A stretch of DNA of 46,171 nucleotides, taken from positions 1-46,171 of the forward strand of contig DATMBG010000020.1 in NCBI GenBank assembly GCA_035559535.1, written 5' to 3'. Below, piece by piece: positions 1 to 46,171 of the stretch (its first letter is position 1; every line of letters begins with the position of its first letter). This stretch comes from Candidatus Limnocylindrales bacterium. Its GTDB lineage: Bacteria; Moduliflexota; Moduliflexia; Moduliflexales; JAUQPW01. The notes beneath the pieces were generated by a model, which was not told the DNA's origin, made no database searches, and saw nothing but the letters and a program-made list of their open reading frames with translations. A program made the position numbers and the translations under genes.

Positions 1-492
1 GGGGTAGGAAGTTAAAAATGGGGAGAGTTTCTCTAAAATTTAACGGTGGGGGTCCCTTGGGGTGGTGCGAAGGGGGTTAGGGGTCAGGGACAAAATTTGG
101 AAGGGTCCGTAACAACATAGGGCACTTCTGACCGGAAATGGAATTGGCCCTGGCTGGGGGATCTTTTTCCCCAGTTACCGGCAGTTATCAAAAACTCCTA
201 CCTGGTTTATTTAGTTTTGGCTTAACTTTTAAGTAGTCCTCACCCCGGACCCCTCTCCCACGCTGCGGGAGAAGGGAGTTGGGGAGTGAAAGCAGTTTTC
301 CAAAGTCACTATTCACTGGATCAGGTACGGCTATAAGCTTCTGTAGGGATTCAGGGAAATAAAACCCACATTTCCCCTGCCCGACGTGGGAAGGGGGTCA
401 GGTTAATTAAAAAGATACCCTTGAAAAGGGTAAGGGGAGTATTTCTTCTTCTACTTACTATGTTGATACAGATACAATTCTTCATCGGGTAT
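1..492. other. Left-edge intergenic region with a REP-like hairpin
   Basis: I see no supported gene in this stretch. It is rich in G- and C-runs. A short inverted repeat TCTCCC (254-259) / GGGAGA (267-272) sits inside a block that resembles the dispersed intergenic hairpins also seen near 7407-7426 and 19134-19145. A second C-rich then G-rich block lies at about 369-400. A TTG at 421 could extend the ftsH frame upstream, but it lies ahead of the predicted ftsH promoter, so the segment is read as non-coding leader DNA. Confidence 0.5.
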
Positions 493-521
493 TTGACAGA
501 GAGGCTTCCAGGTTTTACATT
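493..521 (+). promoter_or_regulatory. Predicted sigma70-type promoter of ftsH
   Basis: A perfect -35 box TTGACA (493-498) is followed by a 17-nt spacer and the -10 box TACATT (516-521, four of six consensus bases). Transcription would start near 528, just ahead of the AGGAGG ribosome-binding site at 529-534. This supports the ATG at 544 and excludes the upstream TTG at 421. Confidence 0.6.
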
Positions 522-543
522 AAGTGGTAGGAGGTTTTTTACT

Positions 544-2346
544 ATGAACATGAAAGCCAAATCTTCCCTCTGGTATATTCTGGGAGCTCTTATTTTTTTA
601 TTTTTCTTTGAATATCACCTGCTGACACCCAACGTTCAGCAGATATCCTATAGTGACTTTAAGAGCCTTATACGAGAGGGAAAACTTAAATCCGTAGTAA
701 TCGGTTCGGATTTTATACGAGGGATTTCCAAGGAAGATGCAAGGACACAGAACCAGGGGAAGATGTATGTTGCAGTTAAAGTCGAAGATCCTAAACTGAT
801 AGAAGATCTGGAAAAAGCCGGGGTCCAATATTCGGGTCAATATGAAAATCCCTGGATCCGAGATATTTTATCTTGGGTTGTTCCCTTAGTCATTTTAATA
901 GCCATCTGGGGTTATTTTTTCAGGAGGATGGGAAACGCAGGGACCGGAATTCTTTCCTTTGGAAAAAGCCGGGCCAAGATTCAGAGTGAAAATAAGACCG
1001 GAATTACCTTCAATGATGTAGCCGGATTACATGAGGCCAAGGAAGAACTCAAAGAAATTGTAGAGTTTTTGAAAAATCCGGAGAAATTCCAGAGGCTGGG
1101 AGGGAGAATCCCGAAAGGAGTCTTACTGGTAGGTCCTCCTGGTACCGGAAAAACCTTATTAGCCAAGGCTGTAGCCGGGGAAGCCAGTGTTCCTTTCTTT
1201 AATATTAGCGGATCGGATTTTGTAGAGATGTTTGTAGGTGTAGGGGCCGCACGGGTTCGGGATCTTTTTGCACAGGCCCAGGAGAAAGCTCCCTGTATTG
1301 TTTTTATCGATGAGCTGGATGCCTTGGGTAAAGCCAGGGGGATTTCTCCCATTGGCGGGGGCCACGAAGAGCGGGAACAAACTCTCAATCAACTCCTTGT
1401 AGAAATGGACGGATTCGACTCCCGAAAGGGTGTTATTATCATGGCCGCCACCAACCGTCCGGAAATTTTAGACCCTGCTTTGTTGCGACCCGGGCGATTT
1501 GATCGTCATGTTGTGGTAGATAAACCGGATCGTAAGGAACGGGAAGCCATCTTAAAGATCCATGCAAGAAATGTCAAACTTGCTAAAGACGTAGATCTCA
1601 GCATTATTGCAGCCAGAACCCCGGGATTTGTCGGAGCCGACCTGGCCAATATTGTCAACGAAGCAGCTCTGTTAGCCGCCCGAAAGGATAAAGATGCCGT
1701 CGAAATGAAGGATTTTGAAGAAGCCATTGATCGGGCTATTGGAGGTCTGGAAAAAAAGCAACGGGTTTTAGGTGATCAGGAAAGAAAGATCGTCGCTTAT
1801 CATGAAGCGGGTCATGCCTTAGTGGCCGCTTCCGTCGCCCATGCAGATCCGGTTCATAAAATCTCCATTGTCTCTCGGGGGATCGCAGCCCTGGGTTGGA
1901 CCTTACAACTGCCTACGGAGGATCGGTACCTGATGACCAAGTCGGAACTTTTAGACAGAATGGCGGTCCTCCTGGGAGGGCGTGCCGCTGAGGAATTGGT
2001 ATTTCGGGAAATCTCGACTGGAGCCCAAAACGACCTTCAAAAATCTACCGATATTGCTCGAAGCATGGTCATGGAATACGGCATGAGCGAAAACCTGGGT
2101 CTTCTGACCTTCGAGAAAGACCGAAGGTCTCCGTATCTGGGGGTGAGCGGACTCGGCTATGGGCGTGAATATGGAGATCGGGTAGCCGATGAAATCGACC
2201 GGGAAGTTAAACGGATCGTGGACGAAACTTATCAACGGGTCCGGGATATCCTCCAGAGAAAATACGAAAAATTGGAGACTCTGGCCAATGCACTTCTGGA
2301 AAAGGAAACTCTGGAAGGGGAGGAACTCAAGGCCTTATTAGCCTAA
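544..2346 (+). CDS. ftsH: ATP-dependent zinc metalloprotease FtsH
   Basis: Membrane-anchored AAA protease that extracts and degrades membrane proteins and unstable regulators. The protein is 600 residues, normal for the family. Two membrane segments (about residues 9-27 and 108-126) flank a small periplasmic domain. The AAA module has Walker A GPPGTGKT (197-204), Walker B VFIDELDA, and the second region of homology ending in LLRPGRFDR. The zinc site HEAGH is at 420-424 and the third ligand is D497 in the GAQND motif. The ATG at 544 is chosen because AGGAGG precedes it by 9 nt and a promoter overlaps the longer reading. The gene stands alone, with a 470-nt gap before the transporter operon. 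Function is certain from the motifs; the substrate range is not visible. Confidence 0.97.
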
Positions 2347-2823
2347 AGAGAAGAAAAGAAAACCAGGATAAACACTCCCCTCTATCCGTAGGCGTCAGGA
2401 TAAAGATGAAAGGCTTTGGATTTCCTCACTCCGGGGCCCTGCCTCCTAAGTTATAGGTATTCAGTTCTTAACTCTTTTAACCTGACGCCGGACCCTTTAA
2501 CCTCCTCTCTTTCCTCCTCCAAAATGCAAAACCAGGAAGAAGAACAGGAATAGTACTGTCCTGGGCCTAAACAGGAAGATGATCGTTTTACCTGTTGACA
2601 ACCCTATCCCAAATGAGATATACAATCAGAATAAAACTAAGTCCTCTTATTGAATCTGCCTTTAAACAATTCAGCGAGGGATAGGGTTCCATGAGCGATA
2701 TAGTCAAAACCCCTGCTTCGAACCCTCAAAGGGAGGTCTACGGTCCTCTGGACAGGTGATCACGACCGGCCTGGTCCTGTTAAGGGTAAACAGGGTCAAG
2801 TCGGTGAAATTTACCTGGTGGTT
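2347..2823. other. Intergenic region and transporter-operon leader
   Basis: No supported gene. A 9-bp inverted repeat GGCGTCAGG (2391-2399) / CCTGACGCC (2481-2489) with an 81-nt loop lies downstream of ftsH; it lacks a T-tract and looks more like a dispersed repeat than a terminator. A good promoter (2595-2624) starts a leader of nearly 190 nt. A 22-codon reading frame (2691-2759) in this leader has only a weak upstream purine run, and I do not call it a gene. Confidence 0.5.
2595..2624 (+). promoter_or_regulatory. Predicted promoter of the ABC importer operon
   Basis: TTGACA at 2595-2600, 18-nt spacer, then TATACA at 2619-2624. A start near 2631 would give a leader of nearly 190 nt before the first permease, unusually long for an operon with no recognised riboswitch. 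Confidence 0.5.
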
Positions 2824-3669
2824 ATGAAATCCGGCACCCAACGCATAAAACAAAGATTCGTTCCCTTTATCCTCTTACTTCCAGCGGTAACCCTGACCGT
2901 TCTATTCCTGATACTTCCTCTATTTTACCTGGTCATGATGAGTTTCACAGAGGGGTCCAGCTTTTTCTTTGAGCAAAAATTTACCCTGGATAATTACAGG
3001 GAACTGTTCAGTCGCTATCGAGGGGTCATCCGAACTACTGTGTTCCTGGCCTTGGCTTCTGCCATAGTTGATCTCCTCTTAGGTTATCCCTTTGCCTACT
3101 TCCTCCAGAGCCGCTTTCCCTATAAAGACCTGGCCCGGGCCTTGATAATCTTTCCCCTCTTTGGAGGGCTGTATCTGGCCTTTGGTTTATACTATTTGTT
3201 TTTACCTAAAGGGGTTCTTTCACCCCTTTTAGAAAGGCTAGGGATTAATGTGTTATCCCTCCTCTACTCAGAGAGTTCTGTTATTCTTGGCATGGCTATT
3301 TTAACTTTTCCGTTCATGGTTGCAAATATTATGACAGCCCTTCAGAACATCGATCCTATCTTAAAAGAAGCTGCTTTATGCTTGGGGGCCAGCCGGTTCA
3401 GAATTTTTTGCAGAATTACCCTTCCCTTGACATGGTCTGGTATGGTAGCCGGGTTTTTAATGTGCTTCGGTTGGAACCTGGGAGCCTATGAAATACCTCT
3501 ATTCCTGGGCAGCCAGGCCGAACAGCAGGTGGTCTCTATTAAGATGTATCAACAGGCTCTGGTCATGTCCAATTATGGACTCTCTGCAGCACTGGGCATG
3601 GTTGTCATGGCCCTTTCCTTTTCGGTAACTTATCTCTCCCTGAGATTTTCCAAAGGAGCCTTGACATGA
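2824..3669 (+). CDS. ABC transporter permease, PotB/spermidine-putrescine type
   Basis: Inner-membrane permease of a binding-protein-dependent importer. About six hydrophobic segments are visible, the first directly after the short basic N-terminus (LLPAVTLTVLFLILPLFYLV). The EAA loop that contacts the ATPase is present as EAALCLGASRFRIF about 100 residues before the end. Length (281 residues) fits the PotB/PotH group. A GTG two codons upstream (2818) is an alternative start; no strong ribosome-binding site distinguishes them. It is followed after 40 nt by the second permease and then an ATPase, the usual order for polyamine, thiosulfate or Fe3+ importers of this superfamily. The substrate cannot be told from the permease alone. 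Confidence 0.85.
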   Translation: MKSGTQRIKQRFVPFILLLPAVTLTVLFLILPLFYLVMMSFTEGSSFFFEQKFTLDNYRELFSRYRGVIRTTVFLALASAIVDLLLGYPFAYFLQSRFPYKDLARALIIFPLFGGLYLAFGLYYLFLPKGVLSPLLERLGINVLSLLYSESSVILGMAILTFPFMVANIMTALQNIDPILKEAALCLGASRFRIFCRITLPLTWSGMVAGFLMCFGWNLGAYEIPLFLGSQAEQQVVSIKMYQQALVMSNYGLSAALGMVVMALSFSVTYLSLRFSKGALT

Positions 3670-3709
3670 ATCCGTCTGTTGTAATCTCGGGTTTTAAAGG
3701 AGCAGGTGT

Positions 3710-4630
3710 ATGAGCCTTTCGGGGATCCCTTTAGATCCGCAGATAAAAAGCGAAAAGGAGAGGGAGGGAAAGGGAGAAATCTTTTACGTTTCCACACCTC
3801 CCCCCACCCATACTCCCCTACCTGGTCCTTATCTTCCAAAGATCCAGACCTTCTTTCTTAATGAACTGGCCTATCTTTATGTCCTATTTTGTCTCTTGAT
3901 CTCTGTCATGCCCTTTGGAGTCACCCTCTGGTATTCTCTCTTGACACGGGGTAAATCTCCAAAATTAACCCTGGCAAATTATCAATATGTCTTTGGGAGT
4001 TTTCTCGATTCCCTTCTACTCAGCTCAAGGGTTAGCCTTGTAACCCTTCTTTTTAATTTCCTCATCGTCATTCCAGCCGCTTATGCCCTGGTACGTTGTG
4101 AGTTCAAAGGAAAGAAATTCGTTCTCACGCTACTGAATGTACCCCTTTACTCACCGGCTATTATTCTGGGGATCGGTCTGCTGCTCATCTATCACTTTAC
4201 TTATGGCCTCTATAACTCTTTCTGGGGCCTCTGTTTTGGTATGATGGTGGGAACTTTTCCGCTCATGCTTATGCCGGTTATGGTCGCTCTAAAGGACCTG
4301 GATAAGGTTTACGAAGAGGCTGCCCTATGCCTGGGTGCCAGTCCGCTCTATACCTTCTTTAAAGTCACACTCCCTCTGATAGGCCCCGGCATTAGTGCCG
4401 GGATTATTTTGAATTTCGTCATTGTCTGGAACGAATTTCTAGTTACCTTATTTATCGCAGGTCCGGATTATATCACGGCACCTTTAAAAGTCTATAACCA
4501 GATCCTCTGGTTTGGGTACCAGAACACCACCGCAGCCCTGGCCGCCACCTTGCAGATCATTTCTTTTCTGGCTTTGATGGTCTACTTTAAATTGTTTGGA
4601 TCTCGCTTTTTAAAGGGAAGGTTCTTTTAA
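3710..4630 (+). CDS. ABC transporter permease, PotC type, with a low-complexity N-terminal extension
   Basis: Second membrane subunit of the importer. The C-terminal 260 residues hold about six membrane segments and the EAA motif EEAALCLGASPLYTF. The ATG at 3710 has a good upstream site (GGAGCAGG). The first 45 or so residues are odd for the family: a charged stretch (KSEKEREGKG) and a proline/threonine run (PPPTHTPLPGP) precede the first membrane helix. The DNA for this run is C-rich and resembles the CCCATACTCCC repeats at 30780-30861, so it may be an in-frame repeat insertion. The next methionine lies beyond the first helix, so a much shorter start is unlikely. It is co-oriented with the upstream permease and the ATPase. 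Confidence 0.85.
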   Translation: MSLSGIPLDPQIKSEKEREGKGEIFYVSTPPPTHTPLPGPYLPKIQTFFLNELAYLYVLFCLLISVMPFGVTLWYSLLTRGKSPKLTLANYQYVFGSFLDSLLLSSRVSLVTLLFNFLIVIPAAYALVRCEFKGKKFVLTLLNVPLYSPAIILGIGLLLIYHFTYGLYNSFWGLCFGMMVGTFPLMLMPVMVALKDLDKVYEEAALCLGASPLYTFFKVTLPLIGPGISAGIILNFVIVWNEFLVTLFIAGPDYITAPLKVYNQILWFGYQNTTAALAATLQIISFLALMVYFKLFGSRFLKGRFF

Positions 4631-4869
4631 TATTTCTCAGAGGGTAATCCCGGTGACGGTTCCTATCTTACATAATGGGCTATTAGACAAAGGAAAAAGA
4701 GGCGGTGTATTTCTATGCAAGACTAAATATCAGGCGCTGTAAATCCTGCAGGAGTTGTAATACGAGATGGTATTTTGGTAATTGACGAAATAAAGCAAAT
4801 TAGCATTTCGTGCCGACCGGGGCAGTTCTTCTAACTACGGCAGGATTTACGCGACGCAAAGGATCAGGA
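4631..4869 (+). repeat. Inverted repeat between permease and ATPase genes
   Basis: TAAATCCTGC (4740-4749) is repeated inverted as GCAGGATTTA (4840-4849), with partial similarity continuing inward (AGTTGTA against TAACTAC). The right arm lies in the open stretch just before the ATPase start and creates a spurious upstream GTG start (4810). The element separates the permeases from the ATPase by 239 nt and may be a dispersed palindromic repeat. Function is unknown. Confidence 0.4.
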
Positions 4870-5973
4870 ATGGCTTCTGTCAGGTTGGTTAATGTCACCA
4901 AAAGATATGGAGAAATTGTAGCTGTGGATCGAGTTAACCTGACCGTTGAAAACGGGGAATTTATAACCCTTCTAGGTCCGAGTGGGTGTGGGAAAACAAC
5001 CACTCTCCGGATGATTGCGGGACTTGTGGAGCCTAGCGAAGGGGAAATCTATTTTGATGACGAACTGATGAATGCCGTACCGGTCAATCGGCGAAATGTT
5101 GGATTTGTTTTTCAAAGTCACGCTTTATTCCCCCATATGACCGTGCAAGAGAACCTTGCGTTCGGGTTGAAAGCGAGGGGATTTCCCAAGCAAGAAATCA
5201 AAAAGAGGATCCAGGAAGTCCTCCATCTGGTGGAGATGGTGGGATTTGAGAAGCGTAAGCCGCATCAACTGAGTGGTGGTCAACAACAGCGGATCTCATT
5301 GGCTCGGGTTCTCGTGGGAGATCCCACGGTGCTACTTTTCGACGAACCCTTGAGTTCCCTGGATTTCAATCTACGGAATACCCTGAAGTTTCAAATCAAA
5401 GAGCTGCAGCGGAGAACCCGAAAGACGGCCATTTATGTGACCCATGATCAATCCGAGGCTTTTGCTATCTCCGATCGGATTGTCGTCATGGATCGCGGCC
5501 GAATTCAGCAGATCGGAACCCAACTGGACATTTACCTGAGGCCCCAAACACCCGTTGTAGCCAACTTCATAGGCTCCCATAATTGCTTCCGGGGAATTTT
5601 AACAGAATGGGAACCGGAGAGCGGCTTGGGGGTCCTTGATTGCGAAGGCCTGCTCCTTAAAGTGAGGATGTCAGAAGGTTACTACCCTAGAGCAACGCAG
5701 GACTCTACACCCCATCGGGTTTTGGCCTACTTGCGTCCGGAAGAGATAGAGATCCTCGATCATCCCGAAAATGAAGCCTATCTAAATTGTTTCCGGGGCC
5801 GAATTCAACAGGTAATTTTCGAAGGTTCCACTCTCCGTGTCTATGTAGAGGTAGCCGATCGTATCCTGCAAGCCGAAGTAAGCGGAAAAAAGCGGTTGAG
5901 CTTCTTCGGCAAAGAAGGACTCAACGTTTATATCGGTTTCAGCGATCTAACCCTGATACGGGAGAAGGAATAA
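4870..5973 (+). CDS. ABC transporter ATP-binding protein, PotA/MalK type
   Basis: Cytoplasmic ATPase that powers the importer. Visible motifs are Walker A GPSGCGKT (residues 36-43), Q-loop VFQSHALFPHMTV, signature LSGGQQQR, Walker B VLLFDEPLSSLD and the switch histidine in YVTHDQSEA. A C-terminal TOBE-like regulatory region follows (about residues 250-367), as in PotA, FbpC and CysA. The ATG at 4870 gives MASVRLVNV, the usual family N-terminus, with purines (AAAGGATCAGGA) just before it. A GTG 20 codons earlier would add residues encoded by a repeat arm. Together with the two permeases and the convergent binding protein it makes a complete importer. Confidence 0.9.
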   Translation: MASVRLVNVTKRYGEIVAVDRVNLTVENGEFITLLGPSGCGKTTTLRMIAGLVEPSEGEIYFDDELMNAVPVNRRNVGFVFQSHALFPHMTVQENLAFGLKARGFPKQEIKKRIQEVLHLVEMVGFEKRKPHQLSGGQQQRISLARVLVGDPTVLLFDEPLSSLDFNLRNTLKFQIKELQRRTRKTAIYVTHDQSEAFAISDRIVVMDRGRIQQIGTQLDIYLRPQTPVVANFIGSHNCFRGILTEWEPESGLGVLDCEGLLLKVRMSEGYYPRATQDSTPHRVLAYLRPEEIEILDHPENEAYLNCFRGRIQQVIFEGSTLRVYVEVADRILQAEVSGKKRLSFFGKEGLNVYIGFSDLTLIREKE

Positions 5974-5974
5974 G

Positions 5975-6035
5975 CCGCAAAGGGCTCCGAAAAGTAGACG
6001 TATAAGAGTTTCCCTACGCTCAGAGCCCTTTGTGG
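5975..6035. terminator. Hairpin between convergent ATPase and binding-protein genes
   Basis: The arms CCGCAAAGGGCTC (5975-5987) and GAGCCCTTTGTGG (6023-6035) pair over 13 bp with one G-T wobble and a 35-nt loop. The hairpin fills the 67-nt gap between two converging genes. No T-tract is present on either side, so a bidirectional-terminator role is inferred from position. Confidence 0.5.
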
Positions 6036-6040
6036 ATAAA

Positions 6041-7264
6041 TTATTGGAGTCTTTGTTCATAATACTTCATCCAGCTATCCATATGGGTACCCACAAAATT
6101 CCAATCCACCGGCTTATACTGCTTTTGCACGATCTCCAGAGAAGGGTACATGGAAGAATAGGAGGGTTTAATCCAGTCCGGCAAAAGTCCTTCATAGTGA
6201 GGGCCTAAAAGCCCCTCGTGAAATTCTGCCCAGGGACCTTTCTCCAGTTTCCAGCTATCAGGAGGAACTTGCCGTTCATCGCTCAGTTCAAAGTTGATAA
6301 AAATCTGAGCCAGCACCGGGTGTGGGGCGTTTTTGGGAATCCAGGCAAATCCATTAGCCATGGCCTGTCCCGATTCCGCGTTCAGAAAAGCTGTGGATTC
6401 ATAACCCTCTAAAAATTCAAGGCGAGCCAGGGAGTTCCAAAACATAACGGCATGGACCGCTTCGGACCGTAGGAGTTGTTGCATCTCGGAGCTGGAAGTA
6501 GTGTATTTCACCACATTAGGACCGATTTTATCCACCGCAAAGTCAATAGCTTTTTTCATATCTTCATCCTTTTTATAATCCCCACCCAGAGACCAGCAGA
6601 GCCCGATTAGAAAACCCGCCGCAGTGATATCTCCCGGCTTGGCTAATGTCAGCTTCCCCTTTAACCTTGGATCTGCCAGATCTTTCCAGTCCTTGAGAAA
6701 CCCTGCCTTGTCTTTGTTGTAAACGATACCTGGGGAGGCAGTTGCTTGAAACGCCACGGCATTGGGTGCATAAACGAATGAAGGTAAGACATTCTTCAGG
6801 TTGGGAACCAGATCAGAGGGTAAAAAAGGCTGCACCACGTCGTGGCTCAAGGCTTCATGGTAATAATTTTCCTCGATGGCCAGTACATCATAGGGAGCCG
6901 GATTTCCGGCCTTTTGTGCAGTATATAAGTTCGTCAGGTAAGTCCCCGGTTCTTGTGTACCCAGATACTTGATCTCTACCTCAACCCCATATTCTTTCTT
7001 GACATATTCTTTAAATTTATCCACCAACGTGTCATTGGCCGTATAGGTCCAATTCCCGACAATTACCTCCCCTTCTTTTTTTATTTGCTCAATGAGCTCC
7101 GCCCGGGTCAGGGTTTTATCCAGAATGGGAACTCTAATCTGATCTTCGGCTCCCTGAACCTGTGAAGAGAAGACTGAAAAGGCCCCCATCAAGAAAAAGA
7201 TCCAGATGACCCTGGAGGAAAAAACGCGTTTCAGTCGGATAGTATGGCGTGTAGACTCTAACAT
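6041..7264 (-). CDS. ABC transporter substrate-binding protein, PotD-like
   Basis: Periplasmic receptor, 407 residues, for the adjacent importer. The N-terminus has a basic segment and a hydrophobic stretch (VIWIFFLMGAFSVFSSQVQGA), typical of a Sec signal peptide cleaved near residue 39. The mature part begins a two-lobed binding fold (GEVIVGNWTYTANDTLVDKF) and ends with the WxxxGTHMDSWMKYYEQ region. The ATG at 7264 has a near-perfect site AAAGGAGG six or so nt upstream. It faces the permease/ATPase operon and is transcribed separately, which lets the receptor be expressed at its own level. It resembles extracellular solute-binding family 1/8 proteins; polyamine is the best guess for the ligand but is not proven. 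Confidence 0.8.
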   Translation of the reverse strand: MLESTRHTIRLKRVFSSRVIWIFFLMGAFSVFSSQVQGAEDQIRVPILDKTLTRAELIEQIKKEGEVIVGNWTYTANDTLVDKFKEYVKKEYGVEVEIKYLGTQEPGTYLTNLYTAQKAGNPAPYDVLAIEENYYHEALSHDVVQPFLPSDLVPNLKNVLPSFVYAPNAVAFQATASPGIVYNKDKAGFLKDWKDLADPRLKGKLTLAKPGDITAAGFLIGLCWSLGGDYKKDEDMKKAIDFAVDKIGPNVVKYTTSSSEMQQLLRSEAVHAVMFWNSLARLEFLEGYESTAFLNAESGQAMANGFAWIPKNAPHPVLAQIFINFELSDERQVPPDSWKLEKGPWAEFHEGLLGPHYEGLLPDWIKPSYSSMYPSLEIVQKQYKPVDWNFVGTHMDSWMKYYEQRLQ

Positions 7265-7575
7265 AGCAGGACCTCCTTTACCGAGACCCGTTTTTATCGA
7301 TAACCAGAACGGAGTCCGGTTCGATGAAGACAGTCTCTTTGGCTAATCGTTATCATTTAATCTCTCTGGGTATTGGGAAATCTTCGTACCTTCCTCCCCG
7401 CCTCCTTTCCCCCACAAGCGGGGGAAGGGGGGGATAGAGATGGGGCTGGATTTCCACATTTTTCAGATAACCTGTATAAAAGATCGGACCCTGCAAGTTT
7501 CAAGTGATTCGGTTATGATAAAGATTCGAGTATCCGATAGTGGAAGAGAAAGCGGGAAGGTAAAAGGCCGTCGCA
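7265..7575. other. Intergenic region with a G/C-run hairpin
   Basis: This stretch lies upstream of the binding-protein gene and downstream of the acyl-CoA synthetase. A hairpin TTCCCCC (7407-7413) / GGGGGAA (7420-7426) with a 6-nt loop belongs to a family of similar dispersed hairpins in this window. The binding-protein promoter must lie here on the minus strand, but no strong -35/-10 pair is seen. Confidence 0.45.
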
Positions 7576-9141
7576 TTAACCTTTCTCTGCCAGATATTTA
7601 TACCGTTCCCTTAATACAGCCTTTTGGACCTTCCCTGTAGCCGTTGTTACCGGTAAGGTCTCAACAAATTCTACATATTTGGGTTTTTTGTAACCGGCTA
7701 AACGGGTTCTTACATAGTCAATGACCTCTTCTTTGGTCAACATAGCCCCTTCTTGAGGAACTACAACGGCCAGGACCGATTCACCCCATTCCCTATCCGG
7801 TATTCCGATTACCGCTACGTCTTTGATTTTATCGTGTTGTCGTAGCAGTTTTTCTATCTCGACCGGATAAATCTTTTCTCCCCCACTGATAATCATATCC
7901 TTTGACCGCCCGACAATATAGATAAATCCCTCCTCGTCGTATCGCCCCAGGTCACCGCTATAAAGCCAACCTTCCCGGAGGGTTTCAGCCGTTTTTTCCG
8001 GCATGTTCCAATACCCTTGCATAATGGTAGGACCCCTGGCGATAATTTCTCCTACTTCTCCCACGGCTACATCCTTTCCTTCCTTGTTTACGATACGGAC
8101 TTCCACCAGAGGATGTGGCTTTCCCACCGAGTTGATCTTAGCCTGGTTTTGCCGGGTTAGCCGGCAGAAAGTCAGAATACAACCCGCTTCGGTCAGGCCA
8201 TAGGTTACATAGACGTCTGCATGAAAATGTTGTAGGATTCCATTCAGGAGATCGGGAGGAAAAGTATCAGAAGATCCCAGGCAGCGTTTAACGGAACTCA
8301 AATCATAGTTCTGCAAGTTTGGTACTGCAAGCAACCTCCGCCAGACGGTAGGAACACAAAAAATATTGGTGACCCGGTATTTCTGGACCATCTCCAGAAT
8401 ATCCTCGGGATCCGGTCGGTCCAGGATAATAACGGTAGCTCCTACCATAAAATGGGGTAATAGAATACAATCCGGACCCCCGGTATGGAACAAGGGATAG
8501 AGAACCAACCCTCGATCTTCCTCTACGTTTCCGGTCTTAAGGGCCCAGGCCAGGGCGTGGAGATAATGGTTTTTATGGGAAAGTACAGCCCCTTTTGGAA
8601 ATCCTGTAGTTCCACTGGTATAGAGAATAATATGCGGATCGTTTTCATTGACTTTCACAAGGGGTTCCTCATCTGATTGTAACTCCATAAGTTCTTCCAA
8701 ATAGGGTCCCATAGGGGGATTTCCATCAGATTTCTGAGTTTCCGGGTCTTGATAGTAAAAAACCTGCCGGACGCTTTGCAGGTCAGGAAGGATAGGAAGG
8801 ACTGTTTCAGAGAAATTCCTATGAACAATAAAAACCGAACTCCCTGACTGAGTCAGGGTATATTGAATTTCACTTCCTTTGTACCAGAAGTTAACCGGCA
8901 CCATGATCGCCCCGATTTTTGCCAGGGCAAAATAGATCATCACATATCGGGCTGAATTCCTTCCCAGAACTGCTACCCGGTCCCCTTTCTGAACCCCTGA
9001 TTGAAGGAGAACTCGCGATAGACGGTTTACCTGGCGATTCAGCTCCTGATAAGTCCAACTTTCTCCACGAAAAATCAGAGCCACCTTGTTTCCGTACATC
9101 TCCGATTTAGCATTCTTACGCAGGATATCTCCGAGAAGCAT
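7576..9141 (-). CDS. AMP-dependent acyl-CoA synthetase/ligase
   Basis: Adenylate-forming ligase (521 residues) that activates a carboxylic acid, probably a fatty or aryl acid, to its CoA thioester. The phosphate-binding motif YTSGTTGFPKGA, the A5 motif YGLTEAGC, the A7/A8 region YSGDLGRYDEEG and GRSKDMIISGGEKIYP, and the catalytic lysine near the C-terminus (TGKVQKAVLRE) are all present. The N-terminus MLLGDILRKNAK resembles long- and medium-chain acyl-CoA ligases that begin with a cap helix. The gene is monocistronic in appearance, with gaps of about 220 and 310 nt on either side. Chain-length specificity cannot be read from the sequence. Confidence 0.9.
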   Translation of the reverse strand: MLLGDILRKNAKSEMYGNKVALIFRGESWTYQELNRQVNRLSRVLLQSGVQKGDRVAVLGRNSARYVMIYFALAKIGAIMVPVNFWYKGSEIQYTLTQSGSSVFIVHRNFSETVLPILPDLQSVRQVFYYQDPETQKSDGNPPMGPYLEELMELQSDEEPLVKVNENDPHIILYTSGTTGFPKGAVLSHKNHYLHALAWALKTGNVEEDRGLVLYPLFHTGGPDCILLPHFMVGATVIILDRPDPEDILEMVQKYRVTNIFCVPTVWRRLLAVPNLQNYDLSSVKRCLGSSDTFPPDLLNGILQHFHADVYVTYGLTEAGCILTFCRLTRQNQAKINSVGKPHPLVEVRIVNKEGKDVAVGEVGEIIARGPTIMQGYWNMPEKTAETLREGWLYSGDLGRYDEEGFIYIVGRSKDMIISGGEKIYPVEIEKLLRQHDKIKDVAVIGIPDREWGESVLAVVVPQEGAMLTKEEVIDYVRTRLAGYKKPKYVEFVETLPVTTATGKVQKAVLRERYKYLAEKG

Positions 9142-9363
9142 GTTTTAACCCCTGGTCTACGATCCGTAATTCTTGATTTTGAACCACGGATTCAGGATGA
9201 GGGGTAAAAGAAAAATTTAAAGAAATGATTTTCGTAAATTGGAGGCCCCCAACCCGGTATCGGACGAATCAGCGATGGGTCTGGGATAAAACCCCGGGAA
9301 TAACCTGCCGGGCATCAGTACCTTGGAAGGGTCTTCACTTATGCTTAACTTACAGAGGACGGT

Positions 9364-10554
9364 TTAGCTCCCCTCTGGACTGGCCTCTAATTTGACATTG
9401 AGGGTCAGAGACTTCCCGCCCCGGATGATGCCCACAGAAATTATCTCACCAACCCGTTGCTGGCGGATGATTTGAGTAATATCATCGGAGTTTATTATTT
9501 TCTCGCCGGCAATTTCGGTAATAATATCGCCCCCCACCATAATTTTACGACTCCCCAGTAAGTAAGCTTTATTTCCCCCCTGGATACCGGCTTTATCGGC
9601 AGGACTCCCCCGATAAATCTGAGCAACCATAAAACCTTCCTGAACGGGTAACTTCAAAATTTCTGCAATTTCGGGAATAATAGTCAGGCCACTGGCCACT
9701 CCCAACCAGGGTCTTATAACCCTTCCCTGGGTTATAAGCTGGTCTGCAATTTCTTTAGCCGTATGAATGGGAATGGCAAAACCAATACCCTGGGACCCTC
9801 CGGATCTGGAATAAATGGCGGTATTGATACCGATGACCTCTCCCCTGGAGTTGATTAGAGGGCCACCGCTGTTCCCAGGATTAATGGAGGCATCGGTCTG
9901 GATCACCTGACGGACTTCTGCATTTTCACTGATTCGGAGTTGTCGGTTCAGGGCGCTGATCACACCGGAGGTAACCGTTTGGTTAAATCCAAAAGGATTT
10001 CCAATAGCAATGGCCCTTTGGCCGACACGAAGTTTACGGGAATCTCCTAAAGTCACAGGACGTAGTTCGGGACTGGGGGGGATTTGAATCACCGCCAAAT
10101 CGGTTCCTGGATCCCGACCTACCAGTTTGGCAGGAACCTTTTTACCATTCGCCAGGGTTACCTCTAAAATCCTGGCATCTTCGATTACATGGTTGTTGGT
10201 CAGGATATGCCCCTTGTTATCGATAATAAATCCAGATCCCTGACCTTCTCGAGGTACGATATCCATCCAAAAGTTCAGTTCTAGAGTGGTTGCTGCAATA
10301 TTAACCACAGAGGGAGAAACCCGCTCATATACTTTAATCACGGTCTTTTCACTCAGATCTTCATCGGGAAAAGAACTATTTACTTCGGAAACCCTGGACT
10401 CTTCCAGAGGAACTTCCCTCGTAATTTCTGAAGCCGTCGGTAAGAGTTTTGTTATTTGACCGGACTTTAAATTCTCATAATAGGTCACACCCACAAAGAC
10501 CAGGATACCACTTATGAGGCCGCTTAACAGAGAGACAATAATATAACGGTACAT
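9364..10554 (-). CDS. Membrane-anchored HtrA/Deg serine protease with one PDZ domain
   Basis: Periplasmic quality-control protease, 396 residues. The N-terminal hydrophobic helix (about residues 5-25) acts as an anchor or uncleaved signal. The trypsin-like domain carries the triad H122 (TNNHVIED), D152 (GTDLAVIQ) and S229 (NPGNSGGPL). A single PDZ domain follows (about residues 290-390), a DegS/HhoA-like layout rather than the two-PDZ DegP form. It lies downstream of the LolA-like gene in the same direction but is separated by a repeat-containing 136-nt gap, so it may have its own promoter. A role in envelope stress fits its neighbours, which move lipoproteins to the outer membrane. Confidence 0.92.
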   Translation of the reverse strand: MYRYIIVSLLSGLISGILVFVGVTYYENLKSGQITKLLPTASEITREVPLEESRVSEVNSSFPDEDLSEKTVIKVYERVSPSVVNIAATTLELNFWMDIVPREGQGSGFIIDNKGHILTNNHVIEDARILEVTLANGKKVPAKLVGRDPGTDLAVIQIPPSPELRPVTLGDSRKLRVGQRAIAIGNPFGFNQTVTSGVISALNRQLRISENAEVRQVIQTDASINPGNSGGPLINSRGEVIGINTAIYSRSGGSQGIGFAIPIHTAKEIADQLITQGRVIRPWLGVASGLTIIPEIAEILKLPVQEGFMVAQIYRGSPADKAGIQGGNKAYLLGSRKIMVGGDIITEIAGEKIINSDDITQIIRQQRVGEIISVGIIRGGKSLTLNVKLEASPEGS

Positions 10555-10690
10555 AAGAATTTAACCACAAAGGGACTTTGGATTACGACAAAACCCCGGT
10601 CTTTTCATCGCCCTCCCCCTTTATTTTTTTCTATCTATCGTGGTCCAAAATGCCTTTGTGTCTTTGTGGTTGAATTCTTTAAATCCTAGA
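10555..10690. repeat. Intergenic inverted dispersed repeat (ACCACAAAG type)
   Basis: The left end reads AAGAATTTAACCACAAAG (from 10557) and the right end is close to its reverse complement, CTTTGTGGTTGAATTCTTT (10662-10680). The right arm also carries the CTTTGTGTCTTTGTGG phrase common in intergenic repeats of many bacterial genomes. The whole gap between the LolA-like and HtrA genes is thus one imperfect palindrome of about 125 nt. Confidence 0.5.
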
Positions 10691-11422
10691 TTATTTAGAA
10701 TAATCTATCACTTCTGCCTCTTTAGGAACTTTAAAGTCAAATACACTATCTGCTACGTGGGTATTGAGCTGGATAGAATGGAATTCAATGGTGGTCGTAT
10801 CTTCATTGTTCTCTAAAAGCTGAGTCTTAATTGGAAGCCAGAGGTCCTTATCAATCCAGAGGGTCATCTTGGAAAAGTAAGATGAGAGGTCCTTATTCTT
10901 AGGGATCAGTTCCAGGACGTACACGTCTTTTTGATTCACCTTATCAGCCCCGATTAAATTTACCTCATAGGAGTCTCGGATTTCGGCGGTCGTAGAACCA
11001 AATCCTAGAAGAAGAGATTCCGTCTGGGCTTTATCTTTGAGATTAACCTTTTGAACTTGTTTAATTTTAGGTGAGTATAACCAGGCAATGCCTTTATTGA
11101 TAGTCAGCTTGTCGGAACTGGGTTTTTCAAACTCCCAGAGCATTTTCCCGCCTTTTTTGTAGGTCACTTTTCCGCTGGACTCGACCTTATCGTCAAATTG
11201 GGTAAAAACCTTAACCTGCCAAAAATCTGCTTTAAAATCGGTAAGATTTTTACCGGCCTGTTCCATCTGATCCAGAACATAGGAGAGCAGAGCTGCTTTA
11301 TCGTCAGCATCCGGCTCTTTTGACTTCCCAGAGATCTGGGCAAAGGCAGGACTCACCGTAAACAAAATTAAAAAAAGGATAATAATCATCAAGTTCTCTA
11401 TCCTCCATTTTACTTTAGTCAT
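10691..11422 (-). CDS. LolA-like outer-membrane lipoprotein carrier
   Basis: Periplasmic chaperone that carries lipoproteins, or another lipid-modified cargo, from an inner-membrane ABC exporter to the outer membrane. The 243-residue protein starts with a signal peptide (LMIIILFLILFTVSPAFA). The mature part is typical of the LolA half-barrel: NLTDFKADFWQVK, SSGKVTYKKGGKMLWEF, and the region ending in VFDFKVPKEAEVID. The ATG at 11422 is chosen because its first bases overlap the stop of the upstream ATPase gene by 8 nt (ATGACTAA), a translational-coupling arrangement. A start at 11485 would lengthen the N-terminus inside the ATPase gene with no benefit. The gene order supports a Lol-type function. 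Confidence 0.8.
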   Translation of the reverse strand: MTKVKWRIENLMIIILFLILFTVSPAFAQISGKSKEPDADDKAALLSYVLDQMEQAGKNLTDFKADFWQVKVFTQFDDKVESSGKVTYKKGGKMLWEFEKPSSDKLTINKGIAWLYSPKIKQVQKVNLKDKAQTESLLLGFGSTTAEIRDSYEVNLIGADKVNQKDVYVLELIPKNKDLSSYFSKMTLWIDKDLWLPIKTQLLENNEDTTTIEFHSIQLNTHVADSVFDFKVPKEAEVIDYSK

Positions 11423-12101
11423 TGATAATTTGCCCATCCCGCATTTTAATAATACGATGGGCCTTGGACGCGACTTCTCGATCATGGGTAATTAAGACAA
11501 TGGTTTGACCGAGTTGTTTATTCAAATCCATGAACAACTTAAGAATTGCAGCAGAGTTACCGGAGTCCAGGTTGCCGGTAGGTTCATCTGCAAGTACCAG
11601 GCTGGGTTTATTAATAAGGGCTCTGGCAATAGCGACCCGTTGTTGTTCCCCAATGGAAAGTTCGATAGGTCTATGATGCGATTTATTTTTCAAACCGACC
11701 AGGCTTAGCATATTCAAAACTTCTGATTTGCTTATGCCGTTACGAATGCCGTTTATTTTTAAAGCCATCTCAACATTTCCAAAAGCTGTCAGGGTTGGAA
11801 GCAAATTGAATCGTTGAAAAACAAAACCGACTTTCTCTCGCCGGATTCTGGTTAACTCACAATCCCTGGCCTGGGATAAATCCATGTCATCCAGAATAAC
11901 CTGGCCAGAGGTGGGATGCAGCAGGCCTCCCAATACGTGGAGGAGGGTTGATTTACCACATCCTGAAGGTCCCATAATGGCTACAAACTCCCCTTCCTGA
12001 ACTTCCATATGGATACCCCGAAGAGCCGGAACGATAACCTTCCCTATCTGATAATCCACCTTGAGGTCGATGGCTTTTAAAATCGTCTTCATACTATTCA
12101 T
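11415..12101 (-). CDS. ABC exporter ATPase, LolD/MacB type
   Basis: Cytoplasmic ATPase of 228 residues. It has Walker A GPSGCGKS, Q-loop VFQRFNLLPTLTA, a slightly altered signature LSIGEQQR (isoleucine in place of the usual first glycine), and Walker B LVLADEPTGNLDS, the last being a hallmark of the LolD/MacB/FtsE family. Its ATG overlaps the last codons of the permease gene by 8 nt and its own end overlaps the LolA-like start by 8 nt, so the three genes are translationally linked. It should energise the adjacent FtsX-fold permease by mechanotransmission rather than by channel transport. Confidence 0.88.
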   Translation of the reverse strand: MNSMKTILKAIDLKVDYQIGKVIVPALRGIHMEVQEGEFVAIMGPSGCGKSTLLHVLGGLLHPTSGQVILDDMDLSQARDCELTRIRREKVGFVFQRFNLLPTLTAFGNVEMALKINGIRNGISKSEVLNMLSLVGLKNKSHHRPIELSIGEQQRVAIARALINKPSLVLADEPTGNLDSGNSAAILKLFMDLNKQLGQTIVLITHDREVASKAHRIIKMRDGQIIND

Positions 12102-13191
12102 ATCTGAGAGCTACGATAGGGTCTAATTTCACGGCCCGGAAAGCAGGATAAAAAGAACCCAACAGACCACCCAAGGTCCCTACGAGCCCAGAGATTAAAA
12201 TCCAGGAAAGCGTAATTTCGATGTTGAGAAGGGGATAAAAAGTTTGAATAATCTTTTTCGCCGCAAAAGCTAAACCATAACCGACCAGGACGCCCGCCAC
12301 GCAGAGCAATACAGACTCCAGAATAATATTACCCATGATAAACCCCTTGGAGGCACCCATTGCTTTCAAGATTCCTATTTCACGGGTGCGTTCCAGAATC
12401 GTTGTATACATGGCCAGAAGGATAACTAAAAAACTAATGAACAGGGTTGCAGACGTAATTCCCATGAGCAACTCATTTAGTCCCACAATGTTCTCCATCA
12501 TGGTTTCTACAAAGGTTTCCAAAATATACGCTTTTAAACCTTTTACCTGCTGTTCGATTTCATTGGCTACCTGCTTGATTTGACTTAGAGATTCTGCCTT
12601 CACAAAAAATAAAGAAACCCGTCCTTCTTCATCCATAGCCTTTTGAAGGGTTTCCAAAGGCATAAAAATTCTGGCTCCGACACCGGCCTTACTGATTCCT
12701 ACTATAGTATAGGAAGTACCCAAAAGATCTAAAGTGGATCCCACATCTAGATGATGAGCTTCTGCCAGTCGACTATCTACCACAATCTCTTCCCCTTGTT
12801 GGACCATGCGCCCTTTCAAAATTTCCAGATGGTTTCCAACCTGATTAAAACTCTCAGGTTGTATCCCATAAACGAGATTAATACTTCCCTGGATCGATGC
12901 CGTCCAGGTTATAACTGGAGTCACCGCCTTGACCCCAGGAACAGCCTGAATTTTCTCCTGTAACTTGATGGGAATGACCCCACTTTTTAAACCCAAAAAC
13001 ACAGAAGAATCTGCGCGCTGAACCAAAATATCTGCACCAATATTCTCGATCCGTCGGGCCGTATCGTTTACCGTGCCTTTCGCCATACCGATCAAAATGA
13101 GCAACATGGTAATACCCAGGGCAACGGCGAGGATACTAATCAGGCTGCGAACCCTCCGCTGTAAAATATTGGATAAAGGTAGATTAGCCAT
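12094..13191 (-). CDS. FtsX/MacB-fold ABC permease, LolC/E-like
   Basis: Inner-membrane permease of 365 residues. One helix lies near the N-terminus (LISILAVALGITMLLILIGM), then a large periplasmic domain (about residues 40-240), then three helices in the C-terminal third with the MacB/LolE features ERTREIGILKAMGAS and PAFRAVKLDPIVALRYE. A start at 13191 puts MANLPLSNIL directly before the first helix, as in relatives; a start at 13245 would add 18 residues without matching the family. Only one permease gene is present, so the complex would be a homodimer, unlike LolCE of enterics. With the ATPase, LolA-like carrier and lipoprotein it forms a likely export module. Confidence 0.85.
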   Translation of the reverse strand: MANLPLSNILQRRVRSLISILAVALGITMLLILIGMAKGTVNDTARRIENIGADILVQRADSSVFLGLKSGVIPIKLQEKIQAVPGVKAVTPVITWTASIQGSINLVYGIQPESFNQVGNHLEILKGRMVQQGEEIVVDSRLAEAHHLDVGSTLDLLGTSYTIVGISKAGVGARIFMPLETLQKAMDEEGRVSLFFVKAESLSQIKQVANEIEQQVKGLKAYILETFVETMMENIVGLNELLMGITSATLFISFLVILLAMYTTILERTREIGILKAMGASKGFIMGNIILESVLLCVAGVLVGYGLAFAAKKIIQTFYPLLNIEITLSWILISGLVGTLGGLLGSFYPAFRAVKLDPIVALRYE

Positions 13192-13300
13192 AACATGGCG
13201 GGCAGCAAGGGGTGAGCAGGGAGTATGAGACCAACCGATGGTCATTACAGATCTTATCTTGTAGTTTCTTCCTATTTTTTCTACCCACTACCCGCTGCCT

Positions 13301-14158
13301 TTAATTCTCTAATTCGACCACCTTATGATCCTTAGGTAAAGAGAAGGTAAACATCTTGGGATTCAAATCGGTATTGATTTCAACCTCCCGAAAGATTAAA
13401 GCTACTTCAATGCCTTCCCAAGGTCTTTGAATCGTCACCCGATAAGGGAACTGGATTTTTTCGACCTTTTCATAGTTGTCGTAGGTAACATCACCGACCA
13501 ACGCACTTTTTTCATTAAAAGATTGATAACGTCGAATCCTCAAAGTTTTATGCTCAATAAATATACGGCGCCGGAGATAATATCCAGAACCTGCTTCCCC
13601 CCGATCCCCTATATTAAGAATGTAAGCCCCCGGTACGACTTCCATATAAATAAAGTGGGAGGTCTCCTCAGGAGTTATTTCTTCAAGGAGTAAGGCATCT
13701 ACCAGGTGGTAGGGACGTAATCTGTAAAGAGGATTTTCCTGCTGGGTATTTGAACTCCGAGGGTGATTCTTCCCTACAAAGACTTCTCTTTTAGATGGAA
13801 TATAAAGCCAAAATTGGATTCCATCGGAAACCATTGTAAAAAAAGTAGGTAGTAATTCTTTGAAGCTTATCAATAAAACCTTATCCGGACGTTCAACAGC
13901 CAGCTTGGCCTGAATACTTTGTTTTTTTTCTGCACCTACACTTTTAAAATCTATAAAGATAGACGATTTTAAATTATAAATAGACCGAGCTTGTGTATTA
14001 ACGATCGAGATTAATTTATCGAGGGGAACCTCCTGGTAGTCTTTAAAAGTCTTGATTTCTTTCAGAGAGGTATTTTTTGAACTCGCACAACCCAAAACTC
14101 CTATCCAGGTAAAGATTAAAAAGCTATAAAACAACCCGATATTTTGGAATTTTTTCAT
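13301..14158 (-). CDS. Outer-membrane lipoprotein with LolB/LolA-like fold (predicted)
   Basis: A 285-residue lipoprotein. The signal ends in a lipobox with C24 (GVLGCASS). The mature protein begins with a helix (SIVNTQARSIYNLKSS), then alternating strands with phrases such as KLAVERPDKVLLIS, QFWLYIPSKREVFVG and YRVTIQRPWEGIEVALIF. That pattern fits the half-open barrel of LolA/LolB/LppX-type lipid carriers; I recognise the fold, not a named family. It is the first gene of a four-gene run (this gene, permease, ATPase, LolA-like), the logical place for an outer-membrane acceptor. Serine at +2 is compatible with outer-membrane sorting under the enterobacterial rule. Function as a LolB equivalent is inferred. 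Confidence 0.65.
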   Translation of the reverse strand: MKKFQNIGLFYSFLIFTWIGVLGCASSKNTSLKEIKTFKDYQEVPLDKLISIVNTQARSIYNLKSSIFIDFKSVGAEKKQSIQAKLAVERPDKVLLISFKELLPTFFTMVSDGIQFWLYIPSKREVFVGKNHPRSSNTQQENPLYRLRPYHLVDALLLEEITPEETSHFIYMEVVPGAYILNIGDRGEAGSGYYLRRRIFIEHKTLRIRRYQSFNEKSALVGDVTYDNYEKVEKIQFPYRVTIQRPWEGIEVALIFREVEINTDLNPKMFTFSLPKDHKVVELEN

Positions 14159-14258
14159 TTTAAGATCATGGGGCAGATTCGTTTTTCAAAGAAAAGGGTT
14201 TCTCAGCTTCATAGTTCTTGATAAAACTCTTTTTCCTACATAAACCGATTTGGTATAT

Positions 14259-14287
14259 TTTTAACATCGTCCCATGGATTGTGTCAA
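14259..14287 (-). promoter_or_regulatory. Possible promoter of the Lol-like operon
   Basis: On the minus strand TTGACA (14287-14282) is followed after 17 nt by TTAAAA (14264-14259), a weak -10 box. It lies about 100 nt upstream of the lipoprotein start and back to back with the promoter at 14305-14332. Confidence 0.35.
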
Positions 14288-14304
14288 GGGATTTGCTATT
14301 TCAA

Positions 14305-14332
14305 TTGACAATCTTTAAAAAAGTCTTAACAA
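14305..14332 (+). promoter_or_regulatory. Predicted promoter giving a leaderless lipoprotein mRNA
   Basis: TTGACA (14305-14310), 16-nt spacer, TAACAA (14327-14332). The ATG at 14341 begins 9 nt after the -10 box, where transcription should start. The neighbouring ATG at 14332 overlaps the -10 box and so should not be the start. Confidence 0.45.
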
Positions 14333-14340
14333 TGAATCCC

Positions 14341-14871
14341 ATGAATTCTAAGATACTTCCTTATGTTGTTTTGCGGCCCGGTTCGAAAAATCGCTTTTCG
14401 GCTTATCGTATATACTTTCTGGGCTTTTCTCAGCGGGGTAAAGTTTTTCTCTTAGGGGTCATTTTAACAGGAGTTTGCATGGGTTGTACCGTCCCACCTC
14501 CTGGTCCCATTACACCGACCAATACCCCTCCGGAATTAAGCGATTTCATTTTTCCCAGTCTGTACCGGGATATTTTTTTGAATAAAAATATCTATTATTT
14601 TCCAGGAGCCAGGGTCTCTTATAAAGACCCGGAAGCTAACCTGAGTCAGCTTATTCTTACTTTCCGACAAGGGATTACTTCCAGCTCTCTCATAGGTCAG
14701 GTGGTTACCTATTCTACCACTGGGACCCTGGCCCTGAACGGATTTGTAAGAAATATCGGAAGTCCAGGCCTGGATGTCTTCTCCCCCGGTACGGTTACGG
14801 TGAGCATTCAGGCTATAGACCGTGCAGGAGCTCGAAGCAATGTGCTAACCACGACCTTTGTACTATTGTAA
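14341..14871 (+). CDS. Hypothetical lipoprotein
   Basis: I do not recognise the family. The 176-residue product has a delayed hydrophobic signal (VFLLGVILTGVCMGC) with a lipobox cysteine in VCMGC, then a proline/threonine linker (VPPPGPITPTNTPPEL) and a mature domain of about 110 residues rich in beta-prone and polar residues (ARVSYKDPEANLSQLILTF, VTVSIQAIDRAGARSN). The end resembles an immunoglobulin-like strand pattern found in surface proteins. About 35 residues precede the hydrophobic stretch, long for a lipoprotein signal, so the true start may be further in. No ribosome-binding site precedes either ATG. The gene is followed after 16 nt by the Clp-like gene. Confidence 0.5.
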   Translation: MNSKILPYVVLRPGSKNRFSAYRIYFLGFSQRGKVFLLGVILTGVCMGCTVPPPGPITPTNTPPELSDFIFPSLYRDIFLNKNIYYFPGARVSYKDPEANLSQLILTFRQGITSSSLIGQVVTYSTTGTLALNGFVRNIGSPGLDVFSPGTVTVSIQAIDRAGARSNVLTTTFVLL

Positions 14872-14887
14872 GTGGAGGAAATCCAAG

Positions 14888-17800
14888 ATGAGATTCCCTG
14901 AAGAAATTATCCAAACCTATCCCTACCCTCTGGCCGTATCTGCCAGTCGGGTAAACAATGCAACCCAAAGCATGGAGGAGTATCTATGCCTGGTTAGCCT
15001 GTTTGAAACGAGTTTAAAATATCTCGCTTCTGTGAGTTTAAGTCATTATCTTCAGGATGAGATCGTAGATGAAGGGATCCAGGAACAGTTAAAAAAACTA
15101 TTACGCCCGACCCCAGGAGCATGGAACGATATTTTGCGAGCCTGCATACGTTTTTATACCCATACCCTTCATAAACCTTCCCTGATATCTGAACTATGTA
15201 AAATATATACGACCCGACTACTCCATCGAGATCCTGGAACTCAGGAAATACTCGTGTGGTTTCGTTTCATGGCTAAATACCTTAAGGAAAAGGAAAAAGT
15301 AGTCCAGAAACATGTTTCCCTACAGCAGGTTTTAGACCTGATGGTTCAATACCATCACAAAATCTGGGGTCATAGAGTTCAACCCCTTACCCCTAAGTTT
15401 TGCGAAAAACATGTGGAATACTTTCGGACCGGCATGCAGGGAATATTAAAACGAATAGCTTTTTTGACCCGTTATCCACTACGATATATTAAAGAAGTCC
15501 GGCAAATCAAGGATCAGAATTGCCATATCCTGTTCCATTATATGGGGGTAGCGAGGCGACAAAGTGAATGGTATACGGATTTAAGTATCCCGGAAGGAAG
15601 GTTATACCTGTGTGATGAACAAGGGGTACCCGGATTAACCCTTTATCCTTTATGTGTTATCTATCACGGTCATGTTTACATGTTAGAGTATGATAGGCAA
15701 GAGAAGGGCCTCCGCTATAGAGATTGTGAGACGGGAGAATTTTTGGGGTCGGCTTCGCTCTCTCGTTCTTCCCTTTTCCAGTTGATAGGTACTCCTGCCA
15801 ACAAACTGGATGAGTTAGAATTACCCGTTCCACCAGAGCCAGAGGAGGATGGACTGGAGATCGATGAAACTCCCTTCAAACCTTTCCTGGGTGAACTACT
15901 GGCCCAGTTTAACGAGGAAGGACGCCAGGCCCTGGAGATGGCATTGGGTGAAGCGCTCCGTATCGGTCACTTCTGGTTAGGAGTTGAATTTTTACTCATG
16001 GCCCTTTCCAGGCAAGATGGGAGACCTCTGAGTGATTTGTTACATGGAATAGGACTAAGCCGAAGCCATTTCCGGGGTGTGCTGCGGGGTGTGGTGGGCA
16101 TTGCGACCCGTGAAGATTGGAGTCAAATGAATGCGATCGCTTTGGGGAGAAAAGCTCTTCCTAAATTAAAAGAAGCCAGGCCTACAATCATGAGGAGGGG
16201 TTTTAATTCTGAGGATAAACCCTTCCCTGTGATTACTCCGCGGATGAAGACTGTCTTACAAGAGGCCGTTCAGTTGGCCGGAAATGGGAAAGCCGGGCAT
16301 ATTCAATTGTTATCTGCAGCTTTACAGCATACCCAATGCCTGGCCGTTAATCTGTTGTTGAGGCAGATAGCCGAATCCGGTCAGGATTTGAAAGAATTTC
16401 TCAACTGGGTTAAACAGCTTGCAAACCATGGAGATCGTGTACCCAGTAAGATCGTAAAATCTCCTATAGAATTGCCCAAACAAGGGCCAGGACCCAATGC
16501 CCGTGCCTCACAATTACCTCTACCACCTCTCCTGCGAAATAAAGGCCTGCTGGATAGATATGGACGTGACTTAACTGCAGAAGCGCGGGCCGGTAGACTC
16601 CACCCGGCTATCGGGGTAGACGGAATCCTACGACGCCTGAAACGTATTTTGATCCAGCGAGAGAACAACAATCCTTTACTCATCGGGGAACCGGGGGTAG
16701 GTAAGACGGCCATTGTCGAAGGATTAGCCTACGAATGGGTCTATCAAGGTTCAGAATTACCAGAATTGTCCGGTAAGCGTATCGTTGAGCTTTCGATCAA
16801 CGGCCTGATTGCAGGTACTAAATATCGGGGCGAACTGGAAGAACGGATTGAGCAGATCCTGGCAGAAGTCAAAGCGGCACCCGATGTGATCATCTTTATC
16901 GACGAAATTCATACCGTTTTGGGTGGTGGGGGGGATAGCAGCACGAACCTGGCCAATATACTCAAACCGGCTTTGGCCAGAGGTGAATTTCCCTGTATCG
17001 GTGCAACGACCATAGCCGAATACCGCAAGTATATCGAAAAAGACCCGGCCTTGAGCCGACGTTTCGAAACCATCGTGGTAGAAGAACCCAGTATGGAAGA
17101 TACCATAAAGATCTTAAAAGGTCTTCAACAGGGCTTTGAAGACCATTATGGGATCCCTATTACCCAAAGTGGGATAGAGGCTGCGGTTCGGCTTTCAGTT
17201 CGCTATTTACCCGATGAGAGGCTACCGGCCAAGGCGATTAAACTTCTGGAACAGGCCGGAGCTTACACCAAACTTCCCTCATTGATTGATCTGGCGAGGG
17301 CAGACCGGGAAGAAATAACCCCCTCTCGCTTTAACGAGGTCAATGAAGATGTAATTCGTTACCTGCTGGCGCGAAAGACCGGAATTCCCCTGGAACGGTT
17401 AATGGGGGACGAGCTGGAGCGTATCAAAGGTATTGCAGAGGCGCTTCAAGCCCAGGTCATTGGACAGGATGAAGCCATCCAGGCCGTCGCTCAGGTTATT
17501 AAACGGGCACGAGCCGGATTGGGGAATCCCCTTCGACCTATTGGAGTATTTCTTTTTGTAGGACCAACCGGGGTTGGTAAAACCGAATTAGCCCGGGCAT
17601 TGGCCGGTTTTCTCTTTCATAACCGCGAAGCAATGATCCGCCTGGATATGTCAGAATATATGGAAAAACATCAGGTCTCCAGACTGATAGGTGCCCCACC
17701 CGGCTATGTAGGTTATGAGGAAGAGGGTCAACTCACGGGCCCGTTACGGTTGCGTCCCCATAGCGTCGTTTTATTGGATGAAATGGAAAAGGCCCACGAA

Positions 17801-18376
17801 GAGGTTCATAACCTCTTCTTACAACTCTTCGAAGAGGGCCGCCTGACCGACTCCAAGGGACGTACGGTGAGTGGTCGAGAAGCCATCTTTATTATGACCT
17901 CCAATGTCGGTTCAGAGGTATATCGCCAACAATCTATGGGTTTCCTCCCCAAGGAAAAATTGAGCCCGGAATGGCTCAAAGAAAAACAGGCCGGGATCGA
18001 AAAAGCACTCCGTATCAAATTTAAACCGGAGTTCCTCAATCGCATTGATCGGATAATCCACTTCAATCCTCTTACCTTGCCGGACGTCATCCGTATCTTC
18101 CAGTTGCAATTCGTGTCGATCCAGAAGCGATTACTGGATTACCATGAGATTCAACTCAAAATTACACCGGAAGCGGTTCAGTATGTCTGTGAAGAAGGCT
18201 ATGATACTTTAAACGGGGCCAGACCCCTAACCCGCGCCATGGATAGGCTGATTGTCGAACCGTTAACCGATTTGATCCTGGATGGAAAAATTAAGGCCTA
18301 CAACACCGTTACCATTCACTATGACGGTTCACAATTGACCTTTGAAAAAGGGTCGATCCCTGTAGAGATTCTGTGA
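14888..18376 (+). CDS. ClpA/ClpC-like double-AAA unfoldase with an unrecognised N-terminal module
   Basis: A 1162-residue Hsp100 protein. Residues 1-330 form a helical then mixed module I do not recognise (starting EEIIQTYPYPLAVSASRV, with LFETSLKYLASVSL). Two Clp N-repeat-like blocks follow (about 335-410 and 445-510). D1 has Walker A GEPGVGKT (600-607) and Walker B IIFIDEIHTV; D2 has GPTGVGKT (892-899) and VVLLDEMEKA. The long coiled-coil middle domain of ClpB is absent. An MGF tripeptide at 1017-1019 sits where ClpA/ClpC carry the ClpP-docking loop. No clpP lies in the window. The ATG at 14888 has GGAGGA upstream. The stop overlaps the FHA gene start by 4 nt. Compare the standard ClpB at 43005-45596. 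Confidence 0.85.
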   Translation: MRFPEEIIQTYPYPLAVSASRVNNATQSMEEYLCLVSLFETSLKYLASVSLSHYLQDEIVDEGIQEQLKKLLRPTPGAWNDILRACIRFYTHTLHKPSLISELCKIYTTRLLHRDPGTQEILVWFRFMAKYLKEKEKVVQKHVSLQQVLDLMVQYHHKIWGHRVQPLTPKFCEKHVEYFRTGMQGILKRIAFLTRYPLRYIKEVRQIKDQNCHILFHYMGVARRQSEWYTDLSIPEGRLYLCDEQGVPGLTLYPLCVIYHGHVYMLEYDRQEKGLRYRDCETGEFLGSASLSRSSLFQLIGTPANKLDELELPVPPEPEEDGLEIDETPFKPFLGELLAQFNEEGRQALEMALGEALRIGHFWLGVEFLLMALSRQDGRPLSDLLHGIGLSRSHFRGVLRGVVGIATREDWSQMNAIALGRKALPKLKEARPTIMRRGFNSEDKPFPVITPRMKTVLQEAVQLAGNGKAGHIQLLSAALQHTQCLAVNLLLRQIAESGQDLKEFLNWVKQLANHGDRVPSKIVKSPIELPKQGPGPNARASQLPLPPLLRNKGLLDRYGRDLTAEARAGRLHPAIGVDGILRRLKRILIQRENNNPLLIGEPGVGKTAIVEGLAYEWVYQGSELPELSGKRIVELSINGLIAGTKYRGELEERIEQILAEVKAAPDVIIFIDEIHTVLGGGGDSSTNLANILKPALARGEFPCIGATTIAEYRKYIEKDPALSRRFETIVVEEPSMEDTIKILKGLQQGFEDHYGIPITQSGIEAAVRLSVRYLPDERLPAKAIKLLEQAGAYTKLPSLIDLARADREEITPSRFNEVNEDVIRYLLARKTGIPLERLMGDELERIKGIAEALQAQVIGQDEAIQAVAQVIKRARAGLGNPLRPIGVFLFVGPTGVGKTELARALAGFLFHNREAMIRLDMSEYMEKHQVSRLIGAPPGYVGYEEEGQLTGPLRLRPHSVVLLDEMEKAHEEVHNLFLQLFEEGRLTDSKGRTVSGREAIFIMTSNVGSEVYRQQSMGFLPKEKLSPEWLKEKQAGIEKALRIKFKPEFLNRIDRIIHFNPLTLPDVIRIFQLQFVSIQKRLLDYHEIQLKITPEAVQYVCEEGYDTLNGARPLTRAMDRLIVEPLTDLILDGKIKAYNTVTIHYDGSQLTFEKGSIPVEIL

Positions 18377-18696
18377 GGAGCACTAAACTTATTTTAGAAT
18401 TGCTTAATGGACCCCTGGACGGATATAAAGTTACCCTGGAAACCGAGACTTTCTGGAGCGGGAAAGGGGAAGGTCCTCTGGTTTTCCCCTGGGATATAGA
18501 ACTGGGTAATCCCCAGGCACGCTTCTTTTTTGAAGAAGGAAACTGGTGGCTGGAGAGCCTTCCTGCACGCCACGGGACCTATCGCCTGAATCGAGAAAAC
18601 CCTGAACGTATCGAAGGGAAAGTTAAACTAGAAACAGGAGATATCTTGAAGGCCAGTGGAACCTGGTTACTGGTAAGTCAGATTAAACAAGACTAA
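18373..18696 (+). CDS. Small FHA-fold protein coupled to the Clp-like gene
   Basis: A 107-residue protein whose pattern matches an FHA beta-sandwich: an opening strand ILELLNGPLDGYKVTLE, the core around DIELGNPQARFFFEEG, WWLESLPARHGTYRLN (in place of the usual NGT turn), and a last strand with LETGDILKASGTWLLV. The residues that normally bind phosphothreonine are altered: the GR after the first strands reads GKG, the S-x-x-H motif is NPQARF, and NGT is HGT. It may be a structural or protein-binding FHA domain rather than a phospho-reader. Its GTG start overlaps the TGA of the unfoldase gene (GTGA), a strong sign of co-translation and a physical partnership. Family call is by pattern only. Confidence 0.6.
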   Translation: MRSTKLILELLNGPLDGYKVTLETETFWSGKGEGPLVFPWDIELGNPQARFFFEEGNWWLESLPARHGTYRLNRENPERIEGKVKLETGDILKASGTWLLVSQIKQD

Positions 18697-19475
18697 AAAA
18701 TTATCCCAAAACTCCTGGAAATTAAATCGATAGGGATAATCCCATTTCCGTATTGGGACGCAGCATAACTGGTAGAAGCAATTCCAGGGGCATTGAGCTC
18801 ATACTAGGTCGACATTGAAATAGAATCGAAAGGACCAGGACAACTCCTCCCTCTTTGCTTTCAATAGGGTACCTTTTTACTAAATATAATAACTTATTTA
18901 CTAGATCAAGTTGTCATGCAAGCTAACCTGCGTTAAGCTCCTAGTAGGGTCCAGAACGTGAGACAACCTTGAACCTTATATGGATCCTGATTGATCAACG
19001 GTTGAATTGTTAGAATTACTTTCTCAGAGTATCTGTTTCCATTTAGTAGGTAGCGGAATGATTCATTTCCTTCTCGTTCCCAGGCTCTGCCTTAATGACA
19101 TTAAGTTAAGGGTTCAAGGCCCCCTTACATTCCCCCGCATGCGGGTGAAGAGGGGGGGTGTCCTGCTAAACAAGGTTGTCCCTGATGAAGCTTTGGAATT
19201 TTAGACAGGATCTGTTGGACTGTAAACAGGACGTTCCTGACGGAGCTAAAGGTTCTTCAGTCTTACTCTTTGTTCTTAACTTAACGGCCTTGAGGTTCTG
19301 CCTGGGAACGAGGGGGCTAGCAAAAATTATCCATTACCTACCAAACGGATACAGATACCTTTCTGAGAGAAATACTTGACAGGAAAATTCATTTATGAAA
19401 TAACACATATGAATTCCTTCGATCCGAATTGATTTAAAGTATCCGGACCATTAAATGCATATAGGAGTGTATCCT
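18697..19475. other. Long intergenic region containing a MITE-like element
   Basis: No supported gene in nearly 780 nt. Just after the FHA gene an 8-bp inverted repeat ATTATCCC (18700-18707) / GGGATAAT (18733-18740) without a T-run might be a weak terminator. The main content is the inverted-repeat element at 19073-19312. A TTGACA at 19376-19381 with poor downstream -10 candidates may start radC transcription. Confidence 0.5.
19073..19312. mobile_element. MITE-like 240-bp inverted-repeat element
   Basis: The terminal arms are each 38 nt: the left starts CTCGTTCCCAGGC (19073-19085) and ends TTAAGTTAAG (19101-19110); the right is the inverse, CTTAACTTAA (19275-19284) to GCCTGGGAACGAG (19300-19312). 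The arms match at about 30 of 38 positions and are equally long, with no gaps. The interior carries no gene; it includes a perfect 12-bp palindrome CCCGCATGCGGG (19134-19145). A flanking target duplication is not obvious. The design fits a non-autonomous miniature transposable element or a large palindromic repeat. The CTCGTTCCCAGGC phrase resembles a common dispersed intergenic palindrome. Confidence 0.55.
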
Positions 19476-20174
19476 ATGGAATATCGCTTTACCATCAAAG
19501 AAATGCCTGAAGATGAAAGGCCTCGAGAGCGGCTGGCGAGTTTCGGACCTGAAGCCCTCTCCAACCATGAACTTCTGGCCATTATTCTTTCGACCGGATA
19601 TAAAGCAGGTGGAAGGACTTACACGGCGCTGGAACTGGCTACGCAACTCCTGAATCATTTTGGAAGCCTGAAAGAATTGGCTAAGGCAAGTTTTGAAGAA
19701 CTGTGTAAACTTCCCGGCGTAGGTCCTGCCAAAGCCTGCCAGATCAAAAGCGCCTTTGAACTGGGAAATCGTGTAGCCTTGTCGGGTGGGGAACCCAAAC
19801 CTGTCATCAAAAGACCTCAGGATGTGGTTCAGTATTTTAAAAATCGAATGAGCCTGCTCAAAAAAGAGGAGTTCGTTGTAGCGATTCTGGATACCAAGAA
19901 TAAGCTGGTTAAAGATGTGGTAATCTCTCGAGGGACCTTAAACGCTTCCATTGTCCATCCTCGGGATGTTTTTAATGTAGCGGTAACCCACATGGCCAGC
20001 GCCCTCATCCTTCTCCACAATCATCCTTCCGGAGACCCCTCTCCAAGTGGAGAGGACATCGAAATTACCCGACGATTGGCCGAAGTCGGAAAACTGATGG
20101 GAATTGAAGTTCTGGATCATATCATCATTGGAGATGGAAACTACGCAAGCCTGAAGGAGATGAAGCTTTTCTAA
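19476..20174 (+). CDS. radC: RadC family JAMM-domain protein
   Basis: A 232-residue RadC/UPF0758 protein. An N-terminal helix-hairpin-helix region (LCKLPGVGPAKACQIK) precedes the MPN/JAMM domain with the full motif: glutamate in EEFVVAIL, H181 and H183 (HNHPSGDP), S191 and D194. This is the H-x-H-x7-S-x-x-D pattern of zinc metallopeptidase-like proteins. Despite the name, a role in recombinational repair was not upheld for E. coli radC, and the biochemical function is unsettled. The ATG at 19476 follows ATAGGAGTG by about 6 nt; an ATG 7 codons upstream lacks such a site. It converges on the adenylate cyclase gene with a 56-nt gap. Confidence 0.93.
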   Translation: MEYRFTIKEMPEDERPRERLASFGPEALSNHELLAIILSTGYKAGGRTYTALELATQLLNHFGSLKELAKASFEELCKLPGVGPAKACQIKSAFELGNRVALSGGEPKPVIKRPQDVVQYFKNRMSLLKKEEFVVAILDTKNKLVKDVVISRGTLNASIVHPRDVFNVAVTHMASALILLHNHPSGDPSPSGEDIEITRRLAEVGKLMGIEVLDHIIIGDGNYASLKEMKLF

Positions 20175-20230
20175 ATTCTAACATCCTCTCTAGGGTTACC
20201 TGCAAGACAGTCTTTTTTAAAGCGAATTTG

Positions 20231-22618
20231 TTATTTTTCTTTCATTTCATGGACCCCTTCCCAATCGGGAGGCGGTGGATTTAACTTATAATTCTGACAA
20301 CGTTCCAGGAAAAGCTTACAGGCTTTGTCTTCCGTTTTTATCTTTAAAGCCTTCTCAAAACAGAAGATAGCCTGATCCCAGTTCTGGCTTCGATATTCTT
20401 TCAAACCGGCCTCAAAGGTTTGGATGAAATCCTGGACCTCTGCAGAGAGAATCCCCTCTCCGATTAATTCGTAGATGGTAACGGGTTCCATCTTTCCTTT
20501 GACCGTAATTCGATCTAATTCCCGTACAATAAAAGGAAGACCTTTAATAAGTTTATAGGTATTCTCACTCAGGATAATGTTGGTTCCATACTGTTTATTG
20601 ACCCCTTCCAGCCGAGAAGCTAAATTGACCTGATCTCCAATGATGGTATAATCGAACCGACTGTGGGAACCCATATTTCCTACCACCACTTCACCGGAAT
20701 TGATGCCGATCCCAATATCCAGAAACGGATATCCTTGGGCTTTCCATTGGATCCGCATTTCTCTTAATTTAGTCATCATATCGAGGGCGGTCTTACAGGC
20801 ACGAACGGCATGATCTTCCTGGGGTAAGGGGGCTCCAAAAAAAGCCATGATAGCATCTCCCATGTATTTATCCAGAGTCCCTTTATAGTTCATGACAATA
20901 TCGGTCATAGGAGTAAGATATTCGTTGAGAAAATGAACAAGTTCTTCTGCATCCAACCTCTCAGACAGGGAAGTAAATCCGCGAATATCTGAAAATAGAA
21001 CCGTCAGATATTTCCTTTCACCACCCAATTTAAGCCTTTCAACGTCTTCCAGGAGTTCATCCACAACCGCCGGGGCTACATAGTGTTGAAAAGCGTTTCG
21101 GATTTCCCTTTTACGACGCTCTTCTGAAAAGTATTTATACGAAGTAAGACTCGTATAATTGATTACTATTAATAGAAAAGGGTAGGTAAAGTTTAACCAA
21201 ACCTTTGAGTAAATGAATGCCCCATACACGAACCCGGCCAAAAGGGCTATACAAAACAGGGTCAGGACAATTCCGGGTGCTAACCTGAATCTGGGGAGGA
21301 GAAAACCGATTAAGAAACCCACACATAAAATAACCAGACCATCCCAAGCAATGGCGATTCCAGGTCGGGTTAGAAAATCCCTTTGAAGAATATTTTCAAT
21401 AACAGTGGCATGGATCTCAACCCCTGGAAACTTGGCCTGAAAAGGGGTAGGATGTAAATCCTGGCTGATATCTCCGGTCCATCCCAGCAGGACAATTTTA
21501 TCTTTCACATCTTCAGGACGAATTTCTTTTTCACAACGTGCATCCAGGGGTTTTCCGGTAATACGCTCACAGAGAATGACATCGGCCAGGGAGTAGTAAT
21601 GAAACATCCCTTCAGGTCCGTAATAATTGATCAGAAGCCGTGCCTGTTCATCTACCGGTATGACAATATCTTTCAGTAGAATACTATCTACTTCACCATA
21701 CCTTCCCTCTGTAGTTTCACGGATATAAATAATCGGCTGTGAAGCGTTAGGATCCAGAGCAAAGCGGGCTACTTCTAAATCCAGAGAAGGATAATAATTT
21801 CCTTTATACTCCATCAGCAAAGGGACCCATCTACGATTCCCATCCACGTCTGGAAATACATTAAAATGTCCGAAGCTTTTCGCTGCACTGGAAAATCTGG
21901 GGATATTAAGCTCTACTTCCACTCCACGTTCAAGCTTTAGAGGAGGACGTACAGCCGAGCGATAGCGTAGGATTCCGTACCTGGTACGGGACATAAGCTG
22001 CTGATTGGCTTCAGATTGCTCAAGTGTAACCTGTTGGGCATCGTTTGCCGAGAGATAATAGGTCCCTAAAATGGCGTTACCGAAACTCTTGAGAGCCGCT
22101 TCCAGTCTGGCATCGTAGTCGAGGTTGATCTCTAACTCCTGGAGATGTTTTAAATAATCAAGATTCGGGTTACTTCCCGCCTTTGAAAGGTAATCCGCTT
22201 TAAGGGATTGAATAGCCTGGAGGGCCGCATTTTCACCGGTGGTCGAGAAACTTACATCGAATCCGATAATCCGTGCACCTCCCTGAGTCAGGATATGAAT
22301 AAAATCCGCAATCCAGGCTCTTCCGGTAGATTGCCACCTCCCTAATCGATCATGGGTTTTTTCATCCACGGCAACAATGAGAATATGATTGGTAGGCGTT
22401 CGGGGACCTCGTAATTGAAACCTGAAATTGAGGGTATAGGCCTCAATGATATCCAGCAGATTCAACCTCAAGAACCGGTAATAGGAACCTTCTATCCTGG
22501 GCAAAACATATAGGAGTAATATAAGGAGGGTCCAAATCAAACTTATGAAAAAGCCCATACGTCGACCTTCTCCACTTTGTCTTTTCTTTTTTCCAGATTT
22601 ATCGGTTTTATCCGCCAT
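20231..22618 (-). CDS. CHASE2-domain class III adenylate cyclase
   Basis: A 795-residue membrane sensor. An N-terminal helix (about residues 23-40) leads to an extracytoplasmic CHASE2 domain (about 50-390; phrases ILIVAVDEKTHDRLG and ARIIGFDVSFS). Three helices follow (about 415-490), then a class III cyclase domain. The catalytic parts are complete: metal-binding aspartates in LFSDIRGF and MGDAIMAFFG, the lysine in LDKYMGD and aspartate in FDYTIIGD that favour ATP, and NLASRLEG for the transition state. The C-terminal 70 residues form a TPR-like helical tail (YRSQNWDQAIFCFEKALK). It should make cAMP in response to an unknown envelope signal. The gene is alone on its strand; no cAMP receptor is in the window. 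Confidence 0.93.
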   Translation of the reverse strand: MADKTDKSGKKKRQSGEGRRMGFFISLIWTLLILLLYVLPRIEGSYYRFLRLNLLDIIEAYTLNFRFQLRGPRTPTNHILIVAVDEKTHDRLGRWQSTGRAWIADFIHILTQGGARIIGFDVSFSTTGENAALQAIQSLKADYLSKAGSNPNLDYLKHLQELEINLDYDARLEAALKSFGNAILGTYYLSANDAQQVTLEQSEANQQLMSRTRYGILRYRSAVRPPLKLERGVEVELNIPRFSSAAKSFGHFNVFPDVDGNRRWVPLLMEYKGNYYPSLDLEVARFALDPNASQPIIYIRETTEGRYGEVDSILLKDIVIPVDEQARLLINYYGPEGMFHYYSLADVILCERITGKPLDARCEKEIRPEDVKDKIVLLGWTGDISQDLHPTPFQAKFPGVEIHATVIENILQRDFLTRPGIAIAWDGLVILCVGFLIGFLLPRFRLAPGIVLTLFCIALLAGFVYGAFIYSKVWLNFTYPFLLIVINYTSLTSYKYFSEERRKREIRNAFQHYVAPAVVDELLEDVERLKLGGERKYLTVLFSDIRGFTSLSERLDAEELVHFLNEYLTPMTDIVMNYKGTLDKYMGDAIMAFFGAPLPQEDHAVRACKTALDMMTKLREMRIQWKAQGYPFLDIGIGINSGEVVVGNMGSHSRFDYTIIGDQVNLASRLEGVNKQYGTNIILSENTYKLIKGLPFIVRELDRITVKGKMEPVTIYELIGEGILSAEVQDFIQTFEAGLKEYRSQNWDQAIFCFEKALKIKTEDKACKLFLERCQNYKLNPPPPDWEGVHEMKEK

Positions 22619-22759
22619 ATCTAAAGGTTCAGGTAAAGATAAATTAAGGACCCCTGAACTTTAACCCTGTAGAACCCTGCTGCCTGCAGACAGGTTGAAA
22701 GGTACGCTTTACTCTAAACGGGCTACTTCTGTGAAGCCCGGGTTCTCCGGGAGCTTCCC

Positions 22760-23680
22760 TTAAGAATCTAAAAAACTCCTTACCAAAGGAACAATCTCAG
22801 AGAGATGCTCTGCTACGAGAATCCCGGCTTCCTTAAACTTTTCAATCTTGGATCGAGTACTTCCTTTGGTTCCTTCCACGATTACAGCAGCATGTCCGAA
22901 TCGAACGCCCGGCATCTCATCGGCAAAACGCCCGGCTACAAAAGCCACAATTGGCAGCGAAACCCTATGTTCGAGGACGTACTCGGCTAACCTTTCTTCG
23001 GCCGTTCCGCCCGGTTCGCAGAAGATAACGACTCCTCGGGTTTCCGGGTCTTTTTCAAATAACGGGAGCAAATCCAGAAAGTTAGATCCTACCACCGGGT
23101 CCCCACCGATACTCACGCAGGTACTCTGACCGATCCCATGAAGGGTAAGCAGATTTGCAATCTCGGTGGTCATCCCACCACTTCTAGACATAACCCCTAT
23201 AGGCCCCGGTGAATAAGCCTTTCGAACATCTTCAGCAGGTCCTCCAATCATGCCGATTTTGATTCGATGGGGGGAAATGAGTCCTAAAGAGTTGGGTCCG
23301 ATAATCCGGGCTCTCTTTTCCTCTGCATATTCTACCATTTCAATTACATCTCTTCGGGGAATCCGCTCGGTTACAATCACCAGGAGTTTAATATCATGAT
23401 CCAAGGCTTCAAAGGCTGCACTCTTGGCAACCGAAGGAGGGACAGAAATGATAGAGGCAAATTGTGTTCTCTTCAAATTTTCCCTTTGTTCAGACCTTTC
23501 CAGGGCTTCCTGGACGGTATCATAGACGGGTACTCCGTAGACTTCAAGACCTCCTTTACCCGGAGTCACACCGGCTACCACCTTCGAGCCATAATCCAAA
23601 AGGTTCTTCGTAAAGGTAGCCGCTTCTCTCCCTGTAATACCTTGAACAATCAGACGGGTATTTTCGTCGGCTAGAATCAT
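22760..23680 (-). CDS. sucD: Succinyl-CoA synthetase alpha subunit (or related malate-CoA ligase)
   Basis: A 306-residue CoA-ligase alpha subunit. The Rossmann CoA-binding part opens with LIVQGITGREAATF, and the phosphohistidine loop is present as RFGHAAVIVEGTKGS, with SRSGGMTTEIA in the expected place. It would catalyse, with the upstream beta subunit, reversible ATP-forming cleavage of succinyl-CoA. The loop and the C-terminal sequence differ a little from textbook SucD, so malate-CoA ligase (MtkB) or another short-chain dicarboxylate ligase is possible. The ATG at 23680 begins the family-like MILADENTRLIV; an in-frame TTG at 23704 would add eight residues. The gene follows sucC by 47 nt. 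Confidence 0.82.
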   Translation of the reverse strand: MILADENTRLIVQGITGREAATFTKNLLDYGSKVVAGVTPGKGGLEVYGVPVYDTVQEALERSEQRENLKRTQFASIISVPPSVAKSAAFEALDHDIKLLVIVTERIPRRDVIEMVEYAEEKRARIIGPNSLGLISPHRIKIGMIGGPAEDVRKAYSPGPIGVMSRSGGMTTEIANLLTLHGIGQSTCVSIGGDPVVGSNFLDLLPLFEKDPETRGVVIFCEPGGTAEERLAEYVLEHRVSLPIVAFVAGRFADEMPGVRFGHAAVIVEGTKGSTRSKIEKFKEAGILVAEHLSEIVPLVRSFLDS

Positions 23681-23727
23681 ACCTACAAGGGGACGAAAGG
23701 CCAAAGGTGAAAGGGTAAAAATCCACT

Positions 23728-24933
23728 TTACCCTTTTACTTTTGACTTTTCCTCTTTTACTCTCATAACCGCACGCCGGGCCGCTTCATCAATAGAAACA
23801 GTTCGATCACAGTAAGGCACGCCGTATTTCTCGAGAATCTTAAACCCTTCCCTTTCCCAAGAACCTGGGACTCTAAAAACGGCAATGGCTTCAGAAGGGA
23901 GACGGCCGGATTCTATAACCCCTTTAATCACACCCCGGGCCACCAGATCAACCCGGGTATTGCTCACCACGTTCATGATAACTGCTATCTGTTTAACTCC
24001 AGGCTTGGAAAGAATCAGCTTGGTCAACTCACAGACTTTTCGGACGCTGGGATTGCCACCGATCTCACAATAATTGGCAGGCTTTCCTCCATGGTTTCGG
24101 ATAGCATCGAAGGCAGTTAGACTGGCCCCTCCCCCTCCGATAATAAGACCCAATTCCCCCTCAAACTCGATCATCCGTCCGGCAACCCCCCGGTGATCCA
24201 GACTATCGATTCTGGCCGCCTCCCTTTCAAACTCTGTGGCTTGTCGGATTCCTGTATCCCGTCGTGGAATTCCGAAGACCCGTTCCAACTCCGGATGACG
24301 GTAAAGGGCATCCTCCTCAATTTCCAAATGACCATCCAAAGCCACCACTTCCCCCTGGCTTGTTCTACCCAAGGGGTTGATCTCGGCCAGGGTGGCATCA
24401 TAGCGGATGAATATTTCGACCAGCTTGAATAAAACTTCTGAAACCTGTAAAAGCTCCTTTCCTTTGATCCCGGCTTTAGCCACCACCTCTCGGGCTTGAT
24501 GCTCCAGGAAACCCCGGGTCAATTTAAAAACCCGGGTGATAATTTTTTCTCGTTCTACCTTTGCAAGCTCTTCGATATCCACTCCGCCTTCGACGCTAAA
24601 TAAAACAAGGGGGGTTTTAGCCGTTGTATCGTAGGTAACTCCCAGGTAGTATTCCCGTTCCAGGGGAAGTTTTTCTTCGATTAAAAGTTGACGTACTTCG
24701 TATCCCCGTATCCCATTTCCCAATAGGCGGTTGGCCAGACTTTTTGCCTCGGTCCGGCCAGAAGCAAAGATCACCCCTCCCGCCTTACCTCTTCCTCCAG
24801 ATGGAATTTGAGCCTTTAAAACCAAATCCCCTTCCTCTTGGATCTCTTCAGGGGAAGTTATTAAAACACCTCTGGGAATTCGAATGCCGTGATGCTGAAA
24901 TATTTTTTTAGATTCATATTCAAGGAGTCGCAT
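23728..24933 (-). CDS. sucC: Succinyl-CoA synthetase beta subunit (or related malate-CoA ligase)
   Basis: A 401-residue ATP-grasp subunit that binds nucleotide and carboxylate. The start MRLLEYESKKIFQHHGI is the family N-terminus. Other markers are the lysine loop LKAQIPSGGRGKAGGV, TLAEINPLGRT (metal-binding E and N), and the glycine-rich IGGGGASLTAFD. The ATG at 24933 is preferred over an ATG 21 codons earlier, because a strong promoter overlaps the longer reading and would start transcription at this very ATG. No ribosome-binding site lies at a normal distance; a GGAGG is 19 nt away, inside the promoter spacer. It pairs with the downstream alpha subunit. Confidence 0.85.
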   Translation of the reverse strand: MRLLEYESKKIFQHHGIRIPRGVLITSPEEIQEEGDLVLKAQIPSGGRGKAGGVIFASGRTEAKSLANRLLGNGIRGYEVRQLLIEEKLPLEREYYLGVTYDTTAKTPLVLFSVEGGVDIEELAKVEREKIITRVFKLTRGFLEHQAREVVAKAGIKGKELLQVSEVLFKLVEIFIRYDATLAEINPLGRTSQGEVVALDGHLEIEEDALYRHPELERVFGIPRRDTGIRQATEFEREAARIDSLDHRGVAGRMIEFEGELGLIIGGGGASLTAFDAIRNHGGKPANYCEIGGNPSVRKVCELTKLILSKPGVKQIAVIMNVVSNTRVDLVARGVIKGVIESGRLPSEAIAVFRVPGSWEREGFKILEKYGVPYCDRTVSIDEAARRAVMRVKEEKSKVKG

Positions 24934-24939
24934 ACCGTT

Positions 24940-24968
24940 TTTATAATGACCGCCTCCGGTTTTGTCAA
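24940..24968 (-). promoter_or_regulatory. Strong predicted promoter of sucCD, leaderless
   Basis: On the minus strand the -35 box TTGACA (24968-24963) and the -10 box TATAAA (24945-24940) are separated by exactly 17 nt. Only six bases separate the -10 box from the ATG (24933), so the +1 base falls at or next to the start codon. Confidence 0.65.
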
Positions 24969-25087
24969 ATAGAAAACATGTCAAAATCCGGTTCATTGCA
25001 TTCTATCCGGTTCGGTCTTATACTCTTATACGAAGATATTTTATTTTTGTGCCCTATCCCAGGTTATTTTAAAGGGAGGTTCCGGTC

Positions 25088-26035
25088 ATTGGCCATCCAA
25101 AAGTTTTAAAGCCGAAAGCACTCAAAGAAGGAGATACCATTGGGATTATTGCCCCTGCCGGTCCTGTGGACAGAGAACGTCTTGAGCAAGGTGAGAGCGT
25201 TCTGAAGGAGATGGGATTCCGGGTCAAGTATGAACCCTCCATTTTGGAATCTTTTAGATATCTGGCCGGAGATGACCGACGTCGTGGTGAAGAGGTTAAT
25301 CGAGCGTTTGCAGACCCGGAGATTCAAGCTATCTTTTGTGCTCGGGGAGGATACGGCTCCGCCAGGACTTTAGCATTTATCGATGAAGACCTCATCAAAC
25401 GGAATCCTAAAATTTTTGTAGGATATAGTGACATTACCTCTTTTCTCCTTTATTTCTATAAAAGATGCTCCCTGGTTACCTTCCATGGACCTATGGTTAC
25501 CATTGATTTATACCAATCCCCCACGGATAAGACCAGAACTTCCCTTCTTGGGGCTCTCACTTCCTCTGAAGGAACCGGTTTTGAACCGGTGAAGATGGAT
25601 TCTGCCAATCTTAAAATTTTAAGAAAGGGTTGTGCCGAAGGAATCCTCCTGGGGGGATGTTTGTCTATTCTCATTCATAGTTTAGGAACCTGTTATGAAC
25701 CGGACCTCCAGGATAAAATTTTATTTCTCGAAGATATTGATGAACCTCCTTACCGGATCGATCGCATGTTGACCCATTTGAAAAATGCCGGAAAACTCCA
25801 ACGGGTTGCCGCCCTTGTCTTTGGAGAAATGAAACGCTGTCATCCTTCGGCTGAAGAAGGATTCCTTCTAGAAGAGGTTCTCTCTGAAGTTTTGCAGGAC
25901 CTCCAGGTTCCTACCCTCTTTGGATTCCCCTCCGGGCACACTTCCGGGGATAATTTAACCCTCCCTATGGGAGTGAAAGCTCGGGTAGATGGCGATCGAG
26001 GTCAATTAATTATTTTAGAGTCTGGAGTAGTTTAA
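25088..26035 (+). CDS. LD-carboxypeptidase (peptidase S66), apparently starting at ATT
   Basis: Muramoyl-tetrapeptide carboxypeptidase-type enzyme that trims peptidoglycan peptides. The serine nucleophile is in VGYSDITS (S114 from the ATT). The family phrases CARGGYGSARTL, FLEDIDE (catalytic glutamate region) and FPSGHTSGDNLTLPMG (histidine region) are all present. The conserved first strand, EGDTIGIIAPAGPV, lies upstream of the first possible GTG (25166). The frame is open from a stop at 25070 with no ATG, GTG or TTG before 25166. An ATT at 25088 sits 8 nt after GGGAGG, so ATT initiation is the best reading; a GTG start would remove the first beta strand. The protein is then 315 residues, normal for S66. 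Confidence 0.8.
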   Translation: MGHPKVLKPKALKEGDTIGIIAPAGPVDRERLEQGESVLKEMGFRVKYEPSILESFRYLAGDDRRRGEEVNRAFADPEIQAIFCARGGYGSARTLAFIDEDLIKRNPKIFVGYSDITSFLLYFYKRCSLVTFHGPMVTIDLYQSPTDKTRTSLLGALTSSEGTGFEPVKMDSANLKILRKGCAEGILLGGCLSILIHSLGTCYEPDLQDKILFLEDIDEPPYRIDRMLTHLKNAGKLQRVAALVFGEMKRCHPSAEEGFLLEEVLSEVLQDLQVPTLFGFPSGHTSGDNLTLPMGVKARVDGDRGQLIILESGVV

Positions 26036-26120
26036 CCGCCAGGATGTCAGGAACAGGATGCAGAGATCGGACAATCGGTATAAGGCCCCTAGGTCCTTGC
26101 GTCTTAGCGGGTTTAATTAT

Positions 26121-28754
26121 ATGAAAAATAAAACCTCCCCCTTTTTATTATTTTTTATAGCTACTTGTTTACTGGTTTCAACCCCCTACTCCTTTGCCCA
26201 GGAGCTACTTAAGTTTACACCGGTTACTCCTATTACGTTGGATAACGGGCTTACCGTCATCCTTAAAGAGAACCATACGGCTCCGGTAGCTACCCTGCGG
26301 ATTTATGTGCGCACGGGAAGCATTTACGAACAAGAATATCTGGGGGCAGGTATTTCCCATCTATTCGAACACCTTATCGCCGGCGGAAGTACAACCACCC
26401 GAAGCGAAGAGGAGACCCGACAGATTTTGGATTCTATCGGTGGAAACGCCAACGCTTATACTACTAAAGATCACACTGCGTTTTTTGTTACGACTTCCCC
26501 CGATCATTTCGATACCGTCATCGAATTGATGGCCGATTGGATGCAAAACAGTACATTCCCTGAGAATGAATTCAACCGAGAATGGGGAGTTGTTCAGCGG
26601 GAGCTGGAACAAGATGAAGATGATCCCGAAAGTGTCCTCTACGATTTAGCATCGGCCAATATGTTTCGGGTTCATCCTGAGAAATATCCCATTATTGGAT
26701 ATAAGGAGATCCTTCAGAAACTGACCCGGGACGATGTCATTAAGTACTACAAAAGGATGTATTCGCCAGATAATATGATTGTAGTTGCCGTGGGAGATTT
26801 TAATAAGGATGAGGTTTTGGAAAAGATTAAGAAGGCCTTCCAGAACTTTGAAAGACGGTCCCTCCCGCCAATTACCCTTCCTGAGGAGCCTCCTCAGGTC
26901 AGTAAGCGGCTTATGGTTAAAGAAATGGATGTTCAGGTAGCCCTGGTTCGGATGGATTTTCGCACGGTTAATCTTCTCCATCCAGATCTGTATCCCCTGG
27001 ACGTGTTAGATTTCATCCTCTCCCACGGAGAAAGTTCTCGACTTGTTAGAAAAATCAAGGGGGAACAGCAACTGGTTTATTCTCTTTCTACGGCCTCGTA
27101 TACCCCTCATTATCGACCTGGAAACTTCATGATCAATATTTCCCTAGACCCTACCCATCTGGATGAAGCCCAAAATGCTATTTTGACCGAGCTTTATCGA
27201 CTAAAAACCGAGTTGGTCACAGAAACAGAACTCCAAAAGGCAAAAAAACAAAAGATCAGCGATTATATCTTCGGCTTGCAGACCGTTGAAGGTCAGGCTA
27301 CGGACCTGGGAATTAATATGCTCGGGGCTCTAGACCCTAATTTTAGCCAGAAATATATAGAAAACATCCAAAAAGTAACTGCAGAGGATATTCGCCGGGT
27401 GATGAACAAATACTTTTTCGACGATAACCTCTGTATTACCATGGTCGTTCCCAAAGCTAAACCCTCTGAGCCGGCAACCTCGAAAAAACCCCAAGAGAAA
27501 CCGACGTCCTCTCCCATTAAGAAGGTAGTACTGGATAATGGAATGACCTTGCTGATCAAGCGCAATCCCGGCGTTCCACTGATATCTTTGCAGGCTTATT
27601 TTAAAGGCGGTTTGCTGGTTGAAAATGAGAAAAACAACGGAATCTCGAATTTTATGGCTGAAATGCTGTTAAAAGGAACGAAGACCCGAACTGCATTGGA
27701 TATTGCCAGCTTTTTTGACTCTATAGGGGGAAGTATCGAGGCGAGTTCGGGTAATAATACTTTTTCAATTTCGGCCCTGATTTTGAGTTCAGATTTTGAT
27801 CCGGCTTTAGAAGTATTGGCCGATATAATCCAAAATCCTTCTTTCCCTGTGGAGGAAATGGAAAAACTCCGAAAGATTCTTCTGGCTGATATCAAACGAA
27901 TTGATGAGAACTGGGAGTCTGAGTCTGAAGCTTTTTTTAAGCAAAACTTTTTTGTAAAGAGTCCCTATCGCTATTTAGCCCTTGGATCCGAAGAAACGGT
28001 CAGTCGGCTTACCCGTCAAGACCTTCAGGAGTTTTATCGGACATTTTGTGTCCCCAATAACATGGTCCTGGCCATTTTTGGGGATATCGACCCACATCAT
28101 GTGGAAGAGGCGGTCAAACGAGAGTTTTCAAACTTCGAGAAAAATCCATCTTTAAAATTTCCTGAGGTGCCCCCGGAACCCCCTCTGGATAAAAACCGGG
28201 AAGCCCATAAAACTACAGAAAAAACGGTTGCAGTGGTTTACCTTGGATATCGGGGTATGGATATTCGAAATACCAAGGATCGGGACCCCATGACGGTGGT
28301 CGATGCAATTATTTCGGGAATTGGATATCCCAGCGGCTGGCTCCATACCGAACTACGGGGTAAACAATTGGTTTATGTTGTTCACGCCTACAACTTCGCC
28401 GGCTTCATGCCGGGATTTTTCGCCATTTATGCAGCTACTCAACCGGATAAAGTCCAAGAAGTCGTTCAAATTATCCTGGAGAATATCCGAAAGATCAAAG
28501 AAGATCCCATAGATCCTGAGGAATTGGAACGGGCTAAAAGTGAAGCCATTATTGCCTATGGACTGGAACAGGAAACCAATGTAGATCAGGCCCGCGAGGC
28601 AGCTATCAATGAACTGGCCGGTCTGGGTTATAACTTTAATGATAACTATGCCCAACGAATCCGGGCCGTTACCCCAGAAGAGGTCAAGCGGGTAGTCCAT
28701 ACTTACTTTACCAACTATGTATTGACCATTACAGGTCCTAAGACGGATAAGTAA
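26121..28754 (+). CDS. Insulinase-family (M16) zinc peptidase, two-domain
   Basis: An 877-residue periplasmic or secreted peptidase. The signal peptide is clear (LLFFIATCLLVSTPYSFA, cut near residue 26). The N-terminal M16 unit has the inverted zinc motif HLFEH (80-84) and the third ligand E161 in VQRELEQDEDDP, the canonical 76-residue spacing. The C-terminal unit (from about 455; VVLDNGMTLLIKRNPG) has the same fold but reads NFMAEM where the zinc motif would be, so it is non-catalytic, like the second half of pitrilysin-type enzymes. The ATG at 26121 starts directly before the signal; upstream codons to 26058 contain a dispersed-repeat-like sequence. The substrate is unknown. Confidence 0.9.
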   Translation: MKNKTSPFLLFFIATCLLVSTPYSFAQELLKFTPVTPITLDNGLTVILKENHTAPVATLRIYVRTGSIYEQEYLGAGISHLFEHLIAGGSTTTRSEEETRQILDSIGGNANAYTTKDHTAFFVTTSPDHFDTVIELMADWMQNSTFPENEFNREWGVVQRELEQDEDDPESVLYDLASANMFRVHPEKYPIIGYKEILQKLTRDDVIKYYKRMYSPDNMIVVAVGDFNKDEVLEKIKKAFQNFERRSLPPITLPEEPPQVSKRLMVKEMDVQVALVRMDFRTVNLLHPDLYPLDVLDFILSHGESSRLVRKIKGEQQLVYSLSTASYTPHYRPGNFMINISLDPTHLDEAQNAILTELYRLKTELVTETELQKAKKQKISDYIFGLQTVEGQATDLGINMLGALDPNFSQKYIENIQKVTAEDIRRVMNKYFFDDNLCITMVVPKAKPSEPATSKKPQEKPTSSPIKKVVLDNGMTLLIKRNPGVPLISLQAYFKGGLLVENEKNNGISNFMAEMLLKGTKTRTALDIASFFDSIGGSIEASSGNNTFSISALILSSDFDPALEVLADIIQNPSFPVEEMEKLRKILLADIKRIDENWESESEAFFKQNFFVKSPYRYLALGSEETVSRLTRQDLQEFYRTFCVPNNMVLAIFGDIDPHHVEEAVKREFSNFEKNPSLKFPEVPPEPPLDKNREAHKTTEKTVAVVYLGYRGMDIRNTKDRDPMTVVDAIISGIGYPSGWLHTELRGKQLVYVVHAYNFAGFMPGFFAIYAATQPDKVQEVVQIILENIRKIKEDPIDPEELERAKSEAIIAYGLEQETNVDQAREAAINELAGLGYNFNDNYAQRIRAVTPEEVKRVVHTYFTNYVLTITGPKTDK

Positions 28755-29386
28755 GGCCTCGGAAATCACCGGGTTACAAAAAATGTAACCGGTCTGACCA
28801 TTTCCGTGCCAGGTGTTAACTTTAGAGGTAGAAGGCCTAAACGCCGGAATAAGGCTTAGCGGGGAGTGCGCCCCTCTGCCTCTCTCCTTCTCCATCCTTT
28901 CTGAAGCAGGTTTTTGGAGCCTCGCCCCTCCGACCCCCCTTCTTGGGGAAGGAAAGAGAGAGTGGGGACCCAGGCACCAGGATAAGAAGGTTAGCCCCAG
29001 CGGGACGACCTGTTTAACGGCTGGGGAGCTTGAAAAAATTCTGAATCCCCCGACTTGCATCGGGGACTACTAACTGTTCACCTCTGATGGGGCTTTTCAG
29101 CTTATCCAGGCCCATAGGGGGTTAGAGGGTGGAGCGCTGTGCCCTCGGGTAACAGATCAACTTTTTCTACCTTATCTTATCCTGGCGTTACAGGAGTAGG
29201 GGGCAACCTATGCTTTCAGGGATGGAAGGCCAGTACCTGAGCCTTCCCTGGAAAAGCGCTTGACAGAGTTTTCAATGTTATTAATTTAGGATTAGTAGGC
29301 TTTAGAATCTCTGTTAGGTAGAATAATCCAAACCCCTGGTCCTTACCTCAAAAAGGAAAAGAGGGGAGAAAAAAGAGGAGGATGAC
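28755..29386. other. Long repeat-rich intergenic region
   Basis: No gene is supported in about 630 nt. A hairpin GGTTACA (28772-28778) / TGTAACC (28784-28790) just after the M16 stop may end its transcript, though a T-run is lacking. C-run and G-run blocks (about 28920-28970 and 29110-29135) look like decayed copies of the dispersed hairpins. A TTGACA at 29260-29265 with a weak TAATTT after 16 nt may serve the thioredoxin-fold gene. Confidence 0.45.
28772..28790. terminator. Possible terminator hairpin after the M16 peptidase gene
   Basis: Seven perfect base pairs with a 5-nt A-rich loop, 18 nt beyond the stop codon; a single-base bulge then allows three more pairs. There is no T-tract, so the call rests on position and symmetry. 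Confidence 0.4.
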
Positions 29387-29917
29387 ATGGCTTTAAAAAT
29401 TGGAGATAAAGCGCCTGATTTCAAATTATTGGGAGTTGATCATAAAACCTATTCGTTGGATTCTTTCAAGGACAAAAAAATCGTGACGGTGATGTTTATT
29501 TGTGTACACTGCCCCTATGTCAGAGCCTGGGAGCCCCGCTTTTTACAGATTCAAAAGGATTATGCCGATAAAGGTGTAACCCTGGTCGGTATTACTTCCA
29601 ACGATCCGGTTAAGTTTCCCGAAGACAGCTTTGAAAACACGGCAAAATGGGCCAAGGAAAAGGGATACAACTTCCCTTATTTGTACGACGAGGATCAATC
29701 GGTTGCCAGAGCTTACGGTGCAGAACGGACTCCTGAAGTTTTTGTTTTCGATGAAAAGAGAATTTTGCGCTATCATGGCCGGATTGACGACAATCATGAA
29801 GATCCCACCAAGGTTACGTCTCATTATCTCCGGGATGCTTTAGATGCCATATTGGCAGGAAAACCGGTTCCCATCGCCGAGACACAACCAGCCGGATGTA
29901 CCATTAAATGGAAGTAA
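29387..29917 (+). CDS. Thioredoxin-fold (AhpC/TSA-like) redox protein
   Basis: A 176-residue cytoplasmic thioredoxin-superfamily protein. It opens MALKIGDKAPDFKLLG, the usual AhpC/TSA start, and carries a CxxC pair C39 and C42 in FICVHCPYV. The cis-proline region is ERTPEVFVFD. A C-terminal cysteine lies in PAGCTIKW. Proteins of this kind (thioredoxin family with a CxxCPYV motif) are widespread but poorly characterised; peroxide or disulfide reduction is the likely activity. The start has a strong site (GAGGAGG) about 6 nt upstream. The SDR gene begins 4 nt after its stop, so the two are co-transcribed. Confidence 0.85.
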   Translation: MALKIGDKAPDFKLLGVDHKTYSLDSFKDKKIVTVMFICVHCPYVRAWEPRFLQIQKDYADKGVTLVGITSNDPVKFPEDSFENTAKWAKEKGYNFPYLYDEDQSVARAYGAERTPEVFVFDEKRILRYHGRIDDNHEDPTKVTSHYLRDALDAILAGKPVPIAETQPAGCTIKWK

Positions 29918-29921
29918 ACCC

Positions 29922-30710
29922 ATGGAACTCAATCAAAAAATTATTTTGATTACCGGGGCTTCTTCTGGAATAGGAAAAGATACGGCCATTGCAATGGCCG
30001 AGCGGGGAGCTCGGGTGATTCTTTGCGCACGTTCCGAAGATAAGCTTCAGCAGGTAGCAGCAACTATCCAACAGAAGGGAGGTTTTGCTCTACCTGTTCC
30101 CTTAGACGTAACCCGGCGTGCGGTTGTGGAAGATGCCGTTAATACGGTCCTGACCCGGTTGGGTCGTATAGACATCCTGGTGAATAATGCCGGAATCGGT
30201 TACTTTGGAACCCTGGTAGATATGCCTCTGGAGGCTATGGAAAAGGTCATGGCCGTAAATTTTTGGGGGGTTATCCACTGTACCCAGGCGGTCCTTCCTG
30301 CCATGATCCGGCAGAAATCCGGGCAGATCATCAATGTAGCCTCCGTGGCCGGAAAACGCGGAATCCCCGGCCTGGCAGTCTACTGCGCCAGTAAATTTGC
30401 CCTGGTAGGCTTGACCGAATCCCTCCGCGCTGAAGTAGCCGATTATGGAATTCAGGTTATTTTGATCTGCCCCACCTCTACCGATACCCCTTTTTTTGAA
30501 AACTCGGGTACCGACGGTAAAATACCCAATAAATCCAGAGGCCTCGGTATGATGAGCTCAAAAGCCGTCGCCGAAGCTATTGTAGAAGCCTCCATCAAAG
30601 GCAAGCGGGAAGTAGTTCTTTCAACCTCCGCTAAAGCCCTGTTAGCTATGAATACCCTTTTTCCAGGCCTGGTGGACTGGGGAATGCGAAAAGTACTTCA
30701 ACGCCGATGA
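29922..30710 (+). CDS. Short-chain dehydrogenase/reductase (SDR)
   Basis: A 262-residue classical SDR. The NAD(P)-binding motif TGASSGIG lies near residues 11-18, followed by CARSEDK (a basic residue after the second strand hints at NADP), NNAG and the catalytic Y154-x-x-x-K158 in YCASK. The protein extends about 20 residues past the core with basic residues at the end (MRKVLQRR). It begins 4 nt after the thioredoxin-fold gene. An upstream in-frame start inside that gene (29844) is rejected because MELNQKIILITGASS is the normal family start. The substrate is unknown. Confidence 0.88.
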   Translation: MELNQKIILITGASSGIGKDTAIAMAERGARVILCARSEDKLQQVAATIQQKGGFALPVPLDVTRRAVVEDAVNTVLTRLGRIDILVNNAGIGYFGTLVDMPLEAMEKVMAVNFWGVIHCTQAVLPAMIRQKSGQIINVASVAGKRGIPGLAVYCASKFALVGLTESLRAEVADYGIQVILICPTSTDTPFFENSGTDGKIPNKSRGLGMMSSKAVAEAIVEASIKGKREVVLSTSAKALLAMNTLFPGLVDWGMRKVLQRR

Positions 30711-30716
30711 AAGAAG

Positions 30717-30861
30717 TGTGGGGGTATGGGGGTATGGAAGTGTGGGAGTGAGAAAAGTGTGGGGGTGTGGGAGTGAGAACTCCCACACTTCCATACCCCC
30801 ACACTCCCATACTCCCATACTCCCATACCCCACACTCCCATACTCCCATACCCCCACACCT
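30717..30861. repeat. Palindromic C/G-rich microsatellite block
   Basis: The left half is G-rich (GTGTGGGGGTATGG units), the right half C-rich (ACTCCCAT and ACCCCCAC units). A 22-bp perfect inverted repeat joins 30727-30748 to 30780-30801 with a 31-nt loop, and the right half continues as direct repeats of the 8-nt unit ACTCCCAT. It fills the gap between the converging SDR and proline dehydrogenase genes and could act as a bidirectional terminator; it is also a likely replication-slippage site. Confidence 0.75.
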
Positions 30862-30868
30862 CTCCTGC

Positions 30869-31816
30869 TTACTTGGCTCCCACAAACTCCCTCAAGATAT
30901 TGGTGACCAGGAATTGCACATTGGCAGGTCTTTCACCCAGTCTTCTCATGAAATAGGGAAACCATTCTTTGCCGAAGGGAATGTAAATACGAAGATTATA
31001 CCCTTCTTTTATCAGTTTTTCTTGGAGATCACGCCGAATTCCGTAAAGCATCTGAAATTCAAATCGGTCAGGAGAAATTCGATTCGCCTTTGTAAATTCT
31101 TTGGCTATCTGAATAATGGCTTCATCGTGGGTTGCAATGGCCGGATAATTTCCCTCAGTTAAGAGCATCTTCATTAAGTGCACGTAGTTCTTGTCTACCT
31201 CCCGCTTATCTTGAAAAGCAATATGACCCGGCTCGCTATAAGCTCCTTTACAGAGTCGGACCCTGGCTTTTAGGGCAATGAGATCTTTAATATCTTTTTC
31301 ACTTCGGTACAGATAGGCCTGAATAACAACTCCTACGTTGGTATACCCTTTCTCTCTGAGCAATCGGTACATATCCAAGGTGCGTTGGGTATAGGCAGAA
31401 CTTTCCATATCGATCCTTACAAAGTTTTGATAAGCCCGGGCCTTATCCAGAATAGCCGTTAAATTATCCCAACATAACTTCCAATCAATATCTAATCCCA
31501 TCTGAGTTAACTTCAGAGAGATATTGGAGTTGACTTTCACCTCGTCAATTTTTTCCAGAATCTGGATATAACGCATGGCCGCCTGTCTGGCTTCGACTTC
31601 CTGTGTAACATTTTCTCCCAGAGCATCTAATGTTGCCAGGAATCCCTTTTGGTTCAGATCCCGTACCACCTGGAGGGCTTCTTCCAGAGTTTCTCCTGCA
31701 ATAAAACGTCGGGCAAATCCAGACTGCGGAGTCATCCCATAGCTGGTAATTATCTGACGGACTGTTTCATTACCGGCCAGGTAATGTAAAAACTTTCGAG
31801 ATAATCCTGACATCAT
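30869..31816 (-). CDS. Proline dehydrogenase
   Basis: A 315-residue monofunctional FAD-dependent proline dehydrogenase that oxidises proline to pyrroline-5-carboxylate at the membrane. The barrel signatures are visible: NISLKLTQMGLDI, FVRIDMESSAYTQRTLDMY, RLCKGAYSEP, ATHDEAII, FQMLYGIRRDL and, near the end, YIPFGKEWFPYFMRRLGERPAN, which includes the proline-binding arginines. The length matches the Thermus/Bacillus type rather than the fused PutA. No pyrroline-5-carboxylate dehydrogenase is in the window. Two successive ATGs begin the gene; an AGGA lies 4 nt before the first. Confidence 0.93.
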   Translation of the reverse strand: MMSGLSRKFLHYLAGNETVRQIITSYGMTPQSGFARRFIAGETLEEALQVVRDLNQKGFLATLDALGENVTQEVEARQAAMRYIQILEKIDEVKVNSNISLKLTQMGLDIDWKLCWDNLTAILDKARAYQNFVRIDMESSAYTQRTLDMYRLLREKGYTNVGVVIQAYLYRSEKDIKDLIALKARVRLCKGAYSEPGHIAFQDKREVDKNYVHLMKMLLTEGNYPAIATHDEAIIQIAKEFTKANRISPDRFEFQMLYGIRRDLQEKLIKEGYNLRIYIPFGKEWFPYFMRRLGERPANVQFLVTNILREFVGAK

Positions 31817-32152
31817 AAAATCCTTCGACCTCCTTACCCTTAATCTAGCATATCTTATGCCAGCTAACCAAAATTTCCTTCCATGTACAAAGTAACAAGG
31901 CCTCTATTATGCAGTTGATCTTCCCCCAAAAAGCCGTTTATTTTATGATATAGACAGAAGCCGGCGGTATATTTTTCATCTGAAAAAATCCTGTTTGCCT
32001 CATTCTTAAGCTCTATCTGTAAGGGTTGACTTAAAAATGGATCCGCGGCTTCGTGGTACCATAAACCCTTTGAGTTGTTACTGGTTAAAGAACCATCGTC
32101 CTCTTGCAAGGGCGACAAAGTTCTTTCCCACAGGTAACAGGACGTCAAGGTT
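31817..32152. other. Divergent intergenic region (proline dehydrogenase / P450)
   Basis: A 94-codon frame on the minus strand (32148 to 31864) spans most of this gap. Its product resembles nothing I know, its start abuts the P450 start by 4 nt, and it would occupy the space where both promoters must lie. I leave it as an unsupported reading frame. No strong promoter pair is seen. Confidence 0.4.
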
Positions 32153-33493
32153 ATGAAAACTATCTCTTACCCTCCAGGTCCCAAACCTAAATTTCCAGGT
32201 AATCTCCTGTTGGCTTTTCGTCGTGATCCGACAGGGTTTCTGTTAGAAGCAGCCCGTAAATACGGGGATATTGTTTACTTTAAAATGGGACCTCAACCTG
32301 TTTTTTTATTGAATCATCCGGATTATATCAAAGATGTACTGGTTACCCACAATCGGAATTTTGCCAAAAGTCCCAGGCTCGCATTAGCCAAGAACCTGTT
32401 AGGAGAGGGTCTTTTAACCAGTGAAGGTGAGTTTCATCGTCGTCAGCGGCGACTTGCCCAACCAGCCTTTCATCGCCAGCGAATCGCAACCTATGCCAGG
32501 ATTATGACCGATTACGGGGTGCGGATGCGGGAGCGCTGGCAGGATGGAATGACCCTGGACATAGCCCAGGAGATGATGGACCTGACCATGACCATTGTAG
32601 CAAAGGCCTTGTTTAATGCCGATGTTAAGTCTGAAGCCCAAGAGATCCGGGAGTCCTTGACGATTGCTATTGAATTGTTCAGTCGGGTTACCCTCCCCTT
32701 TGTGGAGTTGATCAACAAGCTTCCTCTCCCCAGCAATCGTCGTTTCTACAAAGCACGGGAATGCCTGGATAGGGTTATCTACGGAATTATCCGTGAGCGT
32801 CGGGCCCATGGAGGGGATCAGGGGGACCTCCTCTCCATGCTACTGCTGGCTCAAGATACGGAAGGGGACGGGGGAAGTATGACAGACTTGCAGTTGCGTG
32901 ATGAGCTTATGACACTTTTTTTAGCCGGTCATGAAACAACGGCCAATGCATTGACCTGGACCTGGTATTTACTTTCCCAGCATCCCTCTGTAGAGGCAAA
33001 GTTCCATGCCGAACTCGATACCGTTTTAGCAGGGCGGCCCCCCACCGTCGAGGACCTTCCCCGGTTGAAATATACCGAGATGATTTTCTCTGAATCCTTG
33101 CGTGTTTATCCCCCTGCCTGGGTGATCAGTCGTCTCGTTCTCAATGATTACGAGGTGGGCCCCTATGTCATTCCGGCTAACTCCATCATTCTCATGAGCC
33201 AATACGTCATGCATCACGATCCTCGTTATTTCCCCGACCCCTTTGTTTTTGACCCGGAACGATGGACCCCTGAAGCTCAAGCTGAAAGACCCAAGTTCTC
33301 CTATTTTCCTTTCGGAGCGGGACCTCGACAGTGCATTGGAGAATCCTTTGCCTGGATGGAAGGAATTATGCTCCTGGCTACCCTGGGCCAAAAATGGAAA
33401 ATGCGGCTTGTCCCGGGTCATCCCGTTGTACTTCAACCTTTGATTACGTTGCGATCCAGGTATGGGATGAAAATGACGCTGGAGCAACGCTGA
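32153..33493 (+). CDS. Cytochrome P450
   Basis: A 446-residue soluble P450 monooxygenase. The haem-binding loop [14 protein letters not shown] has the cysteine ligand C394. The oxygen-activating I-helix motif is AGHETT, the K-helix E-x-x-R is ESLRVYPP, and the PERF-type region is FDPERW. There is no N-terminal membrane anchor. The general look ([13 protein letters not shown] start, CYP4/CYP102-like core) suits fatty-acid or terpene hydroxylation, but the substrate is not readable. No ferredoxin or reductase gene is adjacent, so electron partners lie elsewhere. Confidence 0.95.
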
Positions 33494-33841
33494 TCTCACC
33501 CACGCCAGGCCGTTATAAAGATATCAGGAGAGGAGAGCCCACGGACAAGGATCTATTGTCTTCCTAACCAGGTCCCAACCGACGCCTGTCGTAACAAGAG
33601 GTTTTCCGGACGTTTAGTCTGCATCCTTGACCTCCAGGCCACCCTAAAACCTGAAGAGCCTAAAGTGATTTTCACGTGAAATTAGTTGACAAGACATAAG
33701 GAAGTGAATAAGAGACTTAGAAAGGGTCCCGAGGACCAAAGAACCTCACCGTTTTGGTTTTATGCAGGCGAAACGTCTGTGTTTTATACCCTTTACAGTT
33801 AAAATTAAAACTATTTTCCTATCAAATAAAAGGAGAGATCA
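33494..33841. other. Intergenic region upstream of the racemase-family gene
   Basis: No supported gene in about 350 nt. A TTGACA at 33686-33691 has only a weak TAAGAG 17 nt downstream. A good ribosome-binding site (AAAGGAGAG) lies just before the ATG at 33842. Confidence 0.45.
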
Positions 33842-35029
33842 ATGAAAATTACAGATGTTGTAACCATTCCCCTGAACTATCCTTTACCGACAACCCTTTA
33901 TGATGCCAATTATGCCATGCCTACAAAACCTGCGCTGTTGGTAGAGGTACGAACCGACGAAGGGGTAACCGGAATCGGTGAAGCGGCCCATTTTGGAGGG
34001 CCTCTTATTTCTACGAAAGTTGTGATTGAAGAGGAGCTTAAGTATCACATTCTCGGGGAAGATCCGCTCCAGGTAGAATATCTGTGGGAGAAGATGCATC
34101 AGCGATCGTATAAGCATGCTCGAGGGGGTCTTCTTATTGCCGCCATGAGTGGAATCGATATTGCGTTGTGGGACATCAAAGGGAAAGTTGCAGGACTTCC
34201 CGTTTACAAGCTCCTGGGTGGCTATAACAACATAGTTCCGGCCTATGCAACAGGGGGGTTTTATGCCGAGGGGAAAGGAATTAAGGAGCTGGTTCAGGAA
34301 GTTGAGGGCTATGTAAAGCACGGATTTAAGGCAGTCAAAATGAAGGTAGGTCGAAATTCGAGCCTAAAAGTCGGATTTAATCCCTTGCGGGTCATGCCTG
34401 CACGGGGAGTCGCTGAGGTTACCCTGGAAGAAGACCTGGAGCGTGTCCGGGCCGTTCGGGAGGCGATCGGAAAGGATACCCTGCTGATGATTGATGCGAA
34501 TGGGGCCTGGGATGTCCCAACGGCCATTCAAATGGGGCGTAAATTGGAACCTTATAATTTATACTGGTTTGAAGAACCGGTTTCCCCGGATGACATCCAG
34601 GGAAGTGCAAAGGTGGCTTCTGCGTTGGATATAGCCATAGCCGGATATGAAACTTGTAGCTATGGACGTTTCAGTTTTAAAGATTACATTACCTCCGGAG
34701 CTGTTCACTTTGTCCAGCCCGATATAGCCTGGTCTGGAGGGCTCACCGAATGTATGAAAATCGCTCACCTGGCCAGTGCCTGGAATCTCCCTGTAGCCCC
34801 TCATATCCACGGAGCGGCCGTGGTCGTGGCAGCGTCCCTCCACTATCTTGCAGCAATTCCCAATGCCACCATTGCCGAAATGGTCTTTCCGGCCCATCCT
34901 TTGATGGGAGACCTCGTGGATCATGCTCTAGATGTAAACAGAGAAGGTCATGTGGTACTATCTGACAAACCGGGCCTGGGAATAGAATTAAATCCAAAAG
35001 TTGTTGAAAAGTATCGGGTAGATAAATAA
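33842..35029 (+). CDS. Enolase-superfamily enzyme, mandelate racemase subgroup
   Basis: A 395-residue enzyme that should abstract a proton alpha to a carboxylate. The active site can be laid out: K166-x-K168 (VKMKVG), metal ligands D218 (MIDANGAWD), E244 (FEEPV) and E270 (AGYETCS), and the D294/H321 dyad (QPDIAW and APHIHG) that defines the mandelate racemase subgroup. The capping domain begins MKITDVVTIPL. An insert after the KxK motif (about residues 170-190) is longer than in many relatives. The natural substrate is not predictable; sugar-acid dehydration or racemisation are common in the subgroup. The gene stands alone between P450 and a convergent EAL gene. Confidence 0.85.
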   Translation: MKITDVVTIPLNYPLPTTLYDANYAMPTKPALLVEVRTDEGVTGIGEAAHFGGPLISTKVVIEEELKYHILGEDPLQVEYLWEKMHQRSYKHARGGLLIAAMSGIDIALWDIKGKVAGLPVYKLLGGYNNIVPAYATGGFYAEGKGIKELVQEVEGYVKHGFKAVKMKVGRNSSLKVGFNPLRVMPARGVAEVTLEEDLERVRAVREAIGKDTLLMIDANGAWDVPTAIQMGRKLEPYNLYWFEEPVSPDDIQGSAKVASALDIAIAGYETCSYGRFSFKDYITSGAVHFVQPDIAWSGGLTECMKIAHLASAWNLPVAPHIHGAAVVVAASLHYLAAIPNATIAEMVFPAHPLMGDLVDHALDVNREGHVVLSDKPGLGIELNPKVVEKYRVDK

Positions 35030-35043
35030 AACCAACCTGAATA

Positions 35044-35070
35044 GGGAAGTGCGGGAATTTCCCCACTTTC
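35044..35070. terminator. Hairpin between convergent genes
   Basis: Within the 45-nt gap, GGGAAGTG pairs with CACTTTCC (one bulged base) and an inner GGGA pairs with TCCC. Five T's follow shortly on the plus strand, so it probably ends the racemase-family transcript and perhaps also the opposing one. Confidence 0.55.
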
Positions 35071-35074
35071 CTCC

Positions 35075-37177
35075 CTAGTTTTTATCCAAAATCAATCGAC
35101 GTCCTTCCCGAAGGAGCTGGGTAAACACTGCCACAGATAAAGGCTTGCTAAAAAAATAACCCTGGATCTCATCACAGTGATGGGCTCGCAAGAAGGCCAA
35201 TTGCTCTTCTGTTTCCACACCTTCGGCTATTACCCTTAGTTTCAGGCTGTGGGCAATATCAATAATCAACCTGGCGATGATGGCCCCGTCGGGATCTGTA
35301 GTAATATCCCGCACGAAGGACTGATCAATTTTCAAGGTATCCAATGAAAACCGTCTTAAATAGCTAAGCGAAGAATAGCCGGTACCAAAATCATCGATGG
35401 AGAGCTGAATTCCCATGGTTTTTAATTCCCGCAACTTCGTAAGAGTTGCTTCGGCATTTTCCATGATGGTACTCTCCGTCAGCTCCAGTTCCAAATAACG
35501 GGGATCAAGATCCGTTTCTTCTAATATCCGGGCTATGTTTTCGACTAAATTTTTTTGCTTAAAAAGACGAGCTGAGAGGTTAACGGCAACACGTACAGGT
35601 CGGAGATCCGCTTTTTGCCACGTCTTGGCCTGGATACAGGTTGAACGCAAGACCCACTCCCCCAGAGGTACGATCAATCCTGTTTCTTCCGCCAATGGAA
35701 CAAACTTCATCGGAGAGATGAGCCCTTGCGTAGGATGCTGCCAGCGCACCAGAGCTTCTGCCCCAACGATCTGCCCTGTCTGGAGACTCAACTGGGGCTG
35801 GTAGTAGAGAATAAGCTCGTTTCTTTCCAATGCACGGCGTAAACTACTTTCCATGACCAACCGTTCCAGGGCTTTGGCATGGATGGTCGACGTATAAAGC
35901 TGGTAATTATTTTTACCCTGGAGCTTGGCGCGATGAAGTGCAGCATCTGCATTTTTGATTAAAACTTCTGCCGTTTCTCCATCGGATGGATAAAAGCTTA
36001 CACCCATGCTAACCGTAATACGAAATTCATGATTATCAAGATTGAAGGGAGGCTCGATAACTTTGAGGATTCTTTGGGAAATTTTTTCTAAGTTCTGCAC
36101 CTGACCGATTCCCGGAAGCAACAACAGAAACTCACCGTTCCCCAGGTGGGCCAAAGTGTCTCCTTCTCCCAGACAACGGGTAAGTCGTTGGGTAATTTCT
36201 CGTAAGAGCCGATCGCCAAGGACATACCCCAAGGTATCGTTGATGGTCTTGAATTGATTCAGATGCAGGGACATAACAGCTAATTCTTGCTGGGTACGAT
36301 GGGCATGGGCTAATGCCTGGGTCAGGCGATCATTGAATAGAGTCCGGTTAGGCAACCCGGTTAAAGCATCATAATAGGCTAGATGACGGATCGTTTCTTC
36401 ATCCAGCTTACGGTCGGTAATATCCCGGAGGGTAAGGACAACCCCTTTTATATTCGGGTCCTGGAGGAAATGGTTAAAGGTGGCTTCAAGAAAACGCCAC
36501 AAACCGTTTCGATGCCGACATCGTAACTCAATACCTGTAACCCTACCAGATTGTCCGGGTTCCTGCCTCAAAACAACTGAAAAGCGTGAAACATCCTCTG
36601 GATGGATATACTCAAGAAAGTTCTTTCCGACCAACTCTTCGGGTTTATAGCCAAGGATACGTTCAACGGAGGGACTTTTATACTTGACGATTCCATTGGC
36701 ATCCAGAATGGAAACTATATCCGATACGTACTCGATTAGGGTACGAAAGCGATTCTCGTTTTCACGAAGAGCCTGCTTTATCTTACGTTGTACATGACGC
36801 TCATGAACTACCCGCAACTCCCGTTCAATAGCGGGAACCAGCCTTGCCAGCTCACTCTTTTTAAGATAATCCCGGGCTCCGACTCTCATAACGGCTAAGG
36901 CCTGATCCTCATGGGTATCATCAGATACAACAATAAGAGGCAGATCAAGCTTCCTCTCCTTTAAAAGGGCTAAGGTGTTAGAAATATCCAATCCAGGTAA
37001 AAAACAATTGGCAATGACTACATCCCAGGTCGACTTACTTAGCGCAATATCCATGGCTTCTGGCGTATTTACCCACTCAAAATCAGGTTCATAACCTCCC
37101 CGTTGGAGCTCTTGGATCAATAAGGCCACGTCAATCTCAGAATCCTCAACCACTAATACCCGAAGTAATCTGTTCAT
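35075..37177 (-). CDS. REC-PAS-GGDEF-EAL regulator; EAL intact, REC and GGDEF degenerate
   Basis: A 700-residue cytoplasmic signalling protein. Order: receiver-like domain (1-125), PAS (about 141-255), GGDEF (about 262-430), EAL (about 440-690). In the receiver the acceptor aspartate is N57 (VVIANCFLPG), so normal phosphorylation is unlikely. The GGDEF signature reads GNGEF (346-350) and the first metal-binding aspartate is missing (SLHLNQFK), so it should not make c-di-GMP. The EAL domain keeps EALVRW (474-479), ELTES, DDFGTGYSS, KIDQSFV and AEGVE. The protein is best seen as a c-di-GMP phosphodiesterase with a sensory pseudo-receiver. It is last in the six-gene minus-strand run, 38 nt after the amidohydrolase. 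Confidence 0.9.
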   Translation of the reverse strand: MNRLLRVLVVEDSEIDVALLIQELQRGGYEPDFEWVNTPEAMDIALSKSTWDVVIANCFLPGLDISNTLALLKERKLDLPLIVVSDDTHEDQALAVMRVGARDYLKKSELARLVPAIERELRVVHERHVQRKIKQALRENENRFRTLIEYVSDIVSILDANGIVKYKSPSVERILGYKPEELVGKNFLEYIHPEDVSRFSVVLRQEPGQSGRVTGIELRCRHRNGLWRFLEATFNHFLQDPNIKGVVLTLRDITDRKLDEETIRHLAYYDALTGLPNRTLFNDRLTQALAHAHRTQQELAVMSLHLNQFKTINDTLGYVLGDRLLREITQRLTRCLGEGDTLAHLGNGEFLLLLPGIGQVQNLEKISQRILKVIEPPFNLDNHEFRITVSMGVSFYPSDGETAEVLIKNADAALHRAKLQGKNNYQLYTSTIHAKALERLVMESSLRRALERNELILYYQPQLSLQTGQIVGAEALVRWQHPTQGLISPMKFVPLAEETGLIVPLGEWVLRSTCIQAKTWQKADLRPVRVAVNLSARLFKQKNLVENIARILEETDLDPRYLELELTESTIMENAEATLTKLRELKTMGIQLSIDDFGTGYSSLSYLRRFSLDTLKIDQSFVRDITTDPDGAIIARLIIDIAHSLKLRVIAEGVETEEQLAFLRAHHCDEIQGYFFSKPLSVAVFTQLLREGRRLILDKN

Positions 37178-37215
37178 TTTTTAAACCTCAAAGTTATCTT
37201 ATAAAATCTCAACCC

Positions 37216-38604
37216 TTATACTTCCTTCCATTTCATCTTGACCTGGAGTCCGGACCTTTGTACCAGCCTTTTGGCAAGCTGGTCGACCTTTGAATAGATC
37301 TCCTCTTCCTTGATTCTTGTGAATTTTCCCCCTTCCAAAACTATTTCTCCGTCAATAAGCACGGTATCTACACTATGTCCACTTACCGAATAAATCAGGT
37401 TATTGATGGGGTGAAGAAGGGGCTGCCATTCGATATGACGGGTATCAAAAAGAACCAGGTCGGCCTTTTTTCCCACCTGGATAGAACCAACCTGATCTTG
37501 CATCAACAAGGCCCTGGCTCCATGAAGAGTGCCCATTTCCAGAGCGGTTTCGGCCGGAATCTGATTAACATCCATGCGACTATCTTTATAGAGGGTGGCC
37601 ACCAGGTACATCATGCGGCACATATTAAAATGGTTGGAACCATTACCACTATCTCCTCCCAGGGCCACACAAATACCTTTGTCCAGCATTTCGGGGAAAC
37701 GGCCGTGTCGGGTAATTCCCTTCATGTGGCGCAAGGCAGCCGTAGGACAATGAACTACACTCACCTGGTATTGTCGGAGGAGTTCCAGATCCCTCTCCTG
37801 GATATAAACCATATGAACGAGTTTAACATTTTTATCTAAAACTCCTAATTCTTCCAAATGAGAAACGGGAACGGTATCTTTGGTGCCCGAAGCCGGATCT
37901 GTGGCCAGATGCATCATGCTAAAGCCAACTCCATAGGAATCTGCCAGGCTTTTAGCCCCCTTTATCAATTCATCGGAGACGGTTCCGATTCCCAGAATAA
38001 TAGGCCAGGCTAAAATCCTGGCCTCACGGCCATTGGGATGATTCCGGTTACGATTAATTTGAGATAACAGAGCTTCATTTTGTCTCAAAGCTTCTTCTGT
38101 TGTCTGCCTCATTCGAGGGGGAGCCTGGGGTAAATCCCAGGTCCAGCGTCCCACAATCCCTCGGATCCCAATATCTTCCGCCGCTTGTACCACACTTCCT
38201 ACATCAAAAAGGGTTCCGGCCTCACAGAAGGTCGTGGTTCCAGTCCGGATCATCTCGATAAAGGCAAGCATGGCGGAGTAGTATTCCTCTTCGGGAGTTA
38301 AGATGGAATAAACCGGAAAAAGCCACTCCGGGAGCCAGGCATGAAGAGGGGCATCGTCTGGAACTAAGCCTCGGATAATATGCTCGGAGAGATGAACATG
38401 GGCATCGACAAATCCCGGAAGAATAACCTTTTCCCTGGCATCCAGGACCCGGTCCGCTTGAAATTTCCGCCGAATTTCCTCGGACTTTCCCACAGCCACT
38501 ATTCTATTACCCTCGATGGCAATACTTCCATTTGGAATAATCCGTCTTTCGGTATCCAACGTTACCAACAGGCCATTTTCAATGAGTAAAGTTTTAGCAG
38601 GCAT
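37216..38604 (-). CDS. Amidohydrolase of the TRZ/ATZ - MtaD type
   Basis: A 462-residue metal-dependent deaminase or hydrolase. The metal site is H69-x-H71 (DAHVHLSEH), with later ligands in SMMHLATD and LVHMVY and the aspartate in ALGGDSGNGSNHF. The N-terminal and C-terminal strands form the composite beta-sandwich of the family (SIAIEGNRIVAVGK and VGKKADLVLFDTRHI). Relatives include S-adenosylhomocysteine/methylthioadenosine deaminase and guanine or s-triazine deaminases. The arrangement GGDSGNGSNH resembles but does not equal the MtaD signature, so the substrate is open. It starts 18 nt after hemL with a good GGGAG site, implying co-transcription with haem genes. Confidence 0.85.
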   Translation of the reverse strand: MPAKTLLIENGLLVTLDTERRIIPNGSIAIEGNRIVAVGKSEEIRRKFQADRVLDAREKVILPGFVDAHVHLSEHIIRGLVPDDAPLHAWLPEWLFPVYSILTPEEEYYSAMLAFIEMIRTGTTTFCEAGTLFDVGSVVQAAEDIGIRGIVGRWTWDLPQAPPRMRQTTEEALRQNEALLSQINRNRNHPNGREARILAWPIILGIGTVSDELIKGAKSLADSYGVGFSMMHLATDPASGTKDTVPVSHLEELGVLDKNVKLVHMVYIQERDLELLRQYQVSVVHCPTAALRHMKGITRHGRFPEMLDKGICVALGGDSGNGSNHFNMCRMMYLVATLYKDSRMDVNQIPAETALEMGTLHGARALLMQDQVGSIQVGKKADLVLFDTRHIEWQPLLHPINNLIYSVSGHSVDTVLIDGEIVLEGGKFTRIKEEEIYSKVDQLAKRLVQRSGLQVKMKWKEV

Positions 38605-38622
38605 GGAATCGGACTCCCGTTT

Positions 38623-39900
38623 TTATAATTTCTCAAAAGCCTCTGCAGCAGCGGCAAGAGTTTTCTCGATATCCTCCTCGGTATGGGCTGCCGAGACAAA
38701 ACCGGCTTCGAATTGTGAAGGGGCAAAATAAATGCCACGTTCCAACATCAATCCGAAATACCTGGCATATCTTTTCGTATCGGAAGTTTTAGCTGTCGCA
38801 TAATTGGTTACCGGAGTGTCCGTGAAAAAGAGGCACATCATCGAGCCGACCCGGGTGGTATAAACAGGAACTCCGGCCTTAGCTGCGCATTCTTGAAGAC
38901 CCTGGGCCAGTCGGGCAGATTTTTCTTCCAGATCCTTATAAAAACCGGGTTGAGAAATAATCTTAAGGGTTTCAATTCCGGCGGTCATGGCCAGGGGATT
39001 CCCGGAGAGGGTTCCTGCCTGATAAACCGGACCGAGGGGAGCTACTTTTTCCATGATTTCCCTTTTCCCTCCATATGCCCCAACCGGAAGTCCTCCTCCA
39101 ATAATCTTTCCCAAACAGGTCAGGTCTGCCTGGACTCCATAGAGCTCCTGGGCTCCCCCCCAGGCAACCCGAAATCCTGTAATGACTTCATCAAAAATCA
39201 GGACGATACCCTGTTCTAAAGTTAACTCTCGAAGACCTTCTAAAAATCCCTTAGCCGGTGGAATTACTCCTACATTTCCCGCAATAGGTTCTAAAATAAT
39301 GGCTGCGATCTCACCCCGATTGGCCTCGATGACCTGTTTGACCGCATCCAGATTGTTATAGGGAACGGTCAGGGTGTGTTTTGCATAGTCTGCCGGTACT
39401 CCCGGGCTATCCGGGATCCCTAAGGTTAAAACTCCTGACCCTGCCTTAACCAGTAACCCATCGGAATGACCGTGATAACAGGCCTCAAACTTGATAATTT
39501 TATCCCGACCTGTAAATCCTCGAGCCAGCCGAATGGCACTCATGGTCGCTTCGGTTCCAGAGTTAACCATACGAACCAGCTCCATGGAAGGAAACGCCTG
39601 GGTCACCATCCGGGCCAGAGTGACTTCCAGTTCTGTGGGAGCTCCATAACTGGTTCCCCGTTCACAGGCTTCCTTTAAAGCCGAAACGATCTGGGGATGA
39701 GCATGCCCTAAAATCATAGGCCCCCAGGATCCCACATAATCGATATATTCCTTACCGTCTACATCATAAATCTTGGAACCCTGAGCCCGCTGAATAAATC
39801 GAGGGGTTCCTCCAACGGCCTTAAAAGCCCTTACCGGACTGTTAACGCCTCCGGGAAGATATTTTTGGGCCTCTGCAAATAATATTTCAGATTTGGTCAT
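38623..39900 (-). CDS. hemL: Glutamate-1-semialdehyde 2,1-aminomutase
   Basis: PLP enzyme, 425 residues, that converts glutamate-1-semialdehyde to 5-aminolevulinate, step two of the C5 pathway. The catalytic lysine is K265 ([14 protein letters not shown]), the same number as in well-studied homologues. Other markers are [37 protein letters not shown] and FDEVITGFR. The ATG at 39900 gives the normal N-terminus [13 protein letters not shown] reading from 40035 would start inside the hemA stop and contain repeat-derived residues. The 131-nt hemA-hemL gap holds inverted GTCCGTTGTCC-like repeats. It works on the product of the adjacent hemA. Confidence 0.97.
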
Positions 39901-40031
39901 CGGCTCATGGTCCGTTGTCCGTCCTCTATTGTCCATAAATGGTTCATAACATTTAATCATTATAAAGAGACGGTTAAAGCCGGAATTAAGACTTTGTAAT
40001 GAACAATGGACAACGGTCAACGGATGAATTA
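39901..40031. repeat. Inverted dispersed repeats in the hemA-hemL gap
   Basis: GGTCCGTTGTCCG (from 39909) and ATTGTCCAT (from 39929) face ACAATGGACAACGGTC (from 40002). The two arms are imperfect inverse copies about 70 nt apart. They could fold in the mRNA between hemA and hemL and alter the relative expression of the two genes. Confidence 0.4.
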
Positions 40032-41303
40032 TCACTCCTCAACCTCTAAATTAAACAACTTTTGAACTGCCTGAATATAGACGGAACCTTCATCGGTGTA
40101 AGAGAGTTTTTTCAAAGCCACCAAAGGGTCGTGGAGAATTTTATTGGTAATGAGATTGACCATAATTTGGATTTTTTCCAGATCTTTTTGGGAAAGACTT
40201 TTCAGCTCCGGCAATCGTCGTTCCAGTTCCGTTCTGCTAATGGTCTCAATCTTTTTCCGTAAAGCTTTAATAGTCGGAACGGCGTCCTGGGCTTTGAGCC
40301 ATTTGGAAAATTGAAGAACTTCTTGCTGGATAATCTCTTCAGCCCGTTGAGCTTCTTTGGCCCGCTCTCGAATATTGGCTTCGACCACCGCCTGCAGGTC
40401 ATCGATGTCGTAGAGATAAACATTATCCAGTTGATTAATATCCGGGTCCAGATTTCGAGGTACCGCAATATCAATCAAGAACATGGGGCGATTCTTCCTC
40501 AATGAAAGAAGTGCTTTGATATCCTCGTACTTTAAAAGATAATGGGGAGATCCCGTAGAACTGATGACAATATCTATCGTGATCAGAGCTTCTGAGATCC
40601 GATCAAACGGAATAGCCGTTCCTTGAAAAGCCTTAGCCAGCTCAACTGCTCGCTCGTAGGTTCGATTGGTTACAAGAACCCTTTGAACCCCTTCTGAAAT
40701 GAGATGGCGTACAGCCAGCTCACCCATTTCACCGGCTCCGATGATCAAGACTTGCTTATCCTGGAGGCTTCCAAATATTTTTTTGGCTAATTCGACGGCA
40801 GCAAAGCTAACCGAAACGGCATTCCTGGAAATCCCGGTTTCTGTGCGAACGGCTTTAGCAACTTTGAAAGCCTTATGCATCAGGGTGTGTAAGAAAAAAC
40901 GGGTGGTATTACTTTCACAGGCTATTTTATAAGCTGCTTTCATTTGGCCTAGAATCTGAGGCTCTCCCAAGATCATGGAATCTAAACTGGAAGCAACCCG
41001 GAAAATGTGGGCCACCGCCTGATCTCCTTCATAAACATACAAATATTTTTCCAGAACAGACCTCTCTACCTGCTGATAGGTTGCAAGAAATTCTTTGACC
41101 GTTCTGATTCCTTCCTCTGTAGAAGAAACCACCGAATAAATCTCTACCCGGTTACAGGTGGAAATAATAAAATTTTCCAGAATTCCCTTGGCCTGATGCA
41201 ATTGGGTGAGCGGCTTTTCCAGCTCTTTATCAAAGAAGGCCAATTTCTCCCGAATCTCTACGGGAGCTGTTCGGTGATTAAGTCCTACAACGATGATATT
41301 CAT
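40032..41303 (-). CDS. hemA: Glutamyl-tRNA reductase
   Basis: First enzyme of the C5 haem pathway; it reduces glutamyl-tRNA(Glu) to glutamate-1-semialdehyde with NADPH. At 423 residues it is of normal length. The catalytic cysteine is C50 in [11 protein letters not shown]. The N-terminus [15 protein letters not shown], the [13 protein letters not shown] segment, the NADPH-binding [13 protein letters not shown] and the C-terminal dimerisation helix are all visible. It lies 22 nt after hemX and before hemL, an order known from many bacteria. An early lysine or the N-terminal region often mediates haem-dependent control in other species, but this cannot be judged here. Confidence 0.97.
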
Positions 41304-41325
41304 GTTATATTTTACGTTTCAAGTT

Positions 41326-42156
41326 TTAAAAAAGATGTAATCTTCTCTCAGAAAAATAATAAATCGCCATGAAAGTAATCAAAATGTAAGAGAATCCCAG
41401 AATGGTCAAATAAGAAGCCTTTCTTCCTCTCCAACCTGCCGTAACTCGGGCATAGATAAGGATGGCATAAATAATCCAGACAATAATGGCAAAAATAGTC
41501 GTCGGATCCCGGCTGAGGGGATTTACACCTCTAAACTTGGCCCAAATGGCTCCAATGATAATGGCTAATGTCAACAAGGGGAATCCAATCAACAAGGCTT
41601 GATAGCTTAAATTATCCAGAATTTCTAGAGAAGGAAGCCGATAATAAAGCGCCCCCGGTTTTTTTGACTTGAGCTGTCGCTCCTGAATAAGATACATGAC
41701 GGCCGCACAGGAGGCAATGGCAAAAACTGCATAACCCAGAATGGCTACCACGGCATGAAGACCGATCCAGTAACTCTGGACGGCAGGGAGTGAAGTCTTC
41801 CCCTCCGGCAGTGAATAGGCATAGATGAACAGCATAAAAGCAATGGGAATAACAAAAGCCCCCAAAACGGGAATATGGTACTTAAGATCGACAATCAAAA
41901 ATACCAGAATCGTGGCCCAAATAAAAAGAAAGAGAGTCTCTTTGGAATTGGAAAAAGGGGAGATCCGAATAATGGTAAATTTAAATAAGATGGTAATGGT
42001 ATCTAACGTAAAACTTACCACCGTCAATGCCGTAGCAAGCCGGGCCAAAAAGGGCTTTTTCGTAACAAGAAAAGAAAGATAACCCAGGGTCGCCAAAAAG
42101 AAGATAACTAAGAGAATCTCGAATAAAAAAAAGTTTATGATGTGAGTGGTATCCAT
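41326..42156 (-). CDS. HemX/CcsA-like membrane protein lacking the WWD motif
   Basis: A 276-residue integral membrane protein with about eight helices, of the CcsA/CcmC/HemX family. The segment ISPFSNSKETLFLFIW and the histidine H134 (YWIGLHAVVAILGYAVF) match the family. The tryptophan-rich WWD loop that presents haem in CcsA is not there: residues 202-220 read GAIWAKFRGVNPLSRDPTT. A conserved histidine before the ISPFSNS segment is replaced by D52. This argues for a HemX-type role beside hemA (in Bacillus subtilis HemX lowers HemA levels) rather than cytochrome c maturation. No ribosome-binding site is seen; the start is only 7 nt after the stop of the selenoprotein gene, so translation is probably coupled. 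Confidence 0.8.
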   Translation of the reverse strand: MDTTHIINFFLFEILLVIFFLATLGYLSFLVTKKPFLARLATALTVVSFTLDTITILFKFTIIRISPFSNSKETLFLFIWATILVFLIVDLKYHIPVLGAFVIPIAFMLFIYAYSLPEGKTSLPAVQSYWIGLHAVVAILGYAVFAIASCAAVMYLIQERQLKSKKPGALYYRLPSLEILDNLSYQALLIGFPLLTLAIIIGAIWAKFRGVNPLSRDPTTIFAIIVWIIYAILIYARVTAGWRGRKASYLTILGFSYILITFMAIYYFSERRLHLF

Positions 42157-42163
42157 ACGCGAG

Positions 42164-42667
42164 TTAATAAGGCCAGTAAAAGGCGTATTTTTTATCGATA
42201 GCCTCTTTGATGGCGGCCAGGGAATAACCTTTTCCCTTCATTTCATACGCCTCCAGCGTAATAGACCGACAGATCTCTCAACCTGCAGAATGGGTATCCA
42301 CATAACAATCTAAATTATTCTGATGGTGATGGGTCCTATAACATCCACAATAACAGGGCAGGTTTTCGACCAGCTCCGGATCTGCCTGGGCAATCTGATA
42401 AGCTAAAGCTGTTTTATCGGTAAACAGAGTCGGAGATAAGGTCTTGGGTCGAGGAGATCGAGGTATGGCCGGCAGGCTAAACCCGGTCCGTTTTTCGGTC
42501 CTGAAACCAGAAGCCGACCGGAATCGCATCCCCAGAAGGAAATATATATCAACGCCAACAATCAAAATCAATAAAAAGATCAACGCTACCACGGCAGAAC
42601 GGCTCGCAGCCAACCGGTCCAAGAAGTTCTTTTTCGGTTTCCCAGGATTTTGAGTATTCTCCTCCAT
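42164..42667 (-). CDS. Membrane-anchored CYCGC-motif selenoprotein (in-frame TGA read as selenocysteine)
   Basis: A predicted 167-residue protein. An N-terminal helix (about 25-47) anchors it. The soluble part has C105, C107 and C109 (LPCYCGCY), a His-rich turn, C121 (LDCYVDTHSAG), then TGA (42278-42280) at position 130. The frame continues E-I-C-R-S-I-T-L-E-A to the ending KKYAFYWPY and TAA (42164-42166). TGA thus occupies the first position of a C-x-x-C pair (UEIC, 130-133). A hairpin follows the TGA at selenocysteine-insertion spacing. I recall, unverified, that NCBI names a CYCXC family (seleno)protein. GAGGA precedes the ATG. TGA is a true stop in other genes here. The gene heads the hemX-hemA-hemL run. 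The redox role is inferred. Confidence 0.82.
42246..42260 (-). promoter_or_regulatory. Candidate bacterial SECIS hairpin
   Basis: On the minus strand TACGC (42260-42256) pairs perfectly with GCGTA (42250-42246) around the 5-nt loop TGGAG. The loop starts 23 nt after the TGA and has G as its second base; bacterial SECIS elements typically place a G in the first two loop bases at 16-37 nt from the codon. The stem is short, so the structure needs computation. Confidence 0.55.
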
Positions 42668-43004
42668 GTAAAAATCCTCTTTCTTAGAGGTTATCTCATC
42701 AACCTTATAAGTTCCTTAAAAGCTTTAATCGCGTCCCAAAGATTTCGTTAATATTTTATTACAAGCCTTGCAAACAAAGCAAGAAATATTTTAACAACTG
42801 AAATATTACAGCCGGGAATCAAGAAATCTCGAGAAAGAATCTTTATTTTTTTCATTCTCAATGATTCGGACAATCCAGAAGATCGGCAAAAGAATTGTCG
42901 GGTTGGGGTGGTGAGGGATACCTGCCATTGAAAAAAAATAAAGACCTCGAAGGTTTTGAAAAACCTTCGAGGTCTTTCGTCTGAATGGATATTCTATCCC
43001 GGTA
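42668..43004. other. Intergenic region with the clpB terminator and AT-rich promoter zone
   Basis: No gene is seen. The half nearest the selenoprotein gene is AT-rich and contains TAAAAT-like -10 candidates on the minus strand, the best of them 18 nt after a weak TTGCTT; I do not call a firm promoter. The half near clpB contains the terminator at 42940-42977. Confidence 0.5.
42931..42977 (-). terminator. Rho-independent terminator of clpB
   Basis: A perfect 17-bp stem joins 42940-42956 to 42961-42977 with a TGAA loop. Read on the minus strand it is followed at once by a run of eight T's (42938-42931). It lies 28 nt beyond the clpB stop. Confidence 0.93.
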
Positions 43005-45596
43005 TTAGGCCTTGCGGAACACCATTTCCCTTCGGGTCGGGTCTGCGTCGACTATGATTTTATCTCCTTCGGAGAAGGTACCTTCCAGAACTTTCATAGC
43101 CAGGGGGTTTTGGATAAGGTTCTGAATGGCACGTTTTAGAGGTCGTGCTCCATAAGTCGGATCATAACCCACTTCGGCTAAGAGTTCTTTAGCCCTGTCG
43201 GTCAATTGAATTTCGATCTTTCTCTCTGCCAGGCGTTTCTTGAGATTCTCGACCTGGATCTCAATGATGGCCTTCAGGTGCTCCCGAGTCAATCCGTGGA
43301 AGATGATGATCTCATCGATTCGGTTAAGAAACTCCGGTTTAAAATGTGCACGCAGAGCTTCCAACACCCGACGTTTCATTTCCTCATAGTCTTTAGTTCC
43401 CAGATCCTGGATCCACTGACTTCCGATATTGGAGGTCATAATGATGACGGTATTTTTAAAATCCACCGTACGACCCTGACCATCGGTCAAGCGGCCATCG
43501 TCTAAGATCTGTAAAAGAATATTGAAAACCTCGGGGTGGGCTTTCTCGATTTCATCAAAGAGGATGACCGAATAAGGTCGTCTCCGAACGGCTTCGGTCA
43601 GGTAACCCCCTTCTTCATAGCCCACATAACCTGGAGGAGCTCCGATCAAACGGGCCACAGAGTGTTTCTCCATGAATTCGGACATATCGATCCGTACCAT
43701 GGCCTGTTCATTATCAAAGAGGAATTCGGCCAGAGCCCGGGCAAGTTCTGTTTTACCCACTCCGGTAGGGCCTAAGAAGATGAACGAACCCGTAGGCCGA
43801 TTGGGATCCTGAAGCCCTGCCCGGGCCCGACGAACGGCATTGGAAATAGCCCGGATGGCATCCTCCTGGCCTACCACCCGTTTTTTCAACCGTTCCTCCA
43901 TCTTAACCAGTTTTTCCCGCTCTCCTTCCATCAATTTGGAAACCGGAATACCCGTCCATTTAGCAATGACCTCGGCAATATCCTCGGCATCAACTTCTTC
44001 TTTAAGCATTTTCTGTTTCTTTTGGAGTTCATTGAGCTGTCGGGTTTCTTCGGCCAATTCCTTCTCTAAATTGGTCAGGACTCCGTATTTCAATTCTGCC
44101 GCTTTACCTAAATCCCCACGCCGTTGAGCCTGCTCTATTTCCATTTTGGTTTGTTCGATTTGCTCATTGATCCGGCTGATCTTCTGGATATGTTCTTTTT
44201 CCTTCTGCCAATGGGCCTTCATCTCCACCAGTTTCTCATTCAATTCGGCAATCTCCCGGTTAAGTCGCTCCAGTCGTTCTAAGGAAGATTTATCTTTTTC
44301 TTTCTTCAAGGCTTCCCGCTCGATTTCATGCTGCATAATCCTCCGCTGAACCTCATCGATCTCTGTGGGAAGACTATCAATTTCGATTTTTAAGCGGGAT
44401 GCCGCTTCGTCGATGAGATCGATGGCCTTGTCGGGAAGGAACCGATCGGTGATATACCGATGGGATAAGGTTGCTGCGGCTACCAGGGCCGAATCGGTGA
44501 TCCGGACCCCGTGATGGACCTCATACCGTTCTTTGAGCCCTCGGAGGATCGCAATGGTATCTTCTACACTGGGTTCGCCTACAAAAACAGGCTGGAAGCG
44601 TCGTTCCAGGGCGGCATCTTTCTCGATATACTTCCGATATTCATCCAGGGTTGTGGCGCCTATACACCGGAGTTCTCCACGGGCCAGGGCCGGTTTTAAC
44701 ATGTTGGAAGCATCCACAGCTCCCTGAGCCGCTCCAGCTCCCACCAGGGTATGGAGTTCATCGATGAAGAGAACAATAGAGCCTTCAGCTTCGGTGATTT
44801 CTTTCAGAAGGGCTTTTAACCGATCTTCAAACTCACCCCGATACTTCGTCCCGGCGATCATAGCCCCCAAATCCAGAGCTATCAGACGCTTGTCCTTCAA
44901 ACTTTCCGGAACATCTCCACTGACGATACGCTGGGCTAATCCTTCTACAATAGCCGTTTTACCTACTCCGGGCTCTCCAATCAGAACGGGGTTATTTTTG
45001 GTACGTCGCGAAAGAACCTGAATCACCCGACGAATCTCATCGTCTCGACCGATCACGGGATCTAATTTTCCTTTCCGGGCCAGTTCGGTTAAGTCTCTTC
45101 CATAACGGGCCAGGGCCTGATACTTTTCCTCCGGGTTTGGATCGGTGACCCGCTGTGACCCCCGAATACTGACAAGGGCTTTAAAGATGTTATCTCGGGT
45201 AACTCCCTGATCCCGTAACAAAGTTCCGGCAGCGCCTTGTTTCTCGGCAGTGATGGCAATCAGCAAATGTTCGGTGCTGATGTATTCGTCTTTGAGTCGA
45301 TTTGCTTCCTCGGCCGCAGTATCAAAAACCTGTTTTAACCGCGGGGCGATATAAGCCCCTACTTCTCCACCGTAGACTTTAGGAACTTTGTTGAGATGAT
45401 CCTTTAACCGTTCTGCAATCAGTTGAGGGTTTGCTCCTAGTTTCTGGAGGATGGGAAGTACGACCCCTTCCGATTGTTCGAGGAGTGCCAACAACAGATG
45501 TTCGACGTCAATCGTCTGATGCTGATACTTCTCGGCAAGGATTTGGGCTTGCTGAACTGCTTCTTGAGCTTTTACAGTAAATTTATCAAAACGCAT
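43005..45596 (-). CDS. clpB: Chaperone ClpB
   Basis: An 863-residue Hsp100 disaggregase that works with DnaK to rescue aggregated proteins. The N-domain has two repeats ([15 protein letters not shown] and [16 protein letters not shown]). D1 carries GEPGVGKT and [11 protein letters not shown]; a long charged coiled coil follows (about residues 405-525, the ClpB middle domain that contacts DnaK); D2 carries GPTGVGKT and [11 protein letters not shown]. No ClpP-docking IGF-type loop is present: the segment runs [19 protein letters not shown]. That separates it clearly from the other Hsp100 at 14888-18376. The gene has its own terminator. No obvious CIRCE or sigma32 promoter is visible upstream. 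Confidence 0.97.
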
Positions 45597-46150
45597 GAGT
45601 TTTATTTACGACCGATGAAACGAGTATGAGGAAAACCCTTCCTTCGCTCTCTTGCCTCATCTATCGTAAATTGTTTCAAACAACGTATAATCTTTTACGG
45701 AACTTCCTAAGATAGCTATAAAATTACCTTTTAAACATCCAATGATAGAAATCCATAAGAAGATCCGTCAGGTCCCCTTATCCGAGGAGTTCTCCTGTCT
45801 AATCTAAAAATAATATAAAATTTGAGTGTATCTTTATCAAGGTATTTGATAATATTTTTACAGGCCCGATTTTCCTTCGGTAAAAAACAGATTCTGCTCC
45901 GATGTCGTAAATTCTATTTTACTTCATAAAGTCGGCCTGTTAAATTTAATCCCCCGAAAGGAGGTAACTGCAATAATTTAGCAGGTGTCACTTTTTTCTG
46001 TCTGAGCACCTCCCAATTCCCCCTCAAGGGAGCTTATCTTTACCCACATTTTTCGATTTGGGAGGATGGGTTCAAAACGGTTAGTAGGTCAACCGTCCCG
46101 GTTGACCCACCTTGCAAAAAGAGGGAGCTTGCCCTCACGAAGGAGATTCA
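45597..46150. other. Divergent intergenic region upstream of clpB and of a right-edge gene
   Basis: No gene is supported in about 550 nt. A 13-bp palindrome TTGTTTCAAACAA (45671-45683) lies about 80 nt upstream of clpB and might be an operator. Further right are C-rich and G-rich blocks and the hairpin at 46087-46107. An AGGTG/CACCT pair (about 45983-46013) is weak. Confidence 0.45.
46087..46107 (+). promoter_or_regulatory. Hairpin in the leader of the right-edge gene
   Basis: GGTCAACC (46087-46094) and GGTTGACC (46100-46107) form a perfect 8-bp stem with a GTCCC loop, 43 nt before the start codon. It could be an operator, a leader structure or a dispersed repeat. Confidence 0.4.
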
Positions 46151-46171
46151 ATGCATTTCGCTACTCAACCA
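46151..46171 (+). CDS. Start of a gene cut by the window edge
   Basis: An ATG at 46151 follows AAGGAG (46140-46145) by 5 nt, an ideal ribosome-binding arrangement. Only seven codons remain (MHFATQP), so the product cannot be identified. Confidence 0.5.

Follow-up and report, generated by a model that had tools for sequence, protein, structure and literature searches.

The coding region and its neighbours

The window comprises the whole stretch of 46,171 nucleotides that was analysed, and is an entire contig (C20); the genome measures 5.6 Mb and is 96% complete. On its minus strand, a reading frame starts with ATG at position 42667, runs for 129 codons to an in-frame TGA (42280–42278), and continues for another 37 codons to TAA (42166–42164), which confirms the coordinates of the original prediction. 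With the TGA read through, this coding sequence (42164–42667) yields a product of 167 residues that is assigned by profile matches and homologue alignment to the CYCXC family (NF041379/PF13798), with a predicted selenocysteine (Sec) as residue 130. The protein consists of an N-terminal helix, a variable linker, the pattern P-CYCGC-x11-C-x8-U-x-x-C, and two helices. All of the elements listed here lie on the minus strand. A membrane anchor is predicted from the structure model and hydrophobicity at about residues 25–47 (42527–42595), within a modelled helix comprising residues 15–51. The CYCGC motif (residues 105–109, 42341–42355) carries cysteines that are invariant in the family alignment. 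The UGA (42278–42280) occupies the first position of the UxxC motif, where the aligned homologues all have either a Cys codon or TGA, and its partner, as judged from the sequence and the alignment, is Cys133 (42269–42271). The continuation that follows the TGA site is EICRSITLEAYEMKGKGYSLAAIKEAIDKKYAFYWPY, and the motif itself reads U130-E-I-C133.

The family named in the original prediction exists as NF041379 (NCBIfam 'CYCXC family (seleno)protein', OS_HP4). The product scores 112 bits with this model (positions 2–89 of 90) when read through and 71.6 bits when cut at the TGA, so that it exceeds the curated cut-off of 90 bits solely in the extended form, which also has both the CYCxC motif and the downstream U/CxxC. 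The PF13798 (PCYCGC) match likewise spans the TGA, with 51.6 bits against a gathering cut-off of 25. Given the gain from 71.6 to 112 bits and the PF13798 match across the TGA, the continuation is not a product of chance, and the view that this stretch represents real protein is borne out. The family is already published together with its Sec and UxxC motif, being listed with one Sec in a 2026 review (PMC13188914), where the first prediction of OS_HP4, in an Olavius algarvensis symbiont, is attributed to its reference 60; the gene described here adds a member. It shares with NF041379/OS_HP4 the CYCxC motif and a UxxC that opens with Sec, differs from it in nothing essential, and adds a species to a group that is small. 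The PCYCGC (lipo)proteins of PF13798, mostly Cys forms from Bacillota and Chloroflexota, have the same domain with all cysteines aligned, whereas in the window protein Sec is present, the motifs are more closely spaced and, as seen by sequence inspection, a transmembrane anchor stands where many Cys forms have a lipobox.

TGA serves as an ordinary stop elsewhere in the window. Five other genes end with it, at 2818–3669, 14858–18376 (Clp unfoldase), 29844–30710 (SDR), 32153–33493 (P450), and 40032–41303 (hemA), in agreement with the earlier view that the code is not reassigned. Upstream, the gene is separated from clpB by a terminator-like hairpin with a T run, read directly from the sequence (42931–42977, minus strand). 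The next gene, only 7 nt downstream (41326–42156, minus strand), encodes a CcsB/HemX-like cytochrome c assembly protein (PF01578, 127.7 bits; TIGR03144 ccsB, 167.8 bits, below the cut-off of 187.6), and is followed on the same strand by hemA for glutamyl-tRNA reductase. The adjacency of CcsB/HemX and hemA could reflect an ancient haem-operon layout with no connection to the window protein. The contig carries two Clp-type AAA+ unfoldases (14858–18376 and 43005–45596), of which the former is divergent, with 1172 residues, and overlaps at its end with the 107-residue protein that comes next.

Decoding of the UGA codon

Four genomes of the phylum were sampled, and the gene is present in two of them, both of one genus and both with TGA. 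These sister species differ at 30 of the 387 nt preceding the TGA, are identical over the 53 nt that run from it, and the sole residue replaced among the 37 following codons is F163L. Screening 84,980 species turned up 363 relatives, and 80 loci were retained from these; with the plasmid and whole-genome matches added, about 100 distinct sequences were read. The codon for residue 130 is TGT, TGC or TGA in every one of them, and the homologues do not end at the TGA but continue past it with sequence that is conserved across phyla. The TGA forms occur in the genus of the window, in Chloroflexota, Gemmatimonadota, Tectomicrobia-like and Actinomycetota-like genomes, and on a plasmid of Thermomicrobium roseum. 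By parsimony, at least seven changes between Cys and Sec are needed, and three on well-supported branches alone, in a tree of 103 columns that is poorly resolved. Neither the viral contig scan nor the phage search yielded a homologue. The plasmid member from T. roseum (NC_011961, L029 4839–5291) is of the UxxC type and has a perfect 7-bp hairpin when read through; its annotated CDS (4839–5156) stops exactly at the TGA, the kind of truncation that had been anticipated, and the window gene is a clean example of a selenoprotein shortened by standard annotation.

A hairpin, UACGCU-GGA-GGCGUA (42246–42260, minus strand), is located 23 nt after the UGA. In the bacterial SECIS model, the loop comprises 3–9 nt with G in one of its first two positions, the stem 4–16 bp, the distance from UGA is 16–37 nt, and the energy is −7.5 kcal/mol or lower (PMC13188914). 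The window hairpin, with a loop of three nucleotides starting with G, a stem of six pairs and a spacing of 23 nt, lies within this geometry. Its energy varies with the segment that is folded, being −5.0 kcal/mol for the hairpin by itself and −9.6 kcal/mol when the 38 nt following the UGA are taken. Among the TGA forms this hairpin is the weakest, and the 38-nt fold is unexceptional when compared with shuffled sequences (z = −1.56). When the peptide was recoded synonymously 5000 times, only 28 of the versions had a hairpin as good. In the first set, each of the seven TGA forms has a hairpin of SECIS geometry at −5 kcal/mol or lower, against eight of 77 Cys forms (Fisher p = 1e-6, with relatedness ignored), and so do all 14 further TGA forms. 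Compensatory changes are found in the group with 26-nt spacing, where stem pair 24–40 is A-U, U-A or G-C and pair 29–35 is A-U or C-G, and in the 21-nt group, where pairs 22–32 and 24–30 swap A-U and G-C. The structure of the hairpin is maintained while the encoded peptide varies.

Absence of the selenocysteine machinery would have spoken against the original prediction, but selA (622 bits), selB (409 bits), selD (389 bits), and the selC product, tRNA-Sec with anticodon TCA (UCA), are all encoded in the genome. Its selD (L010, G000:C29 76668–77594) is itself a selenoprotein gene, with the in-frame TGA in CGGUAAK, in agreement with the UxxK motif that PMC13188914 gives for SelD. Of the genomes sampled from the contig scan, all five with the UxxC form and both with a double, UxxU form have selA, while four genomes with Cys forms were without it. 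The selB gene is present in each of the nine TGA-bearing genomes in which it was sought, namely the sister species and eight others, including the UxxU genomes G052 and G263. The machinery is also present in many Cys-form genomes, and the link between the TGA form and Sec machinery is one-way, as expected.

Three readings of the codon may be compared. Were the TGA a genuine stop, the gene would encode a 129-residue protein or be a recently broken CYCXC gene, in keeping with the normal use of TGA at the ends of other genes in this genome. The 37 codons past the TGA are nevertheless conserved across phyla, with a single replacement between the sister species, both of which share the TGA; the Sec machinery is present, and the site holds only TGA or Cys. 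The truncated or broken gene was rejected on the conserved continuation, the shared TGA and the machinery, and we consider it very improbable. UGA is somewhat leaky in bacteria generally, and plain read-through, with Trp, Cys or some other amino acid incorporated, could likewise give the full-length chain. This reading, which we rejected as still less credible, is at odds with the restriction of the exchange to Cys and TGA, with SECIS-like hairpins at matching spacing, and with the co-occurrence of selA and selB. Decoding as selenocysteine is almost certainly correct, because the family match needs read-through, the Sec machinery is complete, the TGA is kept in the sister species, and Cys/TGA is the sole exchange at the site, and because of the SECIS-like hairpins, their compensatory pairs and the co-occurrence of selA and selB. 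SelB, directed by the hairpin 23 nt past the UGA, would insert selenocysteine from tRNA-Sec(UCA). At the level of sequence, the comparison establishes homology across the TGA, the Cys/Sec exchange, a conserved hairpin and complete Sec machinery, from which we infer actual insertion of selenium into the window protein.

Fold, probable relationship to CcmH and proposed function

In the structure model, residues 84–164 have pLDDT above 90 and form short helices, with helix 131–145 directly after U130 and helix 150–164 following it. The modelled start of a helix right after U130 would correspond to the usual position of a redox U/CxxC. The window protein is very probably an anchored extracytoplasmic domain, and its orientation in the membrane would be such that the domain faces outside. 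Lipoprotein anchoring was considered and dropped, as no lipobox Cys was seen, unlike in many Bacillota forms.

A Foldseek search of the PDB gave as the most probable hit the periplasmic domain of CcmH (2hl7, probability 0.44, TMt 0.55), a thiol oxidoreductase that acts in cytochrome c maturation; no match there (best E 2.4) or among viral models was significant. When PDB sequences were searched with the family profile, no credible hit emerged (Saposin-A, E 0.014; ferredoxin, E 0.48). Pfam CcmH (PF03918) gave no match to the window protein at E up to 10, and none at the gathering cut-off. The CcmH lead was examined further by comparing profiles. Alignment by hhalign to 40 CcmH sequences, many of CxCGC type, gave 95.9% over 62 columns, and 46% with all cysteines masked, whereas 60 column shuffles gave 3.5% or less, the reversed profile 0.5%, and four unrelated families 1.4% or less. 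The nine sequences of the window's own clade alone gave 93%. An earlier comparison with 14 CcmH sequences was weak (52%), and the match is strong only with 40. On the strength of hhalign with its shuffled, reversed and unrelated-family controls, and with Foldseek only suggestive, the CYCXC domain is most likely a remote homologue of CcmH at the level of the superfamily, and not a member of that family. Common to it and CcmH/CcmL (PF03918; 2hl7) are the remote profile similarity, which includes CcmH of CxCGC type, a small helical domain, and a redox Cys pair. The window protein differs in having no direct Pfam match, no LRCxxC at the place where CcmH has it, and an insertion between CYCGC and CxxC. 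As the genome already carries a CcmH-family gene, the window protein would be an addition to it and not a replacement.

The gene contexts agree on respiratory haem and copper proteins, with counts that stand without a background rate. Among 57 sampled neighbours from Chloroflexota, Gemmatimonadota and other groups, a CuA-type COX2 domain occurs in 11 and a cytochrome c domain in 10; NapH-like ferredoxins are also found in the first two phyla. Cys homologues on plasmids, which are biased towards metal-resistance genes, adjoin multicopper oxidase, CueR, metal P-type ATPases, copper-binding proteins, HiPIP and DsbD. In one genome (G423), the family gene is divergent from what appears, when read by eye, to be a Rieske protein.

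We propose that the N-terminal anchor holds a small helical domain, distantly related to CcmH, that carries CYCGC, Cys121 and U130-x-x-C133, with the redox cysteine at the helix start exchanged for selenocysteine. On the outside of the membrane, this domain would reduce or exchange thiols, or pass metal on, its clients being cytochrome c or copper (CuA-type) respiratory proteins during their assembly. An anchored extracytoplasmic selenol/thiol oxidoreductase for assembly of cytochromes or copper enzymes is probably the best mechanism overall, and the chances that the thiol/selenol redox role in haem/copper enzyme assembly is specifically CcmH-like appear about even. Both the redox role and the cytochrome or copper client are inferred. 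Alternatively, the protein could be mainly a chaperone of copper or soft metals, or a metal-resistance factor, with CYCGC, Cys121 and U/CxxC binding metal and redox activity secondary or absent. This would suit the CueR, multicopper oxidase, P-type ATPase and copper-binding neighbours of the plasmid Cys forms, the cupredoxin/CuA neighbours in Chloroflexota, and the six Cys/Sec positions conserved in the family alignment together with His115 and His126. However, Sec at a helix start within UxxC is typical of redox catalysis, as established for thiol oxidoreductases, static metal binding rarely uses Sec, and the remote CcmH match points to a redox protein. We regard a predominantly metal-binding function as unlikely, and favour the oxidoreductase. 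A family of unassigned function thereby gains a testable place, that of CcmH-like redox chemistry in the assembly of haem and copper enzymes.

In G423, a CcmH gene (L138, G423:C449 9082–9429, minus strand) carries an in-frame TGA where LRCxxC has its second Cys, giving LRCPVU, and a strong hairpin follows after 18 nt. This gene is a candidate selenocysteine-containing CcmH from a single genome, where an assembly error is possible. CcmH is not mentioned in PMC13188914, and a literature search for CcmH with selenocysteine, judged on titles and abstracts, gave no selenoprotein paper.

The double-selenocysteine form and multiple copies

Five Actinomycetota-like genomes encode a UxxU form of the family, with two selenocysteine codons. 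The TGA pairs are located at 1322/1331 in L034, 7340/7349 in L039, and 6515/6524 in L091, and the remaining two members are found in G052 (L129) and G263 (L130). A single SECIS-like hairpin follows, 26 nt after the first UGA and 17 nt after the second, with both distances within 16–37 nt, and this one hairpin is predicted to serve both codons. No UxxU form of the CYCXC family was found in the literature searched, including PMC13188914, and it is apparently undescribed. What is new here is this form, the link to CcmH, and the gene context of CuA/cytochrome c, copper-handling and CcsB-like genes.

More tentatively, PCYCGC/CYCXC proteins might constitute a second branch of the CcmH superfamily, one that uses selenium and serves the assembly of CuA and haem respiratory enzymes, in which UxxU arose in Actinomycetota-like bacteria and is decoded twice by one hairpin, with CcmH itself occasionally a selenoprotein (CxxU, as in G423). 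The natural CxxC, UxxC and UxxU versions, sometimes in one genome, would make the benefit of one or two selenocysteines directly measurable. In G263 (L130, G263:C2 about 64411–65394), UxxC and UxxU copies are arranged in tandem, with CxxC and more UxxC copies elsewhere in the genome, and G052 has several family copies that differ in Cys/Sec content.
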